From the NCBI GenBank assembly GCA_016929195.1, contig JAFGJG010000004.1:1-56465 (forward strand): a stretch of 56,465 nucleotides of DNA. Reading direction: 5' to 3'. The notes beneath the pieces are model-generated. The model was not told the DNA's origin and did no database searches. It saw nothing but the letters and a program-made list of their open reading frames with translations. Positions 1 to 56,465 of the stretch are shown one piece after another. The first letter of the stretch is position 1, and each line of letters begins with the position of its first letter. The translations under genes were made by a program, and so were the position numbers. This DNA comes from Thermoleophilaceae bacterium. Lineage in GTDB: Bacteria; Actinomycetota; Thermoleophilia; Solirubrobacterales; Thermoleophilaceae.

Positions 1-477
1 CTTGACCGGATGGCCGGCGTTCTTCCAGGACTGGCCCCAGAGCGTCACGAAGCGGGCGCCGTTCGACATCCCGATGCCCACCAGCGGCGTCGTGGCCGCG
101 ACGGGGGTGGTGTTCACGAGGTGGGTGTAGAGCCGCCCGAGGCGCGCCAGGTCGGGGTTGGATGTGAGCGAGGCGTTGGAGACGTCCCAGCGCCTGTCGC
201 CGGTGCGCTCGGTGCTCGAGGTGGACACGAACCCGTACCCCTGCCCGATCAGGCGGTTGAGCACGTCCACGGATTCCAGCCGCTCGGCGAAGGCGGCGCT
301 GCCGTTGCTCCCGTGGAAGAAGAAGACGAGCCCGCGCGGGTTGTCCGGCACGTACGAGACCACGTCGAAGCCCTCGAAGCTCGAATGCTGGAACGGGACC
401 GAGGGCGTGACGGCGCAGCCCGCGACCACCGCCGAGACGAGGAGGGCAACCGCCGCCGGGACCAGGCGCTTGGTCAT
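1..477 (-). CDS. Esterase-like alpha/beta hydrolase lipoprotein (partial, runs off left edge)
   Basis: The reading frame is open from an ATG at 477 to base 1 (159 codons), so the C-terminus is outside the window. The N-terminus is a lipoprotein signal peptide ending in the lipobox VVAGC (Cys21), so the protein is probably anchored outside the membrane. An oxyanion-type segment (FFFHGSNGS, about residues 52-60) is followed by a nucleophile elbow GMSNG with Ser138, as in secreted PHB depolymerase or feruloyl-esterase-like hydrolases. The substrate cannot be told, and the acid and His of the triad lie in the missing part. A TATGGT hexamer at 485-490 sits 7 bases before the ATG, suggesting a leaderless start. 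Confidence 0.8.
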   Translation of the reverse strand, partial: MTKRLVPAAVALLVSAVVAGCAVTPSVPFQHSSFEGFDVVSYVPDNPRGLVFFFHGSNGSAAFAERLESVDVLNRLIGQGYGFVSTSSTERTGDRRWDVSNASLTSNPDLARLGRLYTHLVNTTPVAATTPLVGIGMSNGARFVTLWGQSWKNAGHPVK

Positions 478-484
478 CGCGCCG

Positions 485-490
485 ACCATA
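485..490 (-). promoter_or_regulatory. Candidate -10 element (leaderless) for the lipoprotein hydrolase gene
   Basis: TATGGT on the minus strand, 7 bases before the ATG at 477, with no Shine-Dalgarno between. Same arrangement as many other first genes in the window. Confidence 0.45.
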
Positions 491-525
491 ACCCGTGCGC
501 GAGCGCGGAGTTGCGCTTCCCCGCC

Positions 526-574
526 GAAGTGTCCTGCCCTGTGGTTGCTATGCAACCGAAAGTCAGGACGCTTG
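526..574. repeat. 49-bp two-tier palindrome, copy 1 (solitary)
   Basis: Plus-strand layout: outer arm GAAGTGTCCTG (526-536), spacer CCCTGT, inner arm GGTTGC (543-548), loop TAT, inner arm GCAACC (552-557), spacer GAAAGT, outer arm CAGGACGCTTG (564-574; two mismatches to the perfect complement). The same 49-bp design and orientation recur at 38378-38426 and 39302-39350. This copy stands alone between the ABC permease stop (590) and the lipoprotein promoter. It can fold as a long hairpin and could also act as a transcription boundary, but it has no T-tract. Confidence 0.9.
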
Positions 575-589
575 CTGGCCGGGCGGGGC

Positions 590-1426
590 TCAGCGCGTCC
601 GGTAGAGGCGCGTCGTGAGCGGCATGAAGACCGCGGTCAGCGCGGCTGCCACGGCGAGCACGATCGTGATGTCGCTCGCGTCCGCGTTGCCCTCCATCAG
701 GCCGCGGGACGCGTCGGCGAGGATCGAGATCGGGTTCACGTTCACGAACCACTCGAGGCCCGCGGGCAGGGTCTCGGGCTCCACGAACACGTTCGAGAGG
801 AACGTGAGGGGGAAGATCCCCATGAAGCCCGCGTTCATGACCGCGTTCGGCGAGCGCATCAGCAGCCCGAGCGTGGTGAAGATCCACGAGAGCCCGAAGG
901 CGAACACCACGGTCAGCGCCATCGCGGCCACGACGCCGCCGACGCCGGCCTCGGGCCGGAATCCCAGGATCAGCCCGAGCACGACGATCACGGTGCCGGC
1001 AACCACGTAGCGAACGCTGTCCCCGAGCAGGGAGCCGACCAGCGGAGCGGGACGCCAGATCGGCAGGGAGCGGAAGCGGTCCACCACGCCCTTCGTCAGG
1101 TCGGTGTTGATCGCGATCCCCGAGTAGACCGTCGTGAACAGCACCGACATGACGAGGATGCCGGGAAGGATGTAGTCGAGGTAGTCGCCCGTGGAGCCGG
1201 CGATCGCGCCGCCGAACAGGTAGGTGAACATCAGGACGAACATCACCGGCGTGATGGTCACGTCGAGCAGCTGCTCGGGCACGTGCTTGACCTTCAACAT
1301 CCCGCGCCACCCGAACGTGAGCGCGGCGTCCAGCGCGCTCGCCCTGGGAGGCCGCGGGGTGGAGGCGAGCGCCTTCTGGATGGCGGCGTCCCGGATCTCG
1401 GGGGTGGGGGTGGTCTCGACGCTCAT
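590..1426 (-). CDS. ABC-2 type exporter permease (DrrB-like)
   Basis: A 278-residue membrane protein of the ABC2_membrane family with about six hydrophobic segments. It probably forms the channel of an exporter for a drug, lipid or antibiotic-like compound together with the ATPase encoded just upstream. The ATG at 1426 is chosen because it overlaps the ATPase stop as ATGA (1423-1426), the usual sign of translational coupling. A longer in-frame start at 1585 would run back into the ATPase gene with Arg/Gly-rich shadow sequence. The Asn-Pro-Ile segment after the fifth helix ([14 protein letters not shown]) is typical of DrrB-type permeases. The substrate is not deducible. Confidence 0.9.
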
Positions 1427-2403
1427 GCCGGCTGCTCCTCCTTCTCCTCTTCCTCCGCGGGGTGCCCGGTGAGGGCCAGGAAGACCTCGTCGAGGCTCGG
1501 CTGGCCCAGCGAGAAGTCCGCGACCTGCACGCCGCCGCGGGCGAGCTCGGCCAGCGCCTCGGCCGCCTTGTTGCCGTCCGCGCATCCGACCGACAGCGCC
1601 GCCGGGTCCGGCTCGAGCTTCACGCCGCCGAGGTTGCGCAGCAGCAGCTGCTCGGCCTCGGGCCGCTGGTCGGGGTCGAGCAGCCGCACGTGCAGCGCGC
1701 CCGAGCCGACCGATGCCTTGAGCTGGCCCGGCGTGCCCTCGGCGATCACCCGGCCGTGGTCGATCACGGCGATGCCGTCCGCGAGCTGGTCCGCCTCCTC
1801 CAGGTATTGGGTGCAGAGCAGGATCGTGGTGCCGGACGAGCTGAGCGCCCGGATGATGTCCCAGACCTGGTTGCGCGAGCGCGGGTCGAGCCCGGTGGTC
1901 GGCTCGTCGAGGAACAGGAGCTGCGGGGTCACGACGAGGCTGGCGGCGATGTCGAGCCGCCGGCGCATGCCGCCCGAGTAGTTCTTCACGAGCCGCGCGG
2001 CGGCCTCGGCGATTCCGAACGCCTCGAGCAGCTCGGTCGCGCGCTCCTTGGCCGCACCGCGCTTCAGCCCGAGCAGCCGCCCCAGCAGCACGAGGTTCTC
2101 GCGTCCGGTCAGGTCCTCGTCCACCGAGGCCATCTGTCCGGTGAGGCTCACCGCCGCCCGAACGGCGTCTCCCTCCTCGACGACGTCGTGGCCGAGCACG
2201 CGGGCGCTGCCGGCGTCGGGCCGCAGCAGCGTGGCCAGCATCCGGATGGTGGTCGTCTTGCCGGCGCCGTTGGGACCGAGCACGCCGTAGACGGAGCCGC
2301 CGCGGACGGAGAGGTCGACCCCGTCCACCGCCTTCGTCTCGCCGAACGACTTGACGAGCCCTTCGGCCTCGATCGCGAGCGCTTGGGGTTTGGGTGAGGT
2401 CAT
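1423..2403 (-). CDS. ABC transporter ATP-binding protein (DrrA family)
   Basis: A 326-residue nucleotide-binding subunit. Walker [10 protein letters not shown] is at about 43-51, the signature is [15 protein letters not shown], and Walker B ends in [14 protein letters not shown]. This is followed by the extra C-terminal domain found in daunorubicin-resistance DrrA proteins. It powers the permease that follows with a 4-base overlap. The ATG at 2403 is preferred over an upstream in-frame codon at 2484, because the conserved domain starts about 15 residues after it. The gene diverges from the CAP lipoprotein gene with a 56-base gap. Confidence 0.93.
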
Positions 2404-2459
2404 GTCACTGGGACCGGGACAACCACTCAAACTAATCGCTCGCGCGCCGAAGAGGTCCT

Positions 2460-3011
2460 GTGAGGCTCCGCGCACTGCTGACACTCGCTCTGGCGTTGCC
2501 GGCCGGCTGTGGCGACGGTGCGAGCGAGAGCTCGTCCCCCTGCGGCGCGGTCCGGCTCGAGCCCGCGCAGCTCGGCGACGCGGGCACGCGTGCGCTGACG
2601 CTCTGCCTCATCAACGCGGAGCGTGCGAAGCGCGGCCTGGCGCCGCTGGTCCGGCGCGACCAGCTGGAGCTCGCCTCGCAGCGGCACTCCGAGGACATGG
2701 TCGCGCGCCGGTTCTTCGAGCACGACACGCCGGAGGGGACGGATCCGCAGCAGCGGATGCTCGCCGCGGGCTACCCCGCGGACAACGCGTACACGGGCGA
2801 GAACATCGCGTGGGCGGGCGGCCGCCGCGCCTCGCCCTGGGAGATCGTGGACCTCTGGATGCACAGCCCGCCGCACCGCGAGAACATCCTGCGCCCGGGG
2901 TTCACCGAGGTCGGCATCGGGCTGGTCCGCGGCGCGCCCGAGCCGCAGCGCTCGGACGGCGTGCCCTGGACCTACACGACGGACTTCGGCGGGCCGCCCC
3001 TCAGCCAGTAG
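2460..3011 (+). CDS. CAP/SCP-domain lipoprotein
   Basis: A 183-residue secreted protein with a GTG start. The signal peptide ends in a lipobox LPAGC (Cys17). A CAP (SCP/PR-1, YkwD-type) domain fills residues 40-180, with the family pattern of a His in QRHSEDM, the GENIAWAG motif and [10 protein letters not shown] before the last strand. Bacterial CAP proteins are extracellular and their activity is mostly unknown. Its 3' end overlaps the convergent dipeptidase gene by 40 bases, an unusually long tail-to-tail overlap for this window, where four bases is the rule. Confidence 0.9.
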
Positions 3012-4165
3012 GTGCGCAGCGGCCGCAGCGCGTTCTCCGAGCAGATGAGGCGTGCGTCGTCGGCCCCGTAGCGGCCGGTCAGCGCCGCCTCGAGCGGCGC
3101 CATGTCCGCCATCGTCTGGAGCCCCGGGAGCGTGGGCTTCACGAACCCGTCCAGGTCCGAGCCGATGCCGACGTGCCGGTGCGAGCCGGTCAGCGCACGG
3201 ATCCGGTCGATGTGCCGCGCCAGCACGCCGACCGAGTCGGCCAGCGAGCGCGGCCTGCGGCGGCCGAGTCCGTCGAGGATCTGGTGGTTCGCGAAGATCA
3301 GGCCGATCACGCCGTCGCGCCGGGCGATCGCCCGGACCGTCTCGTCGCTCAGGTTGTACTCCTGGCGGCCGAAGCGGCAGCCGGCGTGAGTGCAGACGAC
3401 GGGCACCGTCCGCCCGGGGTCGATCCGGTCGAGCTCCGCGAAGGTGTCCGCCAGCGCCCGCTCGCCCATGTGCGCGACGTCGATCAGGAGCCGCCGCTCC
3501 ACCATCGCTCGCACCGCGACCCGGCCCAGCTCGGTGAGGCCCTCGCGCGGCTGCGGGAACACGAGCCTGTACAGCCAGTCCGGGATGAACGGGATCGCGG
3601 GGGCGTTCGTGGCGACGCGCCGGAAGAAGAGGTGCGCGAGCGTCACGTAGGTCACGCCGCGGGCGGCCAGCGTGCCCACCGAGCGCTCCACCTCCTCGGC
3701 CGTCGAGCCGAGCTGGAAGCCGCCCTCGACCGAGTGCACGAACACGACCCGGCCGGAGCCGAGGAGGCCGTCGAGCTCCGCCGGGCCGCGGGCGACCGCG
3801 GCCGTGCCGGAATGGTGCTCTCGCAGGTCCGCCTCGACGAGCTCGAGCTGCCGCACCAGCGTGGCCGGGTACTCGGGCTGGGGCGGCGCCCCGTAGGGCT
3901 GGGCCAGGTCCATCTCGTCGAAAGGCGAGTAGAGGACCGAGAACACGAGCCGCACGTCCCCGGCCTGGAGCGTGGACAGCGTCACGCGCGGGAGGGCGTC
4001 GGGCGTCGGGTAGTTCGCGAAGCGGCTCAGCACGCCGACGACCGCTGCCCGCACACGGTCCCTGCGGCGCAGCCGGCGCGGGTCCGGGCCGAGCAGCTCG
4101 AGCGTGGACGGCTGGTCTTCGGGGGCCAGGTGCATCGCGTAGTGGGCGTGAAGGTCCGCTACCAC
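2972..4165 (-). CDS. Membrane dipeptidase, peptidase family M19
   Basis: A 397-residue zinc metallopeptidase of the renal dipeptidase (amidohydrolase) fold. Visible metal and substrate motifs in order are an N-terminal DLHAHY, VHSVEGG (bridging Glu), VCTHAGC and the characteristic HVGIGSDLDGF, with ENALR near the end. It probably cleaves dipeptides or related amides. The GTG at 4165 is chosen because it just precedes the first metal motif and lies after the stop of the upstream GFA gene. Further upstream the frame continues only as shadow of that gene. No signal peptide is seen, so it is likely cytoplasmic. Confidence 0.85.
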   Translation of the reverse strand: MVADLHAHYAMHLAPEDQPSTLELLGPDPRRLRRRDRVRAAVVGVLSRFANYPTPDALPRVTLSTLQAGDVRLVFSVLYSPFDEMDLAQPYGAPPQPEYPATLVRQLELVEADLREHHSGTAAVARGPAELDGLLGSGRVVFVHSVEGGFQLGSTAEEVERSVGTLAARGVTYVTLAHLFFRRVATNAPAIPFIPDWLYRLVFPQPREGLTELGRVAVRAMVERRLLIDVAHMGERALADTFAELDRIDPGRTVPVVCTHAGCRFGRQEYNLSDETVRAIARRDGVIGLIFANHQILDGLGRRRPRSLADSVGVLARHIDRIRALTGSHRHVGIGSDLDGFVKPTLPGLQTMADMAPLEAALTGRYGADDARLICSENALRPLRTYWLRGGPPKSVV

Positions 4166-4179
4166 GATGCGCCCCGGCG

Positions 4180-4593
4180 CTAGGTCGGGATGCTCCGTTC
4201 GAACACGGGTCGCTCGTGCTCCCCGGCCAGCCAGGGCTGCGCCCGCGAGTGCCAGACCTCGAGCTGCGGCGCGAGCCATGACGTGTCGTCGAGCGTGCCC
4301 GCCTTGATGATCGCCACGTCCGGCATCGCGTCGGAATAGCTCACGACCGGTGAGCCGCAGGCACCGCAGAAGTTCCGGTGCGTGTCGAGGTCCGAGTCGC
4401 CCCCGAGCGTGGTGTGCACCGACAGCTCGCCCTTCACCTCGAAGCCGTCGCGCGGGACCCCGACCACGACCGAGAACGCGGTGCCGGTCTGCCGCTGGCA
4501 GTCGGCGCAGTGACAGACGGCGGTGAAGAGCGGTTCGGCGGAGCTCGTGTAGGTCACGGCTCCGCACAGGCAGCTGCCGCTCAGGTCGGGCAC
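4180..4593 (-). CDS. GFA-family (CENP-V/GFA) zinc-binding protein
   Basis: A 137-residue protein of the glutathione-dependent formaldehyde-activating enzyme family. Three zinc-ligand clusters are present: CLCGAVTY near the start, CHCADCQRQTG, and FCGACGSPV. Actinobacteria mostly lack glutathione, so the true role is probably not glutathione chemistry and is unknown. The GTG start at 4593 has TATGAT nine bases upstream, within the end of the preceding gene, and no Shine-Dalgarno. The dipeptidase gene follows 14 bases downstream, so the two are probably co-transcribed. Confidence 0.88.
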   Translation of the reverse strand: MPDLSGSCLCGAVTYTSSAEPLFTAVCHCADCQRQTGTAFSVVVGVPRDGFEVKGELSVHTTLGGDSDLDTHRNFCGACGSPVVSYSDAMPDVAIIKAGTLDDTSWLAPQLEVWHSRAQPWLAGEHERPVFERSIPT

Positions 4594-4602
4594 GGTGCGC
4601 CG

Positions 4603-4608
4603 ATCATA
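4603..4608 (-). promoter_or_regulatory. Candidate -10 element for the GFA gene
   Basis: TATGAT on the minus strand, nine bases before the GTG at 4593. It overlaps the TGA stop (4604-4606) of the upstream exported-protein gene. Confidence 0.45.
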
Positions 4609-5299
4609 GGCGCTTGAACTCCCACTGGAAGAGCAGGTCGATGCCCGTGACCGAGTAGCCCTCGACCCGCGGGTCGCCCTTGCGCGTGTACGGCCAGTAG
4701 CCGGTGAGGAGGGGCGTGCCCGTGTCGAAGCCGCCCAGCACCGGGCCGATGCTCAGCGGGAGCGTGCCCGGGCCGACCGCAGTGAGCGCGAGCCCGTCGG
4801 TGGAGTGGATCCGGAGACGGAGCCGCTTCGACCGGACGTCGTAGACGCGCACCTTGACCTTCTTCGTCGTCACTCGGTTCGCCCGTGGGCGGAACGGCTT
4901 GCCGACGAAGCGGGCGGTGCAGCAGGTGTAGGTCCCGGGCAGGTCCCGCCCCGTGAAGGTGTCCACGCGGCTCGACCCGGTCAGCACCGTCAGCCGCAGC
5001 TTCGCCGGGCTCGGGCCGGACTTCACCTTGATGCGGGTGATGCGGCCGGACCGCGGCGCCAGGAACGTCGGGCGCTGCTGGAACAGGTAGCCGCCGTGGC
5101 GGTAGGTGCAGGACGTCTGGTTGGTGGGGGCGAGGACGAAGCCGCCGAGCGGGGCGCTGACGATGGCCGACTCGCAGCCGTAGGTCGCGTTGGGGGCGCC
5201 GCGCAGGTTGCTCCCGTACCAGCGGGCGGACGCGGGGGAGGCACAGAGGACGCAGAGGAGCGCTGTCGCGACGACCGCCGCGGCGCGGAGGAGGGCCAT
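4604..5299 (-). CDS. Exported protein of unknown function
   Basis: A 231-residue protein with a clear Sec signal peptide (hydrophobic residues 5-20, then ASPASA before the mature end). Mature residues 40-230 look like a beta-rich domain with two Cys pairs, including a CCTARF motif. I recognise no family. The ATG at 5299 is used; longer in-frame sequence upstream is Arg-rich and would mask the signal peptide. TACTGT lies six bases before the ATG. It diverges from the LysM transglycosylase gene, so a role at the cell surface is plausible but only inferred. Confidence 0.75.
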   Translation of the reverse strand: MALLRAAAVVATALLCVLCASPASARWYGSNLRGAPNATYGCESAIVSAPLGGFVLAPTNQTSCTYRHGGYLFQQRPTFLAPRSGRITRIKVKSGPSPAKLRLTVLTGSSRVDTFTGRDLPGTYTCCTARFVGKPFRPRANRVTTKKVKVRVYDVRSKRLRLRIHSTDGLALTAVGPGTLPLSIGPVLGGFDTGTPLLTGYWPYTRKGDPRVEGYSVTGIDLLFQWEFKRL

Positions 5300-5305
5300 G
5301 GCTCG

Positions 5306-5311
5306 ACAGTA
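5306..5311 (-). promoter_or_regulatory. Candidate -10 element for the exported protein gene
   Basis: TACTGT on the minus strand, six bases before the ATG at 5299; no Shine-Dalgarno in between. Confidence 0.4.
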
Positions 5312-5417
5312 GGTGCGTTCGCGGCGGCCGGCGCAGGTCGGCCGCAGCATTCGTTGCATGGACACATAACCATCGCGATCGAGAGGAGAGCCGGAGCGGG
5401 ACCTGAAGCGGGTAGTC

Positions 5418-6299
5418 GTGAAAGCCCTTTTCGTACGACCCCTTCTGGGGGCCATCGTCCTGTCCGCCCTCGTCCTCTGCTCGTCCGCGAGCGCGAACGT
5501 CACGCGCACGGTCGTGACCGGGGAGTCCCTCTGGTCGATCGCGGAGGCCAACGGCGTGTCGGTCGCCGAGCTCGCCGCCGCCAACGGCGTTGCCGCCGAC
5601 GCGTATGTGATCGAAGGCACCGACATCACCATCCCGCCCGCCACGGGCTCCGCCCCCGCCGGCTCCGGCGGCGCGCCGCCCGCGCTCGGGTCCTACATCG
5701 TCCGCCCGGGCGACACGCTGACCCACATCGCGCAGCGCAGCGGCCTGCCGATGGGCGCGGTCGCGGGCATGAACGGCATCGACCCCGCCGAGCCGCTCCT
5801 GATCGGCACGGTCCTCAAGCTGCCGACCGGCGCGAGCGTGGAGACGAGCGCGCCCGTGCCCGAGCAGCGCGTCGTGCCGGACGCGGCGCCCTACCCGACC
5901 GACGAGAGCGTGGACTCCGCGACGATCGCGCAGGTGGCCGCCGAGCACGGCGTGCCCGGCTCGCTCGCCGCCGCGATCGCCTGGCAGGAGAGCGGCTTCA
6001 GCAACTCGGTCGTGTCGACCGCCAACGCGCGCGGCGTGATGCAGCTGCTGCCGGGGACATGGACCTGGGTGAACGGCAGCCTGGCGAGCGCCCCGCTCAA
6101 CCCGAGCTCGGCGCTCGACAACGTGCGCGCCGGCGTCCTCTACCTCCAGCAGCTCCTGCGCGACACCGGCTGGGACATCCGCTCGACGATCGCGTCCTAC
6201 TACCAGGGCCTCGGCTCGGTGCGGAGCATCGGCATCCTGCCCGAGACGCAGAGCTACGTCGAGGACGTGATCGCGCTCCAGCCGCGCTTCGGGGGCTAG
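5418..6299 (+). CDS. Secreted lytic transglycosylase with two LysM domains
   Basis: A 293-residue cell-wall enzyme with a GTG start. A signal peptide (about 1-27) is followed by LysM 1 (about 29-73, GESLWSIAEANG), LysM 2 (about 93-136, GDTLTHIAQRSG) and a lysozyme-like SLT domain (about 165-275). The expected catalytic Glu is in AWQESGFS, followed by ARGVMQLLPGTW and ASYYQGLGSV, which is the usual SLT order. It should bind peptidoglycan through LysM and cleave the glycan chain. Its TAG stop shares the CTAG at 6296-6299 with the convergent tag gene. Confidence 0.93.
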   Translation: MKALFVRPLLGAIVLSALVLCSSASANVTRTVVTGESLWSIAEANGVSVAELAAANGVAADAYVIEGTDITIPPATGSAPAGSGGAPPALGSYIVRPGDTLTHIAQRSGLPMGAVAGMNGIDPAEPLLIGTVLKLPTGASVETSAPVPEQRVVPDAAPYPTDESVDSATIAQVAAEHGVPGSLAAAIAWQESGFSNSVVSTANARGVMQLLPGTWTWVNGSLASAPLNPSSALDNVRAGVLYLQQLLRDTGWDIRSTIASYYQGLGSVRSIGILPETQSYVEDVIALQPRFGG

Positions 6300-6886
6300 C
6301 CCTCCCCGCGGAACGCGCAGCCGGCCAGGTGGTCGTTCACCAGGCCGGCTGCCTGCATCAGCGAGTACGCCACCGTCGGCCCGACGAACCGGAACCCGCG
6401 CGCGCGGAGCTCCTTCGACATGGCGGCCGACGCGGGCGTGCTCGCGGGCAGCTCGGCGCGTGACCCCGGCGCCGCGCTCGGCCCGGGCGCGAAGCGCCAG
6501 AGAAGCTCGCTCAGCGTGAGGCCCTCCTCGCGCTGGGCGACGGTCGCGCGGGCGTTCGCGAGGGTCGCCTCGATCTTGCCCCGGTGCCGAACGATCCCGG
6601 CGTCGCCCAGAAGCCGCTCGACGTCGTCGTCGCCGTAGGCCGCGATCCGCTCCACGTCCCAGCCCTCGAACGCGGCCCGGAAGCCGGCGCGCTTGCGGAG
6701 GATGGTGAGCCACGAGAGGCCCGACTGGAACGCCTCGAGCGTGAGCAGCTCGAACAGGTGGCGATCGTCCCGGCTCGGGCGGCCCCACTCCTCGTCGTGG
6801 TACGCGACGTACTCGGGCGCGCCGAGACACCACCAGCAGCGCGCGCGGCCGTCGGAGCCGGGGAGGACGTCGTCCGAGGCCGCCAC
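6296..6886 (-). CDS. tag: DNA-3-methyladenine glycosylase I
   Basis: A 196-residue base-excision repair enzyme that removes 3-methyladenine from alkylated DNA. The Tag zinc-binding residues are in place: an N-terminal CWWC, the YHDEEWG motif, and the C-terminal NDHLAGC. The core LEAFQSGLSWLTILRKR and the long helix after it match the family along the usual length. The start is a GTG at 6886 with TAGTCT seven bases upstream. This -10 overlaps the -10 of the divergent response-regulator gene. The stop is shared with the transglycosylase gene in one CTAG. Confidence 0.95.
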   Translation of the reverse strand: MAASDDVLPGSDGRARCWWCLGAPEYVAYHDEEWGRPSRDDRHLFELLTLEAFQSGLSWLTILRKRAGFRAAFEGWDVERIAAYGDDDVERLLGDAGIVRHRGKIEATLANARATVAQREEGLTLSELLWRFAPGPSAAPGSRAELPASTPASAAMSKELRARGFRFVGPTVAYSLMQAAGLVNDHLAGCAFRGEG

Positions 6887-6893
6887 GGCGCGG

Positions 6894-6903
6894 AGACTAG
6901 GGT
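6894..6903. promoter_or_regulatory. Two overlapping divergent -10 elements
   Basis: The 10-base string AGACTAGGGT contains TAGTCT on the minus strand (6894-6899, seven bases before the tag GTG) and TAGGGT on the plus strand (6898-6903, six bases before the ATG at 6910). Only 23 bases separate the two start codons, so both mRNAs should be leaderless and the two promoters cannot be bound at once. Confidence 0.5.
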
Positions 6904-6909
6904 GTCGGC

Positions 6910-8559
6910 ATGGCCCAGGAGCGGCGCCCGGCGATCGTTGCGGTGGACGACGAGCCCGCCGTCCTCGCGGCCGTGGCGCGCGACCTCCGGCGCGGCTTCG
7001 GGGAGCGCTACCGGATCCTGAGGGCGGGCTCCGGCGCGGAGGCGCTCGAGCTCCTCGGTGAGACCCGCATGCGCGGCGACCAGGTGGCGCTGCTGATCGC
7101 CGACCAGCGCATGCCCGGCATGTCGGGCACCGACTACCTGGTGGAGGCGCGCACGATCGTCCCGGACGCGAAGCGCGTCCTGCTGACCGCGTACGCGGAC
7201 ACCGAGGCGGCGATCTCGGCGATCAACGACGTCGCGCTCGACTACTACCTCCTCAAGCCCTGGGCCCCGCCCGAGGAGCAGCTCTACCCGGTGGTCGAGG
7301 ACCTCCTGACGACGTGGGAGGCCGGCGCCGCGGCCGACGCGGGCGGCGTGCGGCTGATCGGGCACCGATTCTCGAAGGAGTCGCACGACCTGCGCGACTT
7401 CGTGGCGCGCAACCGCGTGCCCGCGCGCTGGCTGGACGTCGAGCGCGACGGCGAGGCGCGCGAGCTGCTCCAGGTCGCGGGCGTGGATCCCGCGGGGCTG
7501 CCCGTGGCGTTCCTCGAGGACGGGACGGTGCTCGAGCGCCCGACGGTCCTCGAGCTGGCCGAGCGGCTCGGGGTGGCGGGGCAGCCCGCCGAGGAGCACT
7601 ACGACCTCGTGATCGTCGGCGGCGGCCCGGCCGGGCTGGCGGCGGCGGTCTACGGGGCCTCCGAGGGCCTGCGCACGATCATGGTCGAGCGCGAGGCGCC
7701 CGGCGGGCAGGCCGGCCAGTCGAGCCGGATCGAGAACTACCTCGGGTTCCCGGCCGGGCTCAGCGGCTCGGACCTGGCCCGGCGCGCCACCGATCAGGCG
7801 CGGCGGCTCGGAGCGGAGCTGCTCACGGTCCAGGACGCGGTCGGCCTGAGCGCGGAGGGCGCCGGCCGGATCGTGCGGCTGAGCGGCGGCAGCGCGCTGA
7901 GCGCACACTGCGTGCTCGTGGCCTCGGGCGTCTCCTACCGCCAGCTCGACGCGCCCGGGTTCGCGGAGCTCACCGGGGCCGGCGTCTACTACGGCGCCGC
8001 CCTCGCCGAGGCGAAGTCCTGCGAGAACCAGCACGTGGTGGTGATCGGCGGCGCGAACTCGGCGGGCCAGGCCGCCGTCTACTTCAGCGGCTACGCGGAC
8101 CGCGTGACGATGCTCGTGCGCGGCGACTCGCTCGAGAGGTCCATGTCCCACTACCTCGTCGAGCAGATCGGGCGGCTCGAGCACGTGACGGTGAGGACGC
8201 GGTCGTCGGCGGTCGCGGCCGAGGGCGAGGAGCGGCTCGCGGCGCTCCGGCTGAGCGGCCCCGACGGCGAGGAGCGCCTCGAGGCCGATGCCTGCTTCGT
8301 CTTCATCGGCGCCTCGCCGCGCACGGACTGGCTCGAGGGCGTCGTCGCGCGCGACGAGCGCGGCTTCATCCTCGCGGGCACCGACGCCCAGGCCGACGGC
8401 TGGCCGCTTCAGCGCGATCCCTATCCGCTCGAGACCAGCGTGCCCGGCGTGTTCGTCGCGGGCGACGTGCGCGCCCGCTCGATCAAGCGTGTGGCCAGCG
8501 CGGTCGGCGAGGGCTCGATGGCCGTCTCGCTCATCCACCAGTACCTGGCGGCGCCGTGA
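6910..8559 (+). CDS. Response regulator fused to thioredoxin-reductase-like flavoprotein
   Basis: A 549-residue fusion. Residues 1-125 are a receiver domain with the acidic pair DD at 13-14, phosphoacceptor Asp65 (IADQRMPGMSG) and Lys116. Residues 145-225 look like a thioredoxin/glutaredoxin-fold segment without CxxC. Residues 230-549 are a two-dinucleotide-domain flavoprotein (GGGPAG 237-242, IGGANSAGQAA about 379-389, final FVAGDVRA). Where thioredoxin reductases carry CATC there is GAALAE, with a lone Cys371, so classical disulfide reductase activity is not expected. NCBI-style names call this family fused response regulator/thioredoxin-disulfide reductase. It is coupled by GTGA overlap to the next kinase, its likely phosphodonor. 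Confidence 0.92.
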   Translation: MAQERRPAIVAVDDEPAVLAAVARDLRRGFGERYRILRAGSGAEALELLGETRMRGDQVALLIADQRMPGMSGTDYLVEARTIVPDAKRVLLTAYADTEAAISAINDVALDYYLLKPWAPPEEQLYPVVEDLLTTWEAGAAADAGGVRLIGHRFSKESHDLRDFVARNRVPARWLDVERDGEARELLQVAGVDPAGLPVAFLEDGTVLERPTVLELAERLGVAGQPAEEHYDLVIVGGGPAGLAAAVYGASEGLRTIMVEREAPGGQAGQSSRIENYLGFPAGLSGSDLARRATDQARRLGAELLTVQDAVGLSAEGAGRIVRLSGGSALSAHCVLVASGVSYRQLDAPGFAELTGAGVYYGAALAEAKSCENQHVVVIGGANSAGQAAVYFSGYADRVTMLVRGDSLERSMSHYLVEQIGRLEHVTVRTRSSAVAAEGEERLAALRLSGPDGEERLEADACFVFIGASPRTDWLEGVVARDERGFILAGTDAQADGWPLQRDPYPLETSVPGVFVAGDVRARSIKRVASAVGEGSMAVSLIHQYLAAP

Positions 8560-9950
8560 GCGAGCCGCCGGTCACGCTCGCGGAGCTGCGATCGATCGAC
8601 CTCTTCGACGACCTCGACGACGAGCAGCTCGCCGAGTGGGTGAGCGTCGCGAAGCCCTTCCACGCCGAGCCCGGCGAGGTGATCGCCGAGCACGGACGCC
8701 CCGCGGCCGGCGTGGTGCTGCTGATCGAGGGGCGTGCCGAGGCGCTGCTGGTGGACGGCGACCGGCTCGAGCCCGCCGGGCACCACCAGGCGCCCACCTG
8801 GATGGGGGCGATCAGCGTGCTCACGGGCGGCCTGCTCGGGGTCAGGATGCAGGCCGAGACCGTCTGCCGCTGGGCCCGCGTCGAGCGTGACGACTTCCGG
8901 CCGCTCGCCTTCGCCCAGCCGTCCGTGCACGAGCGCGTGATGCGCCAGGTGGCGCCCGTGATGTCTCGGATAACAGCCATGGAGCAGAACCGCGAGCGGC
9001 TGGCCTCGCTCGGGACGATGGCCGCAGGGCTCGCGCACGAGCTCAACAACCCCGCCGCGGCGGCGCAGCGCGCGGCGGCGCAGATGGCCGACGCCCTCGA
9101 GGTCGTGAGCTCGACGATCGACCGGTTCGTGCACTCGGGCATCGAGCGCGCCGACGCCGAGCAGCTGGTCCAGCTCCAGCGGCAGGCGGTCGAGAACGCT
9201 CAGGAGCGCTCCGGGCTCGAGGCCGCCGACGCGGAGGACGAGCTGCTCGACCGGCTCGAGGCGCTGGGCGTGCCGCGGGCGTGGGAGCTCGTGGAGCCGC
9301 TGGCGTCGGCGGGCGTGGACGAGGCCTGGCTCGACCGCGTGGCCGAGCTGGCCGGCCCGGCCACGGACGCGGCGGTGGGCTGGGTCGCGGCGACGCTGAC
9401 CGCGCGCGGGCTCGCCGAGGAGCTTCAGGAGTCCACGCAGCGCATGTCAGACCTCGTCAAGGCGGTCAAGACCTACGCCTACATGGATCGCGGCGAGCTC
9501 GTGGAGGTCGACCTGCACGAGGGCATCAACACGACGATCAAGGTGCTGAAGCACCGGCTGAAGCACACCGACATCCAGCTCGAGCGCCACTACGACGAGA
9601 GCCTCCCGAAGCTCACCGTGCGCGGCTCAGAGCTCAACCAGGTCTGGACGAACCTGATCGACAACGCGATCGACGCGCTCGGCGACAGCGGCACGATCAC
9701 GATCACCACGCGGCACAACGGCCAGTGGGCCGAGGTCGAGGTGGCCGACGACGGGCCGGGCGTCTCCGCGGACGCACGGGAGCACCTGTTCGACTCGTTC
9801 TACACGACGAAGGAGATCGGTCAGGGCACCGGGCTCGGGCTGGCGACGGCGCTCCGGATCGTGGCCGACCGCCACGACGGCACGCTCACGGTCGAGTCCG
9901 AGCCGGGCCGGACGGTGTTCCTGGTCCGGCTGCCACTCACACGAACCTGA
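8556..9950 (+). CDS. Cyclic-nucleotide-binding-domain sensor histidine kinase
   Basis: A 464-residue soluble kinase. Residues 10-120 form a CNB/Crp-like sensor domain (PGEVIAEHG, later GAISVLTGG). Next comes the phosphoacceptor helix with His161 in GLAHELNNPAAAA, a long helical insert (170-300), and a HATPase domain with N box NLIDNAIDAL, G1 DDGPGV and G2 GTGLGLATALRI. No membrane segment is present, so it senses a cytoplasmic signal (cNMP or redox state; which one is not visible). The GTG start overlaps the previous TGA (GTGA at 8556-8559), showing coupled translation with the REC-flavoprotein that it probably phosphorylates. Confidence 0.93.
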   Translation: MSEPPVTLAELRSIDLFDDLDDEQLAEWVSVAKPFHAEPGEVIAEHGRPAAGVVLLIEGRAEALLVDGDRLEPAGHHQAPTWMGAISVLTGGLLGVRMQAETVCRWARVERDDFRPLAFAQPSVHERVMRQVAPVMSRITAMEQNRERLASLGTMAAGLAHELNNPAAAAQRAAAQMADALEVVSSTIDRFVHSGIERADAEQLVQLQRQAVENAQERSGLEAADAEDELLDRLEALGVPRAWELVEPLASAGVDEAWLDRVAELAGPATDAAVGWVAATLTARGLAEELQESTQRMSDLVKAVKTYAYMDRGELVEVDLHEGINTTIKVLKHRLKHTDIQLERHYDESLPKLTVRGSELNQVWTNLIDNAIDALGDSGTITITTRHNGQWAEVEVADDGPGVSADAREHLFDSFYTTKEIGQGTGLGLATALRIVADRHDGTLTVESEPGRTVFLVRLPLTRT

Positions 9951-9966
9951 ACGGAAAGGGGCTCCC

Positions 9967-10278
9967 ATGGCCACATGCACTCACCTCGACCAGGTCACGA
10001 TCACCGAGATGCCGGAGTCCGTGGAGGGCTGTGAGGACTGCCTGAGGACGGGCGACAAGTGGTTTCACCTCCGCATCTGCCTGACATGCGGCCACGTGGG
10101 CTGCTGCGACACCTCGCCCAACAAGCACGCGTCCGGCCACTGGCGGGAGAGCGGCCATCCGATCATGCGCTCGCTCCAGCCGGGCGAGGAGTGGTCCTGG
10201 TGCTTCGAGGACGAGCTGGGGATGATCATCAGGGAGGTGACCGGCGCGACCCGGATCCCGCCCTCGCCGCTGGGCTAG
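9967..10278 (+). CDS. UBP-type zinc-finger protein
   Basis: A 103-residue protein that is essentially one ZnF-UBP domain. Cys and His ligands are spread through CTHLDQ, GCEDCLRTG, LRICLTCGHVGCCD, NKHASGHW and SGHPIM. In eukaryotes this fold binds the free C-terminus of ubiquitin; in bacteria the partner is unknown. It follows the kinase gene by 16 bases with an AAAGGGG Shine-Dalgarno, so it is the third gene of the redox-signalling cassette. It could be an adaptor or zinc/thiol sensor, but that is inference. Its stop shares CTAG 10275-10278 with the convergent DsbA-like gene. Confidence 0.92.
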   Translation: MATCTHLDQVTITEMPESVEGCEDCLRTGDKWFHLRICLTCGHVGCCDTSPNKHASGHWRESGHPIMRSLQPGEEWSWCFEDELGMIIREVTGATRIPPSPLG

Positions 10279-10826
10279 CGGATCAGCGCCAGCTGCGCCT
10301 CGATCGCCTCCGTGAGCTGGGGGAAGGAGGCCGACCCGAGGTGGATGACGTCGTTCACGAAGAAGCGCGGGGTGCTGGGCACGCCGCTGCCCGCGCCGCT
10401 CCGGAAGTCGGCCGCGACCCTCTCCGCGAGCGCCGGGTCGGCGAGATCGGCCCTGAAGCGCTCGGCGTCGAGGCCGAGTGCCTCCGCGTGCCCGAGCAGG
10501 TCGTCGTCGCCCAGCTCGAGCTGGTGCTCGAAAAGCCGGTCGTGCATCTCCCAGAAGCTCCCCTGGACGGCGGCGGCCTCGGCCGCCAGCGCCGCGGCGT
10601 GAGCGCGCGGGTGGAGGTCGTCGAGCGGCATGTGGCGGAACACGAACCGCAGCGAGTCGCCGAAGCGCTCGGCCAGGTCCCGCACGACGGGGTAGGCGTC
10701 GCCGCAGTAGGGGCACTGGAAGTCCCCGTACTCGACTAGCGTCACCGGCGCGGCGGCCGGACCGCGCACGTGGTCGCGTTCGGGATCTACGGGCGGGTTG
10801 AGCGTGGCGACGCCTGGATCCATCAT
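10275..10826 (-). CDS. DsbA-family thiol-disulfide oxidoreductase (no signal peptide)
   Basis: A 183-residue thioredoxin-fold protein of the Thioredoxin_4/DsbA group. The active site CPYC lies in YGDFQCPYCGDAYP, an alpha-helical insertion follows, and the cis-Pro loop is GVPSTPRFFVN. No signal peptide or lipobox is visible, so it probably works in the cytoplasm as a reductase or isomerase-like protein. It ends in the same CTAG as the UBP zinc-finger gene. Two ATG codons in a row (10826, 10823) are possible starts. It diverges from the AlkZ-like gene over a 22-base gap holding a small inverted repeat. Confidence 0.9.
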   Translation of the reverse strand: MMDPGVATLNPPVDPERDHVRGPAAAPVTLVEYGDFQCPYCGDAYPVVRDLAERFGDSLRFVFRHMPLDDLHPRAHAAALAAEAAAVQGSFWEMHDRLFEHQLELGDDDLLGHAEALGLDAERFRADLADPALAERVAADFRSGAGSGVPSTPRFFVNDVIHLGSASFPQLTEAIEAQLALIR

Positions 10827-10834
10827 GCAGCTAG

Positions 10835-10849
10835 CTTACCAATCGTAAG
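10835..10849. promoter_or_regulatory. Inverted repeat between dsbA-like and alkZ-like genes, possible operator
   Basis: CTTAC, five-base spacer CAATC, GTAAG. The last base is the first base of the GTG start at 10849, and the repeat lies nine bases before the divergent ATG at 10826. A dimeric regulator bound here would block both genes. This is an inference from position and symmetry only. Confidence 0.3.
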
Positions 10850-11994
10850 TGTCGACGCCCACGATCTCACTCTCGGCCCTCCGCCGCCACGTCGTCTCCC
10901 ACCAGGGCTTTGCCGGCCGCCCGCGGCGGGCGCGCGCGGGCCGGGTGGAGGAGGAGATCCGGCGGCTCTCCTGCGTGCAGCTCGACTCGATCTCGACCGT
11001 CGAGCGCAGCCACCGGATCGTGCTCACCTCGCGCGTGGGCGTGTACCCCGCGGGGACCGTCTCGCGGCTGCTCGCCGAGGGGCGCGTGTTCGAGTACTGG
11101 GCCCACGAGGCGAGCCTCGTGCCGGTCGAGGACTTCCCGCTGTTCCGCTGGCGGATGGACGGGCGCGGGCACTGGGGCACGCACGAGCGCGCGCTCGCCG
11201 AGCATCCGGAGGTCGTGGAGCACGTGCTGGAGGAGATCCGCGAGCGCGGGCCGCTCGGCTCGCGCGACTTCGACGGCGAGGGCGGCACCGGGATGTGGGC
11301 CTGGAAGCCGGCCAAGCAGGTGCTCGACTCGCTCTGGGACCGGGGCGACCTGTCGATCGCCGGCCGGCGCGGGGGCTTCCAGCGCCTCTACGACCTGACC
11401 GAGCGCGTGATCCCCCGAGCGGTGCTGGAGACGCCCGTGCCGACTCAGGCCCAGGCGCTTCGCGCGCTCGTCCTCCGGGCGGTCCGCGGCCGCGGCGCGC
11501 TCACGGAGAGCGGCATAGCGGAGCACTACCGCGTGCCCGGGCGGACGGCCTCCGTACGGCCGCACGTGGAGGCGCTCGAGGCCGACGGGCTGCTGCGGCG
11601 CCTCCGCGTGGAGGACGGGGGCCCGGACGTGCTCGTGCCCGGCTCCGCTGAGCTCGGCGAGAGCGTGCCGTCCGGCGCGACCCTGCTGTCGCCGTTCGAC
11701 AACCTGCTCTGGGACCGGCCGTTCGCCGAACGGCTCTTCGGCTTCAGCCACGTGATGGAGATCTACAAGCCGGCTCCGCAGCGCGTGTTCGGCTACTACG
11801 TGCTGCCGGTGCTGCGGGGCGACCGGCTGGTGGGCCGCGCGGACGTCAAGTCGGACAGGAGGGCCGGCCTGCTGCGCCTGGTCGCGTTTCACCGCGAGGC
11901 GGGCGTGCGCGACTCGGCCGCGCTGCACGACTCGCTCGACCGGGCGCTGGCGCGCCTGGCGCGCACGGCGGGCCTTGAGGGCGTCGCCCGCTAG
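10849..11994 (+). CDS. AlkZ/YcaQ-like winged-helix DNA glycosylase family protein
   Basis: A 381-residue protein of the HTH_42 family, which includes AlkZ and the crosslink-repair glycosylase YcaQ. Family motifs seen are an N-terminal helix with RLSCVQLDSISTVER (QLD corresponds to the catalytic Q-x-D motif), VFEYWAHEASLVP, the mid-protein winged-helix region (about 205-260) and LSPFDNLLWDR. The family opens bulky alkyl adducts or DNA crosslinks. The GTG start leaves no room for a Shine-Dalgarno. Other functions are possible, since actinobacteria carry several paralogues. Confidence 0.88.
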   Translation: MSTPTISLSALRRHVVSHQGFAGRPRRARAGRVEEEIRRLSCVQLDSISTVERSHRIVLTSRVGVYPAGTVSRLLAEGRVFEYWAHEASLVPVEDFPLFRWRMDGRGHWGTHERALAEHPEVVEHVLEEIRERGPLGSRDFDGEGGTGMWAWKPAKQVLDSLWDRGDLSIAGRRGGFQRLYDLTERVIPRAVLETPVPTQAQALRALVLRAVRGRGALTESGIAEHYRVPGRTASVRPHVEALEADGLLRRLRVEDGGPDVLVPGSAELGESVPSGATLLSPFDNLLWDRPFAERLFGFSHVMEIYKPAPQRVFGYYVLPVLRGDRLVGRADVKSDRRAGLLRLVAFHREAGVRDSAALHDSLDRALARLARTAGLEGVAR

Positions 11995-12044
11995 GTGCGG
12001 TGTGAACCGGGCGCGAGGCCGCTCCGGTCGTGGTTCAATGGTCG

Positions 12045-12068
12045 GGGGAGTTGTAAAGGCGGCTCCCC
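12045..12068 (+). promoter_or_regulatory. Small hairpin in the leader of the PPTase gene
   Basis: GGGGAG (12045-12050), a 12-base loop and CTCCCC (12063-12068), followed by an AGGGGGG Shine-Dalgarno-like run at 12079-12085. It could influence translation of the PPTase-synthetase pair; this is a weak signal. Confidence 0.25.
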
Positions 12069-12093
12069 GGTGGGGTCTAGGGGGGCGCACGAC

Positions 12094-12813
12094 TTGCAGT
12101 CCGTGAAATCCGATCTCCGGCTTTGGGAGATCGATCTGGATCAATCTCCTGAGTGGATCGAGGCCGCGTCCGCGCGGGTCCTCGCCGCGGATGAGCGTCC
12201 GCGCCCCGGCGAGGCCGAGGATCAGGTGCGCCGCCGCCGGCTCGTGGCGCGGATCGCACTGCGCATCGCGCTGTCCCGGGCCCTGGATCGCGCGCCCGGC
12301 GAGCTGCGGCTGCGGCGCGACGGCAGCGGCAAGCCGTGGCTGGAGCCTCACGATCCCCGGGCACCGCTCCACTTCAACCTCTCCCGGACGGGGGACTGCT
12401 GCCTCATCGCGGTCGCCCGCGGCGGCCCCGTGGGCGTGGACGTCGAGCACGTGGTTCCCCTGCCCGAGGCCGACGACATCGTCCGGACCCGCTTCGCGGC
12501 CGAGGAGGCGCGCGCGATCCTGGCCCGGGAGGGGGCCGACCGCGTGCGGGCCTTCTTCAACTGCTGGACGCGCAAGGAGGCCTATCTGAAGGCGCGGGGC
12601 CTCGGGCTGATGGCGCCGCTCGACCACGTCGTGGTGACGGTCGGCGACGAGCCCGGATTCGTCTCGCTGCACGACGACGATCCGCGCGCGTGGCGGCTGT
12701 TCGCCGTCCCCCTCGGCCCCGACAGGGCCGGGGCGGTGGCCGTCAGATGTGCTGGCTCGCGCGGCGGGGGGATGCTCCGGCCGGAGGCCCTGCCGCTGGA
12801 CCGGGGCGGGTGA
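12094..12813 (+). CDS. 4'-phosphopantetheinyl transferase (Sfp type)
   Basis: A 239-residue enzyme that moves the phosphopantetheine arm of CoA to a carrier-protein serine. The family motifs are FNLSRTGD, VGVDVEHV (metal-binding Asp/Glu) and FFNCWTRKEAYLKARGLGL (the WxxKEA motif). A TTG at 12094 is chosen because AGGGGGG lies eight bases upstream; a GTG at 12103 is the alternative. The TGA stop overlaps the GTG of the synthetase (GTGA at 12810-12813), so this enzyme very probably activates the carrier domain encoded next door. Confidence 0.93.
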   Translation: MQSVKSDLRLWEIDLDQSPEWIEAASARVLAADERPRPGEAEDQVRRRRLVARIALRIALSRALDRAPGELRLRRDGSGKPWLEPHDPRAPLHFNLSRTGDCCLIAVARGGPVGVDVEHVVPLPEADDIVRTRFAAEEARAILAREGADRVRAFFNCWTRKEAYLKARGLGLMAPLDHVVVTVGDEPGFVSLHDDDPRAWRLFAVPLGPDRAGAVAVRCAGSRGGGMLRPEALPLDRGG

Positions 12814-15800
12814 GTCACTCGATCTCCCAGAACCGAATCGATCCGCGTGCGCTCGAGTTGTCCGACGGGACGACGACGCAGCTCTCCCAGTTCATCGCCT
12901 TCTGCGAATCCCGGACCGGCGGCCGGCTCGACGACGAGCGCGCCCTCCACGAGTTCTCCGTCGCGGATCCCGGGCGCTTCTGGAGCCTGTTCCTCGAGTG
13001 GTCCGATCCAATCGTCGCCGGACGCCGGGAGCCCGCGCTGGCCGGGCGGGACTGCGAGACCGCCCGGTTCTTCCCGGGCCTCCGGCTGAACTACGCGGAG
13101 AACCTGCTGCGCCTCGGTCCCGAGCTCCCGGCGGAGGCCCCCGCCGTCGCGGCCCACCATCCGTTCCGGGGGCCGGAGCGCCTCACCCGTGGCGAGCTCC
13201 TCCAGCGCACGCAGCGCCTTGCCGCGCGCCTGCGGGCGCTCGACGTCGGCGAGGGGGACCGGGTCATGGCGGTGGCGGGGAACAACGCGGCGCTGGCGGT
13301 GGCGGGCCTCGCCGCGGCCGCCTGCGGGGCCACGTTCTCGAGCGCGTCGCCGGACATGGGCATACCCGCGCTCCTGAGCCGCTGTCTGCAGCTCTCGCCC
13401 AAGGTGCTCTTCGCGAACCTCGTGGACGACGCGCAGTCGGGACCCGCGGCACTCAGCGCCCGGATCGGTGATCTGGCGCGGGAGCTGCCGTCGCTCGCCG
13501 CGGTCGTGGGTCTGGACGAGGGCCCCGAGCCCGAGCGCCTCCGCGTGCCGTTCGAGCGCCTCGGCGAGATCGTCGACAGGGCCCCCGAGGGCGGCGCGAC
13601 GGACTGGCCGCGGCCGCGGTTCGACCACCCGCTGTTCGCCCTCTTCTCGTCGGGCACCACCGGGCCGCCGAAGGGCATCCTCCACGGCACCGGGGGGACG
13701 CTGCTCGAGCATCTGAAGGAGCACCGGCTCCACGTGGATCTCCGGCCCGGCGACAAGCTCTTCTTCCACTCATCGGCGGCCTGGATGATGTGGAACTGGC
13801 AGCTCTCCGCCCTCGCGACGGGCTGCGAGATCGTCCTCTACGACGGGCCGATCAGCGGCCCGGAGACGCTGTGGCGCATCGTCGGGTCCGAGGGAGTGAC
13901 CGTCTTCGGGACGAGCCCCTCGTACCTCCAGCTGTGCGAGGACAGCCGGTACGCCCCGCGGACGGACACGGACCTCGGCAGCCTGCGCACGGTCCTCTCG
14001 ACGGGCGCGATCCTCCACGACCACCAGTACGACTGGTGCCGTGACCAGGTCGGGGAGGTGCCGCTCCAGTCGATCTCGGGCGGGACCGACATCATCGGCT
14101 GCTTCGTCCTCGGCAACCCGAACCGGCCCGTGCGGCGAGGCTGGATCCAGTGCCGGAGCCTCGCGATGGACGTGCAGGCGGTCCCCGAGGACGGCGGCGA
14201 GCCCACCACCGGCGCTGTCGGCGAGCTCATCTGCCGGACCCCGTTCCCCTCGCGGCCTGTCGGCCTCATCGGCGACGACGGCCGGGCGTTCCACGACGCC
14301 TACTTCAGCGAGAACCCGGGCGCCTGGACGCACGGCGACCTGATCGAGTTCGACGAGGACGGCCAGGCCCGCATGCACGGGCGCTCCGACGGCGTCCTCG
14401 AGATACGCGGCGTGCGGGTCGGGCCGGCGGACATCTACCGGGCGCTCGCGGCCGTGCCCGAGGTCAAGGAGGCGCTGGCGGTCGAGCAGCGCGGTGCCGA
14501 CCCGCGCGGCTACTCGCGCTCGGTCCTCCTGCTGGTGCTGCACCCCCCGCACCGGCTCGACGGCCGGCTGACCGTTCGGGTCCGCCGCGAGATCGTCACG
14601 CAGATCGCCGCGACGCACGTGCCGGATCTCATCGTCCAGGTGCCGGAGCTGCCCGTCACGCACAACGGGAAGCACTCGGAACGCGCCGCTCGCGACGCCC
14701 TCGGCGGGACCGGCGTCGCCAACCTGGACGCCCTCCGGAACCCGGAGTCGCTCTCCAAGATCCGGGAGGAGGTCGAGCGCGGGCGGTCCCGGCGCGAGCA
14801 GGCGGGCGACGGGGCGCGCGCCGGCGGGCCCTCGACGGAGGCGACGCTCAGGGCCATCTGGGAGAACGTCCTCGGAGTCGCGCCGCTCAGGCCCACGGAC
14901 AACTTCTTCGAGCTCGGCGGCACCTCGCTCGCCGCGGTGCGGGTGTTCCAGGCGATCCACGACGAGCTGGGGGTGGACCTGCCGCTCTCGACGCTGATGC
15001 GCGCCCAGACCACGGCGGAGCTGGCCGCGATCGTCGACACCTTCGAGGACAGCGAGATCCCGTGCATCGTCCCGCTCCGGGCCGCCGCCGGGGGCCGGCC
15101 GCTCTTCCTCGTCCACTCCCTCACCGGCGACGTCCTGCAGATGCGGGCGCTCGCGCTCTCCCTCGGGGGCGACCGCTCGGTCTACGGAATCCAGGCGGTC
15201 GGGCTCGACCCGGTCCGCGCGCCCCAGGCGTCCGTCGAGGAGATGGCCCGCACGTACGTGGACGCGATCGTGTCGCTCCAGCCCAGCGGGCCGTACGACC
15301 TCGCCGGGCATTCGTTCGGGGGGCTCGTCGCGTTCGAGATGGCGAGGCAGCTGAACGCGCGTGGGCTGACCGTGGGCTGGCTCGGCCTGATCGACGCCAA
15401 CGTGCACCCGGGCTGCCTGCCGCCCGCGCGGCGGCTCGCCTTCCGCGCCTCCCAGCCGTTCCGCTTCGTGCGCGCCGCGCTGCACGCGCCGCGGACGCGG
15501 ATGGAGCGCTACTTCCGCAAGGCGCTCCTCAGGGTCGTGCCCTCACTGCCGATCGCGCCGCCGGCGCCGCTCTGGCCCTTGCCGCCGCTGCTCCGGCGCA
15601 TCGAGGCGGTCAACCTCGACGCCTACGCCGCGTATCGCCCGGGCGCCTACGGCGGTCCGGCCACGCTCTTCCTCGCGGAGCAGCGCGAGCCGAACGCCTG
15701 CAACCCGGTGCCCGTCTGGTCGAGCGTCGTGGACGGCGGCCTCGAGCTCGAGCGCGTGCCCGGCGGGCATCTCAACCTGGTGGTCGAGCCGCACGTCGGC

Positions 15801-15836
15801 GTCCTCGCCGAGCGGATGACCGAGAAGCTCGCCTAG
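12810..15836 (+). CDS. One-module A-T-TE synthetase with acetoacetyl-CoA-synthetase-like A domain
   Basis: A 1008-residue, three-domain protein. Residues 1-640 are an adenylation domain closest to acetoacetyl-CoA synthetases. It has the ACAS_N motif LNYAENLL near 95, SSGTTGPPKGILHGTGG near 281-297, SISGGTDIIGCF, and the catalytic Lys in THNGKHSE. Residues 670-745 are a carrier domain with FFELGGTSLAAVR and phosphopantetheine Ser706. Residues 770-1005 are a thioesterase with GHSFGG (Ser835) and GGHLNLV near the end. It should load a (keto) acid on its carrier and release it by hydrolysis, cyclisation or dimerisation. There is no condensation domain. Translation is coupled to the PPTase, and the stop is shared with the aldo/keto reductase. 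Confidence 0.93.
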   Translation: MSHSISQNRIDPRALELSDGTTTQLSQFIAFCESRTGGRLDDERALHEFSVADPGRFWSLFLEWSDPIVAGRREPALAGRDCETARFFPGLRLNYAENLLRLGPELPAEAPAVAAHHPFRGPERLTRGELLQRTQRLAARLRALDVGEGDRVMAVAGNNAALAVAGLAAAACGATFSSASPDMGIPALLSRCLQLSPKVLFANLVDDAQSGPAALSARIGDLARELPSLAAVVGLDEGPEPERLRVPFERLGEIVDRAPEGGATDWPRPRFDHPLFALFSSGTTGPPKGILHGTGGTLLEHLKEHRLHVDLRPGDKLFFHSSAAWMMWNWQLSALATGCEIVLYDGPISGPETLWRIVGSEGVTVFGTSPSYLQLCEDSRYAPRTDTDLGSLRTVLSTGAILHDHQYDWCRDQVGEVPLQSISGGTDIIGCFVLGNPNRPVRRGWIQCRSLAMDVQAVPEDGGEPTTGAVGELICRTPFPSRPVGLIGDDGRAFHDAYFSENPGAWTHGDLIEFDEDGQARMHGRSDGVLEIRGVRVGPADIYRALAAVPEVKEALAVEQRGADPRGYSRSVLLLVLHPPHRLDGRLTVRVRREIVTQIAATHVPDLIVQVPELPVTHNGKHSERAARDALGGTGVANLDALRNPESLSKIREEVERGRSRREQAGDGARAGGPSTEATLRAIWENVLGVAPLRPTDNFFELGGTSLAAVRVFQAIHDELGVDLPLSTLMRAQTTAELAAIVDTFEDSEIPCIVPLRAAAGGRPLFLVHSLTGDVLQMRALALSLGGDRSVYGIQAVGLDPVRAPQASVEEMARTYVDAIVSLQPSGPYDLAGHSFGGLVAFEMARQLNARGLTVGWLGLIDANVHPGCLPPARRLAFRASQPFRFVRAALHAPRTRMERYFRKALLRVVPSLPIAPPAPLWPLPPLLRRIEAVNLDAYAAYRPGAYGGPATLFLAEQREPNACNPVPVWSSVVDGGLELERVPGGHLNLVVEPHVGVLAERMTEKLA

Positions 15837-16675
15837 GGCCGCACGAACGTGTCCGGGTCGGGGCCGATCCGCTCGCCCCGGTCCAGCGCTTCGATCTCCT
15901 CCATCTCGGACTGGCTGAGGTGGAAGTCGAAGATCCGGAGGTTCTCCTCGATCCGCTCGGGCGTCACCGACTTCGGGAAGACGACGTTGCCGAGCTGGAC
16001 GTGCCAGCGGAGCACCACCTGCCCGGGCGTCCGGTCGTGTGCCTCGGCGATCCGGGCGATCACCGGGTCGTCCGCCACCGCGCCCTGAGCCAGCGGGCTC
16101 CAGGCCTCGGTCACGATGCCGCGCTCCTCGTGCTCGCGGCGCAGCCCCGCCTGCTGGAGGTACGGATGGAGCTCGACCTGGTTCACGACGGGCGCCACGC
16201 CGGTCTCGTCCACCAGGCGGCGCAGGTGGGCCGGCTGGAAGTTGGAGACGCCGATGGAGCGCACCAGGCCCTCCTCCTGGGACTCGATGAAGGCCCGCCA
16301 GGTCTCCACGTACCTGTCGTGCGCGGGGACCGGCCAGTGGATCAGGTACAGGTCGACGTAGTCGAGCTCGAGCCGCTCGAGGCTGGCGTGGAGCGCGTGC
16401 TTCGCCTCCTCGTAGCCCTGGTCGGTGTTGAAGCACTTCGTCGTGACGAATACCTCGTCGCGGTCGAGGCCGGACGCCCGGAACGCCTGGCCGACCCCGG
16501 CCTCGTTGCGGTAGGCCGATGCCGTGTCGATGTGCCGGTAGCCCGTCTGGAACGCGAGCGTCGTGATCTCGGCGGTGTCCTCGGGCGGGATCTGGAAGAC
16601 GCCGAAGCCGAGCTGGGGGATCTGCACGCCGCCCGCAAGCGGTACGAGCGGCACCTGGTGTGTCGAAGAGCTCAT
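15833..16675 (-). CDS. Aldo/keto reductase (2,5-diketo-gluconate reductase-like)
   Basis: A 280-residue NADPH-dependent reductase with a TIM barrel. The catalytic tetrad is recognisable: Asp and Tyr in HIDTASAYRNE, Lys in VTTKCF, His in LIHWPVP. The family signatures IGVSNF and FPKSVTPERIEEN are also present. It reduces small aldehydes or ketones; the physiological substrate is unknown. It converges on the A-T-TE synthetase and shares CTAG 15833-15836, so it could act on that product, but it is a common housekeeping family and convergent placement is weak evidence. Confidence 0.92.
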   Translation of the reverse strand: MSSSTHQVPLVPLAGGVQIPQLGFGVFQIPPEDTAEITTLAFQTGYRHIDTASAYRNEAGVGQAFRASGLDRDEVFVTTKCFNTDQGYEEAKHALHASLERLELDYVDLYLIHWPVPAHDRYVETWRAFIESQEEGLVRSIGVSNFQPAHLRRLVDETGVAPVVNQVELHPYLQQAGLRREHEERGIVTEAWSPLAQGAVADDPVIARIAEAHDRTPGQVVLRWHVQLGNVVFPKSVTPERIEENLRIFDFHLSQSEMEEIEALDRGERIGPDPDTFVRP

Positions 16676-16706
16676 GCCAGGTGCCTTGCCCGCGACGGGG
16701 GGTCCC

Positions 16707-16712
16707 TAATCT
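16707..16712 (+). promoter_or_regulatory. Candidate -10 element for the FAD dehydrogenase gene
   Basis: TAATCT nine bases before the TTG at 16722; no Shine-Dalgarno lies between, which would make this a leaderless TTG start. Confidence 0.4.
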
Positions 16713-16721
16713 TCCCGCCCC

Positions 16722-18380
16722 TTGAAGCGCTCCGAAGCAGATGTGATCGTGGTCGGCGCCGGCCTGGCCGGGCTGACCGCCACCGCCGAGCTGGCCGACG
16801 CCGGCAAGAGCGTGCTGCTCCTCGACCAGGAGCCCGAGGCCTCGCTCGGGGGCCAGGCGTTCTGGTCGCTGGGCGGGCTCTTCCTCGTGAACACGCCGGA
16901 GCAGCGGCGCTGGGGGATCAGGGACTCGCTCGACCTGGCGTGGCAGGACTGGCTCGGGAGCGCCGGCTTCGACCGCCCGGAGGACGAGTGGCCGCGGCGC
17001 TGGGCACGCGCCTACGTGGAGTTCGCTGCGGGCGAGAAGCGCGAGTGGCTGCGCGGCCTCGGCGTGCGCGTGATGGCGAACCCGGGCTGGGCCGAGCGCG
17101 GCGGGAGCCACGCAACCGGCCACGGCAACTCCGTTCCGCGCTTCCACATCACCTGGGGCACGGGCCCCGGCCTGATCGAGCCGTTCGTGCGGCGCGTGCG
17201 GGAGGCCCAGGCGCGCGGCCTCGTGACCTACGAGCCGCGCCACCGGGTGGACGAGCTGGTCGCCTCGAACGGCGCCGTCACCGGCGTGAGGGGCTCGGTG
17301 CTGGCTCCGAGCGACGCCGAGCGCGGACAGGACAGCTCGCGTGAGGTCGCCGGCGAGTTCGAGGCCGCCGGTCAGGCCGTGCTGGTGTCCTCGGGTGGCA
17401 TCGGCGCCAACTTCGACCTCGTGCGCAGCAACTGGCCCGAGCGGCTGGGACCGCCGCCGAAGCGACTGATCTCGGGCGTGCCCGCCCACGTGGACGGGCG
17501 CATGCTGGGGATCGCGGAGCGCGCCGGGGCGAGCATCATCGGCCGCGACCGCATGTGGCACTACGTAGAGGGGATCCGCAACTGGAGCCCGATCTGGAGC
17601 AACCACGGAATCCGGATCCTGCCCGCGCCCTCGTCCCTGTGGCTGGACGCCACCGGCAGGCGCCTCCCGGTGCCGCTGTTCCCGGGGTTCGACACGCTCG
17701 CCACGCTCGAGCACATCGGCAGGACGGGCTACGACCACACGTGGTTCGTGCTCACGCGCAAGATCATCGAGCGCGAGTTCGCGCTCTCCGGCTCCGAGCA
17801 GAACCCCGACATCACCGGCCGCAACCTCCGTGAGGTGATCCGCCAGCGCGTGCTTCCGGGCGTGCCCGACCCGATCCAGAAGTTCATGGACCACGGGCCG
17901 GACTTCGTCGTGGAGCGCGACCTCCGCGACCTCGTCCGCCGGATGAACGAGATCAGCGACGAGCCGCTGCTCGACTTCGACGCCGTCGAGCGCGAGATCG
18001 TGGCGCGCGACCGGGAGATCGAGAACCCGTACTCGAAGGACGCCCAGGTCACGGCCATCAGGGCCGCCCGCCGCTACCTCGCGGACCGCATCAGCCGGGT
18101 CGCGGCCCCGCACCGGCTGCTGGACCCGAAGGCCGGGCCGCTGATCGCGGTGCGGCTCAACATCCTCACGCGCAAGACGCTCGGCGGCCTCCAGACCGAC
18201 CTGGACGGACGCGCGCTGACCGCCTCGGGCGATCCGCTCCCGGGCCTCTACGCGGCGGGCGAGGTGGCCGGCTTCGGCGGCGGCGGGATGCACGGCTACA
18301 ACTCGCTCGAGGGGACCTTCGTCGGCGGCTGCCTGTTCTCCGGCCGCACCGCCGGACGGGCGCTGGCCGCGCGGCTGTAA
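16722..18380 (+). CDS. FAD-binding dehydrogenase (ketosteroid-dehydrogenase/fumarate-reductase fold)
   Basis: A 552-residue flavoprotein of the FAD_binding_2 group. It has an N-terminal Rossmann motif VIVVGAGLAG (9-18), GGQAFWSLGG after the first strand, and a C-terminal flavin motif LPGLYAAGEVAGFGGGGMHGYNS spanning about 505-525. Relatives include 3-ketosteroid delta-1-dehydrogenases and NCBI FAD-binding dehydrogenases of unknown substrate. The TTG at 16722 gives a compact N-terminus nine residues before the FAD motif. A GTG at 16742 lies in another frame, so the TTG is the best choice available. Confidence 0.88.
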   Translation: MKRSEADVIVVGAGLAGLTATAELADAGKSVLLLDQEPEASLGGQAFWSLGGLFLVNTPEQRRWGIRDSLDLAWQDWLGSAGFDRPEDEWPRRWARAYVEFAAGEKREWLRGLGVRVMANPGWAERGGSHATGHGNSVPRFHITWGTGPGLIEPFVRRVREAQARGLVTYEPRHRVDELVASNGAVTGVRGSVLAPSDAERGQDSSREVAGEFEAAGQAVLVSSGGIGANFDLVRSNWPERLGPPPKRLISGVPAHVDGRMLGIAERAGASIIGRDRMWHYVEGIRNWSPIWSNHGIRILPAPSSLWLDATGRRLPVPLFPGFDTLATLEHIGRTGYDHTWFVLTRKIIEREFALSGSEQNPDITGRNLREVIRQRVLPGVPDPIQKFMDHGPDFVVERDLRDLVRRMNEISDEPLLDFDAVEREIVARDREIENPYSKDAQVTAIRAARRYLADRISRVAAPHRLLDPKAGPLIAVRLNILTRKTLGGLQTDLDGRALTASGDPLPGLYAAGEVAGFGGGGMHGYNSLEGTFVGGCLFSGRTAGRALAARL

Positions 18381-18384
18381 CCGC

Positions 18385-18412
18385 TCAAGCTTCGCTCTGG
18401 CGCTGCCGACGA
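18385..18412 (+). promoter_or_regulatory. Candidate WhiG/FliA (sigma-28)-type promoter
   Basis: TCAA (18385-18388), a 16-base spacer, then GCCGACGA (18405-18412), ending ten bases before the ATG at 18423. The known consensus for FliA/WhiG sigma factors is TAAA, 15-16 bases, GCCGATAA. It precedes a cyclic-di-GMP gene, which fits motility or development control. The match is by eye. Confidence 0.45.
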
Positions 18413-18422
18413 GCGAACTGAC

Positions 18423-20171
18423 ATGGATCGTCGCCCCGAGCCGACACCGGAGGTGGCGCGGGCGCGGCGGTACGCGGCGCGCGTGCGGATCGCGGTCGCG
18501 CTGACCGGAGGCGCGCTGCTGGTCGTGCAGCCGGAGGTCGCGCTTCACCCCGCGGCGGCCGCCGTGGGCCTGGCGGTCATCGGGCTCACCGGGCTCGTGG
18601 AGTGGTTCGACGCCCGCGCGCGCTGGCTTGCGGTCGAGGAGACGCTCTCGTGCGCGGCCGTGATCTCGATCGTCGGCGTCAACGAGGGCTCCGTGGACAT
18701 CATCTGGGTGCTCTGGCTGGTCGCCGCCGCGACGGGCGTGCTGGCGCGCGGTGGCCGCGTCGCGCCGTTCGGGCGCCTCATCGTCATCGGCACGCTCCTC
18801 TCGCCGCTCGTGACGACCGGCGGCATGAGCGCGGAGGCGGTCGGCTTCGCGCTCGCCTCGACTCTCCTCTTCCTCGCGGCCGGGCGCATCTCGCGCGAGA
18901 CCGGCGAGCTGCTCGTGCGCGCCCGCCACGACGCCGACCACGACGCGCTCACCGGCCTGCTCGCCCCGCGCGCGTTCCGCGCCGAGGTGGACCGCCTCAG
19001 CGGCATCGCCTCCCACGACCGGCCGGTGGGCCTCGTCGCGCTCGACCTCGACGGCCTCGGGGCGGTGAACAAGCGGCTCGGGCATGCCGCGGGGGATCGC
19101 ACGCTCGTGGAGACCGCCGAGGCCATGCGCTCCGTCCTGCGCGATGCGGACGTGCTCGGGCGGCTGGGCGGCGACGAGTTCGCCGCGCTCGTGCACTCGG
19201 ACGATCCCCACCGCATCGCCCGCCGGCTGATCGCCGCGGTCGGCGAGCGCGCCGAGGGCTGCACGGCCTGCGCCGGGGTGGCGACCGGACCGCGCGACGG
19301 CATCGGAGCCGAGGCCCTGCTGGCGGCGGCCGACGTGGCGCTGCGGGTGGCGAAGCGCTCGACGGCCGGCACGGTCGGCGTCTACGACGGCATGCCGATC
19401 TCCGAGGGCGCGGACGGCGCGCGCCCGGCGCTCGAGCGCCTGAGCCGCGGCGAGGACGTCTGGATGGCCGCCCAGCCGATCGTCGACGTGCGCGACGGGA
19501 AGGTGCACGCCTTCGAAGCGCTCGCGCGCTTCTCCACGCGCGGGGCCGAGGGCCCGCTCCACTGGTTCGCCCTCGCCGACGAGTTCGGGCTGCGCGCCGA
19601 CCTCGAGCTCGCGTGCCTCCGAGCGGCCGTCGGGCTCGCGCCCGCGCTGCCGCGCGACGCCCGGCTGAGCGTGAACCTGTCGGCGCCGCTCCTCGTGGAC
19701 CCGCGCACGACCGAGATCTTCGAGGGCCTCGATCGGCCGGAGCGGCTGATCGTGGAGGTCACGGAGGACACGCTCGTGCGCCATGGCGAGGCGATCGACG
19801 AGACGCTGAGCTCGCTGCGCGAGCGCGGCGTCCGGTTCGCCGTGGACGACGTGGGTGCCGGCTACTCGGGCCTCAGCCAGCTGGCGGCGTTGAGGCCCAC
19901 CTATCTGAAGCTCGACCGGGCGCTCGCACGCGGGATCGACCGGGACCCGAGCCGCATGGCGCTGATGCGCTCGCTGGCCGACTACGCCCGCGCCACCGAG
20001 GGGCTGCTGGTGGCGGAGGGAGTGGAGACGGCCGCGGAGCTCGCGCACGTCCGCGCGGCCGGCGCGGCGCTCGTGCAGGGCTTCCTGATGGCGCGCCCGG
20101 CGCCGCCCTGGCCGAGGGTGAGCGTGGCCGGGCTCGAGGCCCTGCGCTACGGCGCGCCGGTCAACGCCTGA
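18423..20171 (+). CDS. Membrane GGDEF-EAL cyclic-di-GMP enzyme
   Basis: A 582-residue protein. About four to six hydrophobic segments (20-155) anchor it. The GGDEF domain (about 175-320) has an intact GRLGGDEFAAL, DHDALTGL and DLDGLGAVN. The EAL domain (about 335-570) keeps AFEALARF, NLSAPLL, EVTEDT, VDDVGAGYSGL, LKLDRAL, AEGVET and VQGFLMARP. Both synthesis and hydrolysis of cyclic-di-GMP are therefore possible; the membrane part would decide which. A sigma-28-like promoter lies directly upstream. The gene ends three bases before the convergent membrane-protein gene. Confidence 0.94.
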   Translation: MDRRPEPTPEVARARRYAARVRIAVALTGGALLVVQPEVALHPAAAAVGLAVIGLTGLVEWFDARARWLAVEETLSCAAVISIVGVNEGSVDIIWVLWLVAAATGVLARGGRVAPFGRLIVIGTLLSPLVTTGGMSAEAVGFALASTLLFLAAGRISRETGELLVRARHDADHDALTGLLAPRAFRAEVDRLSGIASHDRPVGLVALDLDGLGAVNKRLGHAAGDRTLVETAEAMRSVLRDADVLGRLGGDEFAALVHSDDPHRIARRLIAAVGERAEGCTACAGVATGPRDGIGAEALLAAADVALRVAKRSTAGTVGVYDGMPISEGADGARPALERLSRGEDVWMAAQPIVDVRDGKVHAFEALARFSTRGAEGPLHWFALADEFGLRADLELACLRAAVGLAPALPRDARLSVNLSAPLLVDPRTTEIFEGLDRPERLIVEVTEDTLVRHGEAIDETLSSLRERGVRFAVDDVGAGYSGLSQLAALRPTYLKLDRALARGIDRDPSRMALMRSLADYARATEGLLVAEGVETAAELAHVRAAGAALVQGFLMARPAPPWPRVSVAGLEALRYGAPVNA

Positions 20172-20174
20172 GCG

Positions 20175-20870
20175 CTACGAAGCGCCGTGCCTGCTGCGGC
20201 GCGCCGCCAGCGCGATCAGCGCGGCTCCGCCGCCGGCCACGAGCAGGCCGCCCACGAGCGCGGCGACGCCGGCGCCCACGAGCCAGCCGACCTTCGCGCC
20301 CACGTCGGCGTCCACGACCACGCGGCTCGAGCCGTCCGCGTTCATGGCCACGACCGACCACTCCCCGCCCTCCACGTCCCAGTCGGCGCCCTGGCGCCCG
20401 CGTCCCTCGGCCGAGGCCACCCAGAAGGTCTCGGCTCCCGGCGTCCGGCGCGGGGCGCCGCCGCGGTGGAGCTCGTACTCGGGCGGGTCGAGGTCGGTCA
20501 CCTCGGCCCGGCGCACGCCCTGGAGGTACCTGTCCAGGTCGTCGTTGCGGGCGATCCCGACGAACACGGGCCGGCCGCCGGGCCGCTCGGCGCGGATGCG
20601 GACGCGCCCGAGGAGATCCTCGGGCACCTCGCTGACGGCGTCTCCGCCGAGGTCGATGTTCTCGACGGTGAGCGCGTGCGCGCCGGTGGCGAGCCGCTCG
20701 GTGCCCGTCGTGTAGTAGCCGTCGTCGTCGCGTGTGGCGCCGTGGAAGATCAGGAGCGCGATCCCGCTGACGAGGAGGGCCAGCCCGATGAAGGCGATCA
20801 CGATCCCCGAGACGAGCGCGGCGACCCTGCCGCCGGTCCAGCGGACTGCCTGCGAGTCGTGAGCCTCCAT
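20175..20870 (-). CDS. Membrane protein of unknown function, two transmembrane segments
   Basis: A 231-residue protein with a hydrophobic helix near each end (about 15-42 and 192-222) and a roughly 150-residue domain between them, ending in a basic tail. The middle part is acidic and lacks Cys. Pieces such as VENIDLGGDAV and FVGIARNDDLDRYL recur, from memory, in actinobacterial hypothetical proteins with this layout. The likely topology is both ends inside and the middle domain outside. No function is assigned. It converges on the GGDEF-EAL gene with a three-base gap. Confidence 0.75.
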   Translation of the reverse strand: MEAHDSQAVRWTGGRVAALVSGIVIAFIGLALLVSGIALLIFHGATRDDDGYYTTGTERLATGAHALTVENIDLGGDAVSEVPEDLLGRVRIRAERPGGRPVFVGIARNDDLDRYLQGVRRAEVTDLDPPEYELHRGGAPRRTPGAETFWVASAEGRGRQGADWDVEGGEWSVVAMNADGSSRVVVDADVGAKVGWLVGAGVAALVGGLLVAGGGAALIALAARRSRHGAS

Positions 20871-20930
20871 GGGTCTGCAACCAGATCACAGTGGCCGCCC
20901 GCGAGGCAAGTGGCCGGCGCCGGGCCGACA

Positions 20931-20963
20931 GCCGCGCGACCCCGCCAAACTGAGTCGCGCGGC
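20931..20963. promoter_or_regulatory. Inverted repeat upstream of the acylase gene
   Basis: GCCGCGCGAC (20931-20940), a 13-base loop, and the perfect complement GTCGCGCGGC (20954-20963), about 75 bases before the acylase start. It could be an operator or a leader hairpin. The surrounding 166 bases hold no gene. Confidence 0.35.
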
Positions 20964-21036
20964 CGCCGACTGTGCGAAAGTGCCGGGCGGCGGCTCGGCC
21001 GAGCCGTCACATACGTGTGAGCTGAGGAGGAGAGCC

Positions 21037-23460
21037 TTGCTCGTGGGTCGTTCGCTGAAGTCAGTCGTCGTTGCCCTGGCCGCGCTCATGCTGGTGCCGG
21101 CCACGTCCCTCGCCGCGGGAGATGTCGCGCGCTACATCCTTCCGCCGGGCAACTACGGCGGGCTGCCGTTCACGAACGAGTCCACCGACCAGCTGCCGCT
21201 CTACGACGGCCTCACGCCGCTGCGCCGCAACGTGTCGCTCACCGACGTCAACCGGCTCTTCCTCCCCGAGAACTTCAAGCCGGTCGGCAAGACCACCACG
21301 ATCGACACCGGCCGCAAGGGCACGCGGCTCGTCTACGACGAGTACGGCGTCCCGCACGTGTACGGCAAGACCCGCGCGGACGTGGCGTTCGGCGCCGGCT
21401 GGAGCACCGGCCGCGACCGGGCGCTCCTGATTCAGCTCGGGCGCTGGCCCGCGCGCGTGGCCGTCGCCGACGTGCCGGGGATCGACGCCTTCGGGCTCGT
21501 GACCAGCGGGCAGCAGTTCGTGCCGAGCCCGCAGGCGGAGGCGCTCGTGACGAAGCAGCGCAAGCTGATCGTCAAGCGCTTCGGCAGCAAGGGCCGCCAG
21601 ATCCTCCGCGACGCCCAGGCCTACGCGGACGGCCTCAACGCGTACGCCAAGTCGATCAACGACCCGCAGCCGCCGGCGACCATCAACGACGTCATCGCGG
21701 TCACCGGGTTCATCGGCTCGATCTTCGGCGCCGGCGGCGGCGGGGAGGCCCGGAACTCGGACCTGCTCGCGAAGCTCCAGCAGGGCCTCGGCAAGGTCCG
21801 CGGGTACAGGGTCTGGGACGACGTGATGCTCGCGGAGGACCCGGAGGCCCCGACCACGATCCGCAGGCGCTTCAACTACCCGCCGCTCACCGGCGGCCGC
21901 GTGACCGGCTCGGTCACGGTCGACCCGGGCTCCGTGCAGGCCTTCGACCCGCTGGCGCCGGGGACCTCGAGCGCGTCGGTCAACGCCGCCTCGGCCCCGC
22001 CGCGCAAGCAGGCCTCGAACTTCCTCGTGGCCTCGCCGCAGCGCTCGCGCACCGGCAACTCGCTGGCGGTGATGGGCCCGCAGCTCGGCTACTACTACCC
22101 CGAGATCGTGCAGCAGATGGACCTGCACGGCCCGGGCATGAACGCGCAGGGCGTCGCGGTCCCCGGGCTCGCGATGTACATCCTGATCGGGCGGACGAAG
22201 AACTACGCCTGGAGCCTCACCTCCGCCGGGCACGACGTCCGCGACGTGTTCGCCGAGAAGCTCTGCAACCCGAACGGCTCGGCTCCCACCCGCGCCTCGA
22301 CCCACTACGTGTACAAGGGCAGGTGCATCGCCCTGAAGGACTTCGACGCCGGCCAGCTGAACGGCAAGGCGCTGAAGTACAAGACGTCGGTGCACGGCCC
22401 CGTGATCGGGACGGCGACCGTGGGCGGCAAGCCGTACGCGCTCGCCCGCAAGCGCTCCACGTTCGGGCGCGACGGCCTGAACCTGGCCGCGCTCCACGAC
22501 CTGACCGCCGGCAAGGCCTCCACCCCGAAGAAGTTCTGGAAGACGGCCAACCAGTTCGAGTTCACGTTCAACTGGGCCTACGCCTCGCGCAAGGCCACCG
22601 CGTACTTCACGTCGGGCCGCCTGCCGAAGCGGGCGCGCGGCCTCGACCGGCGCCTGCCCACGCTGGGCAACGGCAAGTACGAGTGGAAGGGATTCCTCTC
22701 CGGGCGCGAGCACCCACACGACGTGAGCGGCCCCGGCGGGCTGCTGCTCAACTGGAACAACCAGTCGGCGCCCGGCTTCATGCACGGTGACGACGAGCCC
22801 TACGGGTCGGTGCACCGGGTCGAGCTGTTCGACCAGTGGCCGAAGCGCCCGCGCATCACGGACGACGTGGGCATCATGAACCGCGCCGCGACCGAGGACG
22901 TGCGCTCGCCGGCCTGGCCGGTCGTCTCCAAGGTGCTGCACGGCGGCCCCGCGCCCAACGCGCGCGCGGCTCAGGTCGTGAGCATCCTCGACGATTGGGT
23001 GCGCCGCGACGCGCCGCGGCTGGACGCCGACGACAACGGCCAGTACGACGAGCCGGGACCGGCGATCATGGACGCGACGTGGCAGCTGCTGGCGAAGGCC
23101 GTGATGCGGCCCGTGCTCGGAGAGACCCTGCTCAGCGCGGTCGACAACGCCCGCGGCCTCGGCGGCCTGAGCGGCGAGTCGTACGTCGACAAGGATCTGC
23201 GCACGCTGCTCGGCCGCAAGGTCGCCGGCAGGTTCAACGTCCGCTACTGCGGCAAGGGCTCGCTGACCGCGTGCCGCGCCTCGCTGTGGGCGGCGGTCGA
23301 CGAGGCGGCCGCGGGGCTGGCGACGCGGCTCGGCCCGGACCCGGCGAAGTGGCTGGTCACCGCGGGGCGGACGACGTTCGCCCCGGGCCTGCTGCCGAAC
23401 ACGATCCGCGGCACGAACAGGCCGACGTTCCAGCAGGTGCTGGAGTTCCAGAACCGCTAG
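21037..23460 (+). CDS. Secreted penicillin acylase family protein (S45, Ntn hydrolase)
   Basis: An 807-residue precursor. The signal peptide (1-22) ends VPATSLA. The N-terminal alpha chain contains YDEYGVPHVYG and GAGWSTGRDRALLIQLGR. The autocatalytic junction and nucleophile are Ser327-Asn328 in KQASNFLVAS, followed by GPQLGYYYPEIVQQMDLHGPG, the typical start of the beta chain. The family hydrolyses side-chain amides of beta-lactams or acyl-homoserine lactones. The TTG at 21037 is chosen because GAGGAGGAG lies six bases before it. A GTG at 21043 is the alternative. Confidence 0.92.
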   Translation: MLVGRSLKSVVVALAALMLVPATSLAAGDVARYILPPGNYGGLPFTNESTDQLPLYDGLTPLRRNVSLTDVNRLFLPENFKPVGKTTTIDTGRKGTRLVYDEYGVPHVYGKTRADVAFGAGWSTGRDRALLIQLGRWPARVAVADVPGIDAFGLVTSGQQFVPSPQAEALVTKQRKLIVKRFGSKGRQILRDAQAYADGLNAYAKSINDPQPPATINDVIAVTGFIGSIFGAGGGGEARNSDLLAKLQQGLGKVRGYRVWDDVMLAEDPEAPTTIRRRFNYPPLTGGRVTGSVTVDPGSVQAFDPLAPGTSSASVNAASAPPRKQASNFLVASPQRSRTGNSLAVMGPQLGYYYPEIVQQMDLHGPGMNAQGVAVPGLAMYILIGRTKNYAWSLTSAGHDVRDVFAEKLCNPNGSAPTRASTHYVYKGRCIALKDFDAGQLNGKALKYKTSVHGPVIGTATVGGKPYALARKRSTFGRDGLNLAALHDLTAGKASTPKKFWKTANQFEFTFNWAYASRKATAYFTSGRLPKRARGLDRRLPTLGNGKYEWKGFLSGREHPHDVSGPGGLLLNWNNQSAPGFMHGDDEPYGSVHRVELFDQWPKRPRITDDVGIMNRAATEDVRSPAWPVVSKVLHGGPAPNARAAQVVSILDDWVRRDAPRLDADDNGQYDEPGPAIMDATWQLLAKAVMRPVLGETLLSAVDNARGLGGLSGESYVDKDLRTLLGRKVAGRFNVRYCGKGSLTACRASLWAAVDEAAAGLATRLGPDPAKWLVTAGRTTFAPGLLPNTIRGTNRPTFQQVLEFQNR

Positions 23461-23497
23461 CCGAGTAAGAACAGCGGGCCGGGGCAGAAGGCCCCGC

Positions 23498-23998
23498 ATG
23501 GGCGAGCAGCCGATCTTCGTGGTGCAGCAGCACGCGGCCTCCACGATGCACTTCGACTTCCGGCTCGAGGTCGACGGCGTGCTCGCGTCCTGGGCGGTGC
23601 CGAAGGGGCCGTCCACCGATCCGCGCGTCAAGCGGCTCGCGGTCCAGGTCGAGGACCATTCGCTCGGGTACCGCGACTTCGAGGGCGTCATCGGCGAGCG
23701 CAGCTACGGTGCCGGGGCCGTGATCGTGTGGGACACGGGCACCTACGAGAACCTCTCGGGCGACGAGTCGATGGCCGCGGGGCTCGAGCGCGGTCACGTG
23801 TCGGTCCGGCTGCACGGGGAGAAGCTGCGCGGCGGCTACACGCTGCAGCGCACGGACACCGGGCGCAGGCCGCGCTGGCTCCTCATCAAGCGGCGCGACG
23901 AGGAGGCCGACGCGCGCCGCAACCCCGTGAGCACCGAGCCGCGCTCCGTGCTCAGCGGCCGGACCGTCGAGGAGGTGGCGGCCGAGGCCGGGCGATGA
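23498..23998 (+). CDS. LigD 3'-phosphoesterase (PE) domain protein
   Basis: A 166-residue stand-alone PE domain of bacterial non-homologous end joining. It trims 3' ribonucleotides and phosphates at DNA ends. The hallmarks are FVVQQHAASTMHFDFRLEV with the metal/phosphate His residues, SWAVPKGPS, YGAGAVIVWDTG and WLLIKR. It is the first gene of a three-gene operon: its TGA overlaps the ATG of the ligase (ATGA at 23995-23998). In most bacteria this domain is fused in one LigD polypeptide; here each domain is its own protein. Confidence 0.94.
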   Translation: MGEQPIFVVQQHAASTMHFDFRLEVDGVLASWAVPKGPSTDPRVKRLAVQVEDHSLGYRDFEGVIGERSYGAGAVIVWDTGTYENLSGDESMAAGLERGHVSVRLHGEKLRGGYTLQRTDTGRRPRWLLIKRRDEEADARRNPVSTEPRSVLSGRTVEEVAAEAGR

Positions 23999-24915
23999 GG
24001 GCGCCGAAGCACGCCGAGGCGATGAAGGCCACGCTCACCGACGAGCGCTTCTCGGACCCCGGCTGGATCTACGAGCGCAAGCTCGACGGGGTCCGCTGCA
24101 TCGCGATCCGCGACGGGAAGCGCGTGCGGATGCTGTCGCGCAACGACCTGCCGCTGAACGAGCGCTACCCCGAGGTCGCCGAGGCGCTCGAGGCGCAGAG
24201 CCTGCGCCGCTTCGCGATCGACGGCGAGGTCGTGGCGTTCGACCGAGGCAGGACGAGCTTCGCCGCCCTCGCGCGGCGCGGGCACCGGCACGTCAAGGTC
24301 TATCTGTACGTCTTCGACCTGCTCTGGATCGACGGCCGCGACGTGCGTCCGCTGCCGCTGCGCGAGCGCAAGCGGCTGCTGCGCGACGCGCTCGACTGGG
24401 GCGGCCCGCTGCGACTCACCCCGCACCGCAACGAGCACGGCGAGGCCTACTTCGAGGAGGCGTGCCGGAAGGGCTGGGAGGGCCTCATCGCGAAGCGCGC
24501 CGACAGCCCGTACACGACGGCGCGCTCGCGGGACTGGCTGAAGTTCAAGTGCGACCAGGCGCAGGAGCTCGTGATCGGCGGCTTCACCCCTCCGAAGGGC
24601 TCTCGCCGGGAGCTTGGCGCGCTCCTGCTCGGGCACTTCGAGGACGGCCGGCTGGAGTACGCCGGGAAGGTCGGCACCGGCTTCGACGGCGACACGCTCG
24701 CCGACCTCGCCGAGCGGATGCGCCCGCTGCGCCGCGAGGAGCCGCCGTTCGCGCGCCCGGAGGCGATCAGGGAGCGCGGGGTGACCTGGGTGGAGCCCGA
24801 GCTCGTGGCCCAGGTGGGGTTCACCGAATGGACGCGCGACGGGCGCCTCCGGCACCCGCGCTTTCTCGGCCTGCGCTTCGACAAGGCGGCCCGCGAGGTG
24901 GTGCGCGAGGGATGA
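23995..24915 (+). CDS. ATP-dependent DNA ligase (LigD ligase domain, stand-alone)
   Basis: A 306-residue ligase. The nucleotidyl-transferase motif I KLDGVR (Lys is the adenylated residue) is near 30, FAIDGEVVAF is motif III, EGLIAKR is motif IV, and WLKFKC is motif V. An OB-fold C-terminal part carries VGTGFDGDTLADL. It seals the double-strand breaks processed by the neighbouring PE and polymerase proteins. ATGA overlaps at both ends (23995 and 24912) show a tightly coupled operon. Confidence 0.94.
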   Translation: MRAPKHAEAMKATLTDERFSDPGWIYERKLDGVRCIAIRDGKRVRMLSRNDLPLNERYPEVAEALEAQSLRRFAIDGEVVAFDRGRTSFAALARRGHRHVKVYLYVFDLLWIDGRDVRPLPLRERKRLLRDALDWGGPLRLTPHRNEHGEAYFEEACRKGWEGLIAKRADSPYTTARSRDWLKFKCDQAQELVIGGFTPPKGSRRELGALLLGHFEDGRLEYAGKVGTGFDGDTLADLAERMRPLRREEPPFARPEAIRERGVTWVEPELVAQVGFTEWTRDGRLRHPRFLGLRFDKAAREVVREG

Positions 24916-25796
24916 CCGAGGTGCTGCGCGTCGGCCGGCGCGAGGTCCGGATCACGCATCCGGACAAGCTGCTGTTCCCGAAGGCGAGGGTCTCCAAGCT
25001 CGGCCTCGCGCGCCACTACGAGCGCGTCGCGCCGGTGATGCTGCCCTACGTGTCGGGCCGCCCCCTGGCGCTCCAGGCGTTCCCGAACGGCATCGACGAG
25101 CCCGGCTTCTTCCAGAAGAACGTGCCGTCGTACTACCCCGACTGGATTCATCGCGCCACCGTCCCCAAGCGCGGCGGCACGATCACGCACGCGCTGGCCG
25201 ACGATGCCGCGACGCTCGTCTTCCTCGCGGGGCAGAACGTCGTGACGCCGCACCTGTGGCTGTCGCGCGCCGACGAGCCGCGCAGGCCGGACCGGCTGAT
25301 CCTCGACTTCGATCCCTCCGGCGGCGGGTTCGCCGACGTCCGCGCGGCCGCGCGCGCGGCGGGCGAGCGGCTGCGCGACGCCGGGCTCGCGACCTACGCG
25401 ATGGTCACTGGCTCGCGCGGGGTGCACGTGGTCTGCCCGCTGCGCCGCGGGCCGGGTTTCACGGACGTGCACGGGTTCGCCCGCCGGCTGGCCGAGGAGA
25501 TGGTGCGCGACGACCCGCGCCACCTGACGCTCGAGTGGAGGAAGGCCGACCGCGGAAAGCTGATCTACGTGGACGTGAACCGCAACGCCTACGCGCAGCA
25601 CGCGGTCGCGCCGTACGCGGTGCGGCCGAAGCCGCGCGCGCCGGTCGCGGTCCCGCTCCACTGGGAGGAGCTCTCGGACTCGAAGCTGCGGCCGGACCAC
25701 TGGACGGTCAAGACGATCGCCGGCCGGGTGGACTCGGAGGGCGACCCCTGGAAGGGCATGGGCCGGCGCGCGCGCCGGCTGCCCGCCTGGCGCTAG
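24912..25796 (+). CDS. LigD polymerase/primase domain protein (stand-alone)
   Basis: A 294-residue archaeo-eukaryotic-primase-like polymerase of non-homologous end joining. It fills gaps, often with ribonucleotides, at broken ends. It shows the HPDKLLFPKA start, the metal motif ILDFDPS (Asp-x-Asp), GSRGVHVVCPL, and the YVDVNRNAYAQHAVAPYAVR block with the LHWEEL region. It completes the PE-ligase-polymerase order used in Pseudomonas-type LigD. Ku, the usual partner, is not encoded in this window. The stop is shared with the convergent flavoprotein in CTAG 25793-25796. Confidence 0.94.
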   Translation: MTEVLRVGRREVRITHPDKLLFPKARVSKLGLARHYERVAPVMLPYVSGRPLALQAFPNGIDEPGFFQKNVPSYYPDWIHRATVPKRGGTITHALADDAATLVFLAGQNVVTPHLWLSRADEPRRPDRLILDFDPSGGGFADVRAAARAAGERLRDAGLATYAMVTGSRGVHVVCPLRRGPGFTDVHGFARRLAEEMVRDDPRHLTLEWRKADRGKLIYVDVNRNAYAQHAVAPYAVRPKPRAPVAVPLHWEELSDSKLRPDHWTVKTIAGRVDSEGDPWKGMGRRARRLPAWR

Positions 25797-27220
25797 CTGT
25801 CGAACCCGAGGCCGGCGCGGTCGAGCGCCCTGAGCCAGAGCCCGCGGCGGCCCTCGCGCCGGTCCGCGGCGGCCAGCCGGTTCTGGGTGAGCCGCACGAC
25901 GCCGCTGCGCAGCGGCTCCGGCGGGAACGGCACGGGCCGCCGGCGCACGTAGCGCAGCCGAGTGGCATCGGTCTCACGCGCGTCGGCGAGGTCGAGCGCG
26001 ACCTCGGCGCCGAAGCGGCTCGCGCAGACGCCCAGCCCCGTGTAGCCGGTGGCGTAGGAGACGCGCCCGCCGAGGGCCGTCCCGAAGAAGACCGAGAAGC
26101 GGCTGCAGGTGTCGATCGCCCCGCCCCAGCGGTGCGTGAAGCGCACGCCCTCGAGCTGCGGGAACGTCGCGAAGAAGTGCTGGGCGAGCGCGGCGAAGGA
26201 GGGGTCGTGGTCGTCCAGGTGGTCGCCGACCGGCCCGCCGAAGCGGTAGACCGCGTCGTAGCCGCCCCAGAGGATCCGGTCGTCGGCGCTCAGCCGGTAG
26301 TAGTGGAACTGGTTGCCCGCGTCGCCGACCCCCTGCCGGTGCTGCCATCCGATCGACTCGCGCCGCGCCGCGTCGAGCGGCTCGGTCATCAGCGCGTAGT
26401 CGTAGACCGGGAGCACATAGCGGCGCACGGAGCGGAGGAGCGGGGGATAGGCGCTCGTCGCGAGCAGGACGCGCCGCGCGCTCACGACGCCCGTGGCGGT
26501 CGCCACGTCCACCCCGGCGCCGGCGGCGCCGAGCCCCGTCACGGCGGTGTGCTCGAACAGCCGCACTCCGGCGCGAAGAGCGGCGTCGCGCAGCCCGCGG
26601 GCCAGCTTGCCGGGGTGGACGAGCGCCGCGCCGGTGCGGTCCCACAGCCCGCCTAGGTACATCGGCGAGCTCACCTCCGCGCGCACCTGGTCGCGGTCGA
26701 GGAGCTCGACCGTGTGGCCGAGGCCGCGCATGTCCTCGGCCTCCTCGCGCATGTCATCGAGCTCGTGCGGCTCGAGCGCCACCGTCAGGTCGCCCGTCTC
26801 CTCGAAGTCGCAGTCGATGCCGTGGGCCTCCAGGTCGCGCCGCAGCCCGTCGTAGTTCTCGAACCCGAGCCGCTCGAGCGTCTCGAGCTCCTCGGGGAAG
26901 CGCGAGCGGCCGTTGGCCGCTCCGTGTGTGAGCGAGGCGAGCAGGAACCCGCCGTTGCGGCCGCTGGCCCCGTGGCCGCAGGTCTCCGATTCGAGCACCG
27001 CCACGTCGCGCTCGGGGTCGCGGGCCTTCGCGTGAAGGGCGGCCCAGAGGCCGGTGAAGCCCCCGCCGACGATGCAGAGGTCCGTCTCGGCGTCGCCCTC
27101 GACGGGCGGTGCCGGCTCGGTGCCCGGCAGGTCGTCGAGCCAGAACGGGGTGACCTTCGCGCCGGCGTAGGAGGCGCGCTCCGCCGCGGTCGGCTCGCGA
27201 TCGGGCCAGGGGGACGGCAC
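25793..27220 (-). CDS. FAD-dependent amine/amino-acid oxidoreductase (DAO, PuuB-like)
   Basis: A 475-residue flavoprotein of the D-amino-acid oxidase superfamily, resembling gamma-glutamylputrescine oxidases. A short N-terminal arm (PFWLDDLPG) precedes the FAD motif CIVGGGFTGLW (about 49-59). GASGRNGGF, VHPGKLARGLRDAA and the late FTHRWGGAIDTCSRF and ATGYTGLGV motifs follow the family order. It probably oxidises an amine or N-methylated amino acid. The GTG at 27220 gives the expected arm length and lies five bases after the mreB stop, so the two are likely one transcript. Confidence 0.9.
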   Translation of the reverse strand: MPSPWPDREPTAAERASYAGAKVTPFWLDDLPGTEPAPPVEGDAETDLCIVGGGFTGLWAALHAKARDPERDVAVLESETCGHGASGRNGGFLLASLTHGAANGRSRFPEELETLERLGFENYDGLRRDLEAHGIDCDFEETGDLTVALEPHELDDMREEAEDMRGLGHTVELLDRDQVRAEVSSPMYLGGLWDRTGAALVHPGKLARGLRDAALRAGVRLFEHTAVTGLGAAGAGVDVATATGVVSARRVLLATSAYPPLLRSVRRYVLPVYDYALMTEPLDAARRESIGWQHRQGVGDAGNQFHYYRLSADDRILWGGYDAVYRFGGPVGDHLDDHDPSFAALAQHFFATFPQLEGVRFTHRWGGAIDTCSRFSVFFGTALGGRVSYATGYTGLGVCASRFGAEVALDLADARETDATRLRYVRRRPVPFPPEPLRSGVVRLTQNRLAAADRREGRRGLWLRALDRAGLGFDS

Positions 27221-27225
27221 GCCGG

Positions 27226-28338
27226 CTAGCGCTTCCGCCGGGCCGCCGTGGAGGTCCGCTCGAGCAGCTCGATCTCGTCGAGCGCCTGGCCGGCACCGAG
27301 CGCAACGCACGTGAGGGGCGAGTCGGCCACCACGACGGGCACGTTGGTCTCCTGCTCGATGCGCTCGGCGAAGCCGCGCAGGAGCACACCGCCGCCGGCG
27401 AGCAGCAGGCCGCGCTCGGAGATGTCGGAGGCCAGCTCCGGCGGGGTCTCCTCGAGCGCCTCCTTGACGGCGACCACGATGTCGAGCACGGTCGGCTCGA
27501 GCGCGCGCCGGAGCTCCTCGCTCGTGACGATGACCTCGCGCGGCAGGCCCGAGACCGGGTCGCGACCGCGGACGGCGCTGGTCTCGTCGCTCGTGTCCGG
27601 GTGCACGGAGCCGATCTCCAGCTTCACGCGCTCGGCGGTGGTCTCGCCGATCGCAAGCCCGTGCGTGTTGCGGAGCCACATCGCCACGGCCTCGTCGAGG
27701 TCGTAGCCGCCAGTGCGCTGGGAGCGGGACACGACGATGCCGCCGAGCGAGATGACGGCGACCTCGCTGGTGCCGCCGCCGACGTCGACGACAACGTTGG
27801 CGCGCGGCTCGCCGATCGCGAGGCCGGCGCCGATCGCGGCCGCCAGCGACTCCTCGATGAGGTGCACCGAGCGGGCGCCCGCCGCGAGGCATGCCTCCAT
27901 CAGAGCGCGCTGCTCGACGTCGGTGATGCCGGACGGGGCGCAGATCATCACGCGCGGGTGGGCCAGCCGGCTGCGGTGCACGCGCCCGATGAAGTGACGC
28001 AGCATCTGCTCGGTCACCTCGAAGTCGGCGATCACGCCGTGGCGCAGCGGGCGGACTGCGGTGATCGTCGCGGGCGTGCGCCCGATCATGCCCTGGGCCT
28101 CCTCGCCGACCGCGTGGACCGCGCCGCTGAGCGAGTCGATGGCGACGACGGACGGCTCCGAGACGACGATCCCCTCGCCGCGCGCGAACACCAGCGTGTT
28201 CGCGGTCCCGAGGTCGATGGCCAGGTCCTGGCCGCCGAGGCGGGGGAACAGGCGGCGCCGCCAGGGTGCCCGCGCCGAGTCGACGCCCGCGCCGCCGGCG
28301 CCGGTCAGCCGCCCGTCGCTGTCACCCGATCGGGTCAT
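27226..28338 (-). CDS. mreB: MreB-like actin-family cell-shape protein
   Basis: A 370-residue actin homologue. After a 35-residue polar N-terminal extension come the phosphate-1 loop AIDLGTANTLVF, the MreB block IGRTPATITAVRPLRHGVIADFEV in part, the phosphate-2 loop VVDVGGGTSEVAVISLGG, and the adenosine motif LAGGGVLLRGF. It is expected to form filaments that guide wall growth or, in actinobacteria, spore-wall synthesis. MreC, MreD and PBP2 genes are not adjacent, which is unusual. TACCGT lies nine bases before the ATG. Confidence 0.93.
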   Translation of the reverse strand: MTRSGDSDGRLTGAGGAGVDSARAPWRRRLFPRLGGQDLAIDLGTANTLVFARGEGIVVSEPSVVAIDSLSGAVHAVGEEAQGMIGRTPATITAVRPLRHGVIADFEVTEQMLRHFIGRVHRSRLAHPRVMICAPSGITDVEQRALMEACLAAGARSVHLIEESLAAAIGAGLAIGEPRANVVVDVGGGTSEVAVISLGGIVVSRSQRTGGYDLDEAVAMWLRNTHGLAIGETTAERVKLEIGSVHPDTSDETSAVRGRDPVSGLPREVIVTSEELRRALEPTVLDIVVAVKEALEETPPELASDISERGLLLAGGGVLLRGFAERIEQETNVPVVVADSPLTCVALGAGQALDEIELLERTSTAARRKR

Positions 28339-28347
28339 GGACGCGCC

Positions 28348-28353
28348 ACGGTA
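28348..28353 (-). promoter_or_regulatory. Candidate -10 element for mreB
   Basis: TACCGT on the minus strand, nine bases before the ATG at 28338. Confidence 0.35.
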
Positions 28354-28370
28354 GTCGCTCCGCAGGTGCG

Positions 28371-28376
28371 TAAGGT
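28371..28376 (+). promoter_or_regulatory. Candidate -10 element for the DDN-like gene
   Basis: TAAGGT seven bases before the ATG at 28384, with no Shine-Dalgarno in between. Confidence 0.4.
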
Positions 28377-28383
28377 GATTTGC

Positions 28384-28806
28384 ATGACGACGACCCCCGA
28401 CGACGAGCTGTTCGGACAAGAGCACGTGCGCGCCTACCGGGAGACCGGCGGCGAGCGCGGCTACAACTGGCACGGGACGGAGATCGCGCTGCTCACGACG
28501 ACCGGCCGGACCTCGGGCGAGGAGCGCACGACGCCGCTCATCCACCGCGTGGACGACGGCCGCATCGTGCTCGTCGCGTCGAACGGCGGCTCCGTCGAGC
28601 ACCCGGCCTGGTACCGGAACCTCAGCAAGGACCCGAACGCGACGGTCCAGCTGAAGGCGGACGTGTTCCCGGTCCGCGCGCGCGACGCCGAGGGCGAGGA
28701 GCGAGAGCGGCTCTGGTCGCTCATGACCGAGGTCTGGCCCTACTACGACGACTACCAGGCCCGCACCGACCGGGAGATTCCAGTGGTGGTGCTCGAGCGC
28801 AGCTAG
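28384..28806 (+). CDS. Deazaflavin (F420)-dependent nitroreductase-family protein, DDN-like
   Basis: A 140-residue split-barrel protein of the DDN family. The pattern is HGTEIALLTTTGRTSGEERTTPL, then LVASNGGSVEHPAWYRNL, then NATVQLKADVFPVRARDAEG, which matches F420H2-dependent quinone or nitroimidazole reductases. It supports an F420-using host. The native substrate is unknown (membrane quinones for mycobacterial DDN). The stop is shared with the DUF2855 gene in CTAG 28803-28806. Confidence 0.92.
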   Translation: MTTTPDDELFGQEHVRAYRETGGERGYNWHGTEIALLTTTGRTSGEERTTPLIHRVDDGRIVLVASNGGSVEHPAWYRNLSKDPNATVQLKADVFPVRARDAEGEERERLWSLMTEVWPYYDDYQARTDREIPVVVLERS

Positions 28807-29858
28807 GGCGCCAGCACGTAGCCGGCGTCGGACGGCGCCTCGCCGTCCACCAGCTTGAGGTACAGGCGCTCGATGTCGGCCGGGCCGGCGCCGCGCTCCA
28901 CCTCCAGCCACCCCGAGGCCCACTCGGCGAACGGGCCCCATGCCTCGGCGGTGCGGCTCTGGACGCCGTCGGCGCCCCAGTCCTCGAGGCGCTTCGCGAA
29001 CCGCGCCGGCGCGAAGAACATCTCCGGCGCGGGCCCCGGCAGCGCGCCCGGGTCCGCGAAGACGCGGTCCCAGTGCGACGCGCCGACCAGCCAGTCGTGG
29101 GCGAGCTCGTCGCCCAGGTGGCGGTGCACCCGGCCGCGGAGCTCGGCGTCACCCGAGATGTCGACGTAGACCGCGCGCTCGCGCGGCGCTTCCTCGAGCT
29201 CGTCGTAGGCGACGACGCGGTCGTAGACGCCGAGCCCGCGGACGAACTCGGCGCGCCCCGCCGAGGTCAGGCCCACGACCTCGATCCCCTCCCGGCGCGA
29301 CAGCAGGAACGCCGTGCTCAGCGCCGTCTTGCTGGACGCGCTCGACAGCCACACGCTCGCCGAGTCGTGGAAGCCCCCCTCGTCGAGCTGGTCGTCGATC
29401 AGGAACGAGGTGCCGAACAGCGGCCGGAAGAGCACCTGGAGGTCATCTCCCTCCGACGGCTCCGGAGGCGCCGGCGCGTAGGCGTTGTACACGGCGGGCA
29501 GGTCCACGCGATGCGGCGTCGTGTCCACGAAGCCGCCGCCGTCCGCCGGCTTCGGCCGCACGAGGAGGTGGGTCGAGATCGGGAAGTAGCCGTACACGCG
29601 CGTCCCCGCCGGGGTCTCGTCGTGCGCGCTGGCGGTGACGTGCGCGAATCCCCAGACCGGGATCCGCCCCCAGCCCTCGTCCGCGGGGAAGAACCTCCAG
29701 TACGACATCGCGTCGCCCATCACGGCGTAGGTCACGTTGTTCGACGTGAGACCGAAGCGCTCCAGCTCCAGCACCGCCTCGCCGGGGCCCGGCTCGGGCA
29801 CGTCCGCCTCCGTGAAGCGGGTCCGGCGAAGGTCGTCGCGCCCTACGAGGAAGTCCAT
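28803..29858 (-). CDS. DUF2855 family protein (MDR-like oxidoreductase fold)
   Basis: A 351-residue protein of DUF2855, a divergent relative of medium-chain dehydrogenases and quinone reductases. Recognisable parts are FGLTSNNVTYAVMGD near residue 35, the FFPADEGWGRIPVWGFAHV block, RPLFGTSFLIDDQL, and an SSASSKTALSTAFLL segment at the start of the nucleotide-binding half. No zinc ligands of alcohol dehydrogenases are visible. The substrate is unknown. TAGGCT sits seven bases before the ATG. Confidence 0.88.
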   Translation of the reverse strand: MDFLVGRDDLRRTRFTEADVPEPGPGEAVLELERFGLTSNNVTYAVMGDAMSYWRFFPADEGWGRIPVWGFAHVTASAHDETPAGTRVYGYFPISTHLLVRPKPADGGGFVDTTPHRVDLPAVYNAYAPAPPEPSEGDDLQVLFRPLFGTSFLIDDQLDEGGFHDSASVWLSSASSKTALSTAFLLSRREGIEVVGLTSAGRAEFVRGLGVYDRVVAYDELEEAPRERAVYVDISGDAELRGRVHRHLGDELAHDWLVGASHWDRVFADPGALPGPAPEMFFAPARFAKRLEDWGADGVQSRTAEAWGPFAEWASGWLEVERGAGPADIERLYLKLVDGEAPSDAGYVLAP

Positions 29859-29865
29859 GGCGCGC

Positions 29866-29871
29866 AGCCTA
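29866..29871 (-). promoter_or_regulatory. Candidate -10 element for the DUF2855 gene
   Basis: TAGGCT on the minus strand, seven bases before the ATG at 29858. Confidence 0.4.
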
Positions 29872-29880
29872 ACCCGACGG

Positions 29881-29886
29881 TACGCT
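29881..29886 (+). promoter_or_regulatory. Candidate -10 element for the copper-cluster operon
   Basis: TACGCT six bases before the GTG at 29893. It helps choose that GTG over an ATG at 29857, which would overlap the divergent DUF2855 start. Confidence 0.35.
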
Positions 29887-29892
29887 CAGGTC

Positions 29893-30216
29893 GTGGTGCG
29901 GCGCGATCAGCGTGTCCTGGCCCTGCTCTCGCTCGCGGCTTCGGCCGCGGCGCTGCTCGGCGCCGTGCTGGGCCACGAGACGCTGCTCGCCTACGCGGGG
30001 CCGTTCCTGGTCCTGCTGCTGCCGCTTCTCGCGGGCCGGTTCGTGGGCGAGGAGCGCATCGCCCGTGCTGCCGCCCGGCGGCGCGGGCCCCGGCCGCGGC
30101 CCCGTGCCGAGACCGCGCCGGTCACCTGGCTTCGCGACGCCGCGCTCGTCGCGCGCGGCGGGCGGCTGATCGCCCGCTCGCTGGCGGTCCGCCCGCCTCC
30201 TCCCGCGTCGGCCTGA
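29893..30216 (+). CDS. Small membrane protein, copper-cluster paralogue 1
   Basis: A 107-residue protein with two close hydrophobic helices (about 5-45), then an Arg-rich linker (ARAAARRRGPRPRPR) and an amphipathic tail ending RPPPPASA. It has the same build as the protein starting at 32633, which also has two helices, an Arg-rich linker and a Pro run, so the two are probably distant paralogues framing the CopCD gene. The function is unknown. The GTG at 29893 is favoured by the -10 element six bases upstream. Confidence 0.65.
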   Translation: MVRRDQRVLALLSLAASAAALLGAVLGHETLLAYAGPFLVLLLPLLAGRFVGEERIARAAARRRGPRPRPRAETAPVTWLRDAALVARGGRLIARSLAVRPPPPASA

Positions 30217-30222
30217 CCTTCT

Positions 30223-30240
30223 GACCGCCCCCCGGCGGTC
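30223..30240. repeat. Short hairpin after the small membrane protein gene
   Basis: GACCGCC (30223-30229), a CCCC loop, GGCGGTC (30234-30240), seven bases after the stop at 30216. There is no T-tract, so it is not a classical terminator. It could attenuate read-through into the next gene or protect mRNA ends. Confidence 0.35.
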
Positions 30241-30270
30241 GGAGCTCACCGACAGAGCCGAGGAGGACGC

Positions 30271-30930
30271 ATGGCTCGCTTCACGCGCTCGGCCGCGCTC
30301 GCGGCCGTCGCGCTCGCCGCGGTCGCGCCCGCGGCCGCGGCACACAAGGGAAATCCGGACTTCCGCTCCGACACGCGCGGGCTCAGCCCGGCCACTCGCG
30401 GCGTGGAGGTGCAGGTCGTCAACCACGACGACAGCCTCGAGCTGACGAACCGCAGCGGCAGGACCGTGGTGGTCACCGGCTACCGCGGCGAGCCCTACCT
30501 GCGGATCGGGCCCAGCGGGTCGGTGGCGGTCAATCGGCGCTCGCCCAGCCACTACCTCAACGACGACCGCTACGCCGAGGGCGTCGAGGTCCCGGCCGCG
30601 GCGGACCCGAAGGCGGCGCCCGACTGGCAGGAGGTCGACAGGACCGGGCGCTACACGTGGCACGACCACCGCATCCACTGGATGGCTCGCACCGTGCCGC
30701 CGCAGGTGAAGGACGAGAGCGAGCGCACCAAGGTGTTCGACTGGAAGGTGCCTGTGGAGGTCGACGGCCGGCCGGCGGCCGTGAGCGGCTCGCTGATCTG
30801 GGTCGGCAGGTCCGGCGGCGGGTTCCCCGTCGCGGCCGGGATCTCGCTCGCAGCCGCAGTTCTCGCCGGAGCGCTGCTGGTCGTGGTGGTGCGCCGCAGG
30901 CGGGGCGGGCCGGCGAAGGAGGCATGGTGA
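30271..30930 (+). CDS. Secreted, membrane-anchored His-rich protein of the copper cluster
   Basis: A 219-residue protein. The signal peptide (1-23) leaves a mature start near HKGNPDF. A beta-rich domain (30-180) contains the eye-catching YTWHDHRIHWM motif (about residues 129-139). A C-terminal helix (188-212) with an Arg-rich stop anchors it. The His cluster and the position directly before the CopC-CopD gene suggest extracellular copper binding or hand-over. I know no experimentally described family. Good Shine-Dalgarno GAGGAGG seven or so bases before the ATG. Confidence 0.75.
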   Translation: MARFTRSAALAAVALAAVAPAAAAHKGNPDFRSDTRGLSPATRGVEVQVVNHDDSLELTNRSGRTVVVTGYRGEPYLRIGPSGSVAVNRRSPSHYLNDDRYAEGVEVPAAADPKAAPDWQEVDRTGRYTWHDHRIHWMARTVPPQVKDESERTKVFDWKVPVEVDGRPAAVSGSLIWVGRSGGGFPVAAGISLAAAVLAGALLVVVVRRRRGGPAKEAW

Positions 30931-32636
30931 GGCGTGTCGTCGCACCGGTCGTGGCGCTCGCCGTCCTCGCCGCGGCGCCCGCCCCCGCGTGGGGCCACGC
31001 CACGGTGGAGGGAACCACCCCCGCCCGCGGCGCCCAGCTCGAGCGCGCGCCGGAGCGGGTCGTCTTCCGCTTCAGCGAGCCCGTCGAGGCCGCGTTCGGC
31101 GCCGTTCAGGTCTACGACCAGGGCGGCGACCGAGTGGACAGCGGCGGCGCCTCGCATCCCGGCGGCAGGAGCGACGAGGTGGCCATCGGCCTTCGGGACG
31201 GGCTCGGCGACGGCACCTACACGGCGACGTTCCGCGTCGTGTCCGCCGACTCGCACCCCGTCTCGGGCGGCTTCGTGTTCACGGTCGGCGAGGGCGGGGC
31301 GCCCGCGGCGACGCTGGATCAGCTCATCGATGCCGGCAGCGCGGGCCGGGCCACCGAGGTGGGTTTCGGGATCGTCCGCGGGCTCTCCTACCTGGCGCTC
31401 GCGCTCGCCATCGGCGGCATGGCGTTCGCGGCAGCGGTCTGGCGGCCGGCGCTGCGCACGCGCGCGGGGGCGGGCGACGGCTGGCGGCTCGCCGCCGAGG
31501 CGTTCGCCGGGCGCGCGCGGACGATCACCCTCGGCGCCGTGGCGCTGGGCATCGTCGCGTCCGCGCTCGGGATCGTGTTCCAGGGCGCCGTGGCGTCGGG
31601 CGAGTCCTTCTGGCGGGCGCTCGAGCCCGACGTGATCGGCGAGGTGCTCGGCACTCGCTTCGGCACGGTGTGGGGGCTCCGGCTGGTGGCCTGGGTCGTG
31701 CTCGGCGGCCTGCTCGGCCTCTCGCTCCCGCGCCTGCGCTCCACCGGCCTGGCCGCGGTCTCGGCGTTCCTCTGCCTGACGCCGGCGCTCGCCGGCCACG
31801 CGTCCACGCTCCCGCCCGGCTGGCTGCTCGTGCCGGCGAACTTCCTGCACGTGACGGCGATGTCGATCTGGGTCGGCGGCGTGGCCACGCTCCTGCTCGC
31901 CCTCCCGGCCGCCACGCGGCGACTGGAGCCGGCCGAGCGCACCGGCCTGCTCGCGACCGTCGTAAACGGCTTCTCGTCGATCGCGCTCGTCGCCGTCGGC
32001 GCGCTCGTGGCGAGCGGCGCCGTGCAGGCGATCGCCGAGGTGGACGCGCTGGCCGATCTCGTCGACACCGCGTTCGGCCGCGCGATCCTGATCAAGATCG
32101 GGCTCGCCGCGGCCCTGATCGCTCTCGGCGCGTGGAACCGCCGGCGCGTGCGGCCGCGCCTGGCGGCCCTCGACGCGGCGGGGGAGACCCCGGGCGCCGC
32201 GGGCGTGGAGCTGCGCCGCACGCTTCGTGCGGAGATCGCGCTGATGGCGGCGGTGCTCGGAGTCACCGCGGCGCTCGTGTCCTACGCGCCCGCCACCGGC
32301 GCGACCGGGCCGTTCTCCGCTAGCGAGCGGATCGGGCCGGCGCGCCTGGAGCTGACCGTCGACCCGGCCACCGCGGGCGCCAGCGAGATGCACCTCTACA
32401 TGTTCGACCGCCGCACCGGCGCGCAGTTCGGCCGGGTCGAGGAGCTGACCGTCTCGGCGCGGCTCCCGGACCGCGAGATCGGCCCGCTCGGCCTCGACGC
32501 CGAGAAGGCGGGCCCGGGGCACTACGTCGTCCGGCGTGCCGCGCTGTCGCCGGCGGGCGACTGGCGGCTCGACGTGACCGCCCGCGTCTCCGAGTTCGAC
32601 GCCTACACGGCGCGCCTCGAGGTCCCGGTCCGGTGA
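30927..32636 (+). CDS. CopC-CopD fusion copper import/resistance protein
   Basis: A 569-residue protein. After the signal peptide the CopC domain (about 25-120) starts with a His in GHATVEGTTPARG and keeps SADSHPVSGGFVFTVG, the expected Cu(II) site (N-terminal His, later Asp and His). CopD (about 140-450) supplies eight or so membrane helices (AGHASTLPPGWLLVPANFLH). A YtkA-like extracellular domain closes the protein. It should deliver copper across the membrane. The GTG at 30927 overlaps the previous TGA and lies four bases after AAGGAGG; an ATG at 30924 is the alternative. Confidence 0.92.
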   Translation: MRRVVAPVVALAVLAAAPAPAWGHATVEGTTPARGAQLERAPERVVFRFSEPVEAAFGAVQVYDQGGDRVDSGGASHPGGRSDEVAIGLRDGLGDGTYTATFRVVSADSHPVSGGFVFTVGEGGAPAATLDQLIDAGSAGRATEVGFGIVRGLSYLALALAIGGMAFAAAVWRPALRTRAGAGDGWRLAAEAFAGRARTITLGAVALGIVASALGIVFQGAVASGESFWRALEPDVIGEVLGTRFGTVWGLRLVAWVVLGGLLGLSLPRLRSTGLAAVSAFLCLTPALAGHASTLPPGWLLVPANFLHVTAMSIWVGGVATLLLALPAATRRLEPAERTGLLATVVNGFSSIALVAVGALVASGAVQAIAEVDALADLVDTAFGRAILIKIGLAAALIALGAWNRRRVRPRLAALDAAGETPGAAGVELRRTLRAEIALMAAVLGVTAALVSYAPATGATGPFSASERIGPARLELTVDPATAGASEMHLYMFDRRTGAQFGRVEELTVSARLPDREIGPLGLDAEKAGPGHYVVRRAALSPAGDWRLDVTARVSEFDAYTARLEVPVR

Positions 32637-32970
32637 ATCAGCGCCGCCACTCGTCGCTGGCGCTCATCGCATTCGCGCTGGTCCTGGGCATGGCCCTCGT
32701 CGGCGCGGCTGACACGCTCGGCTACGCCGCGCCCGCGCTGACCCTGCTGGCTCTGCTCGTGCTCGGGTGCTACCCGGGCGCCGGGGCGCTCGAGCGTCGC
32801 CTCGCCGCGCGCCGCCGGCGCAGGCGCCCTCCACCGAGGGTGGCCCGGCCGGCGGAGCCGGCTCGCCGCGCCGTGCGGCTCCACGTCTCCAGCGTCGGCA
32901 GGCGCGGGCCCCCGCCTCCGTGCCGGATCCCCGATGGCATGGAAACGGAACAGGAGGCAGCAAACGATGA
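32633..32970 (+). pseudogene. Small membrane protein, copper-cluster paralogue 2, apparently frameshifted
   Basis: A GTG at 32633, overlapping the CopCD stop, opens a frame with two hydrophobic helices (about 6-45), an Arg-rich linker (ERRLAARRRRRR) and a Pro run (RGPPPPC), like the protein at 29893. This frame has no stop until 33355, far inside the ycnI gene. A -1 shift near 32920 would end it at TGA 32968-32970, overlapping the ycnI ATG as ATGA, the normal coupling pattern here. So either the gene is broken, the sequence has an error, or there is programmed shifting. The coordinates give the shifted version. Confidence 0.5.
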
Positions 32971-33620
32971 AGAGAACCATCTCGATCGCCTGCATGACGG
33001 CGGCGCTCGCGGCGCCCGCCGTGGCCCAGGCCCACGTGACGCTCCAGCCCGAGGAGGCGCCCGCGGGCGGCTTCACGCGGCTGGACGTGCGCGTGCCGAA
33101 CGAGCGCGACAACGCCTCGACCACCAAGGTCGAGGTGCAGTTCCCGGCCGGCTTCGAGTTCGTCTCGACGCAGCCCGTCCCGGGCTGGACCGCCGAGATC
33201 ACCCGCAAGGAGCTCGCCCAGCCCGTCACGAACGACGAGGGCGAGGAGGTCACGGACCGCGTGGACACCGTCACGTGGACGGGGAGCGGGGCCGAGGGCA
33301 GGATCGGCCCGGGCCAGTTCCAGGACTTCGGGCTCTCGCTCGGGGTCCCCGATGAGCCCGGCAGGACGTTGACGTTCAAGGCGATCCAGACCTACGACAA
33401 CGGCGAGACCGTGCGCTGGATCAACGCTCCGGACGCCGACGAGCCCGCGCCGCAGGTGAAGCTCACCGCGGCCGAGGGCGGGGGCCACGCTGCCGAGACC
33501 GCCGACGAGGACGACTCCGGCGCGCCCAAGTGGCTGGCCGTGCTCGCGCTCGTCGTGGGCGCCGGCGGCCTGATCGCCGGCGTCGCCGCCCTTGGCGCCG
33601 CCCGGAGGCGGACGGCCTAG
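32967..33620 (+). CDS. YcnI-like copper-binding protein (DUF1775)
   Basis: A 217-residue protein. The signal peptide (1-18) is cut after AQA to expose an N-terminal His in HVTLQPEEAPAGGF, the copper-binding position in YcnI. An Ig-like DUF1775 domain (19-165) contains VPNERDNASTTKVEVQFP and YDNGETVRWI (with the conserved Trp). An acidic linker and one C-terminal helix (about 188-210) anchor it. The ATG at 32967 is chosen because AGGAGG lies about ten bases upstream; an ATG at 32934 would hide the signal peptide. It acts with CopCD in copper handling. The stop is shared with the LLM gene. Confidence 0.92.
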   Translation: MKRTISIACMTAALAAPAVAQAHVTLQPEEAPAGGFTRLDVRVPNERDNASTTKVEVQFPAGFEFVSTQPVPGWTAEITRKELAQPVTNDEGEEVTDRVDTVTWTGSGAEGRIGPGQFQDFGLSLGVPDEPGRTLTFKAIQTYDNGETVRWINAPDADEPAPQVKLTAAEGGGHAAETADEDDSGAPKWLAVLALVVGAGGLIAGVAALGAARRRTA

Positions 33621-34369
33621 CCGGCGTCGATCGCGCGCTCGACCTCGGCGCGCTCCGGCTGCATCCCGAAGCCCGTGAGGCACCAGGTGGCACCGGCCTC
33701 GATCCACGGATCGGGGTCGGTGCCGGGCGGGTGGTCGACGACGATCTCGAAGTCGTCGCGAGCACCGAGCTCGCGAACCGCCGCCACCATCTCGGCGAGC
33801 TGCGCGGGCTCCTCCATGTCGATCGGGAACAGGCCGTCCCAGCGCGCCGCGCGCCGCAGCGGGGCCCTGTTCGGCCAGCGCCCCGCGACCCAGACCGGGA
33901 TCCGCGGGCGCTGCAGCGGCCGGGGCTCGAACTCCCCGGCCCAATAGGACGTGAGCCGCTCGAGCCCATCGTCGAGCAGCTTCGCCCGGGCGCGCGGGTC
34001 GTCCTCCTCGCCGAACCGCTCGCGGTCGAACTCGCCGTTGCGGTCGCCGCCGAGGCCCACGCCGAGCACGAGCCGCCCGCCCGAGAGCCGGTCGAGGGTG
34101 ACCGTCTCGCGCGCGAGCTTGTGGCTGCGCCGGCGCGCCAGCGGCGTCACGAGCGGCCCGATGCGCACGCGCTCGGTCGCCATGGCCACCGCGGCGAGCG
34201 TGACCCACGGATCCGCCACCGCGCTGACCGGCGCGCGGTACTGGATGTGGTCCCAGACGAAGAAGCCGTCCCAGCCCCGGTGCTCGGCACGCGCGGCCAG
34301 CTCCGCGACCGCCCTCGGCTCCGACAGCTCGTCGAACGGCGCGACGAAGATCCCACGGCGAGCGCCCAC
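33617..34369 (-). CDS. LLM-class flavin (F420)-dependent oxidoreductase
   Basis: A 250-residue luciferase-like TIM-barrel protein. Family motifs: WDGFFVWDHIQY near 32-43, ADPWVTLAAVAMATERVRIGPLVTP in part, DRLSGGRLVLGVGLGG, IPVWVAGRWPNR. Many actinobacterial members use F420, but FMN cannot be excluded. The substrate is unknown. The GTG start at 34369 follows TAGTCT by six bases, almost the same leader as at the tag gene. Convergent with ycnI through CTAG 33617-33620. Confidence 0.9.
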   Translation of the reverse strand: MGARRGIFVAPFDELSEPRAVAELAARAEHRGWDGFFVWDHIQYRAPVSAVADPWVTLAAVAMATERVRIGPLVTPLARRRSHKLARETVTLDRLSGGRLVLGVGLGGDRNGEFDRERFGEEDDPRARAKLLDDGLERLTSYWAGEFEPRPLQRPRIPVWVAGRWPNRAPLRRAARWDGLFPIDMEEPAQLAEMVAAVRELGARDDFEIVVDHPPGTDPDPWIEAGATWCLTGFGMQPERAEVERAIDAG

Positions 34370-34375
34370 GGCGCG

Positions 34376-34381
34376 AGACTA
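34376..34381 (-). promoter_or_regulatory. Candidate -10 element for the LLM gene
   Basis: TAGTCT on the minus strand, six bases before the GTG at 34369; the intervening CGCGCC is also found before the tag start. Confidence 0.45.
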
Positions 34382-34386
34382 CCCGC

Positions 34387-35241
34387 GTGGCGATCAGTGA
34401 CGACCTCGGCGAGCGGCGCACCGTGGAGGTGCCGGAGGGGACGATCGAGTACCGCGAGCGCGGCAGCGGCCCGCCGGTGGTCTTCGCGCACGGCGCGGCC
34501 GTGAACGGCGACCTCTGGCGGCGCGTGGCGCCGGAGCTGCCCGGCCACCGCACGATCGTGCCCGACCTGCCGCTCGGGGGGCACGCGATCGCGCTGCGTC
34601 CGGGCGCGGACCTCTCGCTGTTCGGGGCCGCCGGCGTGCTGGGCTCCTTCATGGACGCGCTCGGGCTGAGCGGCGCGACTCTGGTGGCCAACGACACCGG
34701 CGGCGCGCTCGCGCAGGCGCTCGTCAGCAGGTCGCCCGAGCGCGTCGGCCGCCTCGTGCTCACCTCCTGCGACGCCTTCGAGAACTACCCGCCTAAGGCG
34801 GTCGCCTACCTGAAGCCGACCGTCCGCGTCCGGCCGGCGCTGTGGCTGCTCGCCAAGGCCATGGGCGTCCGGGCGGCGCAGCGGCTCCCGATCGCGTACG
34901 GCTGGGCCACCCATCATCCGGTCGAGCCCCGGATCATGCGCTCCTACCTCGCCGGGCTGCGCGGGGACGGCGGCGTCCGGCGCGACTTCGCGAGCCTGCT
35001 CCGCAATGCCCACCGGCGCGACATGCTCGCCGCGTCCAACGGGGTCGGCGCCTTCGGCGGGCCGGCGCTCGTGGTCTGGGGCGCCGACGACCGGTTCTTC
35101 CCGCGCGAGCATGGCCGGCGCCTCGCGGAGTCGCTTCCGAACGGCCGCTTCGAGGTGATCGAGGGGTCGCGAACGTTCATCCCCGAGGACCGGCCCGGCG
35201 CGCTCGTGGCCCTGCTGCGCGGCTTCCTGGCGCCGGGCTAG
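34387..35241 (+). CDS. Alpha/beta hydrolase with atypical nucleophile (Asp)
   Basis: A 284-residue alpha/beta-hydrolase-fold protein: VVFAHGAAVNGDLW (oxyanion loop), nucleophile elbow VANDTGGALAQ, VVWGADDRFFP (acid), then IEGSRTFIPEDRP. The elbow has Asp where esterases have Ser, as in haloalkane dehalogenases. The usual catalytic His in the last motif is replaced by SRTF, a variant I also associate with other uncharacterised actinobacterial hydrolases. Activity is therefore uncertain. GTG start 17 bases after the divergent LLM start. Confidence 0.88.
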   Translation: MAISDDLGERRTVEVPEGTIEYRERGSGPPVVFAHGAAVNGDLWRRVAPELPGHRTIVPDLPLGGHAIALRPGADLSLFGAAGVLGSFMDALGLSGATLVANDTGGALAQALVSRSPERVGRLVLTSCDAFENYPPKAVAYLKPTVRVRPALWLLAKAMGVRAAQRLPIAYGWATHHPVEPRIMRSYLAGLRGDGGVRRDFASLLRNAHRRDMLAASNGVGAFGGPALVVWGADDRFFPREHGRRLAESLPNGRFEVIEGSRTFIPEDRPGALVALLRGFLAPG

Positions 35242-35585
35242 CGGGCGTAGTCCTCGCTGCCCATGAGGTGCAGCGAGACGTAGGGCTCGTCGCCGACCAC
35301 CCAGCTGTCGTGGCCGGGAGGCACGTAGAAGAAGTCGCCCGCGTGCATCACGCGCTCGCTGCCGTCCTCCATCTTCACGGCGGCGGCGCCGCTCACCACC
35401 CAGCCCACGTGCTCGACCTGGCAGAGCGCGCCGGGGGAGTCGCCCACGTCTTCGCTCCAGCGCCAGCCCGGGTCGTAGCTCGCCCGGCCGATCGTCATCG
35501 GCCCGACGTGGAAGACCTCGAAGCGGCCCTTCGGGAACTCGCGCACCTCGGCCGGTGCGTCGAGCCCGATCAGCTGGAGGTCCAT
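35238..35585 (-). CDS. Cupin-domain protein
   Basis: A 115-residue single-domain cupin. CQVEHVGWVVSGAAAVKMEDGSE forms the first cupin strand set with a metal-type Glu/His, and AGDFFYVPPGHDSWVVGDE the second. Such small cupins bind metals or small ligands; the function is not deducible. The ATG at 35585 overlaps the upstream membrane-protein gene by 16 bases, so they form an operon. The stop is shared with the hydrolase in CTAG 35238-35241. Confidence 0.88.
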   Translation of the reverse strand: MDLQLIGLDAPAEVREFPKGRFEVFHVGPMTIGRASYDPGWRWSEDVGDSPGALCQVEHVGWVVSGAAAVKMEDGSERVMHAGDFFYVPPGHDSWVVGDEPYVSLHLMGSEDYAR

Positions 35586-36235
35586 GCCGCCGATTCTCGC
35601 ACCCGCTGCCGCAGCGACACCGCCACGGCCGTGCCGGCGATCAGCAGCACCACGGACCCCGCGACGAAGTAGGCGTTCGAGACGATCATCGTCTCCGTGC
35701 CCGTCATCAGCACGGCCACCACGAGCAGGCCGGATGCGAGCCGCGAGATCAGCCCGGCTCGAGCCGCGCCGACGGCGAGGATCAGCAGGCCGACGATGTA
35801 CCCGAGCGCGGTCAGGTAGTACGGCAGCGACCACGCCGAGTTCTGGATCTCGTCCAGCGCGAGCTGAACCGTCCGCTGGTCCACGCCGGGCCTGCCGGAG
35901 ACCTCGCCGAGGATGCCCCAGGTGAAGCCGTCGAGCGTCAGCGCGCTCGCGAACCCGAACAGGCCCGCCATGCCGAGCGCGCCGCCCCAAAGGGCCGCGC
36001 GCGGGCGTCTCTCGTAGAGCAGCGACGCCAGCCCGAGGACTCCCGCCGCGATGATCAGGATCGCCGCGAACGCGATCATGTGGGCCACCTGCCAGCGCTC
36101 GTAGGAGTCGGCGATCACGCGCAGCTGCTCGGCCTCGTTGCCGGGCTCGTACTCCTTCGGGTGGAGGAGGTTGTCCGCCAGCAGCAGCACCGGCGCCGCG
36201 ACGAACGCGGCCGCTGTCAGCTTGGCGCGATTCAC
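35570..36235 (-). CDS. Multi-pass membrane protein of unknown function
   Basis: A 221-residue protein with about six hydrophobic segments (4-22, 53-75, 81-103, 140-160, 166-182, 188-208). It has the general look of DUF4386-like actinobacterial membrane proteins, but I cannot assign it firmly. A conserved-looking stretch YERWQVAHMIAFAA precedes helix 2. The GTG at 36235 has TACAGT six bases upstream and no Shine-Dalgarno. It is followed by the cupin gene with a 16-base overlap. Confidence 0.75.
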   Translation of the reverse strand: MNRAKLTAAAFVAAPVLLLADNLLHPKEYEPGNEAEQLRVIADSYERWQVAHMIAFAAILIIAAGVLGLASLLYERRPRAALWGGALGMAGLFGFASALTLDGFTWGILGEVSGRPGVDQRTVQLALDEIQNSAWSLPYYLTALGYIVGLLILAVGAARAGLISRLASGLLVVAVLMTGTETMIVSNAYFVAGSVVLLIAGTAVAVSLRQRVRESAAWTSS

Positions 36236-36241
36236 CCCGCG

Positions 36242-36247
36242 ACTGTA
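36242..36247 (-). promoter_or_regulatory. Candidate -10 element for the membrane protein-cupin operon
   Basis: TACAGT on the minus strand, six bases before the GTG at 36235. Confidence 0.4.
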
Positions 36248-36261
36248 ACCCTCGGCAGGCG

Positions 36262-36267
36262 TAAGAT
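36262..36267 (+). promoter_or_regulatory. Candidate -10 element for the cupredoxin gene
   Basis: TAAGAT ten bases before the ATG at 36278; a close match to the bacterial -10 consensus. Confidence 0.45.
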
Positions 36268-36277
36268 CGCTCGCGAG

Positions 36278-37009
36278 ATGCGGAGGGGCCCGCTCCCGGC
36301 TGTGACGGCCGCCCTCCTCACGGGGCTCGGCCTTGCGGTGCTGCCCGCCGAGGCGGCGGACCAGTCCGTGAGCGCGACGCCCGGCGACACGTTCTCGCCG
36401 GCCACGGTGACCGTGGCACAGGGCGACACCGTCACGTGGTCGAACGCGGGCGGACGGCACAACGTCCACTTCGAGGACGGGTCCTACGACATGCCCGCGA
36501 GCGCGTCCACCTCGAGCTGGACCGTGGAGCGCACGTTCAACACGGCCGGGAGCTTCGGCTACTACTGCGAGGTGCACGAGGACGACGGCATGGTCGGCAC
36601 GATCAACGTCGTCGCGGCCCCGGCGACCCCGCCGGCGCCCGGCGGCCCGGCGCCCCCCGGCGGCGGCCCGGCTCCCGTCGCCGACCGGACCGCCCCCGGC
36701 GTCAAGGGGTTCAGGATCAAGCGCAAGCGCTTCCGGGTCACGCGGGCGGGGCGCCCGTTCAGCTTCAGGCTGTCGGAGGCCGCGTCGGTGAAGATCGTCA
36801 TCGCCCGCGCGGCCGGGAGGCGCCACCGGACCAAGGGCACCCTGACCCGGCGCGGACTCGCGCCCGGCAAGCACACCATCGCCTTCAACGGACGGCTGGC
36901 CGGCCGGAAGCTGGCCCCCGGGAAGTACCGGGCCTCGATCACCGCCATCGACACGGCGGGCAACAGGTCGGCCGCACGCCGCATCACGTTCCGCGTCCTG
37001 GGCGGCTAG
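36278..37009 (+). CDS. Secreted plastocyanin-like cupredoxin with C-terminal beta domain
   Basis: A 243-residue exported protein. Signal peptide 1-26. The cupredoxin domain (28-113) shows a blue-copper site: a His in RHNVHF (61-64), then Cys97, His100 and Met105 in FGYYCEVHEDDGM. A Pro/Gly-rich linker (115-138) leads to an Ig-like domain (145-243) of the type common at the end of Solirubrobacterales surface proteins. It probably shuttles electrons outside the cell. The molybdopterin oxidoreductase gene 34 bases downstream could be its electron partner. Confidence 0.9.
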   Translation: MRRGPLPAVTAALLTGLGLAVLPAEAADQSVSATPGDTFSPATVTVAQGDTVTWSNAGGRHNVHFEDGSYDMPASASTSSWTVERTFNTAGSFGYYCEVHEDDGMVGTINVVAAPATPPAPGGPAPPGGGPAPVADRTAPGVKGFRIKRKRFRVTRAGRPFSFRLSEAASVKIVIARAAGRRHRTKGTLTRRGLAPGKHTIAFNGRLAGRKLAPGKYRASITAIDTAGNRSAARRITFRVLGG

Positions 37010-37028
37010 CCCCGCGAGCGGCTGGGTC

Positions 37029-37034
37029 TAGGAT
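37029..37034 (+). promoter_or_regulatory. Candidate -10 element for the molybdopterin oxidoreductase gene
   Basis: TAGGAT nine bases before the ATG at 37044, no Shine-Dalgarno in between. Confidence 0.4.
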
Positions 37035-37043
37035 GCCGCGAGC

Positions 37044-37652
37044 ATGAACTTCGTCTCACGCGGGTTCAGCAGGCGCCGGAGCGTCCCCGAGGAGCTCCGC
37101 GACCGCCTGCCCCCGGGCCAGTACGTGGAGCGCGGCTTCCCGGTGCTCACCGCCGGTCCCACTCCGCGCGTGGACATGGCGGAGTGGCGCTTCCGGATCG
37201 ACGGCATGGTCGGGCAGCAGCGCGAGTGGTCCTGGGAGGAGTTCGCCGGGCTGCCGTTCGAGGACGTGCCCTGCGACATCCACTGCGTGACCAAGTGGTC
37301 GAAGCTCGGCACCAGCTTCCGCGGCGTCTCGGTGGACACGCTGCTCGAGGGCGTCGAGCCGCAGGGCGGGTACGCGATGGCGTTCGCCTACGGCGGCTAC
37401 ACGACCAACCTGCCGCTCGCCGACCTGATGGGAGGCAGGGCCTGGGTGGTGACGGAGCACGAGGGCGAGCCGCTCCCGAGCGAGCACGGCGGGCCTGCGC
37501 GCCTGCTGGTCCCGCACCTGTACTTCTGGAAGAGCGCCAAGTGGGTCGCCGGGCTGCGCGTCCTCGATCACGACGAGCCCGGCTTCTGGGAGCAGAACGG
37601 CTACCACAACCGCGGCGACCCCTGGAAGGAGGAGCGCTATTGGAACGACTGA
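37044..37652 (+). CDS. Sulfite-oxidase-like molybdopterin oxidoreductase
   Basis: A 202-residue protein of the oxidoreductase molybdopterin-binding family (YedY/MsrP, sulfite-oxidase core). The Mo-ligating Cys lies in DIHCVTKWS (about 81), with WSWEEF before it and YGGYTTNLPL and RLLVPHLYFWKSAKWV after it. There is no signal peptide or heme domain, so it should be cytoplasmic. The next gene, a flavin reductase, overlaps by 13 bases and probably supplies or takes electrons. The substrate (sulfite, sulfoxide or other) is unknown. Confidence 0.92.
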   Translation: MNFVSRGFSRRRSVPEELRDRLPPGQYVERGFPVLTAGPTPRVDMAEWRFRIDGMVGQQREWSWEEFAGLPFEDVPCDIHCVTKWSKLGTSFRGVSVDTLLEGVEPQGGYAMAFAYGGYTTNLPLADLMGGRAWVVTEHEGEPLPSEHGGPARLLVPHLYFWKSAKWVAGLRVLDHDEPGFWEQNGYHNRGDPWKEERYWND

Positions 37653-38359
37653 CGCCGGTCGAGCAGCGTGCCCCGGGCCGCTGGCAGATCGGCACGGTCG
37701 CCGCAATCAGGCAGGAGACGCCCCACGTCAAGACGTTCCGCATCGAGCTGCCGATGTGGGTCGCGCACCTTCCGGGCCAGCACTACGACGTGCGGCTCAC
37801 CGCCCCTGACGGCTATCAGGCGCAGCGCTCCTACTCCGTGGCCTCGTCGCCGCTCGACGAGGGCTCGGTCGAGCTGACGATCGACCGGCTCGCCGACGGC
37901 GAGGTGTCGCCGTACTTCCACGACGTGCTCGTCGAGGGCGACCAGGTCGAGGTCCGCGGGCCGTTCGCCTCGTACTTCGTCTGGCGCGGCGAGTCACCCG
38001 TGCTGCTCCTCGGCGGCGGCTCCGGGATCGTGCCGCTGATGGCCATCCTCCGCCACCGCCGGCGCACGATGCCCGAGCTCCCGATGCGGCTCGTCTACTC
38101 GGTGCGGAACGCCGACGACGTGATCTACGCGGACGAGCTGGGCGACGAGACGCTGCTGACCTTCACCCGCGAGGCGCCCGGCGGCTGGGCCGGTCACACC
38201 GGCCGCATCGACGCGGCCCTGCTCGACGGCACGACCGACACGAGCGGCGTCGCGTTCGTCTGCGGGTCGAACGGCTTCGTCGAGACCGCCTCGCGGCTGG
38301 TGCTGGACGCCGGCTACGACCCGCGCAGCGTGCGCACGGAGCGCTTCGGCCCGACCTAG
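37640..38359 (+). CDS. FAD/NAD(P)-binding ferredoxin-reductase-type oxidoreductase
   Basis: A 239-residue reductase. FAD motif QRSYSVASSP (about 55-64), pyridine-nucleotide motif LLGGGSGIVPLMAIL (about 121-135), and FVCGSNGFVE near 208, in the order of FNR-family proteins. No iron-sulfur domain is seen. The TTG at 37640 is chosen because AAGGAGGAG lies five or six bases upstream, inside the preceding gene, giving a 13-base overlap. It likely feeds electrons to the molybdopterin protein. Confidence 0.9.
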   Translation: MERLTPVEQRAPGRWQIGTVAAIRQETPHVKTFRIELPMWVAHLPGQHYDVRLTAPDGYQAQRSYSVASSPLDEGSVELTIDRLADGEVSPYFHDVLVEGDQVEVRGPFASYFVWRGESPVLLLGGGSGIVPLMAILRHRRRTMPELPMRLVYSVRNADDVIYADELGDETLLTFTREAPGGWAGHTGRIDAALLDGTTDTSGVAFVCGSNGFVETASRLVLDAGYDPRSVRTERFGPT

Positions 38360-38377
38360 GCGGCGCCGTCGCCGCTC

Positions 38378-38426
38378 GAAGTGTCCTGCCCTGTGGTTGC
38401 AGGGCAACCAGAAGTCAGGACACTTC
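38378..38426. repeat. 49-bp two-tier palindrome, copy 2
   Basis: Plus-strand layout: GAAGTGTCCTG (38378-38388), CCCTGT, GGTTGC (38395-38400), loop AGG, GCAACC (38404-38409), AGAAGT, CAGGACACTTC (38416-38426). The outer 11-base arms are perfect complements. It contains the end of the DUF559 gene (TGA, 38415-38417 read on the minus strand) and sits between two convergent genes, where it could also stop transcription. Confidence 0.92.
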
Positions 38427-39326
38427 CGGGCGACGGCGCACATCGAGGAGCCCGCGGAGCTCGCGCAGCATGGGCTCCGGGTGTTCGAGCACGTCGCCGT
38501 AGGTGTAGCGGCGAAAGTCGTCGCCGCGCGCATATGCCTCCCGTTCGCGACGACGATCCTGCTCCCAGGCGTGGCGCGAGCGGTGGAAGCGGTAGCCGTC
38601 GAGCTCGACCGTCAATCGAATGTCCGGCCAGCGAGCGTCGACGCGGCGGCCGCCCGCGGGCCGGTTGGTCCGCGGGAGCGGCAGTCCGACCTCGTCCAGC
38701 AGCGCGAGGAAGACGCGTTCCAGTTGGCTGAGGGTGATTCGAGACTCTCCGTGGAGCATGGCCCGCAGCCGGGCCACGCCCGGGTCGGTCGGACGCCGGG
38801 CGAGGATCGCCTCCACATCCCGCGGGGTGACGTCGTGGCGCACCTCGGCCTCGTGGCAGGCGCGTGCGAGCCGACCCTCGGGGAGCCGTGCGGCCACGCT
38901 TACGAGCGTACGCGGCACGGAGATGACGGGTATGCCGAGCCTCACGACCGCGTCGCCCATCTCTCCCCGCCTGGCTCTGCCTGCGACGACTCCCGGGACC
39001 TTGCGCTCCGTCCGGGCGAGCACCTCCGGAGCCGGCTCCCGCCCCGTGATCAGAGCGTGCAGGTGCGCGGCCGCCAGGCCGGCGAGCAGCGCTCCCTCAC
39101 CGCAGGCTCGGACCGCCGCCATGTAACGGGCCTCCCGGCTCGGTGCCACATGTCCGACCCGGAAGACACCGCGGTGCACCCGGATCAGCGCACCGCGCCG
39201 CAGCCGCTGCTTGATCTCCTCGGCGCTCAGTCCCGCCGCGACGAGCTCGCCGCGCGTGACGACACCGTGTGAGCCGTGCGCCAGCCGTGCGAGTTCCCGT
39301 TCGACCGTCCTGCCGTGTGGTTGCAC
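38415..39326 (-). CDS. AbiEi-like / DUF559 (Vsr-like nuclease fold) protein
   Basis: A 303-residue protein. The N-terminal winged-helix part (5-50: HGVVTRGELVAAGLS, then VHRGVFRVGH) resembles AbiEi-type antitoxin N-domains, and the C-terminal part (about 200-295) is DUF559. It carries the PD-(D/E)xK-like pattern VDARWPDIRLTVELDGYRFH, then DRRREREAYARGDDFRRYTY. Proteins of this build occur in many copies in actinobacteria; no activity is established. Two GTG starts (39335 and 39326) both lie in the right palindrome; 39326 is used. The last residues Glu-Val-Ser and the TGA are encoded by the left palindrome arm. No Shine-Dalgarno or -10 is evident. Confidence 0.85.
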   Translation of the reverse strand: MQPHGRTVERELARLAHGSHGVVTRGELVAAGLSAEEIKQRLRRGALIRVHRGVFRVGHVAPSREARYMAAVRACGEGALLAGLAAAHLHALITGREPAPEVLARTERKVPGVVAGRARRGEMGDAVVRLGIPVISVPRTLVSVAARLPEGRLARACHEAEVRHDVTPRDVEAILARRPTDPGVARLRAMLHGESRITLSQLERVFLALLDEVGLPLPRTNRPAGGRRVDARWPDIRLTVELDGYRFHRSRHAWEQDRRREREAYARGDDFRRYTYGDVLEHPEPMLRELRGLLDVRRRPEVS

Positions 39327-39350
39327 TGCAACCACAAGTCAGGACACTTC
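39302..39350. repeat. 49-bp two-tier palindrome, copy 3
   Basis: Plus-strand layout: degenerate outer arm CGACCGTCCTG (39302-39312; last six bases match), CCGTGT, GGTTGC (39319-39324), loop ACT, GCAACC (39328-39333), ACAAGT, CAGGACACTTC (39340-39350). With the flanking GT/AC the inner stem is 8 bp. On the minus strand it contains both GTG candidates of the DUF559 gene; the degenerate arm encodes the first residues of that protein. Confidence 0.88.
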
Positions 39351-39363
39351 GAAAGTTGGCCCC

Positions 39364-40254
39364 CTAGGCGGCCACGGCGCTGCGGGCGCTGCGGGCGTGC
39401 TCGGCGATCGCGTCGATGATGCGCGGCCAGAACGCGCGCGGGAGGTCGTGGCCCATGCCCTCGATGCGCAGGAGGCGCGCGCCGGGGATCGCCTTGGCGG
39501 TGGCGCGGCCGCCCGACGGGCGCACCAGCTTGTCCGCCGAGCCGTGCACCACGAGCGTCGGCGCCTTGATCCGGCGCAGGTCGCGCACGCGGTTGCCGGA
39601 GGCGAGGATCGCGCCGAGCTGGCGGATCGTCGACGCCGGGTCGCGGGCGCGGTCGTAGGAGAGCGATGCCACCTGGCGCAGGTCCTCGACGTCCGCCCGC
39701 CCGGGCGACCCGATGCGCGTGAAGATCTTCTCGACGTGGTCGAGGAAGGCCTCCTTCTCCTGCGGCGCGGGCGTGAGCAGCGGCCGGTAGAGCGAGAGCG
39801 CCGGCTGGCCGCTGAAGCGGCTGCCCGTGTTCGACATGATCGACGTGAGCGTCCGGACCGAGTCCGGGTGGTGGGCGGCCATCGTCTGGGCGATCATCCC
39901 GCCCATCGACGCACCGACCACGTGCGCGGGGGCCAGGTCGAGCTCGCGGAGCAGGCCCGTCGCGTCGTCGGCCATGTCGGCCAGCCGGTACTGGTTCGGG
40001 TGGAAGCGGCGGCTCAGCAGCTGCCGGAGCGTCGGAGTGGGGCCCGGGAAGTGGGTCGAGCGGCCCGCGTCGCGGTTGTCGAAGCGCACGACGTGGAACC
40101 CGCGCCCGGCGAGCTCGCCGCAGAAGTCCTCGTGCCACCCGACCATCTGCATGCCGAGGCCCATGACGAGCAGGAGCGGCGGGTCGGACTCGTTCCCAAA
40201 GGTCTCGTAGCAGAGGGTCACGCCCCGGCCGACGTCTGCGAACCGCTCGTCCAT
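39364..40254 (-). CDS. Alpha/beta hydrolase
   Basis: A 296-residue hydrolase with a complete triad: oxyanion loop LLLVMGLGMQMVGWH, nucleophile elbow GASMGG (Ser near 116), acid in VHGSADKLV, and His in EGMGHDLPRAF. RFDNRDAGRS near 60 marks the group often annotated as esterase or aclacinomycin methylesterase-like. The substrate is not known. TACGAT stands six bases before the ATG. Its stop is 14 bases from palindrome copy 3. Confidence 0.92.
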   Translation of the reverse strand: MDERFADVGRGVTLCYETFGNESDPPLLLVMGLGMQMVGWHEDFCGELAGRGFHVVRFDNRDAGRSTHFPGPTPTLRQLLSRRFHPNQYRLADMADDATGLLRELDLAPAHVVGASMGGMIAQTMAAHHPDSVRTLTSIMSNTGSRFSGQPALSLYRPLLTPAPQEKEAFLDHVEKIFTRIGSPGRADVEDLRQVASLSYDRARDPASTIRQLGAILASGNRVRDLRRIKAPTLVVHGSADKLVRPSGGRATAKAIPGARLLRIEGMGHDLPRAFWPRIIDAIAEHARSARSAVAA

Positions 40255-40260
40255 GCGCCG

Positions 40261-40266
40261 ATCGTA
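40261..40266 (-). promoter_or_regulatory. Candidate -10 element for the hydrolase gene
   Basis: TACGAT on the minus strand, six bases before the ATG at 40254. Confidence 0.4.
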
Positions 40267-40271
40267 ATCGC

Positions 40272-42068
40272 TCAGCGGCGGTGCAGCCTGACCGAGCGCC
40301 TGGCGATGCGGACCCGCCCCGAGCCGTCCACCGCCCGGGTGCGCAGCGTGAGCCGCACGTTGCGCGCGTGACGCAGGCGCCTGCGGGCGGCCGCGGTCAG
40401 GCGCAGGCGGACCGTCACGTACCCGGCGCGGCTCAGCCGGCCCCTGGCGCGGGCGACCACCCGCGAGCCGCGCCGCAGCTCGTGAGTGACCCGGCAGGCG
40501 ACGGAGCAGCGCGTCCGCACGCGCACGCCGCGCCCGAGCAACAGACGCCCGCGAAGCGCCACGGCGATCGCCAGGCGCCGCGCCGCCACGGTGGGGATCG
40601 TCGTGAGAAGCGGAGGAGGCAGGGTCGACGGCGTCGTCACCTGCTTGGCGGGCGCGCTCGCGGGGATCGTCGGGATCCCCCCGAGGGCGCGGAAGGCGTT
40701 CAGCCGGCCGCCGGTGACGGTCTTGCCCGCGAGGCCCGGCTTCGCGTCCACGCTCTGGAGGAGGGCGGCGCGGACACCCGCGACCGTGGCCGCCGGGTAC
40801 TCCGACCAGACCAGCGCGGCCGCGCCCGCCACGTGCGGTGACGCCATGGAGGTGCCGCTCGCGTAATCCCAGCCCGCGCTCGGGATGGTGCTGACGATGC
40901 CGACGCCGGGGGCGGCGAGATCGACCGACGCGTCGCCGTAGTTCGAGAAGCTCGCGAGCGCGTCGTTCCGGTCGGTCGCCGCGACGCAGATCAGGTTCGG
41001 GAGGTCGTAGGCACAGGGGTAGGTCGGCTGCACGTCGTTGTCGTCGCCGGCCTGGTCCGAGCCGCCGTTGCCCGCGGCGACGACGAAGAGGGTGTCGGAC
41101 GCCGCGGCGATCGCGTCACGCTCGGCGAGCGAGAACGGGGCACCGCCGATGCTCGCGTTGACGATCCTCAGTCCCTGCTCACGCGCATAGCCGTAGGCGG
41201 CGATCACGTCCGAGACCAGGCCGCTGCCCCCCGCGTTGAGCACTCGCAGGGGCGTGAGGCCGGCGTGCCACGCGACGCCCATGACCCCGGCGGCGTCGTT
41301 CCCGCGCGCACCGACCGTGCCGGAGACGTGTGTCCCGTGCCCGTTCTCGTCGGCCGGCTCGTTGTCGTCCGCGACCCAGTCCCACCCGTGCCGGTCGTCG
41401 ACGTAGCCATTCAGGTCGTCGTCGATGCCGTTCGTCGAGTACGGGCCGCTCTCGCCGGGGTTCTCGCGGATGTTCGGCGCGAGGTCGGGGTGGCTGAACG
41501 AGATCCCGGAGTCGATGATCCCCACGCTCACGGCGGCGTCCCCGGTCGTGACGCCCCACGCCTCGTCCGCGTCGATGTCTGCGTCGGCCGTCCCGCCGCC
41601 GCCGCCTGTGTTGCGCAGCCCCCACAGAAGGTCGCCGAGGGTGTCGTCCGGGAAGACGAAGGCTCGTCGCGCGGCGTCGGGCTCGGCGTACATCACCTCG
41701 TCCGAGCGCTCGAGGCCCGCGGCCACCCCGGCGGCCGTCCGTCCCTCGTCCGGTGCCACGAGCTGGAGCCCGCGCAGCGGCAGGCTCGCCTCGAAGCTCG
41801 CGCCCGCGTCCTCGCGCGCCTCCGCCCGCTCCGAGGCGGAGGTTCCCGGCTCGAAGCGCACGAGCACGTTCTGGGCGATTGCCTCGGTCGCGACGGCCAT
41901 GCCGGCGATGAGAAGAGCGGCCAGCGCGCCGGCGAGGAGGAGCGCGCGCGTGGAGAGACCCCGGCGGGGCCGGGGCGGGGAGCTCGGCGTCTCCCGGTCG
42001 AACCTCCCGGTGCGGCGCCGCAAGGGCGGCGCCTGCCTGGGAGTGGAAAGAACGGCACGGACAGGCAC
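40272..42068 (-). CDS. Secreted subtilisin-like serine protease (S8)
   Basis: A 598-residue exported protease. A long basic N-terminus (1-40) precedes the signal helix (41-66). An inhibitor-like propeptide (68-130: VRFEPGTSASERAEAREDAG) is followed by the S8 domain with Asp186 (IIDSGIS), His244 (NGHGTHVSG), oxyanion Asn334 (AAGNGG) and Ser407 (GTSMASPHVAG). The tail (480-598) is an Arg-rich beta domain likely for surface attachment. Secreted, general proteolysis is expected. The GTG at 42068 follows AGAGG by six bases. An ATG four bases earlier is in another frame. Confidence 0.92.
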   Translation of the reverse strand: MPVRAVLSTPRQAPPLRRRTGRFDRETPSSPPRPRRGLSTRALLLAGALAALLIAGMAVATEAIAQNVLVRFEPGTSASERAEAREDAGASFEASLPLRGLQLVAPDEGRTAAGVAAGLERSDEVMYAEPDAARRAFVFPDDTLGDLLWGLRNTGGGGGTADADIDADEAWGVTTGDAAVSVGIIDSGISFSHPDLAPNIRENPGESGPYSTNGIDDDLNGYVDDRHGWDWVADDNEPADENGHGTHVSGTVGARGNDAAGVMGVAWHAGLTPLRVLNAGGSGLVSDVIAAYGYAREQGLRIVNASIGGAPFSLAERDAIAAASDTLFVVAAGNGGSDQAGDDNDVQPTYPCAYDLPNLICVAATDRNDALASFSNYGDASVDLAAPGVGIVSTIPSAGWDYASGTSMASPHVAGAAALVWSEYPAATVAGVRAALLQSVDAKPGLAGKTVTGGRLNAFRALGGIPTIPASAPAKQVTTPSTLPPPLLTTIPTVAARRLAIAVALRGRLLLGRGVRVRTRCSVACRVTHELRRGSRVVARARGRLSRAGYVTVRLRLTAAARRRLRHARNVRLTLRTRAVDGSGRVRIARRSVRLHRR

Positions 42069-42111
42069 TCATACCTCTGTCGGCCGCTTCCGGCCTGGGC
42101 CTGAGGGCGCG

Positions 42112-42885
42112 CTACAGGTTGGCGGGATGAGTCGCCGTGAAGCCCTCCGCAGAGCGCTCCTCGGCCGTCCAGCGCGAGCCCGTCCGGGACTGTGCGCTCG
42201 TGTCGAAGCGAAGCCCCGCGACGACCATGTACACGTGGTCGCGGTTCGCGTAGATCGTGATCCAGCGGCCCGCGCCCCGCTCCTGCCAGCGCGCGAAGTC
42301 GCCGGACACGAGCGCTCCGTCGAGCAGCCCCGCGCCGTGGAGGGCGTAGGACACCGAGCCCGAGCAGTCGTACCCGTCGTCGCGCCACTGGCCGTGGCCG
42401 CCGCCCCACTTGTACGGGGCGACCGCGATCTCGTTGCCCGCGGCGATCACCCGCTTGACCGCGCGCGGCGCCGAGGCGGGCGGGACCGCGAACCCCTCGT
42501 CGGTGACGGCGGCCTTCGCGCCGGCCTTCACCTTCTTGACCGGCGGGGGCGGGATGTAGACCGCCCCGCCGCCCGTGCCGGGCTCGGCCACGGCGCGCTT
42601 GATCGCGCGCTGCTCGCGGCGCGTGGCCACGCCGTTCGGCGACAGCTCGAGCTCCTGCTCGGTGGCCCGCAGCGCGCGCGCCGTCCGCGGCCCGAACTCC
42701 CCGTCGGCGCTGGTGCGGTGTCCAGCCTCGGTCAGGTAGCGCTGGAGCCGCTTGACGTCGCCGCCGCGGGAGCCGGGCTCGAGCGTGCGCGAGCCGTACC
42801 GCGCGGCGGAGGCGGATGAAGGAAGGGTCGCCCCGATGGCGAACAGGGAGATGGCGACGAGCGTCGTCTTGAGACGGATCGGCAT
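42112..42885 (-). CDS. Secreted peptidoglycan-binding / NlpC-P60-like cell-wall protein
   Basis: A 257-residue protein. Signal peptide 1-27. PG_binding_1 domain (about 38-95: GSRGGDVKRLQRYLTEAGH, FGPRTARALR). A Pro-rich linker with YIPPPPVKKVK is followed by a papain-like domain (145-250) with Cys in DCSGSVSYAL and His in NRDHVYMVV, as in NlpC/P60 peptidases. It should bind and cut peptidoglycan stem peptides outside the cell; the third catalytic residue is not obvious. ATG at 42885 gives the full signal peptide. It diverges from the helicase gene over 132 bases. Confidence 0.88.
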   Translation of the reverse strand: MPIRLKTTLVAISLFAIGATLPSSASAARYGSRTLEPGSRGGDVKRLQRYLTEAGHRTSADGEFGPRTARALRATEQELELSPNGVATRREQRAIKRAVAEPGTGGGAVYIPPPPVKKVKAGAKAAVTDEGFAVPPASAPRAVKRVIAAGNEIAVAPYKWGGGHGQWRDDGYDCSGSVSYALHGAGLLDGALVSGDFARWQERGAGRWITIYANRDHVYMVVAGLRFDTSAQSRTGSRWTAEERSAEGFTATHPANL

Positions 42886-43002
42886 GGCGGCACATGACGC
42901 TCGCCTCGCGCCGGGCCGTCCATGGCTCGGGGAGGGGAGCGGACGGGCAAAGGTAGGAAACCGGCGGCGGCGCGTCCAGTGGCGGTCGGCTTCTTGCAAC
43001 GC

Positions 43003-43008
43003 TAGTCT
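43003..43008 (+). promoter_or_regulatory. Candidate -10 element for the SNF2 helicase gene
   Basis: TAGTCT nine bases before the GTG at 43018. Confidence 0.4.
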
Positions 43009-43017
43009 CGAAGGTTC

Positions 43018-45246
43018 GTGCCCGATACGACCGAGAGCGTTCCGGAGGCGCCGCGGGGACGGGTCTGGCTGTTCGCCGACAACCCGCGCGAGCAGGAGAT
43101 CGTCTTCGACTTCCCCTTCGACGAGGAGCTGAACGAGGCGGTCCGCGAGCTCCCCGGGCGTTGGTTCAACTGGCGGCTCAAGCACTGGCGCGTGCCGGCC
43201 GATCCGCGGCTCGGAAAGCTCGTGAACGGCGTGCTCGAGCGCTTCCCGGCGCTCGAGGTGGCGCCGGAGGTGCACGCCTGGCTGAGCGACTCCGACCGCT
43301 GGCGCGCGCTCGTCTCGGTGGGCGCCCACGACGGCGCGGGCGCGTTCCTGATGCGGACGATCTCCGGCGATCCGCCCGACCACCTCGTGCGAGCCGACGC
43401 GGGCGGCCGCCCCGGCCGCATCGTCGTCCCGTTCTCGGCCCCGCTCGCGCCCCGCGTGGCCGAAATCGACGGCGTGCGCCTCGACGATCTCGCGGGCGCA
43501 ACCGCACGTGAGCTCGAGCTCGGCCTCGAGCCGCCCGCGGCGGAGCTCGCCGTCGAGATCGGCGACGACGGCGAGCCCGAGCTGACCCTCTACCCGGGCT
43601 GGGACGTGCGGCCGGCGGCCGATTTCCGCGACCTCCCCGAGGCGCGGCCCGTGCCGCGCGCCGGGCGCTTCTTCGACAGCGACGCGCTCTGGGGAATCGC
43701 CGTGCCGGCCGACCCTGCGATCGCGCGCGCCATCGCGGAGTTCCTCGACGCGCACCCCGAGGTCCGGGCCGAGGACCGGGCCGCCGAGCTGCTCGACGAG
43801 CTGACGGAGGAGCACGACCGCGCCAGCGCCACCGTTGCGCTCTCCTACGCCGAGGACGCGGAGCTCACGGGGGTCGAGCTCGGCGGCGAGCTGCACCCCT
43901 TCCAGCGGGCGGGCGTGCGCTACGCGCTCGACCGCCGCCACACGTTCATCGCGGACGAGCAGGGCCTCGGCAAGACCATCCAGGCGCTCGCCACGCTCGA
44001 GGCCGACGACGCCTACCCGGCGATCGTGATCTGCCCGGCGAGCATGAAGCTGATGTGGGAGCGGGAGACGCGCCTCTGGCTGCCGCAGCGGACGGTCGCC
44101 GTGCTCGACGGCCGCACCGACGCGACCTGGACGGAGGAGGCGGAGGGCGCGGACGTGCTCGTCCTCAACTACGACATCCTCGACGCCCACGCCGAGCGGC
44201 TTGCGGCGCGCGGCGCGCGGGCGCTCGTCTGCGACGAGTCGCACTACGTGAAGAACCCGCGCAGCCGCCGCACCCGCGCCGCCATCGAGCTCGCCGAGCG
44301 GCTCGAGCCGGACGCGCTGCGGCTGGCGCTCACCGGCACGCCGGTCCTCAACCGCGCCGACGAGCTCGTGTCGCAGCTGCGGGTGATCGGCCGCCTGCGC
44401 GACTTCGGCAGCGGGGCGCGGCTCACGCGGCGCTTCCGCGCCGCCGGCAGCGACGACCGGCTCCACTGGAACCTGCGCGCCCACTGCTACGTGCGCCGCA
44501 CGAAGCAGCAGGTGCTGCCGCAGCTCCCCTCGAAGCGCCACGACACGGTCCCCGTGTCGCTCGTGAACGAGCACGAGTACCGGCTGGCGGAGCGCGACGT
44601 GATCACGTGGCTCCAGACGCTGCCGCTCGACCTCGGATCGATCGACGCAAAGGTCGCGGCGGCGCTCCGCGCGGAGCAGCTCGTCCGCCTGAACCACCTG
44701 CGCCAGCTCGCCGCCGACGGGAAGCTGCCCGCCGCGCTCGGCTGGATCGGGGACTTCCTCGCATCGGGCGAGCCGCTCGTGGTCTTCGCCGAGCACGTGG
44801 CCATCCAGCGCGCCGTGCTCGAGCGCTTCCCGGACGCGCTCCACATCCTCGGCAGCGACAGCACGCGCCGCCGCCAGGAGGCGGTCGACGCCTTCCAGCG
44901 CGAGGACGGGCCGCAGATGATCGTGTGCTCGCTCAAGGCCGCCTCGCAGGGCCTGACGCTCACGCGCGCGTCGAACGTCGCGTTCCTGGAGCTCGACTGG
45001 ACGCCGGCGCGCCACGACCAGGCCGAGGACCGACTCCACCGGATCGGGCAGGAGGAGGCCGTGACTGCCTACTACCTGCTGGCGCCCGACACGATCGACG
45101 AGACGATGGCGGAGCTGCTCGAGCGCAAGCGCAGCCTGATCAGCGCCGTGACCGACGGCCAGGTGCGCGACGAGGAGCGCCTCGTGGCGGCCGTGGTGCG
45201 CGAGCTGCGCGCCCAGCCGGTCCGCCACCTGCGCGTGGTGGCGTAG
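43018..45246 (+). CDS. SNF2-family helicase/translocase, SMARCAL1-like
   Basis: A 742-residue superfamily-2 ATPase. Residues 20-65 (FPFDEELNEAVRELPGRWFNW, ending HWRVP) resemble the HARP-type annealing module of SMARCAL1. The ATPase core starts LHPFQRAGVRYALDRR with Walker A DEQGLGKT (near 315), DESH (near 406) and LTGTPVLNR. The helicase C-terminal half has VFAEHVAIQRAV, VCSLKAASQGLTLT and the arginine finger motif HDQAEDRLHRIGQ. It probably remodels DNA or reanneals strands at stalled forks. No nuclease domain is fused. It ends three bases before the convergent glucoamylase gene. Confidence 0.92.
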   Translation: MPDTTESVPEAPRGRVWLFADNPREQEIVFDFPFDEELNEAVRELPGRWFNWRLKHWRVPADPRLGKLVNGVLERFPALEVAPEVHAWLSDSDRWRALVSVGAHDGAGAFLMRTISGDPPDHLVRADAGGRPGRIVVPFSAPLAPRVAEIDGVRLDDLAGATARELELGLEPPAAELAVEIGDDGEPELTLYPGWDVRPAADFRDLPEARPVPRAGRFFDSDALWGIAVPADPAIARAIAEFLDAHPEVRAEDRAAELLDELTEEHDRASATVALSYAEDAELTGVELGGELHPFQRAGVRYALDRRHTFIADEQGLGKTIQALATLEADDAYPAIVICPASMKLMWERETRLWLPQRTVAVLDGRTDATWTEEAEGADVLVLNYDILDAHAERLAARGARALVCDESHYVKNPRSRRTRAAIELAERLEPDALRLALTGTPVLNRADELVSQLRVIGRLRDFGSGARLTRRFRAAGSDDRLHWNLRAHCYVRRTKQQVLPQLPSKRHDTVPVSLVNEHEYRLAERDVITWLQTLPLDLGSIDAKVAAALRAEQLVRLNHLRQLAADGKLPAALGWIGDFLASGEPLVVFAEHVAIQRAVLERFPDALHILGSDSTRRRQEAVDAFQREDGPQMIVCSLKAASQGLTLTRASNVAFLELDWTPARHDQAEDRLHRIGQEEAVTAYYLLAPDTIDETMAELLERKRSLISAVTDGQVRDEERLVAAVVRELRAQPVRHLRVVA

Positions 45247-45249
45247 GCC

Positions 45250-47403
45250 TCAGCAGTCGTCGCCGGTGTAGCGGCAGGCGACCACGGACGGGCGCTCGAC
45301 CGGCTCGCCCTTCTGGATCGACCAGGCCAGGCGCACGAACTGCGCGTGCGTCCAGGCGAGCGGCGTGGCCGAGCGGTCGCCCTCGCCGGCCTCGAAGCCC
45401 GGCTCACCGGTCGGCGGGCGCCCGTCCCAGACCTGCTCGGGGAGCATCAGCCCCTGGTTGGCCGCTCCGGCGATCGTGCGCAGCGCCGGCCGCGCGTCGC
45501 CCCCCGCGAGCAGCTCGTACTCGCCGCGCTCACCCGACAGGAGCGGCCACAGGCGGCCGAGCGTCTGGCCCTGCTTGGCGTCGAAGATGTCCCAGTCGGC
45601 GCCGGTCTCGGTCTCCCCGTAGCCGTCCGCGGTGAAGCGGTGCCACATCGGCCCGTGCGGCGTGTCGGCCCTAAGGACGTCGTCGCCGACGGCGAGCGAG
45701 TTGCGGACGACGGGATCGTCGTGCGGCTTGACCCCGAACAGGACGAGCCCGAGGAAGCTCTGGTCGACGATCGTGCGCTGGTCGACCGGAGCCGGGTGGT
45801 TGTCGCCGAGGTCGTAGGTCGTGCCGGCGTTCGGATTGCCGTCCTTCGTCACGCGCAGGTAGTAGGGCCGGGGCGAGTAGGGGCCGTTGGAGGTGGCGGT
45901 CCAGCCCTGGACGCTCTTCTGCCACAGGTCCGCGGTGGCCTCGTAGCGGGTCGCCGCGGCGGCGTCCCCGTGCTTGCGGGCGATGTCGGCCGCGCACACG
46001 AGCGCCGCGATCTGCGTAGCGATGGTGTTCGGCGACCAGCCGCTCTGGTTCTCCCAGCGCTCCTGCTCCGTGACCGGCCCGCGCGCGACGATGAAGTCGG
46101 CGGCGCGCCGGACGTGGCCCCAGTCGGTTGCCGAGTCGCGGCCGAGCCACCACGCGAGCACGACCGGAAGCGCCACCTCGTCGAGCTGGAGGTTCGTCCA
46201 GTACTCGGTCCCGTCGACGCGCGTGTTCTGCCACCACGAGCCGTCGGCCTTCTGGACGCGCCACAGGTAGTCCACGAGCCGGTGCACCGCGGCGTCGTCG
46301 CCGGCGGCCTTCTGGGCGGTCGCCACGTGGTAGAAGTCGCGCGGCCAGACCAGGTGGTAGGGGCCCGAGATCTCCTTGTCCTCGAGCGTGAGCGTCCCCC
46401 AGACCCAGGGCATCGTGGGCGAGGCGACCGATGCGCCGGGGTTCAGCTTGTCCTCGTGGGCGAGCAGCACCATGACCGACTGCTCGTAGAGGCGGCGCAG
46501 CCGCGGCGAGCGGCGGACGACCTTCGGCGGCGCCTTGAGCGAGTCGACGTAGCGCCGCCAGCCCGCCGCGAAGCGCTTGGAGGCGGGCCGGAACCCGGCG
46601 TCCAGCGAGCGCTCGGCCGTGCGGCGCGCGGCGTCCGCACCGGGCGCGAACCCGATCGCGAGCGTCAGCTCGTCGCCTCCGGGGCGGCCCGTGAGCCGCG
46701 TGCGGGCGGCCTGCACGACGTTGCCCGGGGCCGTGGCGTCGTACCTGCTCCCGATGCCGCGGCCCGACTCGAGCTGCGTCCAGGGGTCGCTCGCCGAGCC
46801 GAGGTAGCCGCTCGTGCCCTGGCGGAGGCCGCCGCTCGCCGCCACGGCGCTCGCGGCCGCGTCGTCCCAGGACACCAGCGCGCCGTCCTCGGCGGCTCCG
46901 CGGTCGTCGTTGCCGTCGTCGCCCGGGGCGGGGTCCGCGAGCACGTAGGCCTTCAGCCGTCTCCCGGTCAGCGACCGCAGCTCGACGTGGGCTAGGACCG
47001 TCGCCCGCGCCGGGTCGGTGATCCAGGTCTTCGTGAGCCTCCAGCGCCGCGTCCAGGTGGTCTGCCGGAACGCGAGCGCGCCGCGCACCGGGCTGACCCT
47101 CGACCGCACGCCGGGGCCCGTCTCGCGGTCGGTGAAGCTCCGCCCGTCGGAGATCGCGAACTCGAGGCCGCGGAACGCCGGCGTGCTGAGATCGGGGTAG
47201 TAGATCTCGGTCAGCTCGTGCGAGCGGAGCGTGAACGCCACGTTGCTCGCGTCGCCGCGCGCCGTGCCGAAGCCCTGCTTGTCGGCGGGCGCCCAGGCGT
47301 GGCGCTCGCCGGGCGCGCCCGGAGCGGCGGGTGCCGCGAGGGCGGTCGCGGGCAGGGCCGCCAGGCAGGCGGCCGCGAGCAGGCATGGCAGGCGGCGGCG
47401 CAT
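45250..47403 (-). CDS. Secreted glucoamylase-type glycoside hydrolase, GH15
   Basis: A 717-residue exported enzyme. Signal peptide 1-24. A beta-sandwich N-domain (30-285) is followed by an (alpha/alpha)6 barrel (300-700). Catalytic candidates are the Glu in TEQERWENQSGW (near 447, acid) and in LPEQVWDG (near 656, base), in the positions known for bacterial glucoamylases. WPRDFYHVATAQ and DGTEYWTNLQLDE are further family motifs. It should release glucose from starch- or dextran-like glucans outside the cell. The start has AGAGGAGAG directly upstream, a real Shine-Dalgarno. Confidence 0.94.
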   Translation of the reverse strand: MRRRLPCLLAAACLAALPATALAAPAAPGAPGERHAWAPADKQGFGTARGDASNVAFTLRSHELTEIYYPDLSTPAFRGLEFAISDGRSFTDRETGPGVRSRVSPVRGALAFRQTTWTRRWRLTKTWITDPARATVLAHVELRSLTGRRLKAYVLADPAPGDDGNDDRGAAEDGALVSWDDAAASAVAASGGLRQGTSGYLGSASDPWTQLESGRGIGSRYDATAPGNVVQAARTRLTGRPGGDELTLAIGFAPGADAARRTAERSLDAGFRPASKRFAAGWRRYVDSLKAPPKVVRRSPRLRRLYEQSVMVLLAHEDKLNPGASVASPTMPWVWGTLTLEDKEISGPYHLVWPRDFYHVATAQKAAGDDAAVHRLVDYLWRVQKADGSWWQNTRVDGTEYWTNLQLDEVALPVVLAWWLGRDSATDWGHVRRAADFIVARGPVTEQERWENQSGWSPNTIATQIAALVCAADIARKHGDAAAATRYEATADLWQKSVQGWTATSNGPYSPRPYYLRVTKDGNPNAGTTYDLGDNHPAPVDQRTIVDQSFLGLVLFGVKPHDDPVVRNSLAVGDDVLRADTPHGPMWHRFTADGYGETETGADWDIFDAKQGQTLGRLWPLLSGERGEYELLAGGDARPALRTIAGAANQGLMLPEQVWDGRPPTGEPGFEAGEGDRSATPLAWTHAQFVRLAWSIQKGEPVERPSVVACRYTGDDC

Positions 47404-47442
47404 CTCTCCTCTGCCGGGAGGCCTACCCGGGGCGTGGCGGCG

Positions 47443-47928
47443 CTAACCGGGGCGGAGGTGCGTCACGGGCAGGCCGTGCTCGGCGTGCAGGCGCTCGGCC
47501 ACGAGCGAGCGGTGGCACGCCTCGGGATCGCGCTCCACGCAGAGTAGGGCGGTGGCGGAGTCGTCCGGCAGCTCCGCGACGAGCGCGCCGAGGTCGAAGC
47601 GGTCCAGGATCTCGTGGGTGTAGCGCTCGGCGTACTCGGGGGCGAGCGCGACGCGGGTGCGCTTGCCCACACCCCGCCGGTCGTCCTCGCGGTACTGGAG
47701 CTGGCGCAGCTCGGTCGTCGGGGCCAGGCCCTTCACGTGCCGGTAGCGCACGCCGGCCGCGGCGAGGGCACGCTGGATCCGGGCAGAGTTGGCCCAGGCG
47801 TAGTCCGGGCCGCGGACGCCGCGTCGCTGCCGGACGTCGAGCAGCAGGCCCACCCCCGCGATGGCGAGCGCGTCCACGAACGCCTCCGCGCTGAAGCCGT
47901 AGACGCCGATGGTCGCGATCCGCCTCAT
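47443..47928 (-). CDS. DUF488 family protein
   Basis: A 161-residue protein of DUF488. The start TIGVYGFSAEAFVDAL, the LLLDVRQRRGVRGPDYA block and the end motif LLCVERDPEACHRSLVAERL (the Cys-His-Arg signature) match the family along its normal length. The function is unknown; a nucleic-acid role has been suggested for the family. Its ATG overlaps the upstream transporter stop (ATGA at 47925-47928), so the two are co-translated. Confidence 0.9.
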   Translation of the reverse strand: MRRIATIGVYGFSAEAFVDALAIAGVGLLLDVRQRRGVRGPDYAWANSARIQRALAAAGVRYRHVKGLAPTTELRQLQYREDDRRGVGKRTRVALAPEYAERYTHEILDRFDLGALVAELPDDSATALLCVERDPEACHRSLVAERLHAEHGLPVTHLRPG

Positions 47929-48974
47929 CGGGCCAGCCGCAGCGTCCACCGCACCGCGAGCGGAGCCAGCAGCACCATCGCGAGCACGCGCAGGCTCTGC
48001 ACCGCGACGATGAAGGTCGTGTTGGCGCCGGCGCCGAAGGCCACCGCGAGCACCGCGTACAGCCCGCCCGGCGTGGTGGCGAGGTAGGCGTCGAGCAGAG
48101 AGGCCGACGTCGTCGCGTCGAGGAGCACGGCGAGACCGAAGCAGAACGCGAGCAGCGCCGCAATCAGAGCCAGCACCGGCCCGGTCAGGCGCCCGAGCAT
48201 GCGCAGCGTGCTCTTCGTGAACCGGAGGCCGACCTGCAGGCCGATGAGCGCGAACGCCGTCTGCGCGAGCAGGTCCGGCACGGCGAAGTCGCCGGCCAGC
48301 CCGCTCAGGACGACCACGCCGGTGAGCACCATCGGACCGAGCAGCACGCCGGCCGTGACGCGCGCGCGTGTCGCGGCGAGCGCCCCGGCGAGCGCGAGCC
48401 CGATCGCGAGCGCCCAGTCGGCGGGGCCGCCGAAGACCGAGCTTTCCGGCCCCGGCGGCGCGCCGCCGCCGTGATGCCCGCCGAAGAAGAGCGCGATCAC
48501 GACCGGCGTGGTCAGCACCACCACGAGCACCCGCAGGTACTGCATGAAGGCGACGAGCCTGTCGTCGGCACCGAGCTCGCCCGACATGCCGACGATCCCC
48601 GAGGCGCCCCCGGCGATCAGCCCGAGCGCGGCGGTGGGCGGGTCGAGCGGGGTGAGGCGGGCGAGCAGCGCGCCCGCGGCGAGGCTGGCGAGGAGGGTGG
48701 CCAGCGACACGAGCGCGACCGGAAGCCACGACCCCGCGAGCTCGCGGAGCGCGTCGCTCTGCAGGTAGGCGCCGAGCGACACGCCGGCGATCGCCTGGCT
48801 CGCCCGGAACGCGGCCGGCGGAACGTCGAGCGCGCCGGGGCGGGCGAGCGCGAGCGCGAGCCCGATGAGCATCGCGGCGAAGAGATACGACGACGGCAGG
48901 CCCGCGAGGTCGAGCGCCTCGCCGCCGGCGACGATGCCGGCTGCGATCCCGAGCCAAGCCGCCGGACGCCCCAT
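47925..48974 (-). CDS. AbrB-type membrane protein (putative transporter)
   Basis: A 349-residue membrane protein with about ten helices, in two similar halves, as in the AbrB duplication family (AmoA/AbrB of E. coli). The repeat motif shows as GLIAGGASGIVGMSGELGAD in the first half and YLATTPGGLYAVLAVAFGAG in the second. The substrate is unknown. The ATG at 48974 has TAGCGT nine bases upstream. That -10 overlaps the TAG stop of the MMPL gene, so this gene can be transcribed separately. Confidence 0.9.
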   Translation of the reverse strand: MGRPAAWLGIAAGIVAGGEALDLAGLPSSYLFAAMLIGLALALARPGALDVPPAAFRASQAIAGVSLGAYLQSDALRELAGSWLPVALVSLATLLASLAAGALLARLTPLDPPTAALGLIAGGASGIVGMSGELGADDRLVAFMQYLRVLVVVLTTPVVIALFFGGHHGGGAPPGPESSVFGGPADWALAIGLALAGALAATRARVTAGVLLGPMVLTGVVVLSGLAGDFAVPDLLAQTAFALIGLQVGLRFTKSTLRMLGRLTGPVLALIAALLAFCFGLAVLLDATTSASLLDAYLATTPGGLYAVLAVAFGAGANTTFIVAVQSLRVLAMVLLAPLAVRWTLRLAR

Positions 48975-48983
48975 CGGCGCCCA

Positions 48984-48989
48984 ACGCTA
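48984..48989 (-). promoter_or_regulatory. Candidate -10 element for the AbrB-DUF488 operon
   Basis: TAGCGT on the minus strand, nine bases before the ATG at 48974. Its TAG is also the stop codon of the upstream MMPL gene (48987-48989). Confidence 0.4.
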
Positions 48990-51356
48990 CGCGCGCTGCC
49001 TGTCCAGTGCGTCGAAGTAGGCCTGGCCCTCGACGCTGATCTCGGGAAGCACCTTGTCGAGGCCGCCCGGCAGCCACCAGGCCGCCTTGCCGAGCAGCGT
49101 CATCACGGCGGGCACGAACAGGCACCGCACGACCGTCGCGTCGATGGCGATCGCCACCGAGAGCCCGACGCCGAACTGCTTGATGACCGCGTCGTCGGTG
49201 AGGATGAAGCTGGAGAAGACGCAGACCATGATCAGCGCCGCAGAGGTGATCACGCGACCGGTCTGGGCGAGGCCCTGGACCACCGACTCGCGCGCGTCGC
49301 CCGACTCCTCGAAGTGCTCCCTGATCTGCGTCATCAGGAACACCTCGTAGTCCATCGAGAGCCCGAAGAGGATCGCGAACATGAACAGCGGTACGTAGCT
49401 CACGATCGGCGTCGGGCCCTCCAGGCCGAGGAGCGCCGCCCCGTGCCCCTCCTGGAAGACGAACGTCACCACGCCGTAGGCCGCTGCGACCGAGAGGAGG
49501 TTCGCGACGGCCGCCTTGAGCGGTACCAGGATGGCCCGGAAGGCCAGCAGCAGCACGAGGAAGCTGAGCCCGACGACGATCAGGATGATCTGGGGCAGCT
49601 TCTCCGAGATCCGCCTGGCCAGGTCGATGTAACCCGCGGTCTGCCCGCCGACGTAGGCGGTGATGCCCTTGCCCCGCGTCTCCTTCGGGATCACGTCGTC
49701 GCGCAGGTGGTTCACGAGGTCCTCGGTCGCCTGGTCCGAGGGCGGTGTCGTGGGCACCGCCGTGAACACCGCGGCGGTGCCCTTCTTGTCGACGCTCGCG
49801 GGTGAGACCGACTTGATGCCGTCGGTCTTCTTGATCGCGTTCTCGAGGCCGGTCAGCCGGGTGTCCGTGGCGGGCGACTCGGCGAGCTTCTTCTGCTGGT
49901 CGAGCTTCTGCTGCTGTGACGCCGTCTGCTGCTGGACCTGCTGCTGCGCCTGAGCCTGCGGGACGCCCTCCTCCACGAGCTGCTGCTCCTGCGCCTGCTG
50001 CTGCTGCTCGAGCTGCCGCTGCTGGTCGTCGATCTTGTCGAGCTGAGACTGGTCCGGCTTGGCGGCGGGGTCGAGCTTCGCACTGACGAGGAGCGGCGCG
50101 TTCGCGCCGGAGCCGAAGCCCTCGCTGATGTTGTCGAAGGCCTGGCGCGCGGTGGTGCTGTCCGGCAGCTCGCCGGCGTCAGAGGAGCCGAACTCGAGGT
50201 TCAGCACCGGCGCCGCGAGCACCAGCAGGATCACGGTGCCGACGATCATCGAGGACCACGGCCGGGCGCCCACGAACCGGGCCCAGCGCGCCCAGCCGTG
50301 CGGCTGGTGGTCGTCCGGATGGGTACTCCCGAGCTTGACCCGCAGCGAGTCGATGCGGTGTCCGAGCGCGCCGAGCAGGGCGGGCAGGAGCGTCGTGGCG
50401 GCCAGGACGGCGACGACGACGCCGACCGCCGCGCAGTAGCCCATCGTCCCCACGAGCGGGATCCCGGACGCGAGCAGCGAGACGAGGGCGATGATCACGG
50501 TGCCGCCCGCGAAGACCACCGCGCCACCGGCGGTGGCCGTGGAGCGCGCGATCGACTCGCGGATCTCCATCCCGTCCTTCATCTGGAGCTTGTGCCGCGT
50601 GACGATGAAGAGCGCGTAGTCGATGCCCACGCCGAGCCCGATCATCGTCGCGAGCGTCGAGGAGACGTCCGGCACCTCGGCCACGTGGCCGAGCAGGCTG
50701 ATGATCGACAACGACGCGGCGACGCCGATGAGCGCGGTGACGATCGGCAGCACCATCGCCGTGACGGTCCCGAACGCGAACAGCAGGATGATCACGGCCG
50801 CCGCGATGCCGATCAGCTCGCTGTTGCCCTCGTCGGCCTTCGAGACCGCGCTGCCGAGGTAGCCGCCTGCGGACACCTCGATGCCGGCGTCCTTCGCCGG
50901 GTCGGCGGCGTCGATGATGTCCTGAGCCTCGTCCTCGGAGAGGTCGCTCGCGCCGACGTCGAGCGTCACCGAGATGTATCCGATCCGCTCGTTCTTCGTG
51001 AGCGCTCCCTTCCCCTCGCTCGAGAACGGGCTCACGGCCTTGATCACGTGGTCCGTGCTGCGCAGCGACTTGACGGCCGCGTCGATCGCCTGCTTGTTCT
51101 TCGAGTCGGAGAGCTTCCCGTCGGTCGAGCGGAGCACGATCGGGTTGGTGCCGTAGGCCTGGTCGGGCAGGTCTCGTGAGAGCAGGTCCTGCGCGCGCTT
51201 CGAGTCGGTCCCGTTCAGGGACAGGTTGTCGCTGTTCTGCGAGCCGGCGGCCTGGGCGACGGCGACGAGCGCCACTGCTGCGAGCAGCCATGCGGCGACG
51301 ACGGGCCAGTGGTGACGCGCGCAGGCCCGGCCGATCCTGTACAGCGGGCCAGTCAT
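48987..51356 (-). CDS. MMPL/RND-family transporter with Gln-rich periplasmic loop
   Basis: A 789-residue MMPL transporter with twelve predicted helices (first at 16-36; central bundle 185-370; last bundle 590-755). Typical motifs are GLGVGIDYALFIVTRHK and the later FGLSMDYEVFLMTQIREHFEESG. The second external loop carries a hydrophilic, Gln-dense insert (about residues 435-495; many QQ and QQQ runs) likely to be a coiled coil. The family exports lipids or drugs. It has TAGGGT 12 bases before the ATG. An uncharacterised membrane protein gene ends 16 bases upstream. Confidence 0.93.
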   Translation of the reverse strand: MTGPLYRIGRACARHHWPVVAAWLLAAVALVAVAQAAGSQNSDNLSLNGTDSKRAQDLLSRDLPDQAYGTNPIVLRSTDGKLSDSKNKQAIDAAVKSLRSTDHVIKAVSPFSSEGKGALTKNERIGYISVTLDVGASDLSEDEAQDIIDAADPAKDAGIEVSAGGYLGSAVSKADEGNSELIGIAAAVIILLFAFGTVTAMVLPIVTALIGVAASLSIISLLGHVAEVPDVSSTLATMIGLGVGIDYALFIVTRHKLQMKDGMEIRESIARSTATAGGAVVFAGGTVIIALVSLLASGIPLVGTMGYCAAVGVVVAVLAATTLLPALLGALGHRIDSLRVKLGSTHPDDHQPHGWARWARFVGARPWSSMIVGTVILLVLAAPVLNLEFGSSDAGELPDSTTARQAFDNISEGFGSGANAPLLVSAKLDPAAKPDQSQLDKIDDQQRQLEQQQQAQEQQLVEEGVPQAQAQQQVQQQTASQQQKLDQQKKLAESPATDTRLTGLENAIKKTDGIKSVSPASVDKKGTAAVFTAVPTTPPSDQATEDLVNHLRDDVIPKETRGKGITAYVGGQTAGYIDLARRISEKLPQIILIVVGLSFLVLLLAFRAILVPLKAAVANLLSVAAAYGVVTFVFQEGHGAALLGLEGPTPIVSYVPLFMFAILFGLSMDYEVFLMTQIREHFEESGDARESVVQGLAQTGRVITSAALIMVCVFSSFILTDDAVIKQFGVGLSVAIAIDATVVRCLFVPAVMTLLGKAAWWLPGGLDKVLPEISVEGQAYFDALDRQRA

Positions 51357-51368
51357 GCGAGTCGGTCG

Positions 51369-51374
51369 ACCCTA
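51369..51374 (-). promoter_or_regulatory. Candidate -10 element for the MMPL gene
   Basis: TAGGGT on the minus strand, 12 bases before the ATG at 51356. It overlaps the last codon and stop of the upstream gene (stop 51372-51374). Confidence 0.3.
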
Positions 51375-52754
51375 GTGGCGAACCCTTCCCGAAGCAAGCG
51401 AGACGTGCCAGCGCCCGGCCCGCCCGATCGGCCGGAGCGCCCCGGCCCCGGCCAGGCTCGGCGGACTGCCCCCGAAGCGCGGCGGGGCGCGGAAGACGAC
51501 GGCCGGCGGGCGCCAGTGCGGGCGCCTCGCGGTCGAGCCCCAGGTGGCCTGCACGCGCGCGAGCGGGACCTCCAGCTCCCACGCGAGCGCCGTCGCCACC
51601 GACGGGTTGACGGCGGGCCGTCCGCGCGCCAGCACGGCGCCGCGGCCGCCGGCCAGCTCCGTCGCGTCGCGGAGCTCGCCGAGCTGGTCGTGCTGCTCGC
51701 GGGCGACGCTCAGCCAGCGCCAGTCCTCGCGCGCGGGCACGAAGGCGAAGGCGAGCAGCAGGGCGGCGGCCGCGCCGGCCGCCAGGCCGCGGCGCGCCGG
51801 CGGCACCGCGGCCACGAGCCATCCGGTGCCGACGCCGCCGAGCACGGCGAGCAGGCCCGCCGGCACCGCGAGGTAGCGGATGTTGCCGGTGAAGCCGGCC
51901 TCGGCCATCACGGCCACGGCGGCGACCCATCCGCCGGCGGCCGCTGCCAGGGCCGTTACGACACGGTCGCGCCGCCGGACGGCCAGCGCGGCGGCGGCGA
52001 CCGCGGCTGCCAGCACGGGCGCGGTCACGAGCTCGGCCGCGCGGCGGACGACCGTCAGCGCCGGCCTGTCGGTCAGCGCGGCGCTCTCCGGCGGCGTGCT
52101 GCGCGCGACGTCCCCGCCGTGGAGCAGGTCGCCGGAGCCCCACCAGTCGAGCCCGATCCAGAGCGCCGGCACGACGGCCACGCCGGCCGCGAGCGCGGGG
52201 CGGAAGCCCGGGTCCGCCCGCCACCTCCACGCGGCGTAGAGGAGGACGAGCAGCCACAGCTCGGGCCGCACCAGCGCGCCGATCGCTCCGATCCAGAATG
52301 CGAGCCGCGTTCGGCCGGCGAGGTGTGCGTCGACCGCGCCGAGCGCGAGGCAGATGAGTAGCGGCTCGGAGTACCCCTGGAGGCCGTTGCGCACCTGCCC
52401 CTCGGCGAGCGCGGCCGCAAGCGCCGCGGTGGCCCCGGCCAGCGGCCCGGCCAGGCGCGCCGCCACGCGGAACGCGAGCACCACGCCGAGCAGCCCCGTC
52501 GTCCGGACGATCAGGGCCCAGGCGGTCGGCGCGAGGTCGCCGAGTGGCGCGGTGACGAGCGCGGGGAGCGGCTTGAACGACGGGCCGCCGGTCGTGGCGA
52601 GGTCGAGGTGCGCCAGCTCGCGGCCCCAGACGAGCCACGCGTACGGGTCGTAGCCGAGCGCCGTCGGGAGCGCGAGCGACCCGGCCGCGACGGCGAGGCA
52701 GACCGCCGCGGCCGGGGCGAGCGGGACGAGCGGTGTGTGCCGCGGCGCGCTCAG
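51372..52754 (-). CDS. Multi-pass membrane protein, glycosyltransferase-like (CTG start)
   Basis: A 460-residue, strongly hydrophobic protein (about ten helices) with an early GYDPYAWLVWGREL motif, like lipid-linked-sugar glycosyltransferases of the GT-C group, and a soluble C-terminal part (about 380-460). No ATG, GTG or TTG occurs in frame between the upstream sulfatase stop and the GYDPYAW motif. The CTG at 52754 overlaps that stop as CTGA and is the only plausible start, so a CTG start with translational coupling is proposed. It probably acts on envelope polymers with the sulfatase-fold partner. Confidence 0.75.
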   Translation of the reverse strand: MSAPRHTPLVPLAPAAAVCLAVAAGSLALPTALGYDPYAWLVWGRELAHLDLATTGGPSFKPLPALVTAPLGDLAPTAWALIVRTTGLLGVVLAFRVAARLAGPLAGATAALAAALAEGQVRNGLQGYSEPLLICLALGAVDAHLAGRTRLAFWIGAIGALVRPELWLLVLLYAAWRWRADPGFRPALAAGVAVVPALWIGLDWWGSGDLLHGGDVARSTPPESAALTDRPALTVVRRAAELVTAPVLAAAVAAAALAVRRRDRVVTALAAAAGGWVAAVAVMAEAGFTGNIRYLAVPAGLLAVLGGVGTGWLVAAVPPARRGLAAGAAAALLLAFAFVPAREDWRWLSVAREQHDQLGELRDATELAGGRGAVLARGRPAVNPSVATALAWELEVPLARVQATWGSTARRPHWRPPAVVFRAPPRFGGSPPSLAGAGALRPIGRAGRWHVSLASGRVRH

Positions 52755-54274
52755 AAGCGTCCCAGCGAGGTCAGGCGGTCGTCGTCGCCCACCTCGAACA
52801 GCTCGACTCCGTTGCGGCCCGGGCGAATCGCCGTCTCGGGCAGCATCAGCGAGAACCACTCCTGCGGCTGGTCGGTCAGGCGGAAGCTGCGGCCGACCGC
52901 CTCGATGCGGCCGTTCGCGGCCACGGCGAGATCGCGCAGCTCGCCCTCCGAGCCGCCGCGCAGCTCGCCGGTCACGCGGGTCGGCAGGATCCCGCCGCGG
53001 GCCGGCACGCTCCGAAGCAGATGCGCGTTCGCGAGCGCGGCGCGGACCTCGGCGCGCGGTGCCCGCGCGGGCGCGGCGCGCCCGATCAGCTCGGGGTGCG
53101 GGCCGATCCGGTAGGCCGCCGCCCACGGGTCTCCGAGGAACAGGCGGCTCTCCGCGCCGGTGCCGAGCAGGCGCGCCCGCTCCTGCCGGATGGCCGCGCG
53201 CCTGCTCGCGAGCTCGGCATGGGAGACCGAGATCACGCGGCTGAAGTCGCGCCGCGGGATGCGGACGACCGTCCGCCGGCGCGTGGCGACGCTGTAGGCG
53301 GAGCGGCCCTCGTGCGGCCAGGGGATCCGCGCGCCCACGAGGCCGGCGATCGTGGGCAGCACGTCGAGCGTGCGGACGAGCCGGTCGTCCACGCGCCCGT
53401 CGCGCTGCCCGGGCGCCTTGACGAAGTAGGGGACCGGCGCGATCTGCGCGATGTTGCCGTCGGTCACCTGACGGCGGTCGGGGGCGCCGACCTCGAACGA
53501 GTAGCCGTGGTCGGCGACGACCACGATCAGCGCCTCGTCGAACAGGCCCGTGCGCCGGAGCCGGCTCAGCAGGGCGCCGAGGTCGCGGTCCAGCGCGCCC
53601 ACCTGGAGGAGGTGCCGGAGGTGGTTGTGGTCCGTCAGGTCCGGGTCGCCGAAGCCGTTCGGGCGGTTGACCGCGCCGACCGGGTCCTTGCCGCCCGGGC
53701 GGCTCTGGCGCCCGGACGGGAGGTAGATCCACGGCTCGTGCGGCAGCAGGGCGTGGTGCACGTACAGCGTCGGCCGCGTCCCGTTGCGGATCGAGGCGGC
53801 CCAGCGGCGGAGACGTCCGGGCCGGTCGCTGCCGCGCAGCCGGTCGATCACCCCGGTGGGCGGTGTGGAGGTCGCGCAGATCGTCGTGGGGCAGACAGAG
53901 CTGACCGATTCGGCGGCGTCCACCTCGTACCCGAGCGAGTCGAAGAGGGTGAAGATGTTCCGCGGATGGCCCTCCACGCCGGGAGGCGTTCCCCTGCGCG
54001 GTGCGCGCGCATCGAGGATCGCCGGCACGGCCTTCGTGGTCGAGTCGTAGACGGTGGTCCCGCTCCGGAACCAGGTGGAGGTGGCGGCCAGCTTCGCGAA
54101 GTTCGGGAAGCGCGCCGCGTCGATGCGCCCATCGGGCCGCACGAGATCGTCGACGGGGAACTCGTCGAGGATCAGGAGGACGACGGTTGGGTGGTCCGTC
54201 TCCGCCGCACGCGGCGCTCCGCCCACGAGCAGGGCGGCCGCGGCGAGCAGGAGCGCGAGCGCACGTGCACGCAC
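52751..54274 (-). CDS. Sulfatase-superfamily envelope protein
   Basis: A 507-residue exported protein. Signal peptide 1-24. An alkaline-phosphatase/sulfatase-fold domain (28-340) shows the first metal Asp in LLILDEFPVDDL, and the late VVVADHGYSFEVG with the Asp/His pair. No Cys/Ser-x-Pro-x-Arg formylglycine motif is visible, so a phosphotransferase or phosphodiesterase acting on surface polymers is as likely as a sulfatase. The GTG at 54274 follows TAGGGT by six bases. The TGA overlaps the CTG of the following membrane protein gene. Confidence 0.85.
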   Translation of the reverse strand: MRARALALLLAAAALLVGGAPRAAETDHPTVVLLILDEFPVDDLVRPDGRIDAARFPNFAKLAATSTWFRSGTTVYDSTTKAVPAILDARAPRRGTPPGVEGHPRNIFTLFDSLGYEVDAAESVSSVCPTTICATSTPPTGVIDRLRGSDRPGRLRRWAASIRNGTRPTLYVHHALLPHEPWIYLPSGRQSRPGGKDPVGAVNRPNGFGDPDLTDHNHLRHLLQVGALDRDLGALLSRLRRTGLFDEALIVVVADHGYSFEVGAPDRRQVTDGNIAQIAPVPYFVKAPGQRDGRVDDRLVRTLDVLPTIAGLVGARIPWPHEGRSAYSVATRRRTVVRIPRRDFSRVISVSHAELASRRAAIRQERARLLGTGAESRLFLGDPWAAAYRIGPHPELIGRAAPARAPRAEVRAALANAHLLRSVPARGGILPTRVTGELRGGSEGELRDLAVAANGRIEAVGRSFRLTDQPQEWFSLMLPETAIRPGRNGVELFEVGDDDRLTSLGRF

Positions 54275-54280
54275 GCCAGA

Positions 54281-54286
54281 ACCCTA
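54281..54286 (-). promoter_or_regulatory. Candidate -10 element for the sulfatase-fold gene
   Basis: TAGGGT on the minus strand, six bases before the GTG at 54274. Confidence 0.4.
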
Positions 54287-54305
54287 GGCGAGCGCGCGGC
54301 CGCGT

Positions 54306-55214
54306 TCAGGCGCCCGGGCAGCTCACGGCGCCTCCGCTGAGCCCCGCGGCGATCGCGCGCGTGTTGCTCTCGATCGACTTCACGTAGGTGTCTCCGCTCG
54401 AGCCCTCCGGGCCGAGCGAGTCGGCCCAGAGCGCCCCGCCCACCTCCGCGCCGCTCTCGCGGGCCACCGCCTGCTCGAGCTTCGGGTTGATCGAGCTCTC
54501 CGGGTAGATCGCCCGCACCCCGGTGCGGCGGATCTGGTCCACGAGCGCCTCGACGTCGCGGGCCGAGGGCTGCGCCTGCGTCGACAGCGCCGGCAGCACC
54601 GCGCCGACGACCTCGAGCCCGTAGCGCGCGGCGTAGTAGCCGAGCGCGTCGTGGGTCGTCACGAGCTTTCGGCGCCGCGGCGGGATGCGCTCGATGCAGG
54701 CGGCCGTGCGGCGGTCGAGGCGGCCGAGCCTGCGGAGATAGCGGGCGGCGCTCCGGCGGTAGGCGTCGGCCCCGCCCGGGTCCGCCGCCGCCAGGCGGTC
54801 GCGGATCGCGGCCACCGCGAGCTCGGCGTTGCGCGGATCCTGCCACCAGTGCGGATCCAGGTCGCCGTGCTCCCGGCGCGTCCGCACCCGCTCGGACAGG
54901 TCGAGCACCGGGGCGTCGCTGCCGGCGTCGTCCACCAGGCCGTCCAGCCAGTCGTCGACCTCGCCGCCCGAGCGCACGATGAGGCTCGCCTCGCTGAGCG
55001 CCTTGACGTCGCTCGGGCGCGGCTCGTAGTCGTGCGGGTCCGAGTTGGGCCTGAGGATCTGGCGGACGTCGGCGCGGTCGCCCCCGACCTGGCGCACGAG
55101 GTCGCCGGCCTGCGTGGTCGTCGCGACGACCACGAGCCGCCCGTCGCCGGGCGAGCCGCCGCCGCAGCCGGCCAGGAGAAGCGCGCAGGCGAGGAGCACG
55201 AGGATCGGGCGCAT
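54306..55214 (-). CDS. ZnuA-like metal ABC transporter substrate-binding lipoprotein
   Basis: A 302-residue lipoprotein (lipobox LLAGC, Cys17) of the zinc/manganese solute-binding family. The metal ligands are in order: His in NSDPHDYEP (near 61), His in LDPHWWQDPRN (near 121), His in VTTHDALGYY (near 188), acid in IYPESSINPK (near 263). The His-rich zinc loop of ZnuA is absent. The ATPase and permease (ZnuB, ZnuC) are not next to it. A Zur/Fur-like palindrome overlaps its promoter, so metal-repressed expression is likely. Confidence 0.92.
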   Translation of the reverse strand: MRPILVLLACALLLAGCGGGSPGDGRLVVVATTTQAGDLVRQVGGDRADVRQILRPNSDPHDYEPRPSDVKALSEASLIVRSGGEVDDWLDGLVDDAGSDAPVLDLSERVRTRREHGDLDPHWWQDPRNAELAVAAIRDRLAAADPGGADAYRRSAARYLRRLGRLDRRTAACIERIPPRRRKLVTTHDALGYYAARYGLEVVGAVLPALSTQAQPSARDVEALVDQIRRTGVRAIYPESSINPKLEQAVARESGAEVGGALWADSLGPEGSSGDTYVKSIESNTRAIAAGLSGGAVSCPGA

Positions 55215-55223
55215 CTGGCTCCG

Positions 55224-55229
55224 AGACTA
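55224..55229 (-). promoter_or_regulatory. Candidate -10 element for the znuA-like gene
   Basis: TAGTCT on the minus strand, nine bases before the ATG at 55214; its first base overlaps the palindromic operator. Confidence 0.45.
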
Positions 55230-55247
55230 TTGAGAATCGTTCTCAAT
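55229..55247. promoter_or_regulatory. Zur/Fur-like operator palindrome
   Basis: ATTGAGAA, centre TCG, TTCTCAAT: perfect 8-base arms in an otherwise GC-rich gap. The shape is close to the 7-1-7 boxes of actinobacterial Zur/Fur proteins (TGAAAATCATTTTCA type). It begins at the -10 of the znuA-like gene and is 36 bases before the divergent hydrolase ATG, so bound repressor would block the former and perhaps affect the latter. Confidence 0.75.
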
Positions 55248-55272
55248 TGATCTGCGGCCCGGCGGGCCCACG

Positions 55273-55278
55273 TACGAT
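55273..55278 (+). promoter_or_regulatory. Candidate -10 element for the terminal hydrolase gene
   Basis: TACGAT five bases before the ATG at 55284. Confidence 0.4.
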
Positions 55279-55283
55279 CAGGC

Positions 55284-56102
55284 ATGGCCTCGCTGAACGT
55301 CGAGCGCCGCGGCCGCGGGCAGCCGATCGTCCTGCTGCACGGGATCGGCGGCGAGCTGTGCGTCTGGGAGCCCGTCCTCGAGCCGCTGGCCGAGCATCTC
55401 GACGTGATCGCGGTGGACCTGCCGGGGTTCGGCCACTCGCCGCCCCTGCCGGACGGGGCCGGGCCCACGCCCGAGGCGCTCGCGCGCGCCGTCGCGCGGC
55501 TGATGGACGAGCTCGGCCTCGAGAGCGCCCATCTGGCCGGGAACTCGCTCGGCGGCTGGGTCGCGCTGGAGCTCGGCAAGACGGCGCGGGCGCGCTCGGT
55601 CAGCGCGCTCTGCCCGGCGGGGCTCTGGCGGGGGCCGCTCGACCCCGCGGGGGCGCCCGCCCCGCGCGGCGCCCAGCGAATGGCGCGTGCGCTCCGGCCG
55701 CTGCTGCCGGCGGCGATGCTGAGCCCGGCGCTCAGGCGCCGCGCGCTTGCGCGCGTCGTGGCCCACCCCGAGCGGGTTCCGCGTGCGGCGGCGACCCGCA
55801 TGGTCAGCTCGTACGCGCGCTCGACCGCCTACGACGCCACGAACGTGGCGATGCGCCAGAGCCACTTCACCGGCGCGTCGCGGATCCGCGTGCCGCTCAC
55901 CGTCGCGTTCGGTGAGCAGGACCGGCTGATCCGGCCGGTGCGCCTGCGGGCGCCGGGCGCCCGCACGCTCGTCCTGCCCGACTGCGGGCACATCCCGATG
56001 TTCGACCAGCCGGACGTCGTCGCCCGGCTGCTGCTCGAGACCTCCGGGCAGCTCCCAGAGTCCTCCCAGGCTCCTCCCAGGAAAGAGGGGACAATGGGCT
56101 AG
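55284..56102 (+). CDS. Alpha/beta hydrolase
   Basis: A 272-residue hydrolase: IVLLHGIGGELCVWEPV (oxyanion), GNSLGGWVALELG with nucleophile Ser near 91, acid in VAFGEQDRLI, His in PDCGHIPMFDQP. All three triad members are present. A polar tail (about 255-272, GQLPESSQAPPRKEG) follows the domain. The substrate is unknown. It ends three bases before the response-regulator ATG and may share its transcript; the last bases of this gene (GGACAATGG) also look promoter-like for the regulator. Confidence 0.9.
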   Translation: MASLNVERRGRGQPIVLLHGIGGELCVWEPVLEPLAEHLDVIAVDLPGFGHSPPLPDGAGPTPEALARAVARLMDELGLESAHLAGNSLGGWVALELGKTARARSVSALCPAGLWRGPLDPAGAPAPRGAQRMARALRPLLPAAMLSPALRRRALARVVAHPERVPRAAATRMVSSYARSTAYDATNVAMRQSHFTGASRIRVPLTVAFGEQDRLIRPVRLRAPGARTLVLPDCGHIPMFDQPDVVARLLLETSGQLPESSQAPPRKEGTMG

Positions 56103-56105
56103 GTG

Positions 56106-56465
56106 ATGAGCGACGGCGGCGCCCCGAACCGCGTGCTCGTGGTGGACGACGAGCCCAACATCGTCGACGTGATCTCGATGGCGCTGCGCTTCCAGGGCTT
56201 CGCGGTCGAGTCGGCCGGCAGCGGCCGCGAGGCGCTCGCGGCGGTGGAGAGCTTCCGGCCGCAGGTGATGGTCCTCGACGTGATGCTCCCCGACATGGAG
56301 GGGTTCGAGGTGGCCGAGCGCCTCGGGGCCGAGCGCAGCCACGTGCCGATCCTGTTCCTGACCGCGCGCGACGCCGGCGAGGACAAGCTCCGCGGCCTGA
56401 CGAGCGGCGGCGACGACTACATGACGAAGCCGTTCAGCCTCGAGGAGCTCGTCGCGCGGCTGCGC
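56106..56465 (+). CDS. Response regulator receiver domain, OmpR/PhoB-like (partial, runs off right edge)
   Basis: 120 codons to the window end. The receiver domain has the acidic pair in VLVVDDEPNI (about 14-15), phosphoacceptor Asp in VMVLDVMLPDMEGFEV (near 59), Thr in FLTARD and Lys in DDYMTKPFSLEELVARL. The spacing fits OmpR/PhoB-type transcription factors, but the DNA-binding domain is outside the window. An ATG at 56106 is used; a GTG directly before it is equally possible. Confidence 0.9.
   Translation, partial: MSDGGAPNRVLVVDDEPNIVDVISMALRFQGFAVESAGSGREALAAVESFRPQVMVLDVMLPDMEGFEVAERLGAERSHVPILFLTARDAGEDKLRGLTSGGDDYMTKPFSLEELVARLR

Follow-up and report, generated by a model that had tools for sequence, protein, structure and literature searches.

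A DUF559 gene and a family of imperfect palindromes scattered over the host genome occur together in a group of actinobacteria, an arrangement whose sole precedent involves an unrelated enzyme. A REP-like palindrome family with a cognate DUF559 protein is the best explanation of our results, and we consider it rather probable. The simplest reading is a partnership resembling that of REP and RAYT with an unrelated enzyme, in which the protein would recognize the palindrome and disperse it. REP palindromes are common bacterial repeats, and for the families without a RAYT we know of no source. If a dedicated partner of another fold is real, the alliance of REP and enzyme has more than one evolutionary origin, and the DUF559 proteins, which are multi-copy per genome here, would gain a testable role.

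The window, that is, the whole 56,465-nucleotide stretch of DNA that was analyzed, comes from a Thermoleophilaceae bacterium and carries a DUF559 gene on its minus strand (38415–39335). As the earlier note had observed, two 49-bp imperfect palindromes of identical design and the same orientation bracket this gene. The 5' copy (39302–39350, minus strand) scored 62 bits with R1, a covariance model trained on copies from this genome only, and has the likely GTG start codon (39324–39326) in its apical loop; the listed reading frame opens at 39335, while the family alignment favors a start at 39326. The 3' copy, oriented as the 5' one (38378–38426, minus strand; 70 bits), holds the stop codon (38415–38417). 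Thus, gene and palindromes overlap and do not merely adjoin. The copies are 924 bp apart and 91% alike across 44 nt, and single-stranded DNA folding of each gave a z of about −5 to −6. Regarding their design, the 11-nt outer arm and 3-nt loop described earlier stand, while the asymmetric spacer measures 5 nt instead of 6 and the inner arm 7 nt instead of 6; the foot of one outer arm is degraded in the copy at 39302 (CGACC versus GAAGT). The third copy without a gene, reported to lie 38 kb away, is also there (526–574, minus strand; 72.6 bits), in the spacer of tandem genes, with three mismatches to a pattern that had no matches in shuffled sequences.

The palindrome recurs across the genome of origin (G000; 3.46 Mb in 193 contigs, the window being contig 55), in which we found 38 copies compared to none for a reversed control. 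Mean column identity among the copies is 90%, and the outer arm GTCCTG..CAGGAC and the inner arm GGTTGC..GCAACC are invariant in all 38. Because the spacers between the arms are asymmetric (ACTTC versus CAGGG), the palindrome has a direction. Simple gene calling placed 23 copies in convergent, 11 in tandem, and 1 in divergent spacers, as compared to 25, 49, and 32 for the background at the same loci (35 copies classed; three near contig ends were left unclassed), and at least one gene lies upstream in 34 of the 35, the copy thus being 3' of a gene. The usual anatomy and distribution of REPs (PMC3733652) are as these copies show. Several copies are paired in the same orientation at a spacing of 116 to 142 nt. 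The pairs at L029, L037, L038, L046, L050, and L052 enclose a conserved inverted repeat (GACGCAC..GTTACG / CGTTAC..TGTGCGC) and form a composite unit. The idea that the paired units are deletion derivatives of the gene found no support (p 0.06 and 0.09), and an Rfam search returned chance microRNA matches only.

The window protein matched the AbiEi_4 profile above the cut-off, the REase family MTES_1575 below it, and the PADLOC AbiEi model at 3.9e-21. An AlphaFold2 model built on an eight-row alignment (mean pLDDT 76, pTM 0.51) predicts an AbiEi antitoxin fold for residues 9 to 195 (6y8q, Z 7.8; Rv2827c, 1zel, Z 6.0) and an EDxHD/Vsr-like nuclease fold for residues 199 to 301 (I-Bth0305I, 3r3p, Z 9.5; Vsr, 1cw0, Z 8.5), which agrees with the winged-helix N-domain and Vsr-like nuclease-fold C-domain noticed before. 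Residues E205, D232, E243, D245, H250, and D259 are invariant in eight members and are candidate catalytic residues, with the EDxHD equivalence judged by eye. A sequence search of solved structures gave a single chance match only. The dN/dS values of 0.15 to 0.44 show purifying selection.

G000 carries 10 DUF559-type genes, and the palindrome lies near only one of them, that of the window. The expectation of the earlier note that the palindrome would be enriched beside DUF559 genes genome-wide therefore fails for DUF559 as a whole; judged by it and from G000 alone, the pairing would look like coincidence. We searched R1 in 121 genomes and obtained matches in 20, most of them in G000, G058, G092, G014, G018, G116, and G001. 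The genomes richest in matches hold DUF559 proteins that are 55 to 63% identical to that of the window, or remnants, as compared to about 33 to 46% for other paralogs. The window-type proteins form one clade (support 100/99), and with a subfamily profile we found intact genes in 19 of 232 genomes of the order and remnants also in G001 and G018, giving a total of 21.

Nearly all subfamily members examined begin within a hairpin of this kind, whose apical loop contains the start codon, and several also end at one. The 5' hairpin is present in almost all genes and broken or poor in a few members (G014c, L122/G009). A 3' hairpin was found in about 8 to 9 of 28, so the two-ended cassette proposed at the outset suits only some members; most subfamily genes have no clear hairpin at the 3' end. 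At the ends of the remaining DUF559 genes in these genomes, the palindrome is matched weakly at best. The order of elements at 29 subfamily starts is GGGGGGCGAA, a short stretch, the left outer arm, spacer, left inner arm, and a loop with ATG or GTG, followed by the mirrored right half, whose outer arm encodes the first residues Q-x-R-T-V-E. Almost every subfamily gene has the GGGGGGCGAA motif ahead of its 5' hairpin, and the version of this motif in the window is GGGGGCCAA (39356–39364, minus strand).

Within G000, covariation is invisible because the copies are too alike. Across the 29 gene starts, the sequences diverge widely and the pairing is kept, with two-sided changes at 18 of 20 pairs. 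We counted 124 compensatory cells as compared to 44.5 ± 5.1 in shuffled alignments, and the covariation score was 0.555 versus 0.202 ± 0.017 for shuffled and up to 0.16 for slid controls. RNAalifold, unaided, recovered the same hairpin. In the two main arms, few of the kept pairs are G-U, suggesting that a DNA palindrome or DNA hairpin fits at least as well as an RNA hairpin.

The subfamily and the palindromes also occur in the same genomes. At least three R1 matches were present in 11 of the 20 subfamily genomes in the R1 set and in none of the 101 others. Using R2, a structure-led model trained partly on the same subfamily-bearing genomes, we found at least four matches in 20 of the 21 genomes with the gene or a remnant and in 7 of the 211 others (Fisher 5e-22). 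After four matches per gene copy were subtracted, the counts were 13 of 21 and 7 of 211 (2e-11); both p-values are too small because related genomes are not independent. A different DUF559 gene lies beside hairpins in four of the seven exceptions (G083, G084, G060, and G211), and the exceptions also include G125, which is 54% complete, and G030, from the same genus as G018. G047, G051, G016, and G009 have the gene and few or no matches beyond the gene's own. Dispersed palindrome families are lineage-specific, and the 5' hairpin of the gene was closest to the dispersed copies of the same genome in six of seven cases; the observed total was reached by 1 of 5040 permutations, the true one. The palindrome foot of G058, G092, and G116 differs (ACC, GTC, or ACT before GTCCTG), alike in the gene and in the dispersed copies. 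The start within the palindrome, the enrichment, and the sequence tracking thus support the REP/RAYT-like association with an unrelated enzyme suggested by the earlier note, for one subfamily in 21 genomes.

We propose that the DUF559 protein, with its AbiEi-type winged helix and EDxHD/Vsr-fold nuclease, recognizes the imperfect palindrome around its own start codon, which probably doubles as an autoregulatory site. In gene-keeping lineages, the palindrome would have multiplied, single or in pairs, to as many as tens of copies, most of them 3' of genes. The likeliest agent of this spread would be the nuclease, binding and cutting the palindrome or its hairpin or cruciform form. That the DUF559 protein itself spreads the palindrome is the least certain step, and the main rival is operator binding only: the start palindrome would be an operator or a translation-control hairpin, the protein would at most bind it, and solo copies would come from slippage, recombination, or another enzyme. 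We judge this account to be the less likely one, although it has a precedent in AbiEi and Rv2827c, which autoregulate by binding inverted repeats at their own promoters (PMC7319586), and although many DUF559 paralogs carry a palindrome at the start, for most of which no dispersed copies are known. It is at odds with the dispersed copies, which follow, in each genome, both the presence of the gene and the sequence of its hairpin, and which lie 3' of genes and not in promoters; moreover, the profile of the Y1 HUH transposase (RAYT, PF01797) had no match in G000. Very improbable, in our estimate, is an account in which the dispersed palindromes have nothing to do with DUF559 and act as ordinary transcription terminators or as hairpins at mRNA ends, the gene simply lying between two of them. 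The convergent genes around 23 of 35 classed copies would suit terminators, but the arms are invariant across 38 copies, the families are lineage-specific, and the palindromes are associated with one particular DUF559 subfamily, whose start codon lies within the hairpin.

The gene and its hairpins might instead be an ordinary small transposon unit, from which the solo palindromes would derive as non-autonomous forms or scars. G014 would fit, as it has six subfamily gene copies (L224–L229) whose start hairpins differ, whose neighbors are unrelated, and which share no more than the gene and the preceding 80 nt or so (two of the six have an internal stop relative to a single-protein query). Insertions immediately behind tRNA-Ser genes, which represent three anticodons (L230, L232, L233, L234, L240, and L121) and terminal copies at both gene ends in the window, G058, G092, and G060 point the same way. 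However, the terminal copies are direct in the window and G058 and inverted in G060, the 3' copy is often absent, the paired units are not significantly like the gene ends, and no target-site duplication was defined. Furthermore, orthologous gene copies are stable: because those of G007/G020 and of G016/G023 are orthologous and syntenic, the gene moves rarely. We therefore regard a transposon unit as improbable and keep to a palindrome family with a cognate protein. A second, truncated 5' end in G058 likewise speaks for mobility. The comparison of filled and empty orthologous sites envisaged in the earlier note gave a result for solo copies only, with just one clean empty site, in a relative: a palindrome pair in G018 is missing from the orthologous 66-nt spacer of G003. 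Another G018 cluster is missing in three relatives, but the missing segment includes 2 kb of further DNA and is close to a gap in the scaffold, and for the window locus no close ortholog was found among the relatives (hydrolase at most 63% identical). Searches of viral contigs and of plasmids yielded no relative.

As far as sequence can tell, the system resembles a REP/RAYT pair in its working. Like the REP/RAYT (TnpA_REP) systems, or "REPtrons" (PMC8266576, PMC3733652), it has imperfect palindromes of 40 to 50 nt in tens of copies, 3' of genes and single or paired, and a single partner gene that these palindromes flank, with palindrome and partner co-varying between lineages. In contrast to the Y1 HUH transposase of those systems, the partner here is an AbiEi/EDxHD-type protein, the gene begins inside the palindrome, and the copies have AAG/AAC..GTCCTG feet and neither the GTAG tag of REP/RAYT nor a CGTC tag. 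Because enzyme and tag motif differ, it is not a member of the REP/RAYT family. The CGTC-tagged REPs without a known transposase (PMC3733652) likewise lack a RAYT partner, whereas here a candidate partner gene is identified. The N-terminal 190 residues share the fold and the PADLOC models of AbiEi antitoxins (6y8q; Rv2827c, 1zel; PMC7319586), and the palindrome at the start of the gene parallels the inverted repeats that AbiEi binds at its own promoter. Unlike these antitoxins, the protein has an additional, predicted C-terminal nuclease domain, and the palindrome is dispersed genome-wide. By their translations, the neighbors of the window gene read as a reductase and an alpha/beta hydrolase, which suggests that no AbiEii (DUF1814) toxin gene adjoins it. 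The modeled C-terminal fold, with its conserved acidic and His residues, is similar to Vsr and to the EDxHD homing endonuclease I-Bth0305I, whose contacts with its target extend over nearly 60 bp (PMC3943268). In contrast to I-Bth0305I, the gene is not in an intron, and the target would be the palindrome around its own start. Among the papers searched, which were those readable without a subscription, we found none that ties DUF559 to REPs and no such system.

Outside the subfamily, many DUF559 paralogs also carry a start palindrome of their own, whose apex often holds the start codon (e.g., L100, L293, L300, L302, and L307). An inverted-repeat score of at least 12 was found at 28 of 54 paralog starts, 23 of 37 subfamily starts, and 17 of 181 control gene starts, some of the controls being themselves copies of the element. 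Minimum free energy at gene starts failed to set the subfamily apart from paralogs because many paralogs have palindromes too. We give about even chances to a second, enzymatically unrelated REP-propagating class, in which DUF559 (AbiEi-EDxHD) proteins recognize and copy their own start palindromes and which has more than one origin within DUF559 (the GTCCTG type of about 20 genomes, the GCGTGCGG type of G211, and the 59-bp arrays of G084). L302 and L307, two DUF559 paralogs of G211, have a GCGTGCGG..CCGCACGC start hairpin in common, which recurs at three further sites (L308–L310), possibly a second, separate gene-palindrome pairing with a quite different palindrome. A DUF559 paralog of G084 is flanked on either side by a tandem array of 59-bp hairpin units, the two arrays being oppositely oriented (L278, 622–954 and 2468–3100), with a higher-order period of 118 bp and matches of up to 99%. 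Last, a DUF559 paralog of G060 has a near-perfect palindrome of 51 bp at the start and, immediately past the stop, an inverted 90% copy of it (L293, 1450–1498 and 2405–2453).
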